DNA of 64,000 nt from assembly GCA_005116815.1 (NCBI GenBank), contig SWDR01000003.1:53866-117865 (forward strand). The letters run 5' to 3'. Within the stretch, counting starts at the first letter, position 1, and each line of letters begins with the position of its first letter. This DNA comes from Nitrospira sp. (GTDB lineage: Bacteria > Nitrospirota > Nitrospiria > Nitrospirales > Nitrospiraceae). Of the stretch, positions 1-64,000 are shown piece after piece. Below the pieces are notes generated by a model that was not told the DNA's origin, did no database searches, and worked only from the letters and a program-made list of their open reading frames with translations. Position numbers and translations under genes: made by a program.

Positions 1-602
1 TGCATAGAGGGAATGGCGCAACCCAAGACGATCGCCCCGATGAATTTCTTTTTCGGCGGGACCTCCCCGGACTGGTCACGGAGAAAGGATGCTATCCACA
101 GTCCGACGAAGGACACGCCGATGGCCACGACGACTGATAGGGCGACGATCCATGGCCTGTAGGTCGTGATCGCCGCGCTGCGAATGGCGGCCATTCCGGT
201 GTAATGCATCGCCACGATCCCCAGTCCCATGGTGACACTTCCGCGCAGCAATGTGAGCGGGGATGTTTCCCGATATCCCAGCGTAGACAGTGCTATGCCG
301 GAGGCGAGGATGGCTGCGGCCATTGAAAGCGCGACAGTTCTCACGTCGTATCGGATTGGAACGGGGAGTTGAAACGCCAGCATGCCAATGAAATGCATGC
401 TCCAGATGCCGGCGCCCATGGCCGTGGCTCCCCCGATTAGCCACCATCGCCGGTGTGGTCCTTCGTCACGCCACACTCGGCCGATGAGATCGAGCGCAAC
501 GTAAGAGGCCGCCATGGCGATAACAATGGAGAGGGAGACGAGCCAGGGGTCGTGTGAAGAAGACAAGGGTAAATTCGTTGGAAGGGAGGGCAGGTCGGTC
601 AC
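1..602 (-). CDS. MHYT-domain membrane sensor protein, C-terminal part runs off the left edge
   Basis: Reverse-strand open frame with no stop to the window edge; translation contains repeated membrane motifs ...MHFIGMLAF... and ...MHYTGMAA... typical of MHYT domains. Start (GTG at 602) is a guess. Confidence 0.7.
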   Translation of the reverse strand, partial: MTDLPSLPTNLPLSSSHDPWLVSLSIVIAMAASYVALDLIGRVWRDEGPHRRWWLIGGATAMGAGIWSMHFIGMLAFQLPVPIRYDVRTVALSMAAAILASGIALSTLGYRETSPLTLLRGSVTMGLGIVAMHYTGMAAIRSAAITTYRPWIVALSVVVAIGVSFVGLWIASFLRDQSGEVPPKKKFIGAIVLGCAIPSM

Positions 603-718
603 GATACACAGTCCTGTATTGATGCCCTGTAAGTCAGAGCGGTGGAGACTGGCGCCACTCTTCATCGGCATTCATGGGTGGAAACTGTACTTCAGGAGGC
701 AGTCTGGGGCGGGGGGGC

Positions 719-1135
719 TTACGGATACTTGGCTTCGATCACGCTTCTGAGTCCGCCGCGGGCGGCAAACTCTCCCGTGACCGTCGCATGCAGAGGTCGG
801 CAGGATTTCACGACATCGTGCAGAATACGGTTGACGGCGTTCTCATAGAAGATTCCGAGATTTCTGTAGGCGTGGAGGTACATTTTCAACGACTTCAGTT
901 CCAGGCATTCTTTGTTCGGCCTGTAGTGCACCGTAATGGTGCCGAAGTCCGGAAGGCCGGTCTTGGGGCAGATGGCGGTATATTCAGGGATCTCGATCGT
1001 GATCTCGTATCCCTTATATTGATTCGGGAAGGTCTCGATATCCGGCAAGGGAGCGGTAATTCCGCTCTTTGCATGATCCTCGTTGTAGCCCAGTTTGGTG
1101 GTCTTCGATTTCTTTCTTGTCGCTTCACGTTTCAC
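719..1135 (-). CDS. queF: NADPH-dependent 7-cyano-7-deazaguanine reductase (QueF type I)
   Basis: 138 aa; KTTKLGYNEDHAKSGI..., ...YTAICPKTGLPDFGTITVHYRPNKECLELKSLKMYL..., conserved QueF motifs. Confidence 0.96.
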   Translation of the reverse strand: MKREATRKKSKTTKLGYNEDHAKSGITAPLPDIETFPNQYKGYEITIEIPEYTAICPKTGLPDFGTITVHYRPNKECLELKSLKMYLHAYRNLGIFYENAVNRILHDVVKSCRPLHATVTGEFAARGGLRSVIEAKYP

Positions 1136-1155
1136 GGTTCACGCCTCACGTATTG

Positions 1156-1404
1156 CTAGATCTGTTTCATCCATTCTACTTGGCCAATTTTTTCTAACTG
1201 AATATAGAGGGTCACCCAGGGGCAGGCCATTTGAGGGTAGACCTCGCAGAATCCCCCTTTGCGGACGCCTCCGCAGGGGCCGTGGCTCATGAATTTTGGA
1301 CATTCGGCTTTGAGCGAATTGTCAGGAATCGGGGGGCGTTTATGGACCCCACCGGCCTGTTGCGCGCCGTCGTCTTCGCCGGGAATGATTACGCGTGTCG
1401 ACAT
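1156..1404 (-). CDS. Small stand-alone methylenetetrahydrofolate reductase C-terminal-like (MTHFR_C) cysteine-rich protein
   Basis: 82 aa with CPKFMSHGPCGGVRKGGFCEVYPQMACPW, resembling the Cys-rich domain associated with MetF/MTHFR. Confidence 0.6.
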   Translation of the reverse strand: MSTRVIIPGEDDGAQQAGGVHKRPPIPDNSLKAECPKFMSHGPCGGVRKGGFCEVYPQMACPWVTLYIQLEKIGQVEWMKQI

Positions 1405-1653
1405 ACCACTCCAGTCTAGACAGATTTTGCGGAATCGGCAATCTCTCTCTCAGGATTCTGAGGGCTGCCACTCCGGTGAGATGTGAGAAAACATTGCGAA
1501 ATTGCCACTTGTTAGGGCGAATGGCCTACCGGCCTGTGGTGTGCTAGGCCTTCTTTCGGGCATGGTGGGCCTTCTGTGAAGTTGCGTTGAATATCAGGAA
1601 GTTATAGTATTTTACGGTGCGTAAGTGATTCGAGAGGCTGTCGACGTTTCTCA

Positions 1654-1683
1654 TTGACAGTCTTTTTTGGGCTTTGCTACCAT
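1654..1683 (+). promoter_or_regulatory. Possible sigma70-type promoter upstream of the 2-oxoacid oxidoreductase beta gene
   Basis: TTGACA at 1654-1659 followed after about 17 nt by a weak -10 (CTACCAT). Confidence 0.3.
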
Positions 1684-1816
1684 GCGTGCTCGCTGAAGTC
1701 GTGGAAGAGCATGGTAGCCCAGTTTCCCAACCTCGAACTCCTGTGCATGTTGACGATAACTGTGTTTTCTCGACTGGCAATGGGTTCCCATTGCAACGAT
1801 AAAGGGAGGTCTTCCA

Positions 1817-2719
1817 ATGAGTCTTGACTATGTGAAGTTTTCAGGCGGATTTGAAAAGTTCATGCCCAAGGAATATCGGGACATGGTTGAGCATGGACCG
1901 TTCGGCAAGAAAATTTCTGTGTCCCAAATGGGCAGCTTTAAGGAAATTCTTGAAGAGCATCCCATGTGCGCCGGCTGCGCGATGACCCTGTTCATCCGGC
2001 TGGCCATCATTGCGTTCCCCAACCCAGAAGACACCATTACGGTTGGAACGGCTGGCTGCGGTCGGTTGGCCATTTCACAGGCTGCGATTCCCTTTGTGTA
2101 CGGTAACTACGGCGACCAGAACGGTGTGGCGAGCGGGCTCTCTCGTGGCCTTCGCCTTCGGTTCGGCGACAAGCCGAAGGATGTGGTTGTCATTGCAGGA
2201 GACGGCGGTACGGCGGATATCGGCTTCCAGCAGGTCCTCCATTCCTGGTTCCGCAAGGAACGGTTCACCACGATCATGTTGGACAACGAAGTGTACGGCA
2301 ACACCGGTGGGCAAGAGAGCGGTATGACCAACCGTGGCGCCGTGCTGAAGATGGCCCCGTTGGGGAAGAAGTTTGAGAAGATGGACATGTTGCAGATGGC
2401 CAAGGTTGCCGGCTGCGCCTATGTGGCGACCGTGGTCCCGAACAATCCACGCCGCGTCGAGAGCGTCATTAAGAAGGCCGTGTTGATTGCCCGCGAAGTG
2501 GGGTCGACCTATATTCAAGCCTACACTTCGTGCAACATCGAGTACGCGATTCCGACCGACAAGGTGATGGAAGACGCGAAGACCGTTGAGAACGATCGGT
2601 ATCAGTTCACGGAGTACGTGAGCGAAGAGGCCAAGCAGTATCTGACTGAGCGATATGGTTACAAAGATTATCTTCCGAAGCCGGCTGCTCCTGCTGCCGC
2701 AATTCCAAACAAGGCTTAA
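1817..2719 (+). CDS. 2-oxoacid (pyruvate or 2-oxoglutarate):ferredoxin oxidoreductase, beta subunit
   Basis: 300 aa; HPMCAGCAMTLFIRLA..., TVGTAGCGRLA, GDGGTADIGFQ (TPP-binding), MLDNEVYGNTGGQESGMT. Good SD (GGGAGG). Confidence 0.92.
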   Translation: MSLDYVKFSGGFEKFMPKEYRDMVEHGPFGKKISVSQMGSFKEILEEHPMCAGCAMTLFIRLAIIAFPNPEDTITVGTAGCGRLAISQAAIPFVYGNYGDQNGVASGLSRGLRLRFGDKPKDVVVIAGDGGTADIGFQQVLHSWFRKERFTTIMLDNEVYGNTGGQESGMTNRGAVLKMAPLGKKFEKMDMLQMAKVAGCAYVATVVPNNPRRVESVIKKAVLIAREVGSTYIQAYTSCNIEYAIPTDKVMEDAKTVENDRYQFTEYVSEEAKQYLTERYGYKDYLPKPAAPAAAIPNKA

Positions 2720-2742
2720 GCGATCAGGAGGGAGGCTCGGAC

Positions 2743-2919
2743 ATGGCAAAGCGCTTCAACATTCGGATGGCAGGGGTCGGTGGTCAAGGTGTCGTGACAG
2801 GGTCGCACATTCTGAGCACCGCCGTGATTCATGCCGGCGGCGAAAGCACGATCGTCCCATTTTATGGGTCGGAAAAACGGATGGCACCGGTCGAGAGTTA
2901 CGTCCGTGTGTCGGATGAT
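2743..2919 (+). pseudogene. 2-oxoacid:ferredoxin oxidoreductase gamma subunit, N-terminal fragment only
   Basis: MAKRFNIRMAGVGGQGVVTGSHILSTAVIHAGGESTIVPFYGSEKRMAPVESYVRVSD then abrupt loss of similarity; preceded by GGAGGGAGG. The ORF-track product to 3045 has an unrelated tail. Confidence 0.75.
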
Positions 2920-2921
2920 AG

Positions 2922-3100
2922 GAGAGATAGATCATGGCGCTGTCTCTCATGGCTTTGGAGCCTTGCGACAGGCGGAAGACTTGATCTGGGTTATGGGATG
3001 GAGCTGCCCCCATCGTTTCCACGTGGCCTTGAAGGAGCAGGGTGAATCGCTCCATCGAATTCTCAACATCTTTGTAGGCTAATAAAATTGCATCTGTCAT
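2922..3100 (-). pseudogene. N-terminal fragment of an uncharacterised protein, truncated at the same junction
   Basis: MTDAILLAYKDVENSMERFTLLLQGHVETMGAAPSHNPDQVFRLSQGSKAMRDSAMIYLSY with AGGAGG 6-10 nt before ATG; coherence is lost near 2922. Confidence 0.5.
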
Positions 3101-3132
3101 GGTTGTCCTCCTAATCAACATCAGCTTACACT

Positions 3133-4344
3133 ATGCCCATGCAACCCTTCAACGACAAGAACACATCCAGTCTGTCACCGGAAATTCTTAGAGCCTTGGC
3201 ACGGGTATCGTCCGAGCAAAGTCTCCAGGGTAATGCCTTGGCGCAGGCGGTCGTCAACCTCTCGCGCCTCTTTACCACCGAACGTGCGGCATTGCCTCCG
3301 AGGTATTTGGACGATGCTGCCCATGCGGCTGCCTATGCATCGTATTTTCTTCCCGTGAACCTTTCCAAAGTTCAAGTCTTGTTAGATGAGCTGCCAAGCG
3401 AAGTCGAACGGGAAATCCCAGATCGACCGATGGCGGTGCTCGACCTCGGCTGTGGCCCAGGAACTGGTTCCGTCGCCCTCTTGGACTGGCTATGGCTCCG
3501 CAGCCCTGAGCGTGCGAAGTCTGTGTCGGTCTTGGCAACAGATGGTTCTCTCGCGCCGCTGCAGGATACAAAGAGGTTGTGGGATGCCTATTGCCGGGAG
3601 GTCGGGATACCCATCGAAGGTCTCCGATGTGTCGTGGGCAATCTCGAGCATCCGCTCAAAGGTGATCTGGGTAAGCAGATTGCGCGAGGCGGGCCCTACG
3701 ATCTCATTATTATGGCGAATTGTCTGAACGAAATGTTCCCGGTATCGGTCGACCCCCCTGCCGAACGTGCCACGGTTGTTGCGCAACTTCTCCCATTTCT
3801 CGCACCGCACGGAACCATCATGATCGTTGAACCGGCGTTACGGCAAACGGCTCGTGCGTTACATCTCGTACGTAATCACCTGCTCAAACAGGGTGTTTGT
3901 ACAGTGTATAGTCCCTGCCTACATGAAGGGGCCTGTCCTGCGTTAGACCGTCCAGACGATTGGTGCCATGAGGAGCGACCCTGGCAGACGCCTCCTGCGA
4001 TTGCCGAGATCGATCGGGAAGTGGGGTTTATTAAAGACGCGCTGAAGTTTTCCTATCTGCTGTTGCGTACAGACGGTCGTACCATTGTACCGCGGAGCCC
4101 GCAGACATTTCGGGTCGTGAGCGAATTGCGAGAATTGAAAGGCGATACGCGGGCATGGCTGTGCAACGAACTGGGCCGGTCGGAGGTTGGACGACTCGAC
4201 CGCGCCGCGTCTTCGACCAATTCAGAATTGGAAGCTTGTCATCGAGGGGCGATTATTCGGCTTGAAGGGATACAGCGGAAAGAAGGGGCAGTCTTGGGAC
4301 GGATACCGGTAGAGGGAACGGTTGAGATAATACGTCCAGCCTAA
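3133..4344 (+). CDS. Rsm22-like small ribosomal subunit-associated methyltransferase
   Basis: 403 aa; SAM-binding VLDLGCGPGTGSVALLDWL, LIIMANCLNEMF, late Cys cluster (CTVYSPCLHEGACPAL...WCHE) as in Rsm22 proteins. Confidence 0.75.
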   Translation: MPMQPFNDKNTSSLSPEILRALARVSSEQSLQGNALAQAVVNLSRLFTTERAALPPRYLDDAAHAAAYASYFLPVNLSKVQVLLDELPSEVEREIPDRPMAVLDLGCGPGTGSVALLDWLWLRSPERAKSVSVLATDGSLAPLQDTKRLWDAYCREVGIPIEGLRCVVGNLEHPLKGDLGKQIARGGPYDLIIMANCLNEMFPVSVDPPAERATVVAQLLPFLAPHGTIMIVEPALRQTARALHLVRNHLLKQGVCTVYSPCLHEGACPALDRPDDWCHEERPWQTPPAIAEIDREVGFIKDALKFSYLLLRTDGRTIVPRSPQTFRVVSELRELKGDTRAWLCNELGRSEVGRLDRAASSTNSELEACHRGAIIRLEGIQRKEGAVLGRIPVEGTVEIIRPA

Positions 4345-4350
4345 GTTGAA

Positions 4351-4545
4351 CTAGTCCGCTTCCGGTTCAGAATTCCCGTGCTGGTGACTCACCCGATCTT
4401 CGTCGAACATCGCGGCCATTTCTTCGGCAATCATCTCGCGATCGTTGGGCACTGATACGAGCGGGATTTCTTTTCTCACTCTGGCCACGGGCTCGGGAGC
4501 GGGAGTTTCAGGGACGGTCGCTGGATCTTTGGGTGTGTCAGACAT
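4351..4545 (-). CDS. Small hypothetical protein
   Basis: Start adjusted to MSDTPKDPATVPETP...; short acidic ORF, no recognised domain. Confidence 0.35.
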   Translation of the reverse strand: MSDTPKDPATVPETPAPEPVARVRKEIPLVSVPNDREMIAEEMAAMFDEDRVSHQHGNSEPEAD

Positions 4546-4583
4546 GTCCAAAGTATACACGATGCTGACGGTGAAAAGGGGAT

Positions 4584-4943
4584 CTATTCAAAGGCTTCCA
4601 AGGAGGACCGTTCCGGGAAGGTTGTGTGGCATGAGGTGCAGGTTAGAAAATAGATGGATTCCCGGACGGACATGGTAATGCGAAAGTTGAGGCTTACGCC
4701 TCGCTGATTGCAGGTCGGGCAGGACATCTCCTTGAGCCGGTACGGGATGTCCGGTTGCGTGCGCTGGTAGAACTCCATATCCGTGTAGATCGGGAAACTG
4801 TAGTAGCACTTCTTGCAGACGCCTCGCCATTCCCCATCCGCCTGCATAAAGCGTTGATCGACCCCGAATCGGGACTCCTTACAGATCGCGCATTGAACGG
4901 TCTCGAGTCTGGTTTCAACTTCTTTGACGGTGAGGCTGGGCAT
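4584..4943 (-). CDS. Hypothetical zinc-ribbon protein
   Basis: 119 aa with four CxxC pairs (CAIC, CKKC, CPTC, CTSC). Confidence 0.6.
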   Translation of the reverse strand: MPSLTVKEVETRLETVQCAICKESRFGVDQRFMQADGEWRGVCKKCYYSFPIYTDMEFYQRTQPDIPYRLKEMSCPTCNQRGVSLNFRITMSVRESIYFLTCTSCHTTFPERSSLEAFE

Positions 4944-5073
4944 TCAGAGGCTCCTTGCGCAGAAGTGCGCGATATTATGCGGATAGTATAACGTTCACGG
5001 AGAAGCGAGCGCAACGGGATCTATCAGGGATTTTTTCTTGACCTGATTACGGCGCCGCCTATACTGAGAGCCG

Positions 5074-5529
5074 ATGCACTTTATTACCGAGACACTCCTG
5101 GTTGGCAATATCAACGACGCGAGCGAGCCGCCAGTACAGGTCAGTGCGGTGCTCCTGGTCGCGGCTGAATTCACCACACAACCTCCTCCATGGCTCTCTT
5201 CCGGCAGGATTCCGTTTTCAGAATATGCTGAAGCCGAGCCCCTTTTATTGGACCGGGCCGTGAGCTGGGTCGAACAGCATGCTTCTGACAATAGGGTGAT
5301 GGTCTGCTGTCGTGCCGGGATGAGCCGGTCTGTATCGGTGGTCATGGCCTACCTCTGCTGTGTCCAGGGGATGACCTATGCAGATGTCCTCAAACTGGTC
5401 ACGACTCGCCGGCCTGGCGCCATGCCCCTTCCTAATCTGGAGAAAGCCATCACTCAGGTTCGGCTCCTTCGCCACACTCGCTCGATGGGCAACCCAGGTC
5501 TCGCATCACGTCGAACCTCTGACTCCTAG
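5074..5529 (+). CDS. Dual-specificity protein phosphatase family protein
   Basis: 151 aa; P-loop VMVCCRAGMSRSVSVVMAYL matches (H)CxxGxxR with the His replaced by Cys. Confidence 0.75.
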   Translation: MHFITETLLVGNINDASEPPVQVSAVLLVAAEFTTQPPPWLSSGRIPFSEYAEAEPLLLDRAVSWVEQHASDNRVMVCCRAGMSRSVSVVMAYLCCVQGMTYADVLKLVTTRRPGAMPLPNLEKAITQVRLLRHTRSMGNPGLASRRTSDS

Positions 5530-5650
5530 TTCCAGTACCGAGTACGATCTTCCCCGCAGCAGTTCTTCTTCCAGATTGCCTTTCGCGTGCGGCTCATGGC
5601 CTAATCCCCTTGATGAGAATGGGCGCGTCACGTGAGCAGGATCTCTTTCG

Positions 5651-6487
5651 ATGCCGGAATTACCAGAAGCAGAGGCCGTCGCCCGTCAGATACGGGATCG
5701 TTTACTTGGCGCGCAACTCAGCGAGTGCCAGGTGGGCCGGGAAGATATTGTTCGTGAAGGGTTATCCACGCTCTCGTGGTATCGCGGTGCGCGGCTGGAA
5801 GATGTGGCGCGCTACGGCAAGAGTGTGGCGCTGGGCTTCAGGAACGAGGGCGAACTGCGATTCATCGTCGCAGAGCTCGGCATGACCGGCCTCTTGCTCT
5901 TTCACGCGACGAAGACGAAACATCCGCAGCATGTGCATGTTCGCATGTCGTTCACGGGAGGCCGTGAATCGGAGCTGCGCTACTGGAATCCCCGACGGTT
6001 CGGACGGATGTCCTTGCTGGATCAGGCGGGGCTCGATGCCTATCGCGCCCGCCGTTTTGGCGTAGATCCTCTGGTGGTATCGCGCGAGGAGTTCATCAGT
6101 CTGATGGAAATCAAACGTGGCAGGCTCAAGCCGCTCTTGATGCATCAGCAAGTCATCGCGGGGATCGGGAATATCTATGCGAATGAAATTCTTTTCCGCG
6201 CCAGGCTCCATCCGAACCGTGAGGTGAATCGGCTGCGCAAGGCGACGATTGTCACGCTCCATGAGACGATGCAATCGGTGCTGCGCGAGGCGATCTCCTG
6301 TGGCGGATCGAGCGTCAAGGATTTCTTCGCGCCGGATGGCACGGAAGGTCAATACAAGCGACGTCACCTCGTCTATGGCAAGGAAGGGCAGCCCTGCCCC
6401 AACCACTGCGGACGGCAGATTCGTCGTCTTCAAAGTGAACGAAGCTCGTTTTTTTGCCCAGCCTGCCAATCAAATCGATTCCGGTGA
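5651..6487 (+). CDS. mutM: Formamidopyrimidine-DNA glycosylase / endonuclease VIII family
   Basis: MPELPEAEAVARQI start, YGKSVAL, IAGIGNIYANEILFRARLHP, C-terminal zinc finger CPNHCGRQIRRLQ...FFCPACQ. Confidence 0.93.
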   Translation: MPELPEAEAVARQIRDRLLGAQLSECQVGREDIVREGLSTLSWYRGARLEDVARYGKSVALGFRNEGELRFIVAELGMTGLLLFHATKTKHPQHVHVRMSFTGGRESELRYWNPRRFGRMSLLDQAGLDAYRARRFGVDPLVVSREEFISLMEIKRGRLKPLLMHQQVIAGIGNIYANEILFRARLHPNREVNRLRKATIVTLHETMQSVLREAISCGGSSVKDFFAPDGTEGQYKRRHLVYGKEGQPCPNHCGRQIRRLQSERSSFFCPACQSNRFR

Positions 6488-6703
6488 TAATTCTTGCCCA
6501 AGCCATGTAGGAGGCTTCTGATCGTACGGCATGTTTTATCCCATGCTTTCATTGGCTTATGAGCGATATGCGCCAGGAGTTCTTGTCGATAGGCCTTTTG
6601 AGCCAATGGACTTAGTTCCTCTGGTGTATTGAGTCGTCCAACCGATTTCGTTAGAATCCTCCTCCTTTACAATTGTTTCTCACCATTCTGAAGGAGTGAC
6701 GTC

Positions 6704-7903
6704 ATGGCAAAGGTGCTCGAAGGTCCCGGGATGGGGCTGATGAAGAAGTGGGGTATCACGGTCCCCAACTATGTCGTCGTCACTTCGGTTGACGAATTGA
6801 CGAAGCTAGGCCAAGCCAATGAATGGCTGAAGAAATCCAAGTTGGTGGTGAAGGCGCATGAAGCGCTCGGTTCCCGGTTCAAGCTCGGTCTGGTGAAGGT
6901 CGATCTCGATTTCAAGGCGGCGGAAGCCGCGGCGAAGGAGATGATCGGTCGTCAGGTCGGCAGCATCACCGTCTCCCAGGTGATCGTGTCTGAAATGATC
7001 CCCCACAAAGAGGAATATTATTGTGCGGTGAAGTCTACTCGTGAAGGGACGGACATTCTGGTCGCGAATTGCGGCGGCATCGAAGTCGAGTCGAATTGGG
7101 AACGCGTGAAGCGCTTGGCTTTGGAAGTCGGGCAGCAGCCTTCGGCGGACGCGCTCGAGAAGGTAGCCAAGGACGCGGGTTTCACCGGTCCGCTCGTGAA
7201 GAAGATGGCCGATTTCGCGGGGAAAATGTTTGCCTGTTTCGACAGTGAAGATGCGCAGTATTTGGAAGTGAATCCCGTGGTTCTGCGCGAACAGGACGGC
7301 GAATTGATTGCCTTGGATGCGGTGACGCTCCTCGACGGCGATGCCAAGTTCCGGCATCCTGATTGGAACTTCGCCTTTGCCGCAGAATTCGGCCGCGCCT
7401 ATTCCAAGCACGAAATGGAAGTCATGGCGGTCGACTCCAAGATCAAAGGGTCAGTCAAATTTATCGAGATTCCAGGCGGCGATACGGCGATGCTCCCGGC
7501 AGGCGGTGGCGCCAGCGTCTATTATTCCGACGCCGTCGTGGCGCGTGGCGGCAAGCTCGCAAACTACGCTGAGTATTCCGGCGATCCGCCAGATTGGGCG
7601 GTTGAAGTCTTGACCGACAAGGTCTGCTCATTGCCCGGGATCAAGAACATCATCGTCGGCGGGGCGATTGCCAATTTCACCGACGTGGTGAAGACCTTTG
7701 GCGGCATCATCAACGGATTCCGCAAGGCAAAGTCTGAAGGGAAGCTCAAGGGCGTGAAGATCTGGGTGCGTCGCGGAGGCCCGCGAGAGAAGGAAGGGCT
7801 CGACGCGATGCGCGCGCTCAAGGACGAAGGATTCGACATCAACGTCTTCGATCGCAATACGCCGCTCACCGACATCGTCGATAAGGCACTGCAAAACAAG
7901 TGA
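6704..7903 (+). CDS. aclB: ATP-citrate lyase, small (beta) subunit
   Basis: 399 aa ATP-grasp/succinyl-CoA synthetase-like; followed by aclA. Confidence 0.93.
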   Translation: MAKVLEGPGMGLMKKWGITVPNYVVVTSVDELTKLGQANEWLKKSKLVVKAHEALGSRFKLGLVKVDLDFKAAEAAAKEMIGRQVGSITVSQVIVSEMIPHKEEYYCAVKSTREGTDILVANCGGIEVESNWERVKRLALEVGQQPSADALEKVAKDAGFTGPLVKKMADFAGKMFACFDSEDAQYLEVNPVVLREQDGELIALDAVTLLDGDAKFRHPDWNFAFAAEFGRAYSKHEMEVMAVDSKIKGSVKFIEIPGGDTAMLPAGGGASVYYSDAVVARGGKLANYAEYSGDPPDWAVEVLTDKVCSLPGIKNIIVGGAIANFTDVVKTFGGIINGFRKAKSEGKLKGVKIWVRRGGPREKEGLDAMRALKDEGFDINVFDRNTPLTDIVDKALQNK

Positions 7904-7970
7904 TCAGTGATCAGTGATGCGTGATCGGGTGAGTCGATTACCCATCACGCGTCACCCATCACCCATCACG
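7900..7970. repeat. Inverted 7-nt-period repeat between aclB and aclA
   Basis: GTGATCA GTGATCA GTGATGC GTGATCG GGTGA (loop GTCGA) TTACCCATCACGCGTCACCCATCACCCATCAC; arms pair over about 32 nt with mismatches. Confidence 0.85.
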
Positions 7971-7995
7971 GTTTTTTAAGAAGAGGGAGATCCCG

Positions 7996-9816
7996 ATGAG
8001 TATCCTGGCAAATAAAGATACCTATGTGGTCATTCAGGGCGGCGTCGCCGGCGTCAACGCCGCGCGCCGGATGGCCGAGTTTTGCTACCTGATCAAACGC
8101 TCGCTGAACGTGCTGGCCTTTGTCTATCCGCCCGATGCCGGCAAGACCCACGAAATTCCTTACGGCAGCGGCCTAGTGACCGTCCCTATCTATAAGACAG
8201 TCGCTGAAGCGACGAAGCACCATTCCCAGATCAACACCAGTCTCGTGTACATCGGTGCGGATCGTGCGCTGAAGGGTGGGATGGAAGCCTTGGACGACTC
8301 GCACATCAAGGTGGTCTCCATGATCACCGAGGGTGTGCCTGAAAAGGATGCCAAGATCCTGGGCCGTCATGCGACCAAGCTCGGGAAGGTCTTCAATGGC
8401 CCTTCGTCGATCGGGATCGTCTCAGCCGGCTCCTGCCGCCTGGGTGTCATCGGCGGCGCCTTTGATAATCTCGTCCTTTCCAAGCTCTACCGCGAAGGTT
8501 CCTTCGGCGTCATCACCAAGTCGGGCGGTCTCTCCAACGAAATTATCTGGATCTGCTCGCAGTTTGCAGACGGTATCACGACAGCCATCGGAATTGGCGG
8601 CGATGCCTATCCGGGAACCGACTATGTGAGTTATCTCGAGATGTTCGAGAACGATCCCCAGACGAAGGCGGTCATCATCGTCGGCGAAATGGGCGGCGAT
8701 ATCGAAGAGCGGGCCGCCGAGTGGTACGGCGCCAAGAAGCGGCGCGTCAAGTTGATGGCCGTGGTCTCAGGATTCTGCCAGGAAAGCCTGCCGAAGGGGA
8801 TGAAGTTCGGTCATGCCGGCGCGAAGGAAGGCTTGAAGGGCGAAGGGTCGGCCCGTGCCAAATCCGATGCCCTGAAAAATGCCGGTGCGATTGTCCCGGC
8901 GACATTCGGAGCCTTGGGCCCGGCGATCAAGGAAGCCTATCAGGAGATGTTGAAGTCCGGTCAGGTGAAAGAGCCGGTCGAGCCGGCTTCACTGCCGAAA
9001 TTGCCCAAGAGCATTGAAGCGGCCATGAAGGCCGATGAAGTCATGGTGGCCCCGCTTATCCGCACCACGATCAGCGATGACCGCGGCGACGAACCCTGCT
9101 ACGACGGATACCCGGCTTCCGAGCTCATCAATAAAGGCTACGAAATCCCCCATGTCGTGGGACTGTTGTGGGATAAGCGGCTGATTTCCAAACAAGAAGC
9201 TGAAATTATCAAGCGCATCATGATGCTCTCGGCCGATCATGGTCCCTGCGTCAGCGGGGCCTTGGGGACGATCATCGCGGCCTGCGCCGGGATCGGACTG
9301 TCCCAGTCGGTGGCGGCAGGCTTGATTATGATCGGCCCCCGCTTCGGCGGCGCCGTGACCGATGCCGGACGCTTCTTCAAACATGCCGTCGACAACAAAA
9401 TGACGGTGGACGAGTTCCTGGTCTATATGAAGAAGAACCATGGCCCTGTGCCGGGGATCGGCCATCGCGTGAAGAGCTTGCGCAATCCTGACAAGCGGGT
9501 GAAGGAGCTGGTCGGGTACGTCAAGAGTTTGAATATGAAGACGCCCTGCCTCGATTTTGCGCTCGAAGTGGAAAAGATCACGTCGGTGAAGAAGGACAAC
9601 CTGATCCTCAACGTGGACGGTACGATGGCGGCGGTGCTTGTCGATATTGGTTTCCCGGTCGACAGTTTGAACGGCTTCTTCATCCTCTCGCGCACGATCG
9701 GGTTGATCGGGCATTGGGTGGATCAAAAGCGTCAGGACAGCCGCTTGATCAGGCTGTTCGATTATTTGGTGAATTACGCGGCTCCCAAGCGCCGCGAAGT
9801 GCCGCCACTAAAATAA
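7996..9816 (+). CDS. aclA: ATP-citrate lyase, large (alpha) subunit
   Basis: 606 aa; CoA-ligase part with TKSGGLSNEIIWICSQFADG and citrate synthase-like C-terminus (GHRVKSLRNPDKRV). Confidence 0.94.
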   Translation: MSILANKDTYVVIQGGVAGVNAARRMAEFCYLIKRSLNVLAFVYPPDAGKTHEIPYGSGLVTVPIYKTVAEATKHHSQINTSLVYIGADRALKGGMEALDDSHIKVVSMITEGVPEKDAKILGRHATKLGKVFNGPSSIGIVSAGSCRLGVIGGAFDNLVLSKLYREGSFGVITKSGGLSNEIIWICSQFADGITTAIGIGGDAYPGTDYVSYLEMFENDPQTKAVIIVGEMGGDIEERAAEWYGAKKRRVKLMAVVSGFCQESLPKGMKFGHAGAKEGLKGEGSARAKSDALKNAGAIVPATFGALGPAIKEAYQEMLKSGQVKEPVEPASLPKLPKSIEAAMKADEVMVAPLIRTTISDDRGDEPCYDGYPASELINKGYEIPHVVGLLWDKRLISKQEAEIIKRIMMLSADHGPCVSGALGTIIAACAGIGLSQSVAAGLIMIGPRFGGAVTDAGRFFKHAVDNKMTVDEFLVYMKKNHGPVPGIGHRVKSLRNPDKRVKELVGYVKSLNMKTPCLDFALEVEKITSVKKDNLILNVDGTMAAVLVDIGFPVDSLNGFFILSRTIGLIGHWVDQKRQDSRLIRLFDYLVNYAAPKRREVPPLK

Positions 9817-9888
9817 GTGCTGAGTAGCGAGTGCTGAGTTCTGAGCCACGGATCTTTCTGTCCACGCTCAGCACTCAGGACTCAGAAC
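9817..9888. repeat. Inverted 7-nt-period repeat between aclA and acn
   Basis: GTGCTGA GTAGCGA GTGCTGA GTTCTGA ... GCTCAGC ACTCAGG ACTCAGA AC; right arm ends just before AAGGAG and ATG at 9908. Confidence 0.85.
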
Positions 9889-9907
9889 TTTTAAGGAGCG
9901 AACTGTC

Positions 9908-12154
9908 ATGTCGATCGATCTGGCTAAAAATCTCTATACAAAGATGCCCGACGTGTTTGCCAAGGCCCGGAAAAAGTTCGGGCGTGGCTTGACGCTGGCG
10001 GAGAAGATCCTTGTTTCCCATGCCGACAATTTCGATACCCAGACCTGGGAGCGCGGCAAGGCGATGTTGGCATTGCGCCCCGATCGTGTGGCGATGCAGG
10101 ACGCGACGGCCCAGATGGCCATGTTGCAGTTCATGCAGGCCAACAAGAAGCAAGCGGCTGTGCCGAGCACTATCCATTGCGATCACTTGATTCGTGCGGA
10201 GATGGGTTCCGAGAAGGACCTGCTTCGCGCGGTGGACGAGAACAAGGAAGTCTATAATTTCCTCGCCTCGGCGGCGAAAAAGTACGGCATCGGTTTCTGG
10301 AAGCCTGGTGCCGGGATCATTCACCAGGTTGTGCTGGAGAACTATGCGTTCCCCGGCAGCTTGATCATCGGTACCGATTCACATACCCCCAACGGCGGAG
10401 GGCTCGGCGGGTTGGCAATCGGTGTCGGCGGTGCCGATGCCGGTGAAGTCATGGCCGGTCTCCCATGGGAAGTGCTCCATCCCAAACTGATCGGCATCCG
10501 CCTGACCGGCAAGTTGAGTGGCTGGGCCTCGGCCAAGGACGTGATTCTGTATCTTTGCGGTCTTTTGACGGTGAAGGGTGGAACGAACAAGATCGTCGAG
10601 TACTTCGGCCCCGGAGCCGAGACCATCAGTGCGACCGGCAAGGGCACGATTTGCAACATGGGCGCGGAGTTGGGCGCCACGACCTCCGTATTCCCCTTCG
10701 ACCAGAAGATGGTCGCCTATCTGAACATCACCGATCGGGCAGAGTTGGCCAATCTGGCCATCGCCAACAAGGCGTTGCTGGTGGCGGATCCAGAGGTCTA
10801 TCAGACGCCTGAGAAATATTACGACCAGATCGTGGAAGTCGACCTGTCGACGCTCGAACCCCATGTCGTCGGACCCCATACGCCGGACCTTGCACGACCC
10901 ATCTCCAAGATGGCGGCGGAAGCGAAGGAGAAGGGTTATCCGGTCGAACTCAAGGCGGCCCTCATCGGCAGCTGCACCAATTCCTCCTATGAAGACATCA
11001 GCCGTTCGGCCCACATTGCCCAGCAGGGGTTGAAGGCCGGGCTCAAAGCGAAGGCCTCGTTCCTCGTGTCGCCCGGATCGGAGCGTATTTATCACACGAT
11101 GAAGCGCGACGGGTTCTTGGACACCTTTGAAAAGTTGGGTGGCACAGTGTTGTCGAATTCCTGTGGCCCCTGTATCGGACAGTGGAAGCGGGCCGATGGC
11201 GTGAAGGGGAAGGCGGATTCGATCGTCAGTTCGTTCAACCGCAATTTCCCTGGCCGCAACGACGGCATCAGTGAAACCTTGTCATTCCTCGCAAGCCCGG
11301 AAATTGTGACCGCCTATGCCATCTCGGGAGATTTGGCGTTCGATCCAGTGAATCAGACGCTCAAAGGCGCGGACGGCAAGGCCTTCAAGTTCGAGCCGCC
11401 GCAGGGTGAAGAACTTCCAGCCAAGGGCTTCGCGAAGGCTGACGAAGGTTTTGTCGCGCCGGCCGCCAACGGAGATGGTTTGACCGTCGACATTCCGCCG
11501 ACGAGCGAGCGGTTGCAGTTGCTCCAGCCCTTCCCGCGTTGGGACGGCAAAGATTTTGAGAAACTCCCGCTGTTGATCAAGACTAAGGGCAAGACGACGA
11601 CTGATCACATTTCTCCGGCCGGTCCCTGGCTCAAGTATCGCGGTCATCTCGACAAGATCAGCGACAACATGTTCCTGGGTGCGAACAATGCGTTTTTCCC
11701 AGAGCCTGGCAAGGGCACGGATGTGTTAACGGGGGAGACCGGCTTAACCATGGCGCAGATCGCCCGCCGGTATAAGGCGAAGGGGATCGGTTCGGTTGTG
11801 GTCGGGGATGAAAATTACGGCGAGGGCAGCAGCCGGGAACATGCCGCGATGTCTCCGCGATTCCTCAACGTGCGCGTTGTCATCACGAAGGGCTTTGCCC
11901 GCATTCACGAGACGAACTTGAAGAAACAGGGGATCTTGGCGTTGACCTTCGCTGATCCGAAGGATTACGAGAAGATTGAGCAACAGGACCGCATTAGCGT
12001 GACGGGGCTCAGCAGTCTGGCTCCCGGCAAACCGGTGCAGGTGACGATCTATAAGACGGATGGCACAGCGCTCACCATCCAGGCGAACCACAGCATTACC
12101 GAACAACAGATTGCGTGGTTCAAGGCTGGTTCAGCGTTGAATGCGCTGAACTGA
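9908..12154 (+). CDS. Aconitate hydratase
   Basis: 748 aa; TDSHTPNGGGLGGLAIGVGGADA, IGSCTNSSYED, SNSCGPCIGQW, GDENYGEGSSREHAAMSPR. Confidence 0.95.
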   Translation: MSIDLAKNLYTKMPDVFAKARKKFGRGLTLAEKILVSHADNFDTQTWERGKAMLALRPDRVAMQDATAQMAMLQFMQANKKQAAVPSTIHCDHLIRAEMGSEKDLLRAVDENKEVYNFLASAAKKYGIGFWKPGAGIIHQVVLENYAFPGSLIIGTDSHTPNGGGLGGLAIGVGGADAGEVMAGLPWEVLHPKLIGIRLTGKLSGWASAKDVILYLCGLLTVKGGTNKIVEYFGPGAETISATGKGTICNMGAELGATTSVFPFDQKMVAYLNITDRAELANLAIANKALLVADPEVYQTPEKYYDQIVEVDLSTLEPHVVGPHTPDLARPISKMAAEAKEKGYPVELKAALIGSCTNSSYEDISRSAHIAQQGLKAGLKAKASFLVSPGSERIYHTMKRDGFLDTFEKLGGTVLSNSCGPCIGQWKRADGVKGKADSIVSSFNRNFPGRNDGISETLSFLASPEIVTAYAISGDLAFDPVNQTLKGADGKAFKFEPPQGEELPAKGFAKADEGFVAPAANGDGLTVDIPPTSERLQLLQPFPRWDGKDFEKLPLLIKTKGKTTTDHISPAGPWLKYRGHLDKISDNMFLGANNAFFPEPGKGTDVLTGETGLTMAQIARRYKAKGIGSVVVGDENYGEGSSREHAAMSPRFLNVRVVITKGFARIHETNLKKQGILALTFADPKDYEKIEQQDRISVTGLSSLAPGKPVQVTIYKTDGTALTIQANHSITEQQIAWFKAGSALNALN

Positions 12155-14410
<2,256 letters not shown>

Positions 14411-14419
14411 AAGAATGGT

Positions 14420-14490
14420 CGCGTGGCGAGAGGCTAGAGGCTAGGGGACGAAACCTTAGCCCTCTAGCCACTAGCCCCGTGCCTCTGGCC
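14420..14490. repeat. Inverted 7-nt-period repeat between icd and the fumarate reductase Fe-S gene
   Basis: GTGGCGA GAGGCTA GAGGCTA GGGG ... CCTCTAG CCACTAG CCCCGTG CCTCTGG CC, followed by TTTAAGGAATTTCATG. Confidence 0.85.
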
Positions 14491-14504
14491 CTTTAAGGAA
14501 TTTC

Positions 14505-15215
14505 ATGGCACAAGAAGACAGCAACGTTATTGATCAGCCGGAAGTCATCCGGCACAAGATGGTCACGGTCGAGATCGCCGGCAAAAAGTACGACGTGCCG
14601 GAGGGGATCACGATCATTAAGGCCCTCTGGTACTCGGGGCAGGAAGTCGTCCGAGGGGCCGGCTGTCTTGGCGGGTTCTGTGGCGCCTGCGCGGCCTACT
14701 ATCGGACCAAGGACGATCCGAAAGTGCGAACCTGTCTGGCCTGCCAAATGGCGGTTCAGGACGGGATGTCGATCACGATGATGCCGCCGTTTCCTGCCCG
14801 CAAGGCGACCTACGACATTCAGGCGCTCAAAGATCCGAAACAAGATCTCTTCAATCTCTACCCAGAAGCGCCGCTCTGCCGGAACTGCAACGCCTGCACT
14901 GAAGCCTGCCCGCAGAAGATCGACGTGCGAGAGGGAGTCTGGAAAGCGGTATTCGGCGATTTCAAAAGTGTCTCCGAGATGTTCATGGATTGTGTGATGT
15001 GCGGCATGTGTACGCCGGTCTGCATCGCGGACATCGCTCCCAATCTGGTGGCTCTGTACGTGAGCCGGGCGCAGGGGGCTCATTTCACCGAGAAGCCTGT
15101 GGGCCTGGATACGCGCATCAAGGAAATTCAGGACGGCCGGTTCAACGATGAATGGACCAAGCTCCTCAAGATGAACGAGAAAGAACTGGCCGATCACTGC
15201 GCGACGGTCAAGTAG
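14505..15215 (+). CDS. frdB: Succinate dehydrogenase/fumarate reductase-type iron-sulfur subunit
   Basis: 236 aa; 2Fe-2S motif CLGGFCGAC...C, two cluster motifs CRNCNACTEACP and CVMCGMCTPVC. Confidence 0.75.
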   Translation: MAQEDSNVIDQPEVIRHKMVTVEIAGKKYDVPEGITIIKALWYSGQEVVRGAGCLGGFCGACAAYYRTKDDPKVRTCLACQMAVQDGMSITMMPPFPARKATYDIQALKDPKQDLFNLYPEAPLCRNCNACTEACPQKIDVREGVWKAVFGDFKSVSEMFMDCVMCGMCTPVCIADIAPNLVALYVSRAQGAHFTEKPVGLDTRIKEIQDGRFNDEWTKLLKMNEKELADHCATVK

Positions 15216-15230
15216 CCTAACAAGCCATCT

Positions 15231-15296
15231 GCTGTCAGCTCTCAGCTTCTGACGTTGAGGCAAAAGCTGCAGGATGATGGCTGAACGCTGAAAGCA
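15231..15296. repeat. Inverted 7-nt-period repeat before frdA
   Basis: GCTGTCA GCTCTCA GCTTCTGA ... GGCTGAA CGCTGAA AGC; inner words complementary. Confidence 0.7.
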
Positions 15297-15301
15297 CATT
15301 C

Positions 15302-18063
<2,762 letters not shown>

Positions 18064-18186
18064 TGGCTCCTCAATGGTCGGTTGGCGATAGCCCTCGTAT
18101 TGCCATGGAATACTAGTATGAGCGCGCCTCCTTTGTCTATTTCTTTCATGTCCTGGAATGCCGGGAGCGGCATCGCACAGGCTTGC

Positions 18187-18216
18187 TTGACACCCCTTTT
18201 CGGGCACTTGTAAGAT
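18187..18216 (+). promoter_or_regulatory. Candidate sigma70-type promoter upstream of resB
   Basis: TTGACA (18187-18192), 18-nt spacer, TAAGAT (18211-18216). Confidence 0.4.
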
Positions 18217-18379
18217 CACCGCGCTTTGCCATTCTCGCCTCTTTTCTCTACGACGCCATAAGGGCGCCTCTGGGATTGGCCTTTTCTCCCCGGGCCACGA
18301 TCGTTCTTCTGTGCAAAGCCGCGTATCCTACGAGCGGTGACAGGCTGTGCCTCGTGATGAGAAAGGGATTGTCAATACG

Positions 18380-19822
18380 ATGAATGGTCAGTCGGACGCG
18401 ATTCCCGAACAACAGAGTCCCAGATCCCCCGCCCCAAGGTTGGGATGGGAGGAGTTTTCCCGCGAACTCGTCGAGTTCTTCGCCTCGATCAAGCTGGCGA
18501 TGTTCCTCTTTCTGTTCATCGCCATCACCGCCACGATCGGGACGGTGATCCAACAGAACGAACGGCCGGAATCCTATATTCAAGAGTACGGGGAGAATAC
18601 CTATCGGTGGTTTCTCCGGCTCGGGTTCATCGACGTCTATCATACCTGGTGGTTTACCAGTCTCCTCGGGCTCCTCTGCGTCAACTCGCTCACCTGTTTC
18701 TATAAGCGGTTTCCCGGTGTCTGGCGGTCGATGAAGCAAGACCGGGTCAGTGTCTCGCTGGATTTTGTGAAGGGGATGAAGCAGCAGGCTGAGGTCTCGA
18801 TCGCAAGCAGCAAGGAAGTCGTGTCCCAGCAGTTGGCACAGCATTTTATCGAAAAGGGCTACAAGGTCCTGGCGAAAAATGACCCGGGGGAAGTGACGAT
18901 CTATGCGACCAAGGGGGTCCTGGGACGCGTCGGCGCACATATGGCGCATTTAAGTGCGACCGTGATTATCGTCGGTGGCCTGATCGGCACCTATTATGGG
19001 TTTCAGGAGTTCGGGGTCTGTCTCGAAGGGCAGACCTACCATATCCCACGGGGCAACTTCGACATCAAGGTCGATAAATTCTGGATCGACTATCACGAGA
19101 ACGGGTCTGTGAAGTCCTACAATAGTACCCTGACGGTTATTGACGGGGGCAAGTCGGCTGTCACCAAGACTATCTCGGTGAACGATCCCCTCGTCTACAA
19201 AGGCATTTGGTTCTATCAATCCAGTTACGGGGATTCCTGGGATCAGGTCGAGGTGGCGCGGGTCAACATTAAGGATAAAGCCACGGACAAGGTCCTCAAG
19301 ACCGTCGATCTGGAGTGGCACAAGGAGCAGGCGGTTGCCGATCTCGATCTGAAACTCTCGATCACCGATTTTGTGGCAGACTTTGCCTTCAACTCGACGG
19401 AGAAGAAGGTGTTTTCCAAGACCGTGGAACATGCGAATCCCGCGATCAGATTGGCGGTCAATGAGCGCAACTCGGTCCAGTCGACGCCCTGGGTGTTCTA
19501 TCAGTTCCCGGACCTCTTCGATATTAAAGAGTCGAAATACCAGTTCGAATTGGTGGCGTACAAGCCGAAGAAATTTACCGGTCTGCAGATCGCCAAGAAT
19601 CCAGGAATCAATATCGTCTGGACCGGCTCGACCATGATCGTGGTGGGGATTACCCTCTCGTCCTTTATCTTCCACCGCCGGATTTGGATGAAGATCGTCC
19701 CGGCTCCGGAGGGGGTGACGGTCTATGTCGGCGGCACGACGCACAAGAGCCAGATCGACTTTCAGCGGGAGTTTCGAAAATTGACGGACAAACTCCGCAC
19801 CTTCTCGGCCTCTCCGGTGTAA
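18380..19822 (+). CDS. resB: Cytochrome c biogenesis protein ResB/Ccs1
   Basis: FFASIKLAMFLFLFIAITATIGTVIQQN..., YHTWWFTSLLGLLCVNSLTCFYKR; adjacent to ccsA-like gene. Confidence 0.87.
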   Translation: MNGQSDAIPEQQSPRSPAPRLGWEEFSRELVEFFASIKLAMFLFLFIAITATIGTVIQQNERPESYIQEYGENTYRWFLRLGFIDVYHTWWFTSLLGLLCVNSLTCFYKRFPGVWRSMKQDRVSVSLDFVKGMKQQAEVSIASSKEVVSQQLAQHFIEKGYKVLAKNDPGEVTIYATKGVLGRVGAHMAHLSATVIIVGGLIGTYYGFQEFGVCLEGQTYHIPRGNFDIKVDKFWIDYHENGSVKSYNSTLTVIDGGKSAVTKTISVNDPLVYKGIWFYQSSYGDSWDQVEVARVNIKDKATDKVLKTVDLEWHKEQAVADLDLKLSITDFVADFAFNSTEKKVFSKTVEHANPAIRLAVNERNSVQSTPWVFYQFPDLFDIKESKYQFELVAYKPKKFTGLQIAKNPGINIVWTGSTMIVVGITLSSFIFHRRIWMKIVPAPEGVTVYVGGTTHKSQIDFQREFRKLTDKLRTFSASPV

Positions 19823-19922
19823 GCCGTGCCACGATGAGGGTCTGGTTGAGTAGTCAAACTGCCGCTGCATTGAGTATGATGACGATTGGTACGTTAGCCT
19901 GAATCGATCGACGGAGGACACG

Positions 19923-20837
19923 ATGGTCCGATCCCTGTTTTTGTTCGACATGACGTTTTGGCTCTATCTTGCCGCGCTGACCCTCTATATCGCCTATCTC
20001 TTTGCTCGCCGTCCGGCGATGGCCTTGGCTCCTGCCGGTCATTCGACGGATAACTTCGATGAACGAGATGGAGCCTGGGCCACGCAGTTGGGTCAGATCG
20101 CCACGTTGATTACAGTGTTCGGTTGGATCGTGAATACCGGCGCCCTGTTCACGCGAGCCTTCGAGCGGATGCAGACGTCAGGGACCTTTGCCCCCTGGTC
20201 CAATCAGTTCGAGGCGATGGCCTATGTGTCCTGGGCGATTATTCTGGGCTATGTGCTGTTGGAGTTGCGCTACAAGATCAAAGCCATCGGCGCCTTCGTG
20301 GTGGGCATCGGTTTCATTGCGATGGGTGCGGCCTCGCTGTTGCCCTACCGGTATCAGACGGCGGAACCTCTCGTACCGGCGCTCAATAGTTATTGGATTT
20401 ATATCCATGTGTCGATCACGCTGACCAGCTATGCGGCATTTGCGATGGCCGGGGGCCTGGGCGTGATGTATCTCTTTAAGGAGCGGGCGGAACGGCGTGG
20501 CAGCACCTCCCGCTTCTACGCCGCCTTTCCGGATCTCGAGACGATCGATGAGCTCGGCTACAAAGCCATTACGGTGGGCTTCCCCTTGCTGGCCTTCGGC
20601 ATTATCCTCGGGGCGATGTGGGCCAACTATGCCTGGGGCGGGTATTGGAGTTGGGATCCGAAAGAGACCTGGTCGCTGATCGTGTGGTTGATTTACGGCG
20701 CCTATATCCATGCCCGAATGACGCGCGGGTGGGAAGGTCACCGTGCCGCCGTCTATGCGATCTTCGGTTTCTTGATGGTCGTCTTTTGTTTCTGGGGCGT
20801 GAACTTCTTGCTGTCAGGCCTCCATGCCTATGCATAA
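19923..20837 (+). CDS. Cytochrome c biogenesis protein CcsA/CcsB (haem handling)
   Basis: WGGYWSWDPKETWSLIVWLIYGAYIHAR (WWD domain). Confidence 0.9.
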   Translation: MVRSLFLFDMTFWLYLAALTLYIAYLFARRPAMALAPAGHSTDNFDERDGAWATQLGQIATLITVFGWIVNTGALFTRAFERMQTSGTFAPWSNQFEAMAYVSWAIILGYVLLELRYKIKAIGAFVVGIGFIAMGAASLLPYRYQTAEPLVPALNSYWIYIHVSITLTSYAAFAMAGGLGVMYLFKERAERRGSTSRFYAAFPDLETIDELGYKAITVGFPLLAFGIILGAMWANYAWGGYWSWDPKETWSLIVWLIYGAYIHARMTRGWEGHRAAVYAIFGFLMVVFCFWGVNFLLSGLHAYA

Positions 20838-20869
20838 GATTTCCGTGATGGCTTCACATTCAGATCACC

Positions 20870-21496
20870 ATGACTGAACCATCGATAGCTACATCTTCTG
20901 TTGCCGCGCCTGTGTCAGGAGGTTCACGCCTCTTGATCGTTTTGGTCGGCGCCGCCATTCTCGCGGTGGTGTTCGGCATCGTCTGGATGCAGAGCGCGCA
21001 GTATGAGCTGCTGACGGTGGGGAAGCCGGCCCCTGACTTTGCCCTGACCGATCTGAACGACAAGCCCCAGCGGCTCTCGGACTTTCGAGGCAAGGTGGTG
21101 TTTCTGAATTTTTGGGCGACCTGGTGCAAACCCTGCCGTGAAGAAATGCCTTCGATGGAAGTGCTCCATAAGAACTTCGAGAAGGACGGCCTGGTGGTTC
21201 TGGCTGTCAGCATCGATCGCGTGACGACGACTAAAGACATTCCTCCGTTCATCAAGGGCATGAATCTGACCTTCCCTGTCCTGATCGATTCCTGGGGAAA
21301 GACCGATAAGCCTTATAAGCGCATGGGTGTTCCGGAAACGTTTATCATCGACCAGCAGGGCGTCATTCGAGAGATTGTGATCGGGCCGCGGGATTGGACA
21401 AGACTCGATAGCCTGCAAGTATTGACCACGTTGCTCAATGTGACTCCCAAAGCCGCTGATGCTCAATCATTGGACGGTGGGGCAAGGAAGGGATGA
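20870..21496 (+). CDS. TlpA/ResA-like thiol-disulfide oxidoreductase
   Basis: Signal anchor; GKVVFLNFWATWCKPCREEMPSME. Confidence 0.88.
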   Translation: MTEPSIATSSVAAPVSGGSRLLIVLVGAAILAVVFGIVWMQSAQYELLTVGKPAPDFALTDLNDKPQRLSDFRGKVVFLNFWATWCKPCREEMPSMEVLHKNFEKDGLVVLAVSIDRVTTTKDIPPFIKGMNLTFPVLIDSWGKTDKPYKRMGVPETFIIDQQGVIREIVIGPRDWTRLDSLQVLTTLLNVTPKAADAQSLDGGARKG

Positions 21497-22032
21497 TGAG
21501 GCTGGTCATTGTTGGAGTCATGGCCATGTTGATGGTCACGCTGGTTGGGATCGGTGGGGCGGCAGCGCCGGATATTCTGCCGGTTGCTGAACGCAACGTC
21601 GTGAAACTGGGTGAGCCTGCCCCGAACTTCCGCCTTCGAGATTTGAACGGCCACATGGTTTCACTGTCTGACTTCCGTGGCAAAGTGGTGTTGTTGAATT
21701 TTTGGGCGACCTGGTGCGGCCCTTGCCGGGTGGAGATGCCGGCGATGGAAGAGCTCTACCGGACATTTTCACGGAATGATTTTGAAATTCTCGCGGTGTC
21801 CACCGATGCGCAAGGCGCGTCGGTCACCAGGCCGTTTCAGCAAGAGAACCACCTGACGTTCCCTATCCTCCACGATGCCGATTATCGTGTAGGATTGACC
21901 TATGGGGCTAGGAGTCTTCCTATGACCTTTATGGTCGACCGGCAAGGAATTGTCCGGCACCAAATTTTTGGCGCGCGTGACTGGGCAGCGGCTGAGGCAC
22001 ATCAATTGGTGCAGATGCTGATGAAGTCCTAG
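21493..22032 (+). CDS. Second TlpA/ResA-like thiol-disulfide oxidoreductase
   Basis: GKVVLLNFWATWCGPCRVEMPAMEELY; overlaps the previous stop. Confidence 0.88.
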   Translation: MMRLVIVGVMAMLMVTLVGIGGAAAPDILPVAERNVVKLGEPAPNFRLRDLNGHMVSLSDFRGKVVLLNFWATWCGPCRVEMPAMEELYRTFSRNDFEILAVSTDAQGASVTRPFQQENHLTFPILHDADYRVGLTYGARSLPMTFMVDRQGIVRHQIFGARDWAAAEAHQLVQMLMKS

Positions 22033-22068
22033 TCCTGCTGGATTATTCAGGAATATACGCGGATAGAT

Positions 22069-22815
22069 ATGTCGCAATCGATCACGAATATTTCTCTGGT
22101 GGCGGCCTTTTCGGCCGGCTTGCTGTCGTTTGTGTCGCCCTGCGTGCTGCCACTGGTTCCCTCGTACATTTCCTACATTACCGGGCTCTCCATCGAACAA
22201 CTCACCGATTCGACGGTGCGATCGAAGTTTAAGAAGTCCATCGTCGTCAACGCATTGCTGTTCATCGCCGGATTTACCACTGTCTTCGTATCTTTTGGCG
22301 CCTCTGCCAGCTTCATCGGACAGGCCTTGATTACCTATCAAGATCACATTCGACGGATCGGCGGGATTCTGATCATCATATTCGGTCTCTACCTATTGGG
22401 GATCTTGAATATCAGCTTTCTGAAGATGGAGCATCGTTTCCAATTCAGAAGCCGGCCGGTCGGGTATGTGGGATCGTTCTTGATCGGCATTGCGTTTGCC
22501 GCCGGTTGGACGCCCTGCGTCGGGCCGGTGCTCGGGACCATCTTGCTCTATGCCAGCACCACCGATTCGTTGTTGAACGGGGTGTTGTTGCTGACGAGTT
22601 ATTCGATGGGGTTGGGACTGCCGCTATTTCTCACGGCCCTGGGAGTCGATCGGTTCCTTGCCTACTTCAAGCAGGCGCGCCTGTATTTGTGGGGCGTTTC
22701 GACTGTGAGCGGGGTGTTGCTGATCATCGTGGGCGTCATGATTTATGCCAATACCCTTACGATGATTACCGGATTTCTCGAACGGCAGGGGATTGGGTGG
22801 TACCTCGGTCAGTGA
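22069..22815 (+). CDS. ccdA: Cytochrome c biogenesis protein CcdA
   Basis: AFSAGLLSFVSPCVLPLVPSYISYITG, GWTPCVGPVLGTILLYA. Confidence 0.92.
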   Translation: MSQSITNISLVAAFSAGLLSFVSPCVLPLVPSYISYITGLSIEQLTDSTVRSKFKKSIVVNALLFIAGFTTVFVSFGASASFIGQALITYQDHIRRIGGILIIIFGLYLLGILNISFLKMEHRFQFRSRPVGYVGSFLIGIAFAAGWTPCVGPVLGTILLYASTTDSLLNGVLLLTSYSMGLGLPLFLTALGVDRFLAYFKQARLYLWGVSTVSGVLLIIVGVMIYANTLTMITGFLERQGIGWYLGQ

Positions 22816-22853
22816 CCGAAGGCTAGACCTCAGCGCTAGAACCGCTTCTCTCC

Positions 22854-24056
22854 ATGTCCACACTACCCAACGTCACAGTCTACGATGCCTTGGTTGTCGG
22901 TATGGGGCCGGCTGGCGCTACGGCTGCCTATCAGTTGAGTCGAGCTGGACTGTCTGTCCTCGGGCTCGATAAGGCGACGCATCCACGATATAAGGTTTGC
23001 GGCGGCGGGTTGTCGGCCAGGATCGACGGCATCTTGGACGACGATTATAAGTCGGTCGTTGAGCAGACGATCTACGGCATACAATTTTCTTACCGCGGCG
23101 CGGATCCCTTCTTTCTCGATTCCTCCAGCCCGATCGCCTACATGGTCATGCGCGATCGGTTTGACCATCTCCTTCTGGAGAAGGCGAGGCGAGCGGGCAC
23201 CGAGGTGCACGAAGACGAGCTGGTGACGGCTTGCCGGCAGCTTCCAGACTGCATTGAAGTGACGACGGATCGGGGCCGATATGTGACGAAGGTGCTGATC
23301 GGGGCGGATGGGGCGAATAGCGTGGTGGCGCAGCAGTTATTCCCGGGCCGCCGGAGCCGTCGGATGGCGGCCTTGGAGAGTGAAGTCCCGATCGGGACTG
23401 CACCCCAGTATCCCGGCACTGGGCGTGCGCTCATCGATATCGGTGCGACGCCCGCAGGGTATGCCTGGATATTCCCAAAGCAGGAACGGCTCTCCATCGG
23501 TGTGGGGGATCTTCGCGGAGGGCTCGCGAGCCCGAAGAAGGTGTTCGATCAGTTTGTACAGCATGAGCAGGGATTGGCTGCATGGAAGGTCCCGCATCCG
23601 ACCGGCCATCCACTCCCGGTCTTCAGTGAGTACTGTGAGGCCGATCGGGAGTCGGTCGGATTAGTACGAGGCCGCGCCTTGCTGGTGGGAGATGCTGGGC
23701 ATCTGGTCGATCCCTTATTCGGCGAAGGCATTTATTACGCAGTACGGTCGGGGCAGTTGGCCGCGGAATCGATTCTGAACCAGGTCAAGGATCCGCGATA
23801 TTCACTGGCCGAGTACGAAGATGCCGTCAGGCGGGAGATTTACGAGGAGTTTCTGGTGGCGGCTCGTGTGGCGAATGTTGTCTATTCGTATCCACGTTTC
23901 TGCCACCACCACTTGCCCCGCTATCAACATATCGTCATGCTCTATTACGACGTACTTCGCGGGCGTGAAACCTACCGTACGTTTTATGCCAAGGCGAAGA
24001 GTCTGATCAAATTATCCCTCAAGGACTTGCTCCTCGAAGCTGTTTCGTTCCGCTGA
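22854..24056 (+). CDS. Geranylgeranyl reductase family FAD-dependent oxidoreductase
   Basis: DALVVGMGPAGATAAYQLSRAGLSVLGLDKATHPRYKVCGGGLS; GDAGHLVDPLFGEGIYYAVRSG. Confidence 0.85.
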   Translation: MSTLPNVTVYDALVVGMGPAGATAAYQLSRAGLSVLGLDKATHPRYKVCGGGLSARIDGILDDDYKSVVEQTIYGIQFSYRGADPFFLDSSSPIAYMVMRDRFDHLLLEKARRAGTEVHEDELVTACRQLPDCIEVTTDRGRYVTKVLIGADGANSVVAQQLFPGRRSRRMAALESEVPIGTAPQYPGTGRALIDIGATPAGYAWIFPKQERLSIGVGDLRGGLASPKKVFDQFVQHEQGLAAWKVPHPTGHPLPVFSEYCEADRESVGLVRGRALLVGDAGHLVDPLFGEGIYYAVRSGQLAAESILNQVKDPRYSLAEYEDAVRREIYEEFLVAARVANVVYSYPRFCHHHLPRYQHIVMLYYDVLRGRETYRTFYAKAKSLIKLSLKDLLLEAVSFR

Positions 24057-24173
24057 GTTGAAATAGCCCTCAGCAGTCGTCGATCAGCTTTTAGTTGAAG
24101 AGAGCAGGAAGAAGTTGTGTCGCGCGGGTGTTTACTAACAGCTGAGTGCTGATAGCTTCGCTGCTGTTTGTAA

Positions 24174-25112
24174 TCAGCACCAAGCGCCGAGGCGGCAGGT
24201 CACAAACGATTGGCCTAACCCCAACGCCGAGGCAGAAGGCAGGCGGAAGGACCCGGTCGGGACAGAGGGGAGGAGTCCCGCCGCGAGGCTGAGTTGGTTC
24301 CCCGATGGAGCGGCGGTCGGTGAACTCGCAGATGGCGCGAGCTCGGTCTGTTTCGCCAATAGGGGAGCAGGCTTTCCGTTGCCAATTTTTGCAAGCAAGC
24401 TCTTTCCCTCACCTGCATGCACATTGCCTGGGTATTTTTCTGCCAAGAGTGTCAGCTGTTCACTGGCCCAATCGTCCGCGCCCAGGTCATGGTAGCTGAG
24501 CGCCAGGAAGTACAAGGCGTCTGGTGCGACCGACTTGTCAGGGTAGAGCTTCATGATTTGTTCGAAACGATGTGCGGCGGCCAGATAGGAGCCCCGTCGA
24601 TAATAGAATTGCCCCACGAAAAGATGCATCTGCGCGAGGAGATCGTGGCATTCCTGGATCTTCTGGAGCGCTTGTCCGTCGTACCGGCTGCCTTGAAAGT
24701 CTTTCCGCAGCCGTTCAAAGGAATCGATGGCTTTTTGAACGGGCTCCGGATCGCGATCGATGCCCTTAGCCCGCTTCATCTGGCTTTCTCCGATACGAAA
24801 GGCGGCATAGGAGGCGAGGGTATGGGTCCGATGGAGATCGAGGAAGTGGTTATATTCCACGATGGCTTCCGTGTATTCCTCTTTTTCGAAGAACGCTTCG
24901 CCTCGTTTCATGATGACGTTGGGGTCGTAGTTCTTCTCGATTGTATCGCCCAGGAAGATCTGCTCGTCGGTCCCGCTCAGGGCTTTCTTGGCCGTGTCTT
25001 GGGGCTTGGGTGTACTGGAGCAGGCCGTGATGACGCAGAAGACGGCCAGGCAAAGGCCGAGAGCCGTTGCTCGTCGTGGGGTACCTGTGAAGCTGGGGAC
25101 TGCGCGTAGCAT
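24174..25112 (-). CDS. bamD: Outer membrane assembly lipoprotein BamD-like (TPR)
   Basis: Lipobox FCVITACSS; KRGEAFFEKEEYTEAIVEYNHFLDLHRTH, YLAAAHRFEQIMKLYPD; start set to MLRAVPSF. Confidence 0.78.
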   Translation of the reverse strand: MLRAVPSFTGTPRRATALGLCLAVFCVITACSSTPKPQDTAKKALSGTDEQIFLGDTIEKNYDPNVIMKRGEAFFEKEEYTEAIVEYNHFLDLHRTHTLASYAAFRIGESQMKRAKGIDRDPEPVQKAIDSFERLRKDFQGSRYDGQALQKIQECHDLLAQMHLFVGQFYYRRGSYLAAAHRFEQIMKLYPDKSVAPDALYFLALSYHDLGADDWASEQLTLLAEKYPGNVHAGEGKSLLAKIGNGKPAPLLAKQTELAPSASSPTAAPSGNQLSLAAGLLPSVPTGSFRLPSASALGLGQSFVTCRLGAWC

Positions 25113-25237
25113 AACTGTCTCAAAATCTAGCAGGAGTGCGGTCTGAATGCAACGATTCGAGCATGCGAGTTGACCCCTGTGGCACCGAGACCTATAATCC
25201 CGCCATTCTTGCAGAGACCCGCACAGCACAGATAATT

Positions 25238-26230
25238 ATGATACGGACAAGGATTATTGGGACGGGCTCGTACCTCCCTGAACGGGTGGTGACGAATCGT
25301 GAAGTGGGGGCAGCGTTGGGTATTGAACCCGACGCGGTCTCTCGCCTGACAGGGATTCAGGAACGGCGTTGGGCATCGGCATCCCAAGCCTCTTCCGATC
25401 TTGCCGTGGAAGCCGCCAGGCAGGCGCTTGAGGCTGCAGGCCTCCCGGCTTCTGACGTAGGGGCGATCGTGCTGTCGACGACCTCTCCCGACTCGGTCTT
25501 TCCCTCTACGGCATGCCATGTTCAGCGGATGCTGGGTTGTCCCGCGATCCCGGCATTTGATGTGGCGGCTTCCTGCTCAGGCTTTCTGTATGGACTCTCG
25601 ATGGCCGATGCGATGATCCGGAGCGGTCAGATCAAGACTTGCTTGGTGGTCGCCGCCGAGGTGAAGTCTCGTTCCCTCGATCCTGCTGACGGCGATACGG
25701 TGCTGTTATTCGGCGATGGGGCCGGTGCGGTGGTCCTGAAAGGTGAGCCCGATGCAGGCCTGCTAGGCCAAGGGATTTTGGGCATCCGCCTCCATGCGGA
25801 CGGGGCTCAGCATGGGTTGATTTCGATTCCCGCAGGCGGATCGCGCCTGCCGACGACATCGGACACGGTTGAGGCGAAGCGTCATACGTTGCGGATGCAA
25901 GGGGCTCCGCTCTTTCGTTTAGCCGTCAAACGATTGGAGCAGGCCATCCTCGAGATTGTGAAAGAATGCGGTGTCGATATTCAGGACCTCGCGCAGCTAG
26001 TCTTGCACCAAGCCAACGGGCGAATTATCAGCCAGCTGACGAAGCGGCTGGGAGTTTCGCAGGAACGGGTTTGTTCCGTGATCGGGCGGTATGGTAATAC
26101 CTCGTCGGCGTCAGTGCCGATCGCGCTCGACTACGCAGTCCGCTCGGGGAAGATTGTGCCCCACGACCTTGTCCTGCTGGGCAGTTTTGGCGGTGGTGTG
26201 ACGTGGGCGGCAGGATTGGTTCGCTGGTAA
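25238..26230 (+). CDS. fabH: 3-oxoacyl-ACP synthase III
   Basis: MIRTRIIGTGSYLPERVVTN, DVAASCSGFLYGL, HQANGRI, RYGNTSSASVPIALDYAV. Confidence 0.92.
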   Translation: MIRTRIIGTGSYLPERVVTNREVGAALGIEPDAVSRLTGIQERRWASASQASSDLAVEAARQALEAAGLPASDVGAIVLSTTSPDSVFPSTACHVQRMLGCPAIPAFDVAASCSGFLYGLSMADAMIRSGQIKTCLVVAAEVKSRSLDPADGDTVLLFGDGAGAVVLKGEPDAGLLGQGILGIRLHADGAQHGLISIPAGGSRLPTTSDTVEAKRHTLRMQGAPLFRLAVKRLEQAILEIVKECGVDIQDLAQLVLHQANGRIISQLTKRLGVSQERVCSVIGRYGNTSSASVPIALDYAVRSGKIVPHDLVLLGSFGGGVTWAAGLVRW

Positions 26231-26308
26231 GGGCTGTCGATGTCTGGCGTGACGGCGCTGCCTGTGCCGTGAGAAACGCCGATTGTATCTGAACTGAGGA
26301 GCGTCGCG

Positions 26309-26929
26309 ATGTTATTTGGATTGATCCCTCGAGAAGAAGCGTTCTTTGAGCTGTTCAAGAAGGCTGCACATAATATGATCGAGGGAAGCCGCCTTCTAAA
26401 GGTCATGATGGAAGATTTTCGATCTCCCATCGAACAAGCCAAGGGGATTAAAGACGTTGAACATATTGGAGATACCATTACGCACGATATTGCGTTTCGA
26501 TTGAACAAGACCTTTATTACGCCGATCGATCGGGAAGACATTCATGACCTTGCGAGCGCGCTCGACGATATTCTGGATGTGACGGAGGCGATCGCCGATC
26601 GCTTCGTGTTATACAAGGTCACGAAGCCGACGCCGATGGCGGTCAAGTTGGCCGATATTTTGTATCAGGCCTCTGTGGCCGTGGGGAGTGGCGTGGATCG
26701 CCTGGGGCTCGCGCATCCGGAGCTGAAAGAATGCAGCGTGCGGGTGAACAGCCTGGAAAACGAGGCCGACCGAGTGTCCCGCGATGCGATATCCGCCCTC
26801 TTTGAAAAAGAAACCGATCCGATAGCCGTGATCAAGTGGAAAGAGATTTACGAGAACTTCGAAGCGGGAACCGACCGCTGCGAAGACGTCGCAAATATTC
26901 TTGAACGGATCGCGCTGAAACATCACTGA
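26309..26929 (+). CDS. DUF47/PhoU-like Pit accessory protein
   Basis: 206 aa helical; FFELFKKAAHNMIEGSRLL; next to Pit transporter. Confidence 0.85.
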   Translation: MLFGLIPREEAFFELFKKAAHNMIEGSRLLKVMMEDFRSPIEQAKGIKDVEHIGDTITHDIAFRLNKTFITPIDREDIHDLASALDDILDVTEAIADRFVLYKVTKPTPMAVKLADILYQASVAVGSGVDRLGLAHPELKECSVRVNSLENEADRVSRDAISALFEKETDPIAVIKWKEIYENFEAGTDRCEDVANILERIALKHH

Positions 26930-26967
26930 ACGGCAACGATGCGCAATACCACCAGGGCCTTTTCATC

Positions 26968-27016
26968 TCAGCACTCAGGACTCAGCACTCAGGACTCAGC
27001 ACGTAGCACCCAGCAT
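26968..27016. repeat. Seven tandem degenerate heptamers between the DUF47 and Pit genes
   Basis: TCAGCAC TCAGGAC TCAGCAC TCAGGAC TCAGCAC GTAGCAC CCAGCAT, ending 10 nt before ATG 27027. Confidence 0.95.
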
Positions 27017-27026
27017 CGGCGGTGCC

Positions 27027-28019
27027 ATGCCTGAATTGACCGGAATGTTGCTTCTTGTCGTGTTGTTGGCGCTCCTGTTCGACTTTTCGAACGGGTGGCA
27101 TGACAGTGCCAATGCCATTGCGACGGTCGTCTCGACGAGAGTCGTGAGTCCGCTCGTGGCGGTCATGGCCGCCGGCGTCCTCAATGTCGCCGGGGCGTTC
27201 ATGTCCACGGCGGTCGCCAAGATGGTGGGGTCGGGGATTGTGAACCCGACTATGGTTACTCAAGAAATGGTGGCGGCGGCGCTGGCCGGTGCGATTTTGT
27301 GGAATCTCTTCACGCTGTTGCTGGGATTGCCGACGAGCTCGTCTCACGCCTTGATCGGCGGACTGGTTGGGGCTGCAGTGACCCATGGCGGATGGGATAT
27401 GGTGAAGTGGTCCGGGCTTCGTCCGGTAATGGAAGCCATGGTGCTTGCGCCGTTTTTTGGCTTTGCCATTGGGTTTACCTTGATGGTGCTCATCAGCTGG
27501 ATCTGCTTTCGTGTGACGCGAAGTGTGGCCACTCGACTATTCAAACGGCTGCAGCTCGTGTCCGCCTGCTTCATGGCGTTCAGTCACGGAGCCAACGATG
27601 CGCAAAAGGCCATGGGCATCATTACCTTGGCCTTGCTCTCTGCCGGGCAAATCCCATCCGGGGAAGTGCCTGGTTGGGTGATCGGCGCCTGTGCGGTGGC
27701 GATGGGATTAGGGACTGCGGTGGGCGGCTGGCAGATCGTCCGTACGTTGGGAATGGGGATCGTGAAGCTGGAGCCGGTGCATGGGTTTGCGGCAGAGACC
27801 GGTGCCGCAGCGGTGTTGCTCGTGACCGCGCACATCGGTCTGCCGGTGAGCACCACGCAGACCATCACGACGTCGGTCATGGGGGTCGGCGCGATCAAGC
27901 GACTTTCAGCGGTGCGCTGGGGCGTTACGACAAGAATTCTCTATGCCTGGGTGTTCACGCTTCCTGGCGCCGCGCTTCTCGCATCGCTCATCTACGTTCT
28001 CATGGGCAAGTTTCACTAA
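27027..28019 (+). CDS. pit: Inorganic phosphate transporter, PiT family
   Basis: DFSNGWHDSANAIATVVSTRVVSP, GLPTSSSHALIGGLVGAA, FSHGANDAQKAMG. Confidence 0.93.
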   Translation: MPELTGMLLLVVLLALLFDFSNGWHDSANAIATVVSTRVVSPLVAVMAAGVLNVAGAFMSTAVAKMVGSGIVNPTMVTQEMVAAALAGAILWNLFTLLLGLPTSSSHALIGGLVGAAVTHGGWDMVKWSGLRPVMEAMVLAPFFGFAIGFTLMVLISWICFRVTRSVATRLFKRLQLVSACFMAFSHGANDAQKAMGIITLALLSAGQIPSGEVPGWVIGACAVAMGLGTAVGGWQIVRTLGMGIVKLEPVHGFAAETGAAAVLLVTAHIGLPVSTTQTITTSVMGVGAIKRLSAVRWGVTTRILYAWVFTLPGAALLASLIYVLMGKFH

Positions 28020-29851
28020 ACCGGCTGATTGATGTGCTGGATTGGCAGTCGGACAACAAAACGGCTGCCGGTCGGGGCATTGGCTTCGACCCATACCCGC
28101 CCTCCCAACCCCTCGACGATATGCTTCACGATTGCCAGGCCAAGGCCTGTGCCTCCCATCTCGCGCGAGCGCGCTTTATCCACTCTGTAGAATCGTTCGA
28201 AGACGCGGGGGCGATCCTGTTCAGGAATGCCGAGTCCTGTATCGGTCACGCTCAGCTCCAGGGCTGTGACAATCGTAGGCCGTTCGAGATCGTCAGCAAC
28301 CGGGTGCGCCGCCACGGTGATGGTTCCGTTCCCTGGGGTATATTTGACCGCATTATCGAGCAAGTTCGACAGGACTTGCATCAGCCGGTCTTCATCGCCG
28401 AGCACAGCTGGCAGATCCCTGGCTATAAAGGAGAGGAGCCGGTGCCCCTTCTTGTCGGCTAACGGCTTGATCATGGCCAGCGTCCGTTCAATGACCCGCT
28501 GGATCTGCAATGGTTCCCGCTTGAAGAGAATCTGTCCCGATTCGATCTTCGAGAGCTGGAGGAGGTCTTCCAAGATCAGGTTCAGCCGGTCGCTTTGCTT
28601 GAGAATAATTTCGAGAAATTTCGTGCTGGTCCCAGGATCGTCTTTGGCCCCGTCGAGTAAGGCTTCGATATAACCCTTGATCGATGTAAGCGGAGTCCGT
28701 AACTCGTGGGACACGTTCGCGACGAAATCTTTCCGGATATTCTCCAGGCGCCGTAACTCGGTAATGTCGTGAAAGACCAGCACGGCGCAGGCTTCATTCT
28801 CGCGATCGCAGGCCGTGACCGAGGCCTCGATATGGAGACAGCGGCCGCTGGGCTGTAACAGGATTTCGTCTTCCTCGTTGAGGCGTTTCGTCAAGACTGT
28901 TGAGACGAGTGTGTCCAGTTGCGGATGGCGGAAGACCTCAGAGCAATGGTGGCCACGTGCGTCCATCCTGCTGATATCGAACATCCGCTCCAGCGCCGGA
29001 TTGACTTGCAGGACGCGGCCTCGGCAGTCCAGGACCATGACGCCCTCGACCATTGAGGTCAGCATGGCCAAGAGCTGGGCCCGGTCTTCGGACAGCTCGT
29101 CGATCTTGGCTCGCAGTTGGTCCGTCATCTGGTTGAGCGTATCGGCGAGGAGGCCGACTTCATCCCGTGATCCCGTCCTAATGCGGACTGTGTGGTCACC
29201 ATTGGCGAGCTGCCGAGCGGCGATGGCAATGTCGGACAGGGGTTTTGTGATGCTGCGCGCGAGCCATACACTCAGCGCGACGGCAATCAAGAAGGCAATG
29301 CCAAAGGCAAGAGCCAAGTTCCGGTGTAACTTGGCCACCTCACGATCGAACGTGGTCATCGGGAGTCCCAGCCGTAAGAAGCCGGAGGGTTTCGTCTGGT
29401 TTGTGCTGCCGATGCCGACGGCCAGGTACAGGGTGCGTTCACCGGTGGTGTGACTGGTGCGCAGATCCGTTCCCCGCCCGGTGGCGGCAGCTTGCTGAAT
29501 TTCCGGTCGCGCGAGATGGTTCTCTACCGTCGAGAGTGTATTGTCCGATACGGCGCTGTCGGCCAGCACCAGGCCATCCAGCGCGACGACGGTCACGCGG
29601 GCGAAGGCCCTCGCACCGAGGTCCCGAACGGCTGCCTGTAATTGGGGGGTTGATACCAGCGTCCCTGGTTGTGTCAGAAACGGTTGCAGGCCATAGGCGA
29701 CAAGACCGGTTCGCGTCTCCAATATCTGGCCCGAGCGCGTGATTTCTTCTTGTTCAAGGGATCGAATCGCCAAGGTTCTGGCGATGAGCAGTCCACAGAT
29801 AAGGACCAGGAGCGTGCCGATTGTGACTTTCCAGCGGATCGAGAATGTCAT
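28016..29851 (-). CDS. PhoR-like sensor histidine kinase (HAMP, PAS, HisKA, HATPase)
   Basis: FVANVSHELRTPLTSIKGYIEALLDG; DTGLGIPEQDRPRVFERFYRVDKARSREMGGTGLGLAIVKHIVEGLGG. Confidence 0.92.
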   Translation of the reverse strand: MTFSIRWKVTIGTLLVLICGLLIARTLAIRSLEQEEITRSGQILETRTGLVAYGLQPFLTQPGTLVSTPQLQAAVRDLGARAFARVTVVALDGLVLADSAVSDNTLSTVENHLARPEIQQAAATGRGTDLRTSHTTGERTLYLAVGIGSTNQTKPSGFLRLGLPMTTFDREVAKLHRNLALAFGIAFLIAVALSVWLARSITKPLSDIAIAARQLANGDHTVRIRTGSRDEVGLLADTLNQMTDQLRAKIDELSEDRAQLLAMLTSMVEGVMVLDCRGRVLQVNPALERMFDISRMDARGHHCSEVFRHPQLDTLVSTVLTKRLNEEDEILLQPSGRCLHIEASVTACDRENEACAVLVFHDITELRRLENIRKDFVANVSHELRTPLTSIKGYIEALLDGAKDDPGTSTKFLEIILKQSDRLNLILEDLLQLSKIESGQILFKREPLQIQRVIERTLAMIKPLADKKGHRLLSFIARDLPAVLGDEDRLMQVLSNLLDNAVKYTPGNGTITVAAHPVADDLERPTIVTALELSVTDTGLGIPEQDRPRVFERFYRVDKARSREMGGTGLGLAIVKHIVEGLGGRVWVEANAPTGSRFVVRLPIQHINQPV

Positions 29852-29876
29852 GGGGATAGTGATGAGTGAGGACTCC

Positions 29877-30575
29877 TCACCGTTCCTTTAGTTTGTAGCC
29901 TAGAGACTTGACCGACATAATTGCCTCGTTGAGCGAGGGGAGCTTTTGCTTGAGCCGCCGAATGTGGACGTCGACCGTTCGTGTCGTGCCGTAGTAATCG
30001 TAGCCCCAGACGGTATTGAGCAGGATGTCACGGGTCAGGACTCTGCCGGGATTGCGCAGGAGATGTTCGAGCAGGCCGAATTCTTTTGCCGTGAGCGGGA
30101 CTTCTGTTTTGTTCACGGTGACTTCGTGTCGCGCGAGGTCCATCACCAGATCGCCATACTGGTATCTGGCCGGGCTCTCGTCCGGTTTTCGATCGAGCCG
30201 GCGAAGGAGGGCTTTGATACGGGCGACGAGCGTCTTCGGGCTGAAGGGTTTGGTCACGTAGTCGTCGGCCCCCAGTTCCAGCCCGACGACGGTATCCGAT
30301 TCTTCGGCTTTGGCGGTCAACATGATGATGGGGAGCATGGCGGTTTCCGGAGCCGACCGCAGCCGTTTGCAGACCTCAAGACCGTCGATTTCAGGCAGCA
30401 TCAAGTCGAGGACGACCAGGTCGGGCTTCTCTTGTTTCGCATACTGAAGACCTTCCGTGCCGGTTGTGGCTGCAACCGTTCGAAAGCCCTCTTTCTCCAA
30501 ATAGAGTTTGACCAGTTGGAGAATGTCGTGCTCATCTTCAACGATGAGGATTTTTTTGCTGGCCGGGTTGGACAT
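29877..30575 (-). CDS. PhoB-like OmpR-family response regulator
   Basis: KILIVEDEHDILQLVKLYLEKEGF, VVLDLMLPEIDGLEVCKRLR, C-terminal winged helix. Confidence 0.92.
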   Translation of the reverse strand: MSNPASKKILIVEDEHDILQLVKLYLEKEGFRTVAATTGTEGLQYAKQEKPDLVVLDLMLPEIDGLEVCKRLRSAPETAMLPIIMLTAKAEESDTVVGLELGADDYVTKPFSPKTLVARIKALLRRLDRKPDESPARYQYGDLVMDLARHEVTVNKTEVPLTAKEFGLLEHLLRNPGRVLTRDILLNTVWGYDYYGTTRTVDVHIRRLKQKLPSLNEAIMSVKSLGYKLKER

Positions 30576-30749
30576 CGTGAGTGGCGTGAGCCTACGGGGG
30601 AGAAGGCATCGTGTCAAGACGGGAGGAGAAGAGGGCGCGGGCTCATTGGGTTGACGGAACCCGCTGTGCTGACGTAATGTGGACGGCAGTCGTCCGCAAG
30701 TATATGGGCACGAATGTGGTCATGTACATATGAAGGAAAGGTAGCCGTC

Positions 30750-31703
30750 ATGAAGATCTATCTCACGAATCCACGCGGGTTTTGCGCCGGAGTCGACCGG
30801 GCGATCGATATCGTCGATCTCTCGCTCAAGAAGTATGGGGCGCCGATCTACGTGCGGCACGAAATCGTCCATAGCCGGCATGTCGTGAACTCGCTTCGCG
30901 ACAAGGGCGCCGTGTTTGTGGAGGAGTTGGGGGAAGTGCCGGAAGGTTCGGTAGTGATCTTCAGTGCTCACGGGGTTGCCAAGTCGGTTTGGGACGAAGC
31001 GAATCGGCGGGGATTGCATGTGATCGATGCCACTTGTCCGTTGGTCATCAAAGTGCATAACGAGGTCAATCGCGACTATACGCAGGGGTACGATCTCATT
31101 CTGATCGGCCATGCCGGCCACCCCGAAGTGATCGGGACGCTCGGGCAGATTCCGGACAAGTTCCATCTGGTCTCCTCGGTGGAAGATGTCAAGAATCTGC
31201 AGGTCGATCAAACGCATGATCTTTCGTACGTGACACAAACGACGTTGAGTGTCGATGAATGCCGGGATATCGTCGGGGCGCTCCATGAACGGTTCCCGCA
31301 TATCAAGGGACCTCACCAAGAAGATATTTGTTATGCGACACAGAATCGGCAGAATGCGGTGAAGGAGCTGTCCCTGCTGGTGGATGTCATCCTGGTCATC
31401 GGTTCTCCCAATAGTTCGAACTCCAACCGGTTGCGAGAGCTGGGGGAGCGGTGCGGGATTGCGTCCTACCTGATCGATGCCGCCTCCGACATCAACCCTG
31501 AATGGCTCGCCAATGTGAAAGCGATCGGGATTACGGCCGGCGCCTCGGCACCGGAGGTTCTGGTTGAAGAGGTCGTAACCTACCTCAAGACCTTTGGGCC
31601 TGCCGAGGTCGAAGACCTGACGGTGATCGAAGAGGACGTTGAGTTTCTCCTCCCTAAAGAGCTGATTACCATCGAGTCTTCCAACAGATCTGTTGAGGCG
31701 TAG
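30750..31703 (+). CDS. ispH: 4-hydroxy-3-methylbut-2-enyl diphosphate reductase
   Basis: [56 protein letters not shown]. Confidence 0.95.
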
Positions 31704-31877
31704 GCGGGGTAATCATCCCGCAGCCCCGTTGTCCCACTCCCTAAGTATTGTAGGTCTCTTTCGCCGGCCCTACCACCGGCAGTGTTTTTCTTTGATTTTT
31801 TCCGTTGGCCTGTGCTACAAAGCCGGGCATTCTTTCCCTGTGAGTTGTCTCGATACACGCTACCGAAGGAGTCGCCG

Positions 31878-34800
31878 ATGTATTTGAAATCCCTTGAAAT
31901 GGCGGGGTTTAAGTCGTTCGCGGAGGCCCGGATCGAGTTCCCCGATGGCGTCACGGCCATTGTGGGGCCCAACGGAAGCGGTAAGAGTAATGTCGTCGAT
32001 GCGATTCTCTGGGTACTCGGGGAACAGAGCACCAAGGCTCTGCGCAGCGAGAAGATGGAAGATGTGATTTTTAACGGGACCGAGATGCGCAAGCCTCTTG
32101 GCCTGGCCGAAGTATCGCTCGTGATCAGTGGCCTGGATCGGATCAATGTGGATCCCTTGTCCGGGCTTTCCAGCCAGCTGTCTGAATATCAGGAACTCAT
32201 GATCACGCGCCGCCTGTACCGCAATGGCGACAGTGAATACCTCATCAATAAAACCGTCTGTCGATTGAAGGATGTCCGGAGCATTCTGCTGGATACCAGG
32301 GCCGGGACCAAAGGTCACACGGTGATCGCCCAGGGGCAGATCGATCAGATTCTCAACGCCTCACCGCAAGACCGGCGCGAGTTGATCGAGGAAACTGCCG
32401 GGATCGTTCGGTATAAAAAACAGAAGGCCGAAGCGTTACGCAAGTTGGATGCGACACAGCAGAATCTCTTGCGCGTGCGGGACATTATTGCCGAAGTGAA
32501 GAAGCAGTTGAATTCGCTCGAGCGTCAAGCCAGGCAGGCACGGTCCTATCAGACGTTGCATCAGGAGGCCAAATCGCTGGAGATTCAGCTGCTCACGAAT
32601 GAGTATCGCGTGCTTCGAACGACGATCGCGGACGTCGAGGCGGAGCTGCAACAGCTGGGGGATCGCGAGTCTGAACAGGCTGCAGGCTTGGCACGCTTGA
32701 GCACAGAGCTTGAGCAGATCAAATTCGCGATGGCCACGGCGAGCGAGGCGATCGGGCAGCGGCGCGAGGAACTGTCGAAAGTTGAGCAGCAACAGGCGCA
32801 GGCCTTGACGGCCGCAGAGGTCGAGCGTAATCGCGGTGAGCTCTACGTGCAGCAGCAGAGCCAGGGGGGGCAGGAGCTCGAGCGCCTCACCCAGGAGCAA
32901 GCGCAGGGGACGGCGGAAATTGCGGCGTTGGAGGGTATGCTGGTTGCGCTCGAACGTGAATGTGCGGAGCGTGAGCAGGCCTTCGCGACACTTGAGCAGG
33001 AAATGAAAGAGCTGGTCCATCAGCGCACTGCGGCCCTGGCAGAGGAAGAGCGAGGGCGCCGGGACGTTCTGAACCTGGCGGTATTGGTCGCCAATACCGA
33101 GCAGACACTGGTTCAATTGGCTGCTCGCATTCAAGAGGCGACGGATCGTGAGGTCCGTTTGGCCCGCGAGCGGGAAGACTTTCAGCTGCAGCATGTCACG
33201 ACAACGGACAAGCGTGAGGCGCTCAAGCAGGCCTGCCAGGAGGCAGAGCAGTTGGTGGCCGATCTGCGTAGGCAGAAGCAGGGCGTCGAAGAGGAAAGCG
33301 AACGCGCAGCGGCCGAATTGGTCGAGGTCGATCAGTTGGTCCTTCGCCAGTCGGAAGAGTTGGCGGCCGTGGATTCTCATCTCCGGGCGTTGGAAGGTGT
33401 GCTGCAGGAAGATATGGGCTATGGGCGGCGTGGCGATGAAGAATCGACGGCGCTCAAAGCGTGCAGCGGAGTTCGTGATGCCATTGCCGAGTGGTTGGCT
33501 GTGCCTGCCGGATGGGATCGGGCGGTGGAAGCGATTTTAGGCGAGCGGGTCAGGGGCTGGTTCGTCGATAGTCCCGCCGCCGCTTGTGACGCGATTGAAT
33601 TTCTCAAGGGGAAAGATCTCGGGCGGGGTACATTTATTCCCCAGCATCCGCGATGGACAGCTCGGGATGCAGAGGCTCAACAATGGTGGGCCTCGGTGCA
33701 GGGTCAGCCTGGTGTGGTGGGCCGCGCAGTCGATGTCATCCCTGTCCAGGGCGAGCGTGAAGCGGCGCGCAACTATCTCTTCGACCGGATCGTATTTATC
33801 GAAACCCTTCAAGATGCGACGGCCTTGTGGTCTCAGTTATCCATCGGGGCTCCCGATGGACCGGTTCTCGTCACCCGTGCGGGGGAAATTTTGGATGCGG
33901 CAGGGACGATCACCGGTGGACAGGTCAGTGCGACGGGAGGTGTGTTGCAACGGCGACGAGAGGTCTTGCAGCTGGATGCGCAGCGTCTGTCGCTGACGGG
34001 CTCTGTCGACGAGGGCAAGCAGCGTCGGGAGCGATTGTTGGCGCAGGGGCAGGAGTTGCGCGAACAGGGCCGGCAGCTCGTCGAGTCGCTTCGAGACGCA
34101 GAAATGCGCGGGCTCTCATTGCAAAAAGATGAAGCAGGGCTTCAGCACGTGCTGGGCAATCTCTCCCAGCGAATCGACACGTTGATGAGTGATGCACAGC
34201 GAGGCTCGGCGGAGGTGGAGCGGCTCATGCATGACACGCGTTCTTCCGAGGCGCAGCTTGCACAGTGGATGGCAGAGAAGACCGGCCAGGAAGGCGAACT
34301 CAGTCGCGTGCGTGAACGGGTGGGACAGATCGATCAGGACAAGCAGGGGCTTCAGGAGCGATTCACCGAGGCGCAGTTGGTCGCGCAGGATCTCAGGACG
34401 ACTCGTGAGCACCATCGGCGCGACCTCCTCCGGATTGAGCAGGAGCAACAGGCCGCGATCTCACGGATCGAGATCGTGACGCGCCATGTCGAAGGGCTGA
34501 CGGTTTCGATCGAGCAGAGCCGTACTGAGCGGGAACATCAAGAAACGCGTTGTCGTGAGTTCGGCGAATCGGCTGCCCAGGTGAAGGCCCAGTTGGTCGA
34601 ATTGCAAGAATCTCAGGCGCAGGATATGGCGGCGGCCCAGCAGCTCGATGCCGGGTTAGAAGAAGTTCGCCGTGCGGTGTCGTCTCTTCGTGAGTCCCGC
34701 TTGGCGGTGGAGGTCAAGAAAGCAGAAGTCCGGATGCAATTGGGGACGGTCGAGTCTACGCTCGCTGGTACCTACCAGGTCGATCTCGCGACGCTACTCG

Positions 34801-35564
34801 ATGCGCCGGTTGGGGAGATGACGGCCGAACAACTGTCGCTTGGCGAGGCGCCGATTCCGGAAGACCGTTCAGCCGTGAATGAGATGGCGATGAGGGAGCA
34901 ACTGCAGAAACTTCGCGAGAAACTCGATCGCCTGGGGCCGATTAATTTGGCCGCGATTCAGGAGCATCAAGAATTGGATCAGCGGTATCAATTTCTCACG
35001 ACGCAGGAACAGGATCTCTCCACCTCCATCGGCTCGCTTAAGGAAATCATTCAGCGGATCAACCTCACCACGAAGGATATGTTTGCTAGCACCTTTGCCG
35101 AGCTCCAGCAGAAATTCAGCGAAGTGTTCGTGAAGTTCTTTCCTGGGGGCCGGGCCGAGCTGCAATTGGTCGAGGTCCCGGCGGATGAGACAACAGAGAA
35201 CCGTGGGCAACAGGATCCCGGCGTCGACATCGTGGTGCAACCGCCTGGAAAACGCCTGAAGAGTATGACCATGCTCTCGGGTGGTGAGAAGACTTTGACG
35301 GCGATGGCCCTGCTCTTCGCGAGTTTTCTGATCAGGCCGACGCCGTTCTGTATCCTCGACGAAATCGATGCGCCGCTGGACGAAGAAAACATCGGGCGTT
35401 TTACCAGTGTCTTGCGGGAACTCTCCGCGAGTGCACAGTTCATGGTCATCACGCACAACAAGCGGACGATGGCCATTGCAGACTCCTTGTTTGGAGTCAC
35501 GATGGAAGAACCGGGCATTTCAAAAATCGTGTCGGTGAGACTGGGGAACTTGCAACCGGTCTAA
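31878..35564 (+). CDS. smc: Chromosome segregation protein SMC
   Basis: [51 protein letters not shown]; hinge; [16 protein letters not shown]. Confidence 0.95.
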   Translation: [1228 protein letters not shown]

Positions 35565-35596
35565 GCAGAACGAAGTAGCTAAAACATGCGTACTTC

Positions 35597-35626
35597 AGAG
35601 GACTTCCGCCTCTCTGTTTCTTGACT
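35597..35626 (+). terminator. Possible weak terminator after smc
   Basis: CAGAGGACTTCCGCCTCTCTGTTTCTT short stem followed by a T-rich run. Confidence 0.3.
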
Positions 35627-35760
35627 CGGGGTAGGGTGTCTGTTATATACCCACAACGGGTAGTACTACGGGCATACGGCTCGTAGTTCGAGCTCATACG
35701 GGGACGACGCGAGTCATTCGTCTAGTCCCATCCACCCGCAGCTTTCCACAGAACAATATA

Positions 35761-37941
35761 ATGAATCTGATTCGAGCGTTTCTGGATCGTCTATCGGATA
35801 GTCTCTTCGTCTCCGTGCCGGAGAAGTTGAGGTTGGCGACCGAGTTGTCCAAAGCCCCACCGTTGCGTCTGGTGTCAGACAAACCCATGCCTTCCACACC
35901 AATCGATCCTGCGATGCGGCGCCCACCCAGCCATTCCGTGAGTCCCGTGGATGCGCTCGACGACGCGGTTCGGCGTAGTCAAGCCTGGTTCTTGTCCAAA
36001 CAAGATGCATCAGAGGGATACTGGGTTGCGGAGCTTGAAGCCGATACGACCTTGACCTCTGAGTACATCATGTTGCGGCGGTTCCTCGATCGGGTCGATC
36101 CGGAACGCGAACGCAAGGCGGTGCGCTACCTCCGTGCTATGCAATTGCCCGATGGCGGCTGGCCGATTTTCTACGGTGGTCCTTCGGAGATCAGCGCCTC
36201 GGTCAAAGCCTATTTCGCCTTGAAGTTGAGCGGTATTTCAGCCGACGAGCCCTACATGCTCCGCGCCCGCGACTGTATTCATGCCAAGGGCGGCGTGGTC
36301 TGTGCGAATGTTTTCACGAAAATCACCCTGGCCTTGTTCGAACAGTACGATTGGGAAGGCCTTCCGAGTATGCCGCCGGAGATCATGCTCCTGCCGAAGC
36401 GGTTCTACTTCAGCATCTATGCGATTTCCTATTGGTCGCGTGCCGTCCTGATTCCCCTGTTGGTGGTGTTTGCGAATCAGCCCGTCTGCCGTATTCCCAA
36501 AGAGCAGGGGATCGACGAACTCTATGTCTTCCCCAGGGCCGAGATTCGCTATCGCGACGTGCCACCGTTCAATAAGGATCAACGGTGGTTTACCCCGCAT
36601 AATTTCTTCGTCCAATTGGACGGGGTGCTCAAACTCTACGACCGGATGCCGCTGAGTTGGTTGCGCGAGAAGGCCTTGCATCGGGCGGCCACCTGGATGT
36701 TGGACCATATCAAGGGTAGTGGCGGGTTAGGGGCCATCTATCCGGCAATGGCGAACTCGATCGTGGCGCTTCGCTGCCTCGGGTATCAGGTCGACGATCC
36801 CTTGGTCCGGAAGGCATTCCAGGAAATTGAATCGTTGGAAGTCTATAGCATCGTGTCGATCGGCGATCAGCGCGTCGAGGCCTTGCATCTCCAGCCCTGT
36901 CACTCTCCCATCTGGGACACGGCATTACTGATGAATGCCTTTATTGAAACCGGGATGCCGCAGGACCATCCCTCGCTCCAGAAAGCGGCCGCGTACTTGG
37001 CTTCCCGCCAGACGAAAACGGTTGGAGATTGGAAGTTCTCGGCCCCCAACGCAGAACCGGGAGGCTGGTATTTCCAGTTTGAGAACGAGCTCTATCCCGA
37101 TGTGGATGACTCGGCCGTCGTGTTGATGGCGTTGTCGAAAGTTCGAATGGCTCAGACGTCTGAACTGCAAGAATCGATTCAACGGGGAACGAATTGGGTG
37201 CTCGCCATGCAAGGATCCGATGGCGGCTGGGGCGCGTACGACAAGGATAATAATCGCATCGTGTTCAACTATATCCCTTTTGCCGATCACCATGCCTTGC
37301 TCGATCCGAGTACGTCCGACCTGACCGGTCGTTGCCTCGAGATGCTTGCGGCGCTGGGCTACGATCAGACACACCCAGCTGTGGGGCCGGCTCTCCGGTT
37401 TCTGAAGCGAGAGCAGGAAGCCGATGGCAGTTGGTATGGCCGGTGGGGCGTCAATTACATCTATGGTACCTGGTCCGTTTTGGCAGGGTTGCGGGCGATC
37501 GGGGTGGATCTTTCGGAGCCCTATATTCAGCGTGCGGTGACCTGGCTTGAGTCGAAACAGAATCCCGATGGCGGCTGGGGCGAGTCCTGTCATTCGTACG
37601 CAGAGGATCCTGCGTGGAGCGGGAAGGGAGACAGCACTCCGTCTCAAACGGCTTGGGCCATCATGGGCCTGATGTCGGCCGGGATGACCGATGCCTTCAG
37701 CGTCGCTCGCGGTATCCAGTATCTGCTCCGCCATCAACTGAAGGATGGCTCGTGGGAAGAGGTTCGCCATACAGGTACCGGGTTCCCTCGGGTGTTTTAT
37801 CTCCGCTACCACTGGTACTGCCAATATTTCCCGCTGTGGGCCTTGGCCATGTACCGGAACTTACGGACGCGCGGACACATGCGGGCCGATGAAGTGCGCG
37901 AGCAGGTCTTGGCATCCGGGTGTCATCGAGCCGACCGTTGA
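35761..37941 (+). CDS. shc: Squalene-hopene cyclase
   Basis: 726 aa; QW repeats (QLPDGGWPIFYGG, QNPDGGWGES), DVDDSAVVLMAL (DxDD-type catalytic motif). Confidence 0.95.
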   Translation: MNLIRAFLDRLSDSLFVSVPEKLRLATELSKAPPLRLVSDKPMPSTPIDPAMRRPPSHSVSPVDALDDAVRRSQAWFLSKQDASEGYWVAELEADTTLTSEYIMLRRFLDRVDPERERKAVRYLRAMQLPDGGWPIFYGGPSEISASVKAYFALKLSGISADEPYMLRARDCIHAKGGVVCANVFTKITLALFEQYDWEGLPSMPPEIMLLPKRFYFSIYAISYWSRAVLIPLLVVFANQPVCRIPKEQGIDELYVFPRAEIRYRDVPPFNKDQRWFTPHNFFVQLDGVLKLYDRMPLSWLREKALHRAATWMLDHIKGSGGLGAIYPAMANSIVALRCLGYQVDDPLVRKAFQEIESLEVYSIVSIGDQRVEALHLQPCHSPIWDTALLMNAFIETGMPQDHPSLQKAAAYLASRQTKTVGDWKFSAPNAEPGGWYFQFENELYPDVDDSAVVLMALSKVRMAQTSELQESIQRGTNWVLAMQGSDGGWGAYDKDNNRIVFNYIPFADHHALLDPSTSDLTGRCLEMLAALGYDQTHPAVGPALRFLKREQEADGSWYGRWGVNYIYGTWSVLAGLRAIGVDLSEPYIQRAVTWLESKQNPDGGWGESCHSYAEDPAWSGKGDSTPSQTAWAIMGLMSAGMTDAFSVARGIQYLLRHQLKDGSWEEVRHTGTGFPRVFYLRYHWYCQYFPLWALAMYRNLRTRGHMRADEVREQVLASGCHRADR

Positions 37942-37990
37942 TCGCTCCGCCGGCCTCCGCCCTATCGCGGGGTTGCCTCGCTGAGGATCG

Positions 37991-38767
37991 TTGATGCATC
38001 CCATCGCCATCTTTGTTGCGACTCGCTGGGAGCTCCAGGCCGTTCAGCGTGCAATCGTCACGGATCGTGTGACGACCGTTGCCGGAGTCCGCTGCCAGAT
38101 TGGGCAGCATGGGCAGCGCGCCTACTGGCTCATTCAAACCGGCGTCGGTCCCGCTGCGGCCAGCGCGGTTGCTGAAAAGGTGTTGCAGGCACAGCCGATG
38201 TCGTTGGTCATTTCTACGGGCTTTGCCTGCGCGCTGATACCGGCTCAAGTAGGAGACCTCATCGTGGGAACCGCCGTGTCGTCCGTGCCGAAAGACGGAG
38301 TGGGGGCGATGGGGCATGATTTGATGTTGTGTGATGAGACTGTGCGCTCAGGTCTTCTCGCCGTAGCACAGGATGCCGGGATGGTCGTGCGAGTGGGAGC
38401 CATCGTGTCCGGGCCGACTGTGGTCTGGCAGTCCGAGGAGAAGCGCCGGCTGCGTCGTTTGACTGACGCGACGGGACTCGATATGGAAAGTGCCGCGCTG
38501 GCATCAGTGGCTCGTAAACGGGGCGTACCGATGGCCATCGTGCGGACGGTTTCCGATCTCGTGGATGAAGATCTCCCGCTTGACTTCAATCTCTTTCTCA
38601 GGCCCACTGGCTGGATGAAAGGTCTGTGGGCGCTCATTCGTCACCCCGCTGGTTTCGTAGGGCTGAATCGGTTGCGAACACAGAGCCGAGTGGCAGGGGA
38701 TCGATTGACAGAATGGTTTCAACACTATGCAACGTCTGATGTCGAATCTCCTCGCTGGTCCAGGTAA
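37991..38767 (+). CDS. Hopanoid-associated phosphorylase (HpnG-like nucleoside phosphorylase)
   Basis: QTGVGPAAASAVAEKVL, VISTGFACALIPAQVGDLIVG, GLDMESAALASVA; directly after shc. Confidence 0.75.
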   Translation: MMHPIAIFVATRWELQAVQRAIVTDRVTTVAGVRCQIGQHGQRAYWLIQTGVGPAAASAVAEKVLQAQPMSLVISTGFACALIPAQVGDLIVGTAVSSVPKDGVGAMGHDLMLCDETVRSGLLAVAQDAGMVVRVGAIVSGPTVVWQSEEKRRLRRLTDATGLDMESAALASVARKRGVPMAIVRTVSDLVDEDLPLDFNLFLRPTGWMKGLWALIRHPAGFVGLNRLRTQSRVAGDRLTEWFQHYATSDVESPRWSR

Positions 38768-38770
38768 TTG

Positions 38771-39541
38771 ATGACGAATGTGATTGAACAGCTGGGTGCG
38801 CGGGCCATCCTCCGTGTACAGGAGATGGGTCGCATGTTGTTGTTTGTGCTGTCGGCTTGTGCCTGGCTGGTGCGGCCTCCCTTTCGATTCCATCAAATCA
38901 TGAAACAGCTCCACTTCATCGGGTATAAATCCGTGTTTGTCGTCGTGCTGACGGCGGGTTTTACGGGGATGGTGCTGGCGCTTCAAGGCTATTATAGCTT
39001 GCGGAAGTTTGGCTCCGAGGGGTTGCTGGGCTCTGCGGTGGCGTTGAGCATGATTCGGGAGTTGGGGCCGGTGTTGGCGGCGTTGATGGTGACCGCGCGG
39101 GCCGGCTCAGCCATGACTGCTGAGATCGGCATCATGCGGATTACGGAGCAGATCGATGCGCTCGATACGATGGCGATCAACCCGATGCAATATTTGATCG
39201 CCCCGAAATTGGTGGCGGGCGTGATCGGGGTGCCGTTGCTCGTGGCGATTTTCGATGTGGTCGGTATCTATGGCGGATCCCTCGTCGGAGTGGATTTGTT
39301 GGGCGTGAGCGAAGGGGCCTACTGGAATTCGATCGAATCGGCTGTGGAATGGAAAGATATCTACGGCGGCATCCTCAAGTCGATCAGCTTCGGGCTGATC
39401 ATCAGTTGGATTTGTTGCTATAAAGGGTTCTACACGAGACAGAGTGCCGAGGGATTGGGGAGCGCCACGACGGAAGCCGTGGTCTTGTCGTCGGTGCTCA
39501 TTCTTGTCTGGGATTATTTTCTGACCTCGGTCTTGCTCTAA
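38771..39541 (+). CDS. mlaE: MlaE-like ABC transporter permease
   Basis: GMVLALQGYYSLRKFGSEGLLGSAVALSMIRELGPVLAALMVTARAGSAMTAEIG. Confidence 0.9.
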   Translation: MTNVIEQLGARAILRVQEMGRMLLFVLSACAWLVRPPFRFHQIMKQLHFIGYKSVFVVVLTAGFTGMVLALQGYYSLRKFGSEGLLGSAVALSMIRELGPVLAALMVTARAGSAMTAEIGIMRITEQIDALDTMAINPMQYLIAPKLVAGVIGVPLLVAIFDVVGIYGGSLVGVDLLGVSEGAYWNSIESAVEWKDIYGGILKSISFGLIISWICCYKGFYTRQSAEGLGSATTEAVVLSSVLILVWDYFLTSVLL

Positions 39542-39545
39542 TTTC

Positions 39546-40301
39546 ATGATCAAGCTTATTGGCGTCGAGAAAAAGCTGGGCGGACAACCGGTGTTACAGG
39601 GCGTCGATCTCTCGATCCCCGTCGGCAAGCTGACGACCATTATCGGCCGCAGCGGAGAGGGAAAGAGTGTGCTCCTCAAGCATATGATCGGGCTGATGCA
39701 GCCGGATCGCGGGGAGGTATGGGTCGGCGATGTCGAGATCTCCCGGTTGTCGGGCACACGATTGAACGATGTGCGGAAACGTTTTGCCATGCTGTTTCAG
39801 GGGGCCGCACTGTTCGATTCTCTTTCGGTCTTCGAGAACGTGGCCTTTCCATTGCGCGAGAAATTGCGCATGAAGGGCTCGGCGGTGACCAAACGGGTTG
39901 AGGAAAAGCTCGGGGAAGTCGGGCTGGCGGGGATGGGACACAAGTTTCCTGCCGAGTTGAGCGGGGGTATGCGAAAGCGGGCAGGATTGGCACGGGCGTT
40001 GGTCATGGAGCCGGAAATCATTCTCTTCGATGAGCCCACGACCGGGCTGGATCCGTTGATGGCGAAGTCGATTCACGATTTAATCGTGACGATGCAGCGG
40101 CGGTTCGGTTTTACGGCGGTGATGGTCAGCCATGAAATTCCTGAAATCTTCGGGATATCCGATTGGGTGGCGATACTTCGGAAAGGCAAGATTGCGTTGA
40201 TGGCCCCGGCCGCTGAGTTCCAGCGGACCACCGATCCGGAGATTCACGAGTTTATTTCTGTCGGTGGGACTGTGGCGTTGCCTGGATCGCTCGTTGGGTG
40301 A
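39546..40301 (+). CDS. mlaF: MlaF-like ABC transporter ATP-binding protein
   Basis: GRSGEGKSVLLKHMIGLM, LSGGMRKRAGLARALVMEPEIILFDEPTTGLDP. Confidence 0.92.
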   Translation: MIKLIGVEKKLGGQPVLQGVDLSIPVGKLTTIIGRSGEGKSVLLKHMIGLMQPDRGEVWVGDVEISRLSGTRLNDVRKRFAMLFQGAALFDSLSVFENVAFPLREKLRMKGSAVTKRVEEKLGEVGLAGMGHKFPAELSGGMRKRAGLARALVMEPEIILFDEPTTGLDPLMAKSIHDLIVTMQRRFGFTAVMVSHEIPEIFGISDWVAILRKGKIALMAPAAEFQRTTDPEIHEFISVGGTVALPGSLVG

Positions 40302-40318
40302 GAGGGAGAGTACTAAAG

Positions 40319-40762
40319 ATGGAAAAAGCCAAGCTAGAGATGGTGGTCGGTGTGTTCGTGCTCGTCGGCATCTTGTGCCTCGGGTATCTGGCGGTCAAGC
40401 TCGGGAAACTCGAGTTGGTCAGCGGCGACGTCTACGAGGTCGACGCGCAGTTCAATACGGCCTCAGGGCTTAAGCCCGGCTCGACGGTCGAAATCGCCGG
40501 CGTCGAAGTCGGCCGGGTCCGCGGGATTGTGCTCAAAGAGGATCGCGCGATGGTGAAATTGGCGGTCAATAACACCGTCAAGCTCTACACCGACACGATT
40601 GCTTCGATCAAAACGCGGGGCATCATCGGAGAGAAATTCCTCGCGCTGTCTCCGGGAGGGGGTGGCGATCCGCTCAAGCCGGGGGATACGATACGCGATA
40701 CCGAATCGGGCCTCGATCTTGAGGAATTGGTGAGTCAGTATGTGCATGGTAAGGTGAACTGA
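40319..40762 (+). CDS. mlaD: MlaD-like MCE-domain substrate-binding protein
   Basis: MEKAKLEMVVGVFVLVGILCLGYLAVKLG..., GSTVEIAGVEVGRVRGIVL, IKTRGIIGEKFLAL. Confidence 0.9.
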   Translation: MEKAKLEMVVGVFVLVGILCLGYLAVKLGKLELVSGDVYEVDAQFNTASGLKPGSTVEIAGVEVGRVRGIVLKEDRAMVKLAVNNTVKLYTDTIASIKTRGIIGEKFLALSPGGGGDPLKPGDTIRDTESGLDLEELVSQYVHGKVN

Positions 40763-40779
40763 TCATCCGATCGTAGAGA

Positions 40780-41466
40780 ATGGGCGGGTATGTAGCAGGG
40801 GGAGGAGTGTCCATGGAGATCCAGGGGTCTGCCGGTCGATCAGTGGAGAGATGGAGTTGGGCCAGGGCCGCGAGTGGGATGGCCTGTCTCCTGTTGTTGC
40901 TCAGCGTCGTGGCGGTTCAGCCTGCAGTCGCCGGCGGCGCGACCGAGGCCATGAAGAGCACCATCGACGAAGTGCTCAGAGTCATCCAGGATAAGGAGCT
41001 GAAACAGCCGGCACGAGCTGAAGAGCGCCGAAAGAGATTGGAGCAGGTTGTCGGGGACCGGTTCGATTATCCTGAAATGTCGAGACGGGCGCTCGGAGCT
41101 CCCTGGAATACGCTCGCCGATAAAGATAAACAAGAGTTCGTTGCCCTGTTCCAGACGCTCTTGACGAATTCCTATGCCGATAAAGTCGAGACCTATTCCG
41201 GTGAGGGGGTGCAGTACCTCAATGAACGGGTCGATAAGGAGTTTGCCGAGGTGCGGACGAAGGTATTGACCGGCAAGACCGAAATTCCTCTCGATTACCG
41301 CCTGCTCAATAAGGGTGTGGAGTGGCGAGTCTACGATGTGGTGGTGGACGGCGTGAGTTTGGTGAGTAACTACCGTGGACAGTTTACGAAAATTCTTCGC
41401 TCCTCAAGTTATGCCGACTTGATCGATCAGCTCCGCAAGAAATCCGATAAAATCAAAGCCCCCTAG
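40780..41466 (+). CDS. mlaC: MlaC/Ttg2D-like phospholipid-binding protein (possible HpnM equivalent)
   Basis: YPEMSRRALGAPWNTLADKDKQEFVALFQTLLTNSYADKVETY..., NYRGQFTKILRSSSYADLIDQLRKK. Confidence 0.85.
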   Translation: MGGYVAGGGVSMEIQGSAGRSVERWSWARAASGMACLLLLLSVVAVQPAVAGGATEAMKSTIDEVLRVIQDKELKQPARAEERRKRLEQVVGDRFDYPEMSRRALGAPWNTLADKDKQEFVALFQTLLTNSYADKVETYSGEGVQYLNERVDKEFAEVRTKVLTGKTEIPLDYRLLNKGVEWRVYDVVVDGVSLVSNYRGQFTKILRSSSYADLIDQLRKKSDKIKAP

Positions 41467-41483
41467 AGACCTCCAGGAACTCC

Positions 41484-42686
41484 ATGCCAAGCTTGCGCGG
41501 CTGTATCGCCGTTGCCCTCCTGTTTCTTGCGGCGAATGTCGTCTCGTTGCCTGAGGCCGTACGAGCCGACGTGCAATACTTCCCGGTTCCGTCCGTGTCG
41601 ACCAGCAAGAACGATGGGAACGATGTCGGGCTGATCACGCCGATTTTGATTACAGATCCCGATGGGGAGCTGAAATATATCGTCGCGCCGATGGTCGTTC
41701 GCAATTCCATCGTGGGGACGCGCGGAGCGCTCAATTTGTTTCGGTACGAACCGGGTGGGCGTGAGATTCGTTTCATCGGTTCATTCACGGAGCGGATCGA
41801 GCGGAAACTGGTCTTCAGTTATGCCGATCCAGCCTTTAGTCAGGGGCGCTATTCCCTGAATTTCGGCGCCTCGTTTTTCAAGAATGCCACCTCTCGTTTT
41901 TTCGGCTTAGGCGAAGCGACCTCTGAGCCGCAACAGACGAACTACACGGCGCGTGAGGGGCGAGCGAATTGGCGATTCGGGGTCTATGCCAACGAAGTGA
42001 CCCAGATTGCTGTCGGTCAGCGTGTCCGCGACGTGCGTCTGCAGAAGGGCGCTACCGATCTGCCTTTTACCGGTGACCGATTTTCGACGGTGGATGGTGT
42101 GCAGGGGGAGTCGATCATTTTGGGCCACCGGGCGACGTTTTATTACGATACGCGCAACAATTTGGTCACACCCACCGATGGGATGGCCGTAACGGCGTAT
42201 GCCGAGGTTAATCAAAATATTCGCAACGGCGATCATCCCGTCTATTCCCGCTACGAGGTCGAGGTCAAGAAGCTCTTTCCGAGCGAGTCGAAGCGCGCGA
42301 TTCTCGTTGTGCGGGCGGATCTTCAGGCGACAATCGGGACACAGGTTCCATTCTTCGAACAAAGCTCATTGGGTGGGCAAAACAATTTGCGTGGATTCGG
42401 CGTCGATCGTTTCATCGACAAACATCTTGTGTCGCTCAGTATCGAGGAGCGGATTCATTTAGCGAGGACGAGGGTTGCAGGCGTCATCGCGGATTTCGAA
42501 GTTGCGCCGTTCCTGGATACCGGTCAGGTCTTCAATGACTATAAGGACGTCAGTTTTAAGAGTTATCGCATGACTCCTGGTGTCGGATTCCGCGGCATCG
42601 TGCGACCCAATGTCGTTGGGCGTGTCGACTACGGCTACAGCCGGGAAGGCGGCGCAATCTATGCGGGGTTGGATTTTCCCTACTAA
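41484..42686 (+). CDS. Short Omp85/BamA-type outer membrane barrel protein without obvious POTRA domains
   Basis: Signal peptide then beta-rich 370 aa ending GRVDYGYSREGGAIYAGLDFPY; SLGGQNNLRGFGVDRFIDKH matches the barrel (V)RGF/Y-type motif. Confidence 0.7.
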   Translation: MPSLRGCIAVALLFLAANVVSLPEAVRADVQYFPVPSVSTSKNDGNDVGLITPILITDPDGELKYIVAPMVVRNSIVGTRGALNLFRYEPGGREIRFIGSFTERIERKLVFSYADPAFSQGRYSLNFGASFFKNATSRFFGLGEATSEPQQTNYTAREGRANWRFGVYANEVTQIAVGQRVRDVRLQKGATDLPFTGDRFSTVDGVQGESIILGHRATFYYDTRNNLVTPTDGMAVTAYAEVNQNIRNGDHPVYSRYEVEVKKLFPSESKRAILVVRADLQATIGTQVPFFEQSSLGGQNNLRGFGVDRFIDKHLVSLSIEERIHLARTRVAGVIADFEVAPFLDTGQVFNDYKDVSFKSYRMTPGVGFRGIVRPNVVGRVDYGYSREGGAIYAGLDFPY

Positions 42687-42984
42687 CCTTGACGTCTGTT
42701 GCGCAGGAGTTCGACTGCTTTGGCAGGTCTCAGGCGTCGAGAATCTGGACCTCATCACTAGTGGGTTCGAAGACTGTACGCTCTCGACGGTCTTCTCCCA
42801 TCGATTCGAGTCATGAGTGAGAGAGGAATTGCAGGATGTCGGCTGGCTAACCGCTTGACAACATGGGGGTTCCATGTGAAAATCCGAACTGTTAACCTGT
42901 AAGCTGCTACGTTGCTTCGCCAGTGCGTATCTGAACCCAGCTCGTTCTTACAGACCCAAGCATTCATGCAAAGGAGCATCTGCT

Positions 42985-44332
42985 ATGTCGATCTTGAAGA
43001 CCATTCACAGCCCTGCTGATCTGAAACGGCTCTCGCCGGCGCAGTTCCCAGCCTTGTGTCAGGAGTTGCGGGAACAGATTATCGGGGTGGTCTCTAATGT
43101 CGGAGGCCATCTGGCTTCGATATGCGGGACCGATCGACGGCCATAACTTTGAGCATCTGTTGCCCACCCTGGAGAATGTGTTGAAGATGAGGGGGCCTGT
43201 GTTGCTCCATGTCATCACGAAAAAGGGATTGGGTTATGAGCCTGCCGTGAATAATCCGGTTTGGTTCCATGCCTGTCCGCCTTTTGTGCGGGAAACCGGG
43301 GCACCGGCCAAAAAAGCCGCTCGACCATCCTATACACAGATCGCCATCGAATCATTGGTGAAGCTGGCCCGTCACGATAAGCGCATCGTCGCAATTACGG
43401 CTGCGATGTGTGAAGGAACCGGCCTGAACATTTTCGAGAAGGAGTTCCCGGACCGGATTTATGACGTGGGTATTGCCGAACAGCATGCGGTGACGTTTGC
43501 GGCTGGCCTTGCGACGCAGGGTCTCCGTCCTGTGGTGGCCATGTATTCCACCTTCTTGCAGCGGGCGTACGACCAGGTGGTGCACGACGTGGCGACCCAG
43601 AATCTTCCGGTGACTTTTTGCATCGATCGTGGCGGGCTAGTGGCGGAAGACGGGACAACGCACCACGGTGCGTTCGACTATGCGTTCCTGCGCCACATGC
43701 CGAACATGGTGGTCATGGCGCCGAAGGATGAAAATGAGTTGCAGCATATGATGAAAACCTGCGTCGAGCACGATGGGCCTGCCTCAGTGCGGTATCCTCG
43801 AGGGCTGACCCTGGGCGTGACGATGGATCAGGAACAGAAGGCCTTGCCGATTGGGAAAGGCGAGCTCTTGCAGGAAGGCACAGATGTCGCGATCGTCGCG
43901 ATCGGTGTGTCGGTCTGGCATGCGATAACGGCCGCAAAGCGGCTTGAAGCGGAAGGTATTTCAACCGCGGTCGTGAATGCGCGTTTTGTGAAGCCGTTGG
44001 ATCAGGATTTGATCGTTGGGGTCGCGAAGAACGTTCGCTATGTCGTGACCGTTGAAGAAGGCTGTAAAATGGGCGGGTTCGGTTCAGCCGTGCTCGAAGC
44101 CCTGTCGGACGGCGGCGTGACGGATGTGCGGACGAAGGTTCTTGGGCTGCCCGATTGGTACATCGAGCAAGGGCCGCAGGATTTCTTGCGTGAACGGTAC
44201 GGGCTCACGGCGGAAGGTATCTATCAGAGCGTGAAGGAATTGATCGGTCAAGCGACGGCTCCTGCGCGAGAGCAGCGCCCGCTCGCCACGTTGGCCGATC
44301 GATTGCCGCATGGAGATGAACAGGGAAGCTAA
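42985..44332 (+). pseudogene. dxs: 1-deoxy-D-xylulose-5-phosphate synthase with an internal deletion/frameshift near 43115-43125
   Basis: N-terminal ORF 42985-43146 (MSILKTIHSPADLKRLSPAQFPALCQELREQIIGVVSNVGGHLAS|ICGTDRRP*) and C-terminal ORF in another frame from ...RYAGPIDGHNFEHLLPTLENVLK... to 44332; the intervening TPP-binding segment is absent. Confidence 0.88.
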
Positions 44333-44356
44333 GAGGAAGACAGTTAAGAAGACACG

Positions 44357-45538
44357 ATGCATATTACTAGACGGAAAACCAGGCAGATCACGGTTGGCAA
44401 GCTCAAGATCGGCGGAGATGCGCCCGTGTCCGTGCAGTCGATGTGCTCGACCGACACGAGAGATGTCGCCGCGACGATCGAGCAGATCCGACAGCTGGAA
44501 GCTGCCGGCTGTGAAGTAATTCGTGTGGCCGTGCCGGACGACGAAGCGGCGGCAGTGCTGCCCAAGATCAAAGCGGCGATGACCGTACCGCTGATCGCGG
44601 ATATCCATTTCGACCATCGGCTGGCATTGAAAGCCGCCGAGGTCGTCGACTGCGTCAGGATCAACCCCGGCAACATCGGCGCCTGGTGGAAAGTCGAAGA
44701 AGTCATCAAGGCGGTCAACGAGCGAGGGATTCCCTTGCGTATCGGCGTGAACGGCGGGTCGCTCGAACGGCCGTTGCTGGACAAGTATGGCTGGCCCTCA
44801 CCCGAAGCCTTGGCTGAATCGGCGCTCAACGCCGTCCATGCGTTAGAAGATGTTGGCTTTACGAATATGAAGGTGTCGTTGAAGGCATCCGATGTGCACC
44901 ATGCCATTGATGCCTATTGGTTATTCGCCCACCAGTCCGACTATCCGTTGCACATCGGTATTACAGAGGCGGGAACGGCGATGACGGGGGCCGTCAAGTC
45001 GACCATGGGGCTTGGATACTTGCTCTCCCAGGGAATCGGCGACACGCTGCGCGTGTCGCTGGCGGCTGATCCGGTTGAAGAAGTCAAAGTAGGGTTCGAG
45101 ATCTTGAAGTCGCTCGAACTACGCCACAGAGGGATCAATGTCATCGCCTGCCCAACCTGTGGCCGGGTTGAGATCGATGTGGTGAAGCTGGCCAACGAAT
45201 TGGAAAAGAAGCTCGGTCATATCACGACTCCGTTGAATGTGTCGGTCCTCGGCTGCGTCGTGAACGGGATTGGCGAGGGGAAGGAAGCGGATATCGGAAT
45301 TGCCGGCGGTGAAGGCAAGGGAATCCTGTTCAAGAAGGGCAAGCTCGTTCGCAAGGTGCCCATCGAAGAATTGATGGACACGCTGATTCAAGAGGTCGAG
45401 CTGATGGCCAAGGAAAAGGAAGCTGAAGGGAATGGGACGGTCGTGGTCCCTTCGAACGAAGGATGGGAATCGATGAGTTCGCAGTCGGATGAGCCTACCA
45501 CGTTAGGAAAAGAAATCCCTGTGTTGCCCAACCGCTGA
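44357..45538 (+). CDS. ispG: 4-hydroxy-3-methylbut-2-en-1-yl diphosphate synthase (flavodoxin)
   Basis: MHITRRKTRQITVGKLKIGGDAPVSVQSMCSTDTRDV, ADIHFDHRLAL, CPTCGRVEIDV, GCVVNGIGEGKEADIGIAGG. Confidence 0.96.
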   Translation: MHITRRKTRQITVGKLKIGGDAPVSVQSMCSTDTRDVAATIEQIRQLEAAGCEVIRVAVPDDEAAAVLPKIKAAMTVPLIADIHFDHRLALKAAEVVDCVRINPGNIGAWWKVEEVIKAVNERGIPLRIGVNGGSLERPLLDKYGWPSPEALAESALNAVHALEDVGFTNMKVSLKASDVHHAIDAYWLFAHQSDYPLHIGITEAGTAMTGAVKSTMGLGYLLSQGIGDTLRVSLAADPVEEVKVGFEILKSLELRHRGINVIACPTCGRVEIDVVKLANELEKKLGHITTPLNVSVLGCVVNGIGEGKEADIGIAGGEGKGILFKKGKLVRKVPIEELMDTLIQEVELMAKEKEAEGNGTVVVPSNEGWESMSSQSDEPTTLGKEIPVLPNR

Positions 45539-45619
45539 TCATCTATCCGTCACATCTACTCCGCATTTCTGAAATAGTAAGTTGAGATAGAGGAAGAGGG
45601 CCCGCTATAATGCCTGCGG

Positions 45620-45695
45620 GGCGCCGTACCCAAGTGGTTAAGGGAGCAGTCTGCAAAACTGCGATTCGGCGGTTCGAACCCGCCCGGCGCCTCCA
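45620..45695 (+). tRNA. tRNA-Cys (GCA)
   Basis: GGCGCCG...CGGCGCC acceptor stem, anticodon loop CTGCAAA (GCA), GGTTCGAACCC T-arm, U73, encoded CCA. Confidence 0.93.
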
Positions 45696-45809
45696 AATTG
45701 ACGACAGGGGATGAGAGTGTTAGGATCTGTGCCGTTTCTTGCTCGCAAGTCCAGCTGCAGTTCGCAGTTGCTCACTACACAGACAGCATAAATAGAAGGA
45801 GAGAGAGGA

Positions 45810-46826
45810 ATGGCCGTTCCACTTTCCCAGATGTTTACAGTTACGAAGTACGTGCTCACCCAGAAGGTTACCAGGGTGAAGCGGTATCCGCTCGTGTTGA
45901 TGCTGGAGCCGTTATTCCGGTGTAATTTGGCCTGTGCCGGTTGCGGAAAGATTCAGTACCCGGACCATGTGCTGGATAAGCGGCTGACTCCGGAGCAATG
46001 CTGGGCTGCGGCCGAAGAATGTGGAGCCCCGATCGTCAGTATTCCCGGCGGAGAGCCGATGATCCATCCCGAGATGGCGTCGATTGTTCGCGGGCTGGTT
46101 GCGCAGAAACGGTATGTGTACCTCTGTACCAATGCGATTCTGATGGAGAGGAAACTCGATGAGTATGAACCGTCGAAGTTTCTCACGTTCAGCGTCCACA
46201 TGGACGGACTGAAAGATGAGCACGATTTGGCGGTGTGCCGGGACGGCGTGTATGACGTCGCGGTAAAGGCCATCAAAGCGGCGTTGAAGCGGGGACATCG
46301 GGTGACCACCAATACGACGCTCTTCGACGATGCCAATCCTGAACGCGTGCGCAAGTTTTTCGATGCAATGATGGAGCTCGGCGTCGAAGGCATGATGATC
46401 TCGCCGGGGTACAGCTACAATAAGGCGCCGGACCAGCAGCATTTCTTGAAACGAGAACGCACAAGGGAATTATTTTCCCGTATTTTGGGGAGTCCGAAGA
46501 AGGGGTGGCAGTTTAATCAGTCGCCGCTGTTCCTCGATTTCTTGATGGGGCGCCGGGAGTATGAATGCACGCCTTGGGGCAATCCGACCTATAACGTATT
46601 CGGGTGGCAGAAGCCCTGCTACTTGCTTCAGGAAGGTTATGCGAAGACGTTCCGTGAGCTGATGGACAGCACGGAATGGGATCACTACGGGACGGGGCGG
46701 AATGAAAAATGCGCCGATTGTATGGTGCATTGCGGCTATGAAGCATCGGCAGTCGAAGATACCTTCGGCACGTTATCCGGGTTTGGCCGGACGGTGAAGT
46801 TAACGATGCTTCCGACGTCCCGATGA
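45810..46826 (+). CDS. hpnH: Hopanoid biosynthesis radical SAM protein HpnH
   Basis: MAVPLSQMFTVTKYVLTQKV..., EPLFRCNLACAGCGKIQYP (CxxxCxxC), SIPGGEPMIHPEM. Confidence 0.94.
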   Translation: MAVPLSQMFTVTKYVLTQKVTRVKRYPLVLMLEPLFRCNLACAGCGKIQYPDHVLDKRLTPEQCWAAAEECGAPIVSIPGGEPMIHPEMASIVRGLVAQKRYVYLCTNAILMERKLDEYEPSKFLTFSVHMDGLKDEHDLAVCRDGVYDVAVKAIKAALKRGHRVTTNTTLFDDANPERVRKFFDAMMELGVEGMMISPGYSYNKAPDQQHFLKRERTRELFSRILGSPKKGWQFNQSPLFLDFLMGRREYECTPWGNPTYNVFGWQKPCYLLQEGYAKTFRELMDSTEWDHYGTGRNEKCADCMVHCGYEASAVEDTFGTLSGFGRTVKLTMLPTSR

Positions 46827-46839
46827 CAAGCGGCCTGAA

Positions 46840-46908
46840 GCGTCGCTCGTCTTTCGTCGTTCGCAGGATGGTTACGCGCTTCACGAGATACGCTTCACGA
46901 AAGACACT
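46840..46908. repeat. Inverted 7-nt-period repeat between hpnH and the next gene
   Basis: CGTCTTTCGTCGTTCGC ... CGCTTCA CGAGATA CGCTTCA CGAAAGA C. Confidence 0.7.
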
Positions 46909-46914
46909 TCTCTC

Positions 46915-47307
46915 ATGACCGATACCAAGAACCATAGTGATGGTGTGGCGGGCTCGCTGGAAGGCCGTGTGTTTCAGCCTTCTTCTTTTGCTGAGCTGGC
47001 GGAAGCCGTGGAGCTAGCGTTCGACTATCGTGGCGATGTGACCATCGTCTTGAAGTCGGGGGAGTCGCTCGGCGGGTATCTGTTCAATCGCCAGGTCGGT
47101 GGTTCCGATTCCTATCTTGAAGTGTTTCCTTCCGATAGCTCTCCTGCTCGCCGCATCCGGTACGATCAGATCGCCTCCATTGCCTTCACGGGTGAGGACA
47201 CGGCCACGGGAAAATCCTGGGAAACCTGGATCGCGAAGAAGGATTCTGAGCGACGGGCCGAAGTGGAACGTGTTGCCGCGGACGCGCAAGCCCGTGGAAT
47301 TCTCTAG
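46915..47307 (+). CDS. Hypothetical protein
   Basis: 130 aa with no firm domain; good start context after the heptamer repeat. Confidence 0.6.
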   Translation: MTDTKNHSDGVAGSLEGRVFQPSSFAELAEAVELAFDYRGDVTIVLKSGESLGGYLFNRQVGGSDSYLEVFPSDSSPARRIRYDQIASIAFTGEDTATGKSWETWIAKKDSERRAEVERVAADAQARGIL

Positions 47308-47559
47308 CCTCTCCGCATTCTAGCTCTATCTTTTTCCCGCTCGTTCTTCTATACAGACATGTCTTGAATAGCCCGCTCCTGGCGCAGGGAATGGGGCTTG
47401 CCCACTTGTTGAAATGGGCTGTCAATTCGTTGACAAAGAGTAGGGGCTATGTTAAAAGGGTCGGCCTCAAAATGGCCTGGCTCATTGCTGATCGGACGTT
47501 CTGCTGTGTGAGCCGGATGCAAGAGTTCGGCGACCGAAAAAGGGGTCAGTCCAGAGCTC

Positions 47560-48099
47560 ATGAGGCGTAGACAGATCGCACAGAATGAATTGCGGTGGCG
47601 GGAGTGGGTCCTGGCCATAGCCATAGTAGGCGGTCTCCCATCGGTTGTTTCTGCCACGCATGAAGCCGACCATCGTTTTACGGTCGAAGGCTTTGTCTGC
47701 GGGACGGATGGGAAGGGCAGCCCAAATATAGACGTGCTCGTGAAGGATACGAGAATCTCCTACGGCCAGATCGTGAAGACCGACGGAGATGGGTACTACA
47801 AGGCGGCGTTTCATCTCCATAACGATAATTTAGGCGATCCGTTGCTGGTTGAAGCCAGGGGGGAGCAGCAGGAGCAGAAGATTTCGTTTGATCCGAAGGA
47901 TCTGGAGGCAGAGCGAAAAGTTCAGGTCAACTTTGGAACCGGCTGTATACGCGATAGGGAACGCGTGCCTATGTGGGTCTACGGAGGATTGGGCGCCGTT
48001 GCTGCAGCTGCCGGTGGGTTCGTGGGATTGAAAGTGATTCGCTCATGGCGGAAGCGGGAACAGAAGCGAGGGACGTCTCAAGGTAAGCGCAAGAAATAG
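47560..48099 (+). CDS. Hypothetical exported/membrane-anchored protein with carboxypeptidase-regulatory-like beta domain
   Basis: Signal peptide, single C-terminal TM with basic tail (MWVYGGLGAVAAAAGGFVGLKVIRSWRKREQKR). Confidence 0.6.
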   Translation: MRRRQIAQNELRWREWVLAIAIVGGLPSVVSATHEADHRFTVEGFVCGTDGKGSPNIDVLVKDTRISYGQIVKTDGDGYYKAAFHLHNDNLGDPLLVEARGEQQEQKISFDPKDLEAERKVQVNFGTGCIRDRERVPMWVYGGLGAVAAAAGGFVGLKVIRSWRKREQKRGTSQGKRKK

Positions 48100-48296
48100 C
48101 CGAAGCGGTCTGCGGGGCGGATATGCGTCTCGCTGGCTTAGTGGATTGATAGTGGTAGGGGGTACGAGTGGCGTTAGGGGACTCGTTGGGATCAGCGCTT
48201 TTGCAGGGGAGATTATCCTCCCGGTGAAAGCGTTTTTTTTCGCCCTGGTGGGAAGTTGACGCGTTTTCGATGTGTTTGTGAAAAAAGGAGTAAGGC

Positions 48297-48875
48297 ATGG
48301 ATATGAAGCAGATTAAGTTTGCGCAGTTGGCGGTCGTGTTGGGGATGGGACTCTTCGTCGTTGCCTGTGGTGGGGGCGAAGGCGGGAGTGAGGGGCCGGT
48401 CGTTCCGCCGCCTCCAGCGCCTGCCGAGTATGCAGATAAGCATATGCCTGCCGGTTGGTGGACTGATGCCGCCAAGCTGGAAGAGGGACGGAAGCTCTTC
48501 ATCGGCGACACGAACCCCGATGTGAATTGCGCGAGTTGCCATGGCAAGGACGGCAAGCCGGTCAAGGCCGGTGCGCGTGACTTCCGCAAGGGCGATCGGA
48601 TGAGTCTCTACTCGGATTCCGTGTGGTTCTGGAGAATCTCAGAAGGGGTGCCGAATACGAAGATGAAGGCTTGGAAGAGCAAGCTGTCAGACGAAGATCG
48701 CTGGAAGCTCGTGTTGTTTGAGCGGAACTTCGGGTTGGCTGGCAAGGCCTGGGACAACGAGAAGAAGTCCTGGGTTGATGCCGCGAGCATGTCGGCTGCT
48801 CCTGCAGCTCCGGCCGCGGCTCCCGCAGCAGCACCAGCAGCAGCTCCCGCTGCTCCGGCACCGGCAGGTAAGTAG
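48297..48875 (+). CDS. Mono-haem c-type cytochrome lipoprotein with Ala/Pro-rich tail
   Basis: Lipobox-like FVVACGGG, CASCHGKDGKPV, tail SAAPAAPAAAPAAAPAAAPAAPAPAGK. Confidence 0.82.
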   Translation: MDMKQIKFAQLAVVLGMGLFVVACGGGEGGSEGPVVPPPPAPAEYADKHMPAGWWTDAAKLEEGRKLFIGDTNPDVNCASCHGKDGKPVKAGARDFRKGDRMSLYSDSVWFWRISEGVPNTKMKAWKSKLSDEDRWKLVLFERNFGLAGKAWDNEKKSWVDAASMSAAPAAPAAAPAAAPAAAPAAPAPAGK

Positions 48876-48913
48876 GCTGATATCAATCTAGTGAGGAGGG
48901 GCGGCGAAACATC

Positions 48914-49848
48914 ATGAAAACGTGGCAGCGCAGTCTCATGGCGGCATTCGCGCTTCTGGCGTTGTTCGGAGGCGTGGCGTATGCCCAGGCTCCTGGCGCG
49001 TCACCCGTGGAGTTCCCCTATACGGGGAACCGGACCGCGGTATGGATCGTCGCCCAGCTTCACATCCTGTTTGCGGGATTCATTCTCGGTGCCCCAATCT
49101 TTGTCGTGATTTCGGAATGGTTGGGGTACCGGAAGCAGGATCCCCGGTACGATCGTTTGGCTAAAGAGGTGACGAAGGTCACGGTTATTCTCTACAGCAT
49201 GACCGCCCTCACGGGTGGGCTCTTTATATTCGTGCTGCTCGCGACGTATCCGCAGTTCACGACATGGCTCATCAATCATTTCTATCTGCTGTTTGCGGGG
49301 TATCGGCGCGGACTGTGATCAAGGTCGGATTCTTGATGGTCGTCGTCGGTGATGCCATCTGGCTCACGCCTCACGGCTTCGTGCCGACAGGTGCCAAGCT
49401 GGTGGCGGAGTTGGAGTTGCCGTCAGATTGGAACTTCCTGGCCTTGATGCCGGCCAAAAACTCAGCCGCATTTACGCTGGTCTTCGTTACGGTCGTCAAT
49501 TACGTCATTTATAACCGGGCCATCAGTCAGGGCACGATTGTCTGGGGCAAGATCGATTTCGCCTCCCAGTTTGTCTTGATCTTCCTGGCCTTCAGCGCAA
49601 TTTGGACGATGGGTCTGATGGGTGCGGTCCGCTCGTTGCTGCGGAAGTACTACCACACCTACAATCTGTTGCCGGACTTCACCGCGGAATCCTTCACGCC
49701 GACGTTGTCCTATTCCGCCTGGTGGATTACCGGGATTACAGTCGTCTTTTACGCCGTCGTCAGTTTCGCGATTATCGTGACCCTTCGGCCTTCCGATTCG
49801 AAGGGGCATGCACCTGAGGGTAGTCCAGTCCCTGCCGGGAGCAAGTAA
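48914..49848 (+). pseudogene. CydA-like (cytochrome bd-like oxidase) membrane protein with an internal deletion near 49300
   Basis: N-part 48914-49318 (TGNRTAVWIVAQLHILFAGFILGAPIFV...NHFYLLFAG|YRRGL*), C-part in another frame to 49848 (...VIKVGFLMVVVGDAIWLTPHGF...); the complete paralogue at 53781-55583 has about 240 aa between the equivalent positions. Confidence 0.85.
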
Positions 49849-49887
49849 CCAGGGTGCGGAACGCCTACTGAAGGAAAGAGGATCTGT

Positions 49888-50694
49888 ATGGGGAATGTGA
49901 TTAAGAAGCTGATGATCGGTTTGGTGGTGGGCGGCGCACTGGTCGGTGCGACGCGAGCGTTCGATTTTCCGGTCATCTTCCAGATGATGTTCTTCGCTTA
50001 CGCGATGCTGGGAGCGGTCGTGTTCATGATCCTGGATGCGCCGGCACTCACCCCGATGAGCGGACTGAAGTCCGTCATCGTATTGGTGGTGTTCTATGTC
50101 GTGCTCTGCACGGTATATATCTCCGGTGCTTCGATGTGGCCGCAGTACGATCCGGAAGATGAGAAGGGAAAGATCGCCAAGATCTTGGGGCCGAAGTATG
50201 CGGCGACTCAGCAGGGAAAAGCCGAGGAGTTGATCGCTCGGGCGAAGGCGCTCGATGAACAGACAAAGGCCTTGGCGGCGCGCCTCAAGGCGTTGGGCGG
50301 AGATCAGGCGGGAAAAGACCAGGCGGCAGGTGGCGCTGGAGCATCCCCGGCATCATCCGGTGCGGCAACCGGAGACTTCATGAAGCTGGGTGAGGAGCAG
50401 TGGCAACTGCAAGAATGTTACAACTGCCACAAGTTGAAGGGCGAGGGTGGGAAGAAGCGCGGTCCTGAGTTGGATAACATCGCCACCTATCTCTCGGTCG
50501 ACGACATCAAGCAGAAGATCCTCGATCCCAAGAGTTTCATGGCAGAAGGATTCGAGAAAGAGTACGAGAAGGGTAAGATGCCGGACAAGTACAAGGACCT
50601 GATGGAGGAGAAGGACGTCGTGGCGCTCGCCTCCTGGCTCGGGACATTCAAGAATACGTCGGTGAATACGCCAAAGCCGATTAAGAAGAAGTAG
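49888..50694 (+). CDS. Membrane-anchored c-type cytochrome
   Basis: 268 aa, N-terminal TM helices, CYNCHKLKGEGGKKRGPELDNIATYL. Confidence 0.85.
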   Translation: MGNVIKKLMIGLVVGGALVGATRAFDFPVIFQMMFFAYAMLGAVVFMILDAPALTPMSGLKSVIVLVVFYVVLCTVYISGASMWPQYDPEDEKGKIAKILGPKYAATQQGKAEELIARAKALDEQTKALAARLKALGGDQAGKDQAAGGAGASPASSGAATGDFMKLGEEQWQLQECYNCHKLKGEGGKKRGPELDNIATYLSVDDIKQKILDPKSFMAEGFEKEYEKGKMPDKYKDLMEEKDVVALASWLGTFKNTSVNTPKPIKKK

Positions 50695-50695
50695 C

Positions 50696-51628
50696 ATGCA
50701 GCCTAAACTGAAATCCAAAGTCCGCTGTGCGGATCAAGAAGTCGGTGACGTGACGAAGATCATCATGGATCCGCTGACCCGTGAGGTCAGCCATCTCGTG
50801 GTGTCGTTGAACGGTGCGGGCGAGCGGCAAGTCGCGATGGGTCTGGTGCAGACCGTCACGGACGAGGTGGTGCAACTGCGGTCGTCTGCCGCTGAAGTGA
50901 GTGCGTTGCCGCCGTTCAAGCGTGACGAGTATGTCACGCTGCATGAGGTGGAGATTCCGCACATTGAAGACCACCTCCACGTTTCGCCGGGTGAAGTCCT
51001 GGTGCCCTTTCCCGAGTTGGAGAAGAGCGTCAAGCGGCGGACCTTCTTTGCGAACCTGACCCACGTGATCGGATTGTTTATTGGATTGCCGCTGGCTTTC
51101 CCTGTTTTGAAGTACTTGATGAAGCCGATGTATGCCCCGTTCGACAACGGATGGCTCAAGATTGGTAACATCGGGAAGATCAAGGCGGATGATGCGGGGA
51201 CGCAGTTCAAGTTCAAGCGCAAGGTCAAAGAGGCTTATCTGCCTGAAGCCGAGATCGAGAAGAACGTGTGGATCTTAAAAGCAACGCCCGCAGTCCTCGA
51301 AAAGGTCTATCAGGGGAAAGATATGGAGTTCCGGGATGGTACCGGAAAAACGATCTGGACCAATAAGAAGGACGTGCCCTATATCGCCTTTTCAGGGAAA
51401 TGTCCGCATCTTGGATGTGGATTCAAATGGCGGCAGCATAAAGTGTTGGGACAGGTCTTCTTGTGTCCCTGCCATTTAAGCATCTATGATGCGTCCGGCA
51501 CGGTCTTGGACGGTCCTGCTCCCCGTCCCCTCGACCCATTGCCTATCCAGGTGTCCGCGAGCGGTGAGGTGCAAATTATCGATATGGAATTCAAAGCCGG
51601 GACGAAGTCCCAAACGCGGATTGTCTAG
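50696..51628 (+). CDS. Rieske iron-sulfur protein with N-terminal PRC-barrel-like extension
   Basis: CPHLGCGFKW and CPCHLSIYD Rieske boxes, TM helix, and N-terminal MQPKLKSKVRCADQEVGDVTKIIMDPLTREVSHLVVSL. Confidence 0.88.
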   Translation: MQPKLKSKVRCADQEVGDVTKIIMDPLTREVSHLVVSLNGAGERQVAMGLVQTVTDEVVQLRSSAAEVSALPPFKRDEYVTLHEVEIPHIEDHLHVSPGEVLVPFPELEKSVKRRTFFANLTHVIGLFIGLPLAFPVLKYLMKPMYAPFDNGWLKIGNIGKIKADDAGTQFKFKRKVKEAYLPEAEIEKNVWILKATPAVLEKVYQGKDMEFRDGTGKTIWTNKKDVPYIAFSGKCPHLGCGFKWRQHKVLGQVFLCPCHLSIYDASGTVLDGPAPRPLDPLPIQVSASGEVQIIDMEFKAGTKSQTRIV

Positions 51629-52741
51629 ATGAGCCATACTCCTTCTCCCAGCGCACCAACCACGATCCTTGAAAAAGTGATCGATTTTGTCGATGAACGG
51701 GTCGGCCTGAAGCTCCTGGCCGCCAAGATGCTCAATGAGCCGGTCCCGGGCGGCTCTCGTTGGGCCTATGTCTTCGGATCGGTGCTGTTGTTTATCTTCA
51801 TCATGCAAGCGGTCACGGGCGTGCTGCTGATGTTCTACTACGTGCCCACTGCCGACCATGCCTACGCCAGCACCCAATACATTCTGCATGAAGTTGACTA
51901 TGGCTGGTTCCTGTTGGGCTACCATTTTTGGGGCTCCACGGCCATGGTGGTCTGCGTCTTTGCACATATTTCCCAAGTCTTTCTCTGGGGCGCCTATAAA
52001 AAGCCCCGTGAACTCGTCTGGCTCGTCGGGCTCGGTCTCTTCGGTATCGTCATGGGGTTCGGTTTCACGGGGTATTTGCTGCCGTGGGATCAACGAGCCT
52101 ACTGGGCCACGACGGTCGGTGTAGAAATTCTGGATAAGACACCGCTACTCGGCGACTTCATGGCGCGATTCCTCAAGGGGGGCGCGACTCCTGGACAGAT
52201 GACATTGAGCCGGTTCTTCGTCATCCACGTGATGGTGCTCCCTGCCGCCTTGATGGGGCTGGCCGGGTTGCATCTGTTCCTCTTTAGATCGGCCGGGCCG
52301 GCTGGTCCATTCCGTGGTACGCCGGAAGAGTTGAAGGCCAAGACCGATTACTTCTTCCCGCGGCAGATCTGGAAGGATATCGTCGGCATGGCGGCGGTTT
52401 TCGCCTGTATCTGTGCCCTGGCCTTCTGGGAGCCGGTGGTCTTGCTGGAAGAGGCGACGCCTGATCCGGGCGATTATCATCCGGAGCCTGAGTGGTACTT
52501 CCTCTTTCTGTTTCAGTTGCTGCGGCTCAAGATGTTCTCCGGCGAGATGGGGCAGATGCTCGGCGCCATGGTGTTGCCCGGCGCGTTTATGGCGCTGTTG
52601 GCCGCCTTGCCCTTCTTCGACCGCGATCCCGAACGGAATATTTTCAAGCGCCCCATCGCCCTGATCGGATGGGTGGTGGTCATGGCTGCGATCCTGATCT
52701 TCACGATCTCTGCCATTATCAACCGAGAGTTTTTGGACTAG
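51629..52741 (+). CDS. Cytochrome b (b6/subunit IV-type fusion)
   Basis: GYHFWGSTAMVVCVFAHISQVFLWG, FVIHVMVLPAALMGLAGLHLFL (haem ligands), PEPEWYFLFLFQLLR (PEWY). Confidence 0.93.
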   Translation: MSHTPSPSAPTTILEKVIDFVDERVGLKLLAAKMLNEPVPGGSRWAYVFGSVLLFIFIMQAVTGVLLMFYYVPTADHAYASTQYILHEVDYGWFLLGYHFWGSTAMVVCVFAHISQVFLWGAYKKPRELVWLVGLGLFGIVMGFGFTGYLLPWDQRAYWATTVGVEILDKTPLLGDFMARFLKGGATPGQMTLSRFFVIHVMVLPAALMGLAGLHLFLFRSAGPAGPFRGTPEELKAKTDYFFPRQIWKDIVGMAAVFACICALAFWEPVVLLEEATPDPGDYHPEPEWYFLFLFQLLRLKMFSGEMGQMLGAMVLPGAFMALLAALPFFDRDPERNIFKRPIALIGWVVVMAAILIFTISAIINREFLD

Positions 52742-52771
52742 CGGCCTCTCGCAGAACGGACTCTGTTTGTT

Positions 52772-53779
52772 ATGAGCGACGAACGCGAAACGATGTCTCC
52801 TACGAAGCTCGGGCTCGGCATTCTTTGGCCTGCCTTCTGGACCGGCTTGCCCATCAAGCTTGCCTTCGTCCTGCTCTTTCTGGCGCTGGGAATGGTGCAT
52901 TTTGAAACGAGAATAGGTCTCGCGTTTCTGATGCTGCTGACGAGCCCGGTCACCGTCTTTGCGCTTCCGACGATCACGCTGGGATTGGATTCCCATCTTG
53001 GCGAAGGCGTCGGCATCGCGTTGCTGTTCCTGTTGTCGATCCCGATCGACATCTGGGCGCTCGGGGTTGTAGGTCGGACATTTTTCCTCGAACGGCTGCG
53101 GCGTGAACCGCCGGAGGGATTGGGGCTGACGCTCTGGTGGAAATGCGCATTGGTCGGGGGGATCTTCTTGCCGATCCTCTGGATCGCGGTGAGCGCAACC
53201 ACAGAAAATGCCATTGCAATCAGCCATTCGTTGTTCGAAATGGAGATGCTGAAGGGCGTTCCCGTCGCGGAAAAAATCAGCATAGAGTTGACTCTGTGGG
53301 GCGGGGTGGCCTCAGGGGTCTTGATCGCAATGTTAATCCTCGGTCTTTCGCTGGTCGGACGGATGATTCGTGGCACGGTGGAGTCGGCTGGTCATGCATC
53401 GGAAAACTATCAGGGATTGATTACTCGCTGGGACCTGATGCGGGTGCCGGCGGATCAAGGATTGATGCTGACGGCCTTGACCGGTGGGGCCGTGATTTTG
53501 TCGCTCCTCTTCTGGTCTTCCCTCCCGGTGTTCACACCACATCCGCACGATTGTTGTAAAAAGCCCGAAGTCAAAGCTGTCCCTGCGTTTAAACCGCTTG
53601 AGACGCTCAATAAAGATGAGAAGATGCTGGCGCAGCTGACCGCACAGGTTGAGCAGCTGGAGAAGCAGCAGGCGGAAGCCGAACTGGAAAAAGACAAGAG
53701 TAAGGGTAAGGCAGGCAAAGATGCAGTGAAAGCGCCGGCGGCAACCGCACCGGCTCCGCCTGCCGCCAAGAAACCGTAA
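52772..53779 (+). CDS. Uncharacterised multi-TM protein with C-terminal coiled-coil/Lys-Ala-Pro tail
   Basis: 335 aa, several hydrophobic helices, [61 protein letters not shown]; located between cytochrome b and the CydA-like gene. Confidence 0.7.
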
Positions 53780-53780
53780 C

Positions 53781-55583
53781 GTGGGAGATGATGAGGTGAG
53801 GGGCATGCAACAACAGGGTGGATGGTTTCAGAGACTTCTCCAGGCCGGCCGCGGTCATGGGGGGATGTTCTCAGCGCTGTTGTGGGCCGTGGGCCTGCTC
53901 AGCCTTCCCGCGCTGGCCTTCGGTGCAGATGTCGCACCGGCCGCGGCGACCGAATATCGTGACATTCCCTACATTGGCAGCCGCAACCTCGTCTGGGTTG
54001 TCGCGCAGCTGCATTTGCTGCTCGCAGGGTTCGTCTTGGGTGTGCCGATCTTCGCCTGGTTGTGCGAAGTCGTCGCTTGGAAGACGGGCGAAAAGCGCTA
54101 CGACAAACTTGCGAAAGAGTTCACCAAGCTTCTGACCTCCGCCTATGCCACGACGGCACTCTTCGGCGGCATTCTCCTGTTCCTGCTGATCTCGTTCTAT
54201 CCCAAGTTGATGAACTATCTCACGGATATTTTCTTTCCGTCCTTCATCGTCTATTGCCTCCTCTTCCTGGTCGAAACCGCCACACTGTATCTCTATTGGT
54301 ATGGCTGGGATGCGATGCAGGACGGCCACAAGAAGACGTTCCACATTTTCCTCGGCTTCATGCTGAACTTCTTTGCGTTCTTCATCATGATTGTGCCGAA
54401 CTCCTGGGCGACGTTCCAGGCCAGTCCGGTCGTGCTCGCTGAAGGCTCGGATATCGCCAGGGCCTGGGCTGCGACATGGAATCCAACCTGGTGGCCGGTG
54501 AACATTCACCGGTTGATCGCGAACGTGGTGCTCGGTGGGTATATCTGCGGCGCCTACGCCGGGATTCGCTATCTGTCCGCCAGGAACGCGGAAGAGCGGG
54601 ATCACTACGATTGGATGGGCTACGTCGGAAACTTCATCGGGGTGTTCGGCCTCTTGCCGCTTCCCTTTGCCGGCTACTGGCTCATGCGCGAAATTTATCA
54701 GTACAACCAGCAGATGGGCATCACGTTGATGGGAGGCTTCCTCTCCTGGCTATTCATCCTGCAGGCCATGCTCATCGGCGTACTCTTCCTCGGATCGAAC
54801 TATTATTTCTGGCTGGGAATCACCTACCGCATTCCAGGTTCAGAGTTGAAGTATCGGAAGTCGATGTTGTCGATGCTGATCATCCTGCTGCTCTGCCTCG
54901 GCGTCTGGATGACGCCCCACTCGCTCGTGGCGAGTTTGGAAGAAGCGAGAAAGATGGGAGGGACCCACCATCCGCTGCTTGGCGTGTTCGGCGTCATGTC
55001 GGCGAAGATGACGGTCTCGAATCTCATGATCCTCGTGACGTTCATGAGCTTCATCATGTATTGGCGCGCGGGTAAGGAAGAGACCGCCGGATGGGCAAAG
55101 GCCGCGAAAGCGCTGATGAGCGCGTTGCTGGTCCTCGCCGGTATCGCCGTCGTCGTCTTGGGCGTCTGGGGCTACTTCGTGCCGGCCATCATTCGGATCA
55201 ATTACTTCTCGACGTCTCAGGTCATGATCGTGCTCTTCGTCATGTTGACGATCACGCCATTAACCGCGCTGTTGCTGAAGAGCGCGAAGACCACGACGGA
55301 AATGGTTTGGGGCAAGATGCCTCCGCGGGCCGGGTACGCGCTGGTCCTCAATGCGATCATGGTCATCCTCCTGATGACATTGATGGGATACGCTCGGTCG
55401 TCATCGCGCGTCCATTGGCATGTGTATGGTGTGCTTCGGGATTCCTCGCAATATGCATTTTCGCCGGCGTTGGGCTATGCCGCCGGGATTATGGCCTTGA
55501 ACACCTTCTTGTTCTGTATGATTGTCGCGTTCATTTTCTGGGTAGCCACGATGAGCGATAAGGCGAAGGCGTCGCACAGTTAA
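53781..55583 (+). CDS. CydA-like (cytochrome bd-like oxidase) membrane protein
   Basis: 600 aa; IGSRNLVWVVAQLHLLLAGFVLGVPIF, WPVNIHRLIANVVLGGYICGAYAGIRYL; many TM helices. Confidence 0.85.
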   Translation: MGDDEVRGMQQQGGWFQRLLQAGRGHGGMFSALLWAVGLLSLPALAFGADVAPAAATEYRDIPYIGSRNLVWVVAQLHLLLAGFVLGVPIFAWLCEVVAWKTGEKRYDKLAKEFTKLLTSAYATTALFGGILLFLLISFYPKLMNYLTDIFFPSFIVYCLLFLVETATLYLYWYGWDAMQDGHKKTFHIFLGFMLNFFAFFIMIVPNSWATFQASPVVLAEGSDIARAWAATWNPTWWPVNIHRLIANVVLGGYICGAYAGIRYLSARNAEERDHYDWMGYVGNFIGVFGLLPLPFAGYWLMREIYQYNQQMGITLMGGFLSWLFILQAMLIGVLFLGSNYYFWLGITYRIPGSELKYRKSMLSMLIILLLCLGVWMTPHSLVASLEEARKMGGTHHPLLGVFGVMSAKMTVSNLMILVTFMSFIMYWRAGKEETAGWAKAAKALMSALLVLAGIAVVVLGVWGYFVPAIIRINYFSTSQVMIVLFVMLTITPLTALLLKSAKTTTEMVWGKMPPRAGYALVLNAIMVILLMTLMGYARSSSRVHWHVYGVLRDSSQYAFSPALGYAAGIMALNTFLFCMIVAFIFWVATMSDKAKASHS

Positions 55584-55610
55584 GGCGATCGATTTCGCAA
55601 GAGGAGTCTT

Positions 55611-56234
55611 ATGAGCGAAGTTGTTAAATTGCAGTTGATCGGGCTGGCGGTCGTCGGAAGCGGGGCTCTGATCCTCCTCCTGGTCCGCGCCCAATTCGTG
55701 CGGGTCATCGGATTTGTCGCGATCGTGCTCGGTCTCTTTACGCTCACCGCCTTATCGGTGCCGCAGATGGCCTCGCTGCCGCCGGTTGAAGAGAAATTCG
55801 ACATTGCCACGGTCAAGACGCCCACCGACATGGCCACCATCGGGCAGAAGATTTTCTTCAGCAAGGGGCAATGCGCACTCTGCCATACCATCGGCCCCAG
55901 CGAGTCCGCCCGATGCCCGGACCTCAAGGGTATCGGGGCCAAGTTGAGCCGTGAGTTTCTCTTTGAAAGTTTGACGCAGCCACAAGCCTATATCTATCTC
56001 GACTATCGTCATGAAGGACAGCCGAAGGAGTATCCGGCCCGGATGCCCTACATCAACAAGAATCCGATCGGGCTGTCGAAGAATGAAATTCTTTCGGTCA
56101 TCGCATTCCTGCAGCAGATGAGCGGAGAACCGATTTCTGTCTCTGTTGCTGAACTCGAAGTGCCGGGACAGGCGCCTGCCGCTCCGGTGAAGGTCGCTCA
56201 ATCCGGTCCAGTGGCCGTGGCGCAAGCGCACTGA
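55611..56234 (+). CDS. Membrane-anchored mono-haem cytochrome c
   Basis: QKIFFSKGQCALCHTIGPSESARCPDLKGIGAKLS. Confidence 0.85.
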   Translation: MSEVVKLQLIGLAVVGSGALILLLVRAQFVRVIGFVAIVLGLFTLTALSVPQMASLPPVEEKFDIATVKTPTDMATIGQKIFFSKGQCALCHTIGPSESARCPDLKGIGAKLSREFLFESLTQPQAYIYLDYRHEGQPKEYPARMPYINKNPIGLSKNEILSVIAFLQQMSGEPISVSVAELEVPGQAPAAPVKVAQSGPVAVAQAH

Positions 56235-56244
56235 GGAGGAACGT

Positions 56245-56964
56245 ATGGGGGGCTCGTTGCTTAAGCCGGTCATATTGATTGGGATCGTCTATGCGATCTT
56301 GAAGTTTGTGGTGCCCAATATCCCTGGTTCGGCGCCACTGCCGGCCAGTCTCATCTTCCTGTATCTGATGTTGACGACATCGGGCATTGTGATTTTCGCC
56401 ACCTTGAGTGGAGAGTCGAAGGATGCGTTCTGGAACCCGATTCAACGGTTCTTGACGGGAGAGAACATCGGCGGGCTGCAAGTATTGCGGTACGGCGTAC
56501 TGCTGCTCTTTCCCTTGATGGTCGGCTGGCAAACCTATAGCAGCACCGCGACCAGCGATGCGCCGCCATCGGAAAACCGCACGATTCATCCGGCTCCGCC
56601 AGGGGAATATACCGGCTTGTCGAATCCCGTTCCCAAGACACCAGACACGATCCAGCAGGGGAAGGGTTTCTATGCCGCGTTCTGTTCTCCCTGCCATGGA
56701 GGGAACTTCGATGGGAAGGGGCCGGCAGCCAGAGGATTCAATCCTCCTCCTGCTAACTTCTCCGATCCAACGACCATCGCCATGCTGCAAGAAAGTTATC
56801 TCTTCTGGCGCATCAAGAAGGGCGGCGTCGGCCTCCCGATCGAAGGCATGCCCTGGAAGTCCGCGATGCCTCGCTGGGAAGTCGAGCTTCCCGACGAATG
56901 GATCTGGAAAATTATCATGGGCGAGTACGATGGAGCGCATCAAGCGCCGAGGACCTGGGAGTAG
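56245..56964 (+). CDS. Membrane-anchored mono-haem cytochrome c
   Basis: GKGFYAAFCSPCHGGNFDGKGPAARGFNPPPANF. Confidence 0.87.
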   Translation: MGGSLLKPVILIGIVYAILKFVVPNIPGSAPLPASLIFLYLMLTTSGIVIFATLSGESKDAFWNPIQRFLTGENIGGLQVLRYGVLLLFPLMVGWQTYSSTATSDAPPSENRTIHPAPPGEYTGLSNPVPKTPDTIQQGKGFYAAFCSPCHGGNFDGKGPAARGFNPPPANFSDPTTIAMLQESYLFWRIKKGGVGLPIEGMPWKSAMPRWEVELPDEWIWKIIMGEYDGAHQAPRTWE

Positions 56965-57092
56965 ACGGGAGTAGGCGTGCCTGCCTTCTGTGCTCGCACA
57001 CCGCGCACGTTGAGAAGGTGACCGGTGAATGCGCGCAGTGGAAGGCCCACCGCCGCACCCTCTGAGACGTGAGTAGAGAGAGGACGGAACTT

Positions 57093-57959
57093 ATGACACA
57101 GAGATTGAACTACATCGTTCCGACGGTTGCGGTCGGTGCATGGTTGGCCATGGGATTGCTGGCTGTGCAGCCCGGCTCTGCCGAGGAAAAGTCGGCGGCC
57201 ACCGTTCAGGCTGAATCGACCTTGCAAAGTGTGTCGGTCAGCGCACCGATGGTAAAGGGTGCCCTGCCGGTCGATGACCCGAATGCCGCGGTGTGGAGCA
57301 GTGCCACGCTGGCGCGATTCCCGATGTCGCCGCAAGTCCATTGGCCGAATCGTATTTTGGAAGCGACGGTCAGAGACCTGAACGTGCGCGCCTTACATGA
57401 CGGAACGAACGTTGCCATTCTCTTGGAGTATACGGACCCGACGGAAGATCCGGACGATGCCGCGGCGATTCAATTCATGGTGGGCGACAAGAAAGCTCAC
57501 TTTGCGCATGGCCAGCCGATGGCGCAGGTGGAGGGCGGCCCGGTCAATATCTGGTTCTGGAAGAACAAAGACGGCAAAGCGCTGGACATGAATGCCAAGG
57601 GTTTTGGCACGCTGAAAGTCCAGACGCATCAGGACGTGAAGGCCAAAGGCGCCTATGCCAACGGCACATGGAAGGTCGTCTTCACGCGCCCCCTCTCCAC
57701 CGAACATGCAGACGAGGATACACAAATTGCCCAAGGTGGATTCGTCAATATCGCCTTCGCCGTCTGGGACGGCAAGAAGGACGCAAGCGGCGAACTGAAA
57801 GAAAAGGGATCGCAGAAGGCGGTCTCCTCCTGGTGGTATTTCCGTGCAGAAGCACCCCCGGATTACTCCGGTTATTACTATGCGCTCCTCGCCGTGGGCT
57901 TGGCTCTCGGATTTCAGTTCGTACTGATCCGCAAGCTAAAGAAAGGGCAATCAGCATGA
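57093..57959 (+). CDS. Ethylbenzene dehydrogenase-related haem-binding protein (NxrC/DMSO-reductase gamma-like)
   Basis: VKGALPVDDPNAAVWSSATLARFPMSPQVHWPNRILEATVRDLNVRALHDGTNVAILLEYTDPTEDPDD...; signal peptide and C-terminal TM. Confidence 0.72.
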   Translation: MTQRLNYIVPTVAVGAWLAMGLLAVQPGSAEEKSAATVQAESTLQSVSVSAPMVKGALPVDDPNAAVWSSATLARFPMSPQVHWPNRILEATVRDLNVRALHDGTNVAILLEYTDPTEDPDDAAAIQFMVGDKKAHFAHGQPMAQVEGGPVNIWFWKNKDGKALDMNAKGFGTLKVQTHQDVKAKGAYANGTWKVVFTRPLSTEHADEDTQIAQGGFVNIAFAVWDGKKDASGELKEKGSQKAVSSWWYFRAEAPPDYSGYYYALLAVGLALGFQFVLIRKLKKGQSA

Positions 57960-58972
57960 AGGCGGCTCGCCTACAAGTATTAGGAATGGTGGGGGGACTG
58001 GTTGGCGTCTGGGCCATGGTGGTCGGGGGCTGTGCCAATGAGCAGCAGCAGAAGGGCAAGGAACTCTACAGCCACTACTGCATGCATTGTCACGGAGAAA
58101 ACGGCCGCCAGAACGAGGGCTTCAATTGGTCCTCGATGCCGGATCCGAAGCCGAAAGATTTGTCGAACAAGTCGGAGATGGGAACCTTCAAGGACGAAGA
58201 CATTTTCAATACCGTCTCACGCGACATGAAAGATACGAGTCCAGGCGGCGACAAGATCGGCGACGACGATTTCGCGGTGCCGACCATGCCGACCTTCAAG
58301 TACACCCTCTCCGAGGATGAAATCTGGGCCATCGTGGGTTATGTCCGAGGCCTCCACGGCATGAAGCTGGAGTTTAAAGTCGAGGAACGGAAGAAGGAGC
58401 TCTCTGGCCTGCTCCAAACGGCGCAAGGCAAGGCCGATCAGACCAAGCAGGCCTATGAAGCCGCGGAGAAGAAGGCGAGCGACGAGGCGGAAAAGAAGAG
58501 CGCAGAATTGAAGAAGGACGTCGATGCCGACGAATCCTCCTATGCCAAGGAATTGGCCGCCATGGTGCAGGCCAAGAAAGAACTCGACGCAGCCCAGGCT
58601 GCGCTGAATAATTTCTCCACGAGACCAGGCAAAGGTTTGAATATCGCCCGGCCTGATCTCACGACGAAGCCCGAGCAGGTTGCCGAATTGGTTGAACTGG
58701 GCAAGCGGCTCTATTCCAATAAGTATGGCTGCAACGGGTGCCATAGTCTCGGTGAAGAGGGTGGCAAAGTGGGGCCGGCGCTCGACCGTGCAGGATTCAG
58801 ATTGAATGGAACCTGGATCTATCGCTGGGTCAAGAACCCGCAGGCCATGAAAGCTGAAACCAGGATGCCGGCACTCGGGTTGAGCGATGCCGATGCCAAA
58901 GCCGTGACTCTGTACCTCGGGACCTTGCGTGCGCCCAAGCCGGACGCTCCGATCGAGAAGCAGGCAGGTTGA
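57956..58972 (+). CDS. Di-haem c-type cytochrome lipoprotein with coiled-coil linker
   Basis: CMHCHGENGRQ and CNGCHSLGEEGGKVGPAL haem motifs; ATGA overlap with previous gene; lipobox VVGGC. Confidence 0.87.
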   Translation: MKAARLQVLGMVGGLVGVWAMVVGGCANEQQQKGKELYSHYCMHCHGENGRQNEGFNWSSMPDPKPKDLSNKSEMGTFKDEDIFNTVSRDMKDTSPGGDKIGDDDFAVPTMPTFKYTLSEDEIWAIVGYVRGLHGMKLEFKVEERKKELSGLLQTAQGKADQTKQAYEAAEKKASDEAEKKSAELKKDVDADESSYAKELAAMVQAKKELDAAQAALNNFSTRPGKGLNIARPDLTTKPEQVAELVELGKRLYSNKYGCNGCHSLGEEGGKVGPALDRAGFRLNGTWIYRWVKNPQAMKAETRMPALGLSDADAKAVTLYLGTLRAPKPDAPIEKQAG

Positions 58973-59875
58973 TCAGAACAGAAATCCCGCAACCATACTA
59001 ATTAATATAGCGGCTCCCACCCACACATGTTGTTGAAACATGCGGAAAGCGGTGGGGGCCGGTATGGCCCCTCTGAGCTGCAGGGCTTGCCTCCCGCACC
59101 ACATTCCAATAGCCATGAGCAGGGCATAGTAGACCCAGCCGATCTGGGCCAGCCAGCCTGCGAGTCCCAAGAGCAGCAGCATCGCGCCGAAGGCCGTGCC
59201 GACGGCGATCCACGTAGACGAACCGAACAACAGAGCCGAGGATTTCACCCCGATTCGGCGATCGTCGACGACATCTTGCAAGGCGTAGATCGTATCGTAC
59301 CCGATCGCCCAGCAGACCGTCGCCGCGAAAAGGCACCAGGCAGGCCCTTCGATCGCTCCTCGCGAGGCGGCCCAGGCCATGACGGTGCCCCAGCCGAAGG
59401 CGATCCCCAGCATAGCTTGCGGCACGTGGATCACACGTTTCGCAAAGGGGTAGAGGGCGGCTAAAAGGACGGCAATCGGGCTTAAGAGGATGGTGAAGGG
59501 GTCGAGCAGCAACACGAGGATGCCGGCCATGGAGAGAAAGAGGACGAGGACCAGCAGGGCATGGGCGACGCTCAGTTCACCGGACGCGAGGGGCCGTACC
59601 ACCGTGCGCGCTACGTGCCGGTCGAAGGATCGATCCGCCAGATCGTTCAGCACTACGCCGGCACTGCGCATCACGAAGGAACCGGCCACAAAAATCGCGA
59701 ATAACCGGAGCGGCGGCAGGCCGCGAGCTGCCAAGACCAGCGACCAGAGCGTGGGGAACATGAGCAGCCAGGTCCCGGTTTGGTTTTGGAGGCGAATGAG
59801 TCTGGTGATGGCCGACCAGGAGAGCCGTGGCGTTATCACGGACGATTCCGGCGCCGATGAAGAAGATTCAGTCAT
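58973..59875 (-). CDS. ubiA: UbiA-family 4-hydroxybenzoate polyprenyltransferase
   Basis: RLIRLQNQTGTWLLMFPTLWSLVLA, MRSAGVVLNDLADRSFDRHVART, YDTIYALQDVVDDRRIGVKSSA. Confidence 0.9.
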   Translation of the reverse strand: MTESSSSAPESSVITPRLSWSAITRLIRLQNQTGTWLLMFPTLWSLVLAARGLPPLRLFAIFVAGSFVMRSAGVVLNDLADRSFDRHVARTVVRPLASGELSVAHALLVLVLFLSMAGILVLLLDPFTILLSPIAVLLAALYPFAKRVIHVPQAMLGIAFGWGTVMAWAASRGAIEGPAWCLFAATVCWAIGYDTIYALQDVVDDRRIGVKSSALLFGSSTWIAVGTAFGAMLLLLGLAGWLAQIGWVYYALLMAIGMWCGRQALQLRGAIPAPTAFRMFQQHVWVGAAILISMVAGFLF

Positions 59876-59922
59876 GCGGGAGAACTTAGCCGAGGGTGGT
59901 GGGGCTGTCAACGCCGAGGCAC

Positions 59923-60011
59923 GGCTGGTTTATCTTGTTTATTTGGTCTCTCTGGTTTGTTTGGTTGAACGAGTCTAACCAGATGAACGAAACAAACCAG
60001 ATAAACCAGCC
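59923..60011. repeat. Long imperfect inverted repeat between ubiA and the caspase-like lipoprotein gene
   Basis: GGCTGGTTTATCTTGTTTATTTGGTCTCTCTGGTT ... AACCAGATGAACGAAACAAACCAGATAAACCAGCC; roughly 29 of 35 positions complementary by eye. Confidence 0.85.
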
Positions 60012-60053
60012 TTGCTCGTGAGTTGTGCTGATCGGATGCTTTTCTGTATAAGA

Positions 60054-62006
60054 ATGATGGTGCATGTCATTGATTCCGCGCATTCTTCCTTTCTGTTTCG
60101 CACAGCCTCATGGGTTGTCGCAGGGCTCTGTGTCGGAGCCTTGACGAGCTGCGGGCTCTTCTCCAGCCGAAACGGCGACACGATCGGCTATTATCTCCCC
60201 TTGACCGTCCAACTTCGTGCTGATCCCAGTATCGCTGCGTCGCAGCTCCTCTATCAGGATGCCTGTGGCCAACAGCAGTCCTTGCTGCTGGGCGGTCTCT
60301 TGCAAGAACAGCTCACACGAAAAACGGGCCGCGTCTTTGAAAAGGTCCTGACTGGTGCGGCCGCATCCTCCGCGATCGCGGACGGGTATGTCGACGCATC
60401 GATCGGTCTGGCTCAGGTCGATCTGGCGATCGTTCGAAAGGCCAACAAGAGTTATCCGGCGATGGTCTCTGTGGGATTGGATTTTGCCTATACGGCTGCA
60501 GACGGCACGGTCCTGTACAGCAAGAAAATCCAAAGCATCGGTCGTGGAGAGGTGGAAGTCAGCGCCGCCTCTTGTGAGGTGAAGGGGCTCGAGAAGATTG
60601 CCCAGGAGGCCTTGAGCCTCGTCACAGACGGGATGGCCAAGCAACTCGGGACATCGACGAAGATCATCGTGGCTGCTGAAACCAGAAAGGCCGGTGGCGC
60701 CAAGCCGATGGTGGGGACCGTCCCGCCCCCCTCTCCGATTGCAACCGGTGGAACATCCGCTGCGGTGAAACAGCCCGTCGCGCCGCAGTCGTCGGCAGCG
60801 GTGCCGATGCCGGTTCAAACGGATGAGCCCGCCACGGTCATATTTCGTGCGATCGTTCGTGATGAAAATCGCAATCAGGTACTGCATGCCGGTGAAGCCA
60901 TCGCGATCGAAATCGAGGTGAAAAACGAAGGGCCTGGCATGGCACGGGCCATGGAGCTGTCGGTGACCTCGACGCCACCCTTGGTCGAGCAGATTCCCGG
61001 GCTGGTCTCCGTCGGGGATCTGCAGCCAGGCGAAGTCAAACGCCTGACGTTGGACGGCAAAGTCGGCGAGGTTCCAGCGGCCGTGCAGGCGGAGCTCACG
61101 CTGATCTTGCGAGCCGGATCTCCAACGGTCCAGCTGCCCTCTCCTAAAAAGTTTCTCGTGGCGATGAAGCCTGCCTCTGCGCCGGGGGCCCAGTCTCTGC
61201 CGGTCGACGTCGATCAGCTGCCGAAACGGACAGGTTTGCTCAAGCAACCGAAGGCGGTAGGCATTACCGTCGGGGTGGGCCAGTTTCGTGAGAGCAGCAT
61301 CGCCCGGGTCAAGTATGCGACGCGGGATGCGGAGCAGGCCGCCACCTACCTGAGATCGATCGGTGGGATTCCTCACGCGCGGGTGCGTACGCTGCTCGAT
61401 GGTCATGCCCTCAAGAGCGACCTGGCCGAGGCCCTGGAAGAATGGCTGCCTAAACTGGTCGACCCCACTACCGTGGTTTATATTTCGGTCACGGGCCGTG
61501 GCGTGGTCGATCCGATTACCGGCGCCGTGTCGATGGTGTTGTTCGACAGCATGCCCGCGACCGGGACACGCCTCTACTCGCTGCGCCGGCTACAGGAATC
61601 CCTGGAGAAGTTGCCGATTCAGCAGGTCGTTGTGATGCTCGACCTCTCGCTGGAGTCGGCGTCCGGCACGGAGTCGGCCGCCATGACCGTTCCCCTCTGG
61701 GGGCAGGAGGGGGCGGTCAAAGACAAGATCATGTGGATGATCGGCAACCGGGGACTGCAAGAATCCCATAGTTATGACCCGGGCCAGCATGGGCTCTTTG
61801 CCTATCAATGGCTCAAGGGTCTGGGCGGGGCCGCAGATCTCGATAAGGACGGGGCGATCCTGGCTGGTGAGCTCTGCGCCTATACCAAGGGGCAGGTTCT
61901 CAAGATCTCTCAAGAGCAGTATGGCAAGGAGCAGGAGCCCCTCTGCCTTCCGGGGCCAGGCCAGGGGGCCATGGTCAGGCTGCAGCCTCTGGCCCGGTTC
62001 AAATAA
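60054..62006 (+). CDS. Lipoprotein with N-terminal secretion-type domain, CARDB-like domain and caspase-like (C14) domain lacking the usual His/Cys
   Basis: Lipobox VGALTSCG; IVRDENRNQVLHAGEAIAIEIEVKNEGPGMARAMELSVTS; VGVGQFRESSIARVKYATRDAEQAATYLRSIGGI...VVYISVTGRGVVD...VVVMLDLSLES. Confidence 0.75.
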   Translation: MMVHVIDSAHSSFLFRTASWVVAGLCVGALTSCGLFSSRNGDTIGYYLPLTVQLRADPSIAASQLLYQDACGQQQSLLLGGLLQEQLTRKTGRVFEKVLTGAAASSAIADGYVDASIGLAQVDLAIVRKANKSYPAMVSVGLDFAYTAADGTVLYSKKIQSIGRGEVEVSAASCEVKGLEKIAQEALSLVTDGMAKQLGTSTKIIVAAETRKAGGAKPMVGTVPPPSPIATGGTSAAVKQPVAPQSSAAVPMPVQTDEPATVIFRAIVRDENRNQVLHAGEAIAIEIEVKNEGPGMARAMELSVTSTPPLVEQIPGLVSVGDLQPGEVKRLTLDGKVGEVPAAVQAELTLILRAGSPTVQLPSPKKFLVAMKPASAPGAQSLPVDVDQLPKRTGLLKQPKAVGITVGVGQFRESSIARVKYATRDAEQAATYLRSIGGIPHARVRTLLDGHALKSDLAEALEEWLPKLVDPTTVVYISVTGRGVVDPITGAVSMVLFDSMPATGTRLYSLRRLQESLEKLPIQQVVVMLDLSLESASGTESAAMTVPLWGQEGAVKDKIMWMIGNRGLQESHSYDPGQHGLFAYQWLKGLGGAADLDKDGAILAGELCAYTKGQVLKISQEQYGKEQEPLCLPGPGQGAMVRLQPLARFK

Positions 62007-62109
62007 TGGACATGAGAAGGCCTGATTTCTCGCCTATCGTCTGCCGTTGAACGAAAAACCTCTTGAGGCTGAGAAAAAACCCGTGTAAGTTGTGGCTTCT
62101 CTCGCGAGG

Positions 62110-62185
62110 GCCGGCGTAGCTCAGTTGGTAGAGCAGCTGTTTCGTAAACAGCAGGTCGTCCGTTCAATCCGGATCGCCGGCTCCA
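62110..62185 (+). tRNA. tRNA-Thr (CGT)
   Basis: GCCGGCG...CGCCGGC acceptor stem, D-arm GCTCAGTTGGTAGAGC, anticodon stem-loop CTGTTTCGTAAACAG (CGT), GTCCGTTCAATCCGGAT, CCA encoded. Confidence 0.93.
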
Positions 62186-62213
62186 CACCTCGCGTAATCC
62201 GATATCTCTCCCT

Positions 62214-63395
62214 ATGAGAATAGGAATTCAGGCTCTCACGTTGCTCTGCGGTCTGCTGCTGTCAGGCTGCCTCTCCCCCATTACGCTGAATCGAGCCGTG
62301 ACGGCCTATGATCAGGCGGTCACGGATGCCATCTCAAAGCAGTTGCTCATCAACATCGCGCGCGCCCACCAGCATCAACCGATTCACTTCACCGGCGTCT
62401 CGAACATCGCCGCGACGTTCGACTTCCGTGTCAGTGCCGGCGCCACGCCGGCACTCACGGGAGACGCCAGCAAAGCGCTCATGCCGATCTTCGGCGGCAG
62501 CGTGGCGGAGAACCCCACCATCAGTATCGTGCCGATCGAAGGGGAAGAGTTCACCAAGCGGCTGTTGACCCCCTTTCAGGAAACCAAGTTCACACTCTTG
62601 CTCCGGCAGCGATTCGACATCGATCTGTTGCTCAGGCTGATGGCGCAGGAGCTGCGGATCACGAAGAATGGGGAGGAAGTCTCCTACCGCAATATGCCGG
62701 CGGATCGAACAGGTTACGAGATGTTCCGCCGGGTGGTGACGCACATCTCGGCTATTCAGGACGCGAATCAGCTCCATGCCGAACCGCTTGTCTACAATCG
62801 GTCCTGGACGATTCCTGCCAACTCGGTCACAGCCGAAGGCTTCCAATCGTTACAAAAAGAATATCTCGTGACCTACAGCCAGAAAGACAATACCTATACC
62901 CTTCGAAAGCAAATCACGGGACGCATTCTCATCACCAACTATGACCCTGACACGCTTGCACCGGAGGAACGGGCCCGGTTGATCGACGAAGCGGAAGAAG
63001 GGCACCTCAACGATGTCTCTTTCGACATCCGCCCAGGACACGTCGGAGGGGAATACCCCCTCAAGGGAGATTTCCGGCTGCGGAGCTTCAATACCATTCT
63101 TAACTTTCTGGGTCGATCGCTGGGAGAAGACCCTGAATACCACGTCGAGAGTGATCCACGGACACCAGCATTCTTCGAAAATCCAGACCACACAATGGAA
63201 CTGGTACTGTCGGATGGAGCTCCATCAGAAGCTGACCTGTCGATTCAGTCCCATGGGAAACATTACTCCGTGAACACCACGGGACCGGCGGCGCGCTGGA
63301 ATCGCGAGGCCTTCCAATTGTTATACCTGCTGTTCCAAATGACCGTGAGCGAGGTCCCTCGCGTCGGTGTGCCGAGCATCACCATTGCGAAATAA
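62214..63395 (+). CDS. Hypothetical lipoprotein
   Basis: 393 aa; LTLLCGLLLSGCLSPITLNRAV lipobox; no recognised domain. Confidence 0.7.
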   Translation: MRIGIQALTLLCGLLLSGCLSPITLNRAVTAYDQAVTDAISKQLLINIARAHQHQPIHFTGVSNIAATFDFRVSAGATPALTGDASKALMPIFGGSVAENPTISIVPIEGEEFTKRLLTPFQETKFTLLLRQRFDIDLLLRLMAQELRITKNGEEVSYRNMPADRTGYEMFRRVVTHISAIQDANQLHAEPLVYNRSWTIPANSVTAEGFQSLQKEYLVTYSQKDNTYTLRKQITGRILITNYDPDTLAPEERARLIDEAEEGHLNDVSFDIRPGHVGGEYPLKGDFRLRSFNTILNFLGRSLGEDPEYHVESDPRTPAFFENPDHTMELVLSDGAPSEADLSIQSHGKHYSVNTTGPAARWNREAFQLLYLLFQMTVSEVPRVGVPSITIAK

Positions 63396-63431
63396 CGTCG
63401 TCGCCTCGTTGGGCAGCAGCCTCTGCTGATT

Positions 63432-63992
63432 TCAGAGCGTTTCTTCCTCCGCCATCACCACATACCGGAGCGGTCCACCGGGACTGATTGCATCGAAGGG
63501 ATAACAGGTCACCAGCGCCAGTTGGTGCCCCTCTGTATCCTGTCCGATCGATCCCCTGTTCACATCCACGACCGTGGCGCTGGTCACGCGATACCGATGG
63601 ACCTGCTGATTTTTAGCCGTGAGCAGAATCTCGTCGCCTGCCTTCAATCGCTGCAAAAACCGAAAATGCGTATCGCGGTGTCCGGTGAGAATTGTCGTCC
63701 CCCTCGAACCGGGCGGGGCGCTCGATTCCAGATAACCAGGTCCAAAGGCCAGCGTGCGGCCATAGGCGCCGTTCAACACAATGAGATCGATGTCTTTTGA
63801 TGGAACCGTGAGCCTGGCCACGGGCCAGGTATCGGCCCAGGGCCAGGGGGGCACAGGTTCTTGGGCTGCCACTGTGCCGGCCCAAGCCCGTTGTAACAGG
63901 ACTTGGGCCAGGTGGGCCTTGAGGTAGATCCAGGCGCCGCTTCCCGTCTGCCATAGACCTGCCAGGACCAAGGCGAGAACCAGGAGGGGCAT
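63432..63992 (-). CDS. Class GN-like sortase (Gram-negative sortase)
   Basis: Single N-terminal TM, TILTGHRDTHFRFL (His), LALVTCYPF (TLxTC-like Cys), GGPLRYVV (Arg). Confidence 0.85.
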   Translation of the reverse strand: MPLLVLALVLAGLWQTGSGAWIYLKAHLAQVLLQRAWAGTVAAQEPVPPWPWADTWPVARLTVPSKDIDLIVLNGAYGRTLAFGPGYLESSAPPGSRGTTILTGHRDTHFRFLQRLKAGDEILLTAKNQQVHRYRVTSATVVDVNRGSIGQDTEGHQLALVTCYPFDAISPGGPLRYVVMAEEETL

Positions 63993-64000
63993 CGCCTTGG

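Follow-up and report, generated by a model that had tools for sequence, protein, structure and literature searches.

Intergenic spacers of Nitrospira carry paired heptanucleotide repeats, each of which consists of two short, convergent arrays of a 7-nt word set around a unique loop and extends from the stop codon of one gene to the ribosome-binding site of the next. These dyads are best read as a word-variable relative of the heptamer repeats known from other bacteria. Between sister species the spacers are replaced in one step, with a signature of homologous recombination in at least one case, and the copy number of the repeats shifts by whole 7-nt units, as in heptameric SSR or STRR-type repeats. 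We give about even chances to the reading in which the elements are DNA-level repeats, probably near neutral, that are shaped by 7-nt slippage and by the exchange of spacer alleles.

The window, i.e., the whole 64,000-nt stretch of DNA that was analysed, derives from a metagenome-assembled Nitrospira genome (G000; 1.97 Mb, 81 contigs, 72% complete) and includes a citrate-lyase/rTCA cluster with the gene order aclA-aclB-acn-idh-ferredoxin-FAD subunit. The nearest relative with this locus, L031, encodes a 100% identical AclB protein and is 93.5% identical at the DNA level over 15 kb. The sites highlighted in the sequence-only reading were checked using Tandem Repeats Finder and a scan for lag-7 segments (Table 1). 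The 7-nt period was found at eight sites, weakly at 46840, and the word differs from site to site, as had been claimed. The site at 59923-60011, described as a looser version of the family, is a real dyad, but its period is 9/18 rather than 7. RNA folding also restricts the claim that most sites pair two arms, as this is true of four of the eight period-7 sites, the other four being single arrays. A separate GC-rich inverted repeat is found 3' of the array at 16816..16864.

Table 1 Heptad elements and a related period-9 dyad in the window, with RNA folding z scores.
Feature	Position	Strand	Words and context	RNA folding
Single heptad array, no dyad (1125 site)	1116..1150	+	TTCACGN	z 0.0
Heptad dyad, aclA-aclB spacer (7900 site)	7899..7973	+	GTGATCA/GTGATGC then ACCCATC; TTTTTT next; period 7 at 7899-7969	z -7.1, strong dyad
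Heptad dyad, aclB-acn spacer (9817 site)	9816..9891	+	GTGCTGA then ACTCAGG; period 7 at 9816-9889	z -3.7, strong dyad
Heptad dyad, idh-ferredoxin spacer (14420 site)	14413..14492	+	GAGGCTA then CTAGCCN; period 7 at 14420-14447 and 14460-14490	z -4.5, strong dyad
Heptad dyad, ferredoxin-FAD subunit spacer (15231 site)	15226..15298	+	TCA-first family, GCTNTCA then GCTGAAN; period 7 at 15231-15296	z -2.4, strong dyad
Single heptad array, no dyad (16820 site)	16816..16864	+	GTGATGG/GTGATGA	z -0.2, no fold signal
Single heptad array (26968 site)	26967..27015	+	CTCAGCA/CTCAGGA; between PhoU-like (DUF47) and PHO4 genes	z +1.6, no dyad
Weak heptad element after radical-SAM gene (46840 site)	46835..46911	+	CGTGAAG/CGCTTCA; period 7 (weak) at 46841-46910	z 0.0, no dyad
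Period-9 dyad	59925..60009	+	CTGGTTTAT / AACCAGATA; related class, other period	z -7.8, strong dyad

The proposed lag-7 comparison of intergenic with coding sequence, and of this genome with its relatives, revealed an excess that is both genome-wide and genus-wide. The 832 kb that were sampled by stretches (about 42% of the genome) contain 44 intergenic lag-7 segments and 13 segments in sequence called as coding. Intergenic regions were defined by a simple hexamer-model gene caller, and some coding labels are wrong. Segment counts were preferred to plain lag autocorrelation because missed coding sequence muddied the latter, producing lag-3 peaks. In the same 832 kb, lags 4-6, 8, 10-13 and 15-17 yielded 0-1 intergenic segments each and lag 9 yielded nine; lags 14 and 21 are harmonics of 7. 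No lag-7 segments occurred in Markov-shuffled sequence or in 200 kb of E. coli K-12. The density of lag-7 segments is 6.9 per 100 kb in this genome, 5.6 in the complete genome of the isolate N. moscoviensis and 2-9 in other Nitrospira, and ranges from 0 to 1.8 per 100 kb in the sister families of the order. The tandem 7-nt intergenic unit is thus above chance, as in heptameric SSR or STRR-type repeats, and is found throughout the genome and the genus, not only in the rTCA operon spacers singled out in the sequence-only reading.

Genomes do not rely on one or a few fixed words, as 57 distinct canonical words are found in 98 segments. The most common, GTGCTGA, GTGATGA, GATGAAC and CGTGAAG, all lack G-tracts. 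Word use is genome-specific. For instance, GTGATGA-type 20-mers give 264 hits in N. moscoviensis, 93 in the L031 genome and none in N. defluvii.

The anatomy of the elements is regular. In 66 co-directional period-7 dyads, the stem starts at a median of 5 nt past the stop codon, leaving 19 nt between its end and the next start, the arms pair over approximately 23 nt, and the loop spans approximately 27 nt. Dyads are present in 66/637 co-directional, 11/99 convergent and 3/101 divergent spacers, indicating a preference for the former two types over the third (p 0.011). Within a genome, arms from separate loci are similar to a degree far above that of shuffled sequences, whereas loop-loop scores across copies remain at the shuffled level, and no consensus includes the loop. 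Intrinsic terminators were ruled out, as T-runs are not enriched directly after the hairpin in the 66 elements (T, 26% after; A, 30% before). In the window, the 7900 site alone is followed by TTTTTT.

Arms are also oriented. The 5' arm has more G than C in 69 of 79 dyads (69:10, p 5.5e-12), and since a dyad reads alike on both strands, each strand carries the G-rich word 5'->3' toward the loop. The rule holds in convergent spacers (11:0), in which the direction cannot be dictated by transcription, and orientation is maintained within word families (272 pairs same, 42 opposite). TGA/TCA is present in 73% of the words and in 24% of intergenic 7-mers. A function as an all-frame stop codon was nevertheless rejected, because TAA and TAG are depleted, only 32% of the 5' arms have a stop in every frame, and dyads with few or no TGA obey the orientation rule as well (15:0). 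One conceivable origin is that the elements are scars of break-end extension, formed when both 3' ends of a double-strand break are extended from one G-rich heptad template and then joined, with convergent arrays around an unrelated filler loop as the product. Copies would then have arms in common but unique loops, the G-rich word would point at the loop on either strand, and the two arms of a dyad would each sample the one word independently, three features that agree with the data. We consider this origin very unlikely, as several words coexist in a single genome. We give scarcely any weight to the related proposal that a telomere-like activity adds G-rich heptads to both 3' ends of broken or processed internal sites, leaving filler loops; here a genome-specific template or word pool would set the word and the enzyme would set the 7-nt step.

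Comparison of orthologous loci revealed extensive replacement. Relatives keep the period and the dyad in orthologous spacers but feature different words, so that neither of the outcomes named in the sequence-only reading as fatal to its proposal was obtained outright; this does not extend to a 16-species clade including N. defluvii, in which the aclA-aclB spacer is 47-50 bp long and the element is absent. Elsewhere, the aclA-aclB spacer carries GTGCTGA, GTGATGA, GGACTGA, GCTNTCA or GATGAAC dyads. Other spacers vary likewise, with many more classes, and several species lack the element at the ferredoxin-FAD subunit (fer-fad) spacer. On an aclA+aclB tree (FastTree), the fewest class changes at four spacers are 19, 42, 32 and 23, against floors of 7, 19, 17 and 10 and class counts of 8, 20, 18 and 11. 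Identical element classes, loops included, recur in distant species, and the classes at one locus resemble those at the same locus in other species.

Sister species whose coding sequences are 95-98% identical bear dyads that are unrelated at one slot but nearly identical at the next. Slots were replaced in L049/L051 (aclB-acn), L087/L090 (aclA-aclB and fer-fad), L054/L055 (idh-fer) and window/L031 (aclA-aclB and idh-fer). L031, which is 95% identical, has a GTGCTGA dyad at aclA-aclB and a GCTNTCA-type dyad at idh-fer in place of the window's dyads, and it retains the aclB-acn and fer-fad dyads (89% and 90% identity, respectively). Similarly, a GTGATGA dyad occupies the slot of the array at 26967..27015 in the L031 genome. 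Robust element slots were replaced in 3/5 cases between the window contig and the L031 genome and in 3/8 cases between G054 and G055, while the median identity of heptad-free spacers is 89% and 94% in the two comparisons. Many low-identity spacers lacking a lag-7 segment reflect, on inspection, differences in gene-boundary calling. In one case, a period-9 dyad took the place of a period-7 dyad next to a conserved terminator, linking the two periods as one class. The changes of word between species are therefore replacements of entire spacers, not the co-variation of a single evolving element.

The flanks of replaced spacers are mostly 94-99% identical. In L049/L051, the upstream flank is 97-99% and the downstream flank 83-97% identical, a jump in divergence that is the mark of homologous recombination. 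In the window/L031 and L033/L034 replacements, flank divergence is not raised, and this signature is therefore absent there. Where elements are retained in near-identical spacers, the most common indel of at least 3 nt is 7 nt long (10/36 pairs), and clean cases were found in L045/L047, L046/L051 and L109/L110.

In the reading based on slippage and allele exchange, arrays would lengthen, shorten and homogenise via 7-nt strand slippage, and spacer alleles would be swapped through recombination, with the conserved genes on either side as anchors. Such swaps would bring different words to one slot, and elements may persist past stop codons because that position tolerates insertions. Any influence on mRNA stability or coupling would then be incidental. 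Slippage and exchange alone do not account for the dyad form or for the G-rich-toward-loop rule. Moreover, the very strong folds and the preference for within-operon spacers would also fit an RNA function. A further point against this reading is that a full-length donor of the window's aclA-aclB dyad was not found in the genome.

Slippage is also central to the view that chance palindromes were enlarged by replication slippage and quasi-palindrome correction, with no common word pool. The 7-nt indels are in keeping with this view, as is the abundance of heptamers, which Mrazek 2007, as cited in PMC4679880 and PMC4692102, reported as the most abundant class of longer SSRs in many bacteria, proposing polymerase slippage as the cause. 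However, words are common to many loci far above the level of shuffles and differ by genome, and correction predicts that arms are more similar within than between elements, a pattern that was not seen. We therefore hold this origin to be highly improbable.

The fast turnover, the proliferation of particular words in particular genomes (see the GTGATGA-type hits above) and the extragenic hairpins with a REP-like location bias are reminiscent of non-autonomous mobile palindromes, either REPIN- or MITE-like, that are mobilised by an enzyme acting in trans and turn over by insertion and loss. Several observations make this explanation unlikely. Copies have unrelated loops, the genome holds no full-length donor of the window's aclA-aclB dyad, and the element classes at a locus resemble those found there in other species. 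RAYT-type Y1 transposases are absent from 7/18 good-quality Nitrospira genomes, some of which are rich in heptads (e.g., G001, G004 and G009), and the neighbourhood of Y1 genes shows no excess of heptads (0.45 vs 0.69 per 10 kb). A RAYT/Y1 transposase was rejected as the driver on these grounds, as neither gene association nor local enrichment was found. Shared ends were not seen in the dyads themselves, and some heptads lie inside members of a distinct MITE-like family.

The elements could alternatively be selected RNA hairpins that fold between cistrons and, like some REP hairpins, make the upstream mRNA more stable, direct its processing or adjust the ratio of the operon's products, any word that pairs being sufficient. 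The high stability of the folds at five sites in the window, the location between stop codon and ribosome-binding site, the bias against divergent spacers and the recurrence of unrelated-word dyads at one slot all agree with such a role. The elements are missing, however, in a whole clade at aclA-aclB and in several species at fer-fad, and three tests of pairing gave little sign of selection. First, stem mismatches in co-directional dyads are not biased towards G-U in the transcript (57 G-T vs 65 A-C, p 0.53; only 122 mismatches are informative); tRNA genes, used as a yardstick, gave 27 G-T and 0 A-C, although ARAGORN itself favours G-U. Second, covariation of the two arms, the check proposed at the outset, was nearly absent in retained orthologues, with compensatory changes in 1/21 and 0/10 pairs from only two alignments. 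Third, an arm matches its own partner (score 14.9) no better than it matches arms from other elements of that genome with the same word (13.9; p 0.17). Maintenance of the dyad by pairing is not supported by these results, which run against the proposal that dyad symmetry is conserved as structure. As all three tests are limited in power, they lower the probability of an RNA function, which we now regard as unlikely. Known RNA families were ruled out; Rfam gave no match at the heptad sites and only two tRNAs across the window.

The sequence-only reading regarded period-conserved, word-variable dyads as undescribed, which is too strong, since paired heptamers are known in Xanthomonas (PMC4692102) and Geobacter metallireducens (PMC2700814); the Nitrospira case is therefore only partly new. 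In each Xanthomonas genome, GGGAATC arrays are arranged as convergent inverted pairs at about 70 places (PMC4692102). The GGGAATC and GGGGA(C/T)T repeats of Xanthomonas and Nostoc share many features with those of Nitrospira: they have a 7-nt unit, mostly in about four copies, are intergenic, lie near the 3' side of the upstream gene, are rare between divergent genes, vary in length between close species and form convergent inverted pairs (PMC4692102). As in Xanthomonas-type pairs, the G-rich strand is convergent in Nitrospira (the 69/79 dyads above). In contrast, Xanthomonas and Nostoc use one G-rich, quadruplex-forming word per genome (PMC4692102), whereas Nitrospira uses many words, few of them with G-tracts, and its elements are replaced whole, so that a given slot changes its word.

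The heptanucleotide "global regulator binding sites" of G. metallireducens comprise several words (e.g., MTYCTGA), as in Nitrospira, and often occur as opposite-strand pairs at variable distance (PMC2700814). These sites form alignable families and were proposed to be protein or RNA sites (PMC2700814), while in Nitrospira the word is common to the arms and both loops and flanks are unalignable. The TAACTGA repeats of Beggiatoaceae and the cyanobacterial STRR are likewise intergenic heptamer arrays at gene ends, with a CTGA-containing word. Unlike those of Nitrospira, they have a fixed word, lie upstream of start codons and are direct repeats only (with one indirect repeat in BOGUAY). REP, BIME and REPIN elements are also hairpins scattered in many copies outside genes, at 3' and intercistronic sites, but REPs have a common consensus and, in RAYT systems, a cognate transposase; the Nitrospira dyads have neither a consensus nor a RAYT link. 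In the literature searched, Nitrospira heptad dyads are not described beyond a palindrome count for N. moscoviensis in the RepRanger catalogue (PMC12306157), among whose palindromes such hairpins would be counted. The catalogue table gives counts only, and the paper mentions neither tandem nor heptamer structure (PMC12306157). With its default loop limit of 11 nt, most Nitrospira dyads would go undetected.

Nitrospira adds to these systems a large set of words, the replacement of whole spacers between sister species, the pattern of shared arms and unique loops, and a measured orientation rule. The dyads also call for caution, because a hairpin may recur at Nitrospira slots through the wholesale swapping of spacer alleles, and a hairpin kept in orthologous spacers need not be a selected RNA structure. 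As the genus offers many words, dozens of orthologous slots and sister species one step apart, the step size, the orientation rule and the origin of these repeats can be tested in Nitrospira.

Among the heptad words of the genome-wide set, TGA/TCA is strongly enriched, while TAA/TAG, CCG and GTA are depleted. CTGA is also found in published heptamer words of other phyla (TAACTGA and MTYCTGA).

Some copies of a MITE-like family, 123–160 bp long with inverted ends CAGGATGCTGAAACAGG...CCTGTTTCAGCATCCTG, enclose a heptad dyad. These ends were counted 29 times in 832 kb of the source genome and 0 times in 660 kb of N. moscoviensis. The 5.5-kb contig carrying the one Y1 transposase match of the source genome also bears GTGCTGA-type arrays; across the other genomes looked at, Y1 transposases showed no overall association with heptads.

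Features and their positions
Feature	Position
Period-9 dyad, CTGGTTTAT/AACCAGATA type	window 59925-60009
Period-9 dyad	G055 (sister genome), counterpart of G054 51667-51811
MITE-like family copies	locus L127, about 6146-6400; locus L135, about 4832-5000; further loci of the source genome
Sole Y1 transposase match, source genome (G000)	contig C75:2454-2777
Heptads on the same contig	C75:280; C75:934-1033

Downstream of the rTCA cluster gene aclB, locus L084 (about 5659-5900) contains tandem 27-nt copies of the final nine codons of the gene, stop codon included, as do L081, L088 and L096. The length of this region differs among species in 27-nt steps (27, 54, 81 and 108 nt). The sisters G054 and G055 also differ in a convergent spacer (G054 C14 62902-63051): one has a long palindrome that includes GGAGGCGAGTTGCCT together with its mirror, and in the other this is shrunk to GGAGGCAAGTTGCCTCC. 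The difference may reflect the insertion of a palindrome of a different class.

Dyads of period 9 are found in the same kind of slot, or spacer between conserved genes, as period-7 dyads, and between sister species they can take the place of a period-7 dyad, as in the G054/G055 pair. Seven is therefore the usual step, not the sole one.
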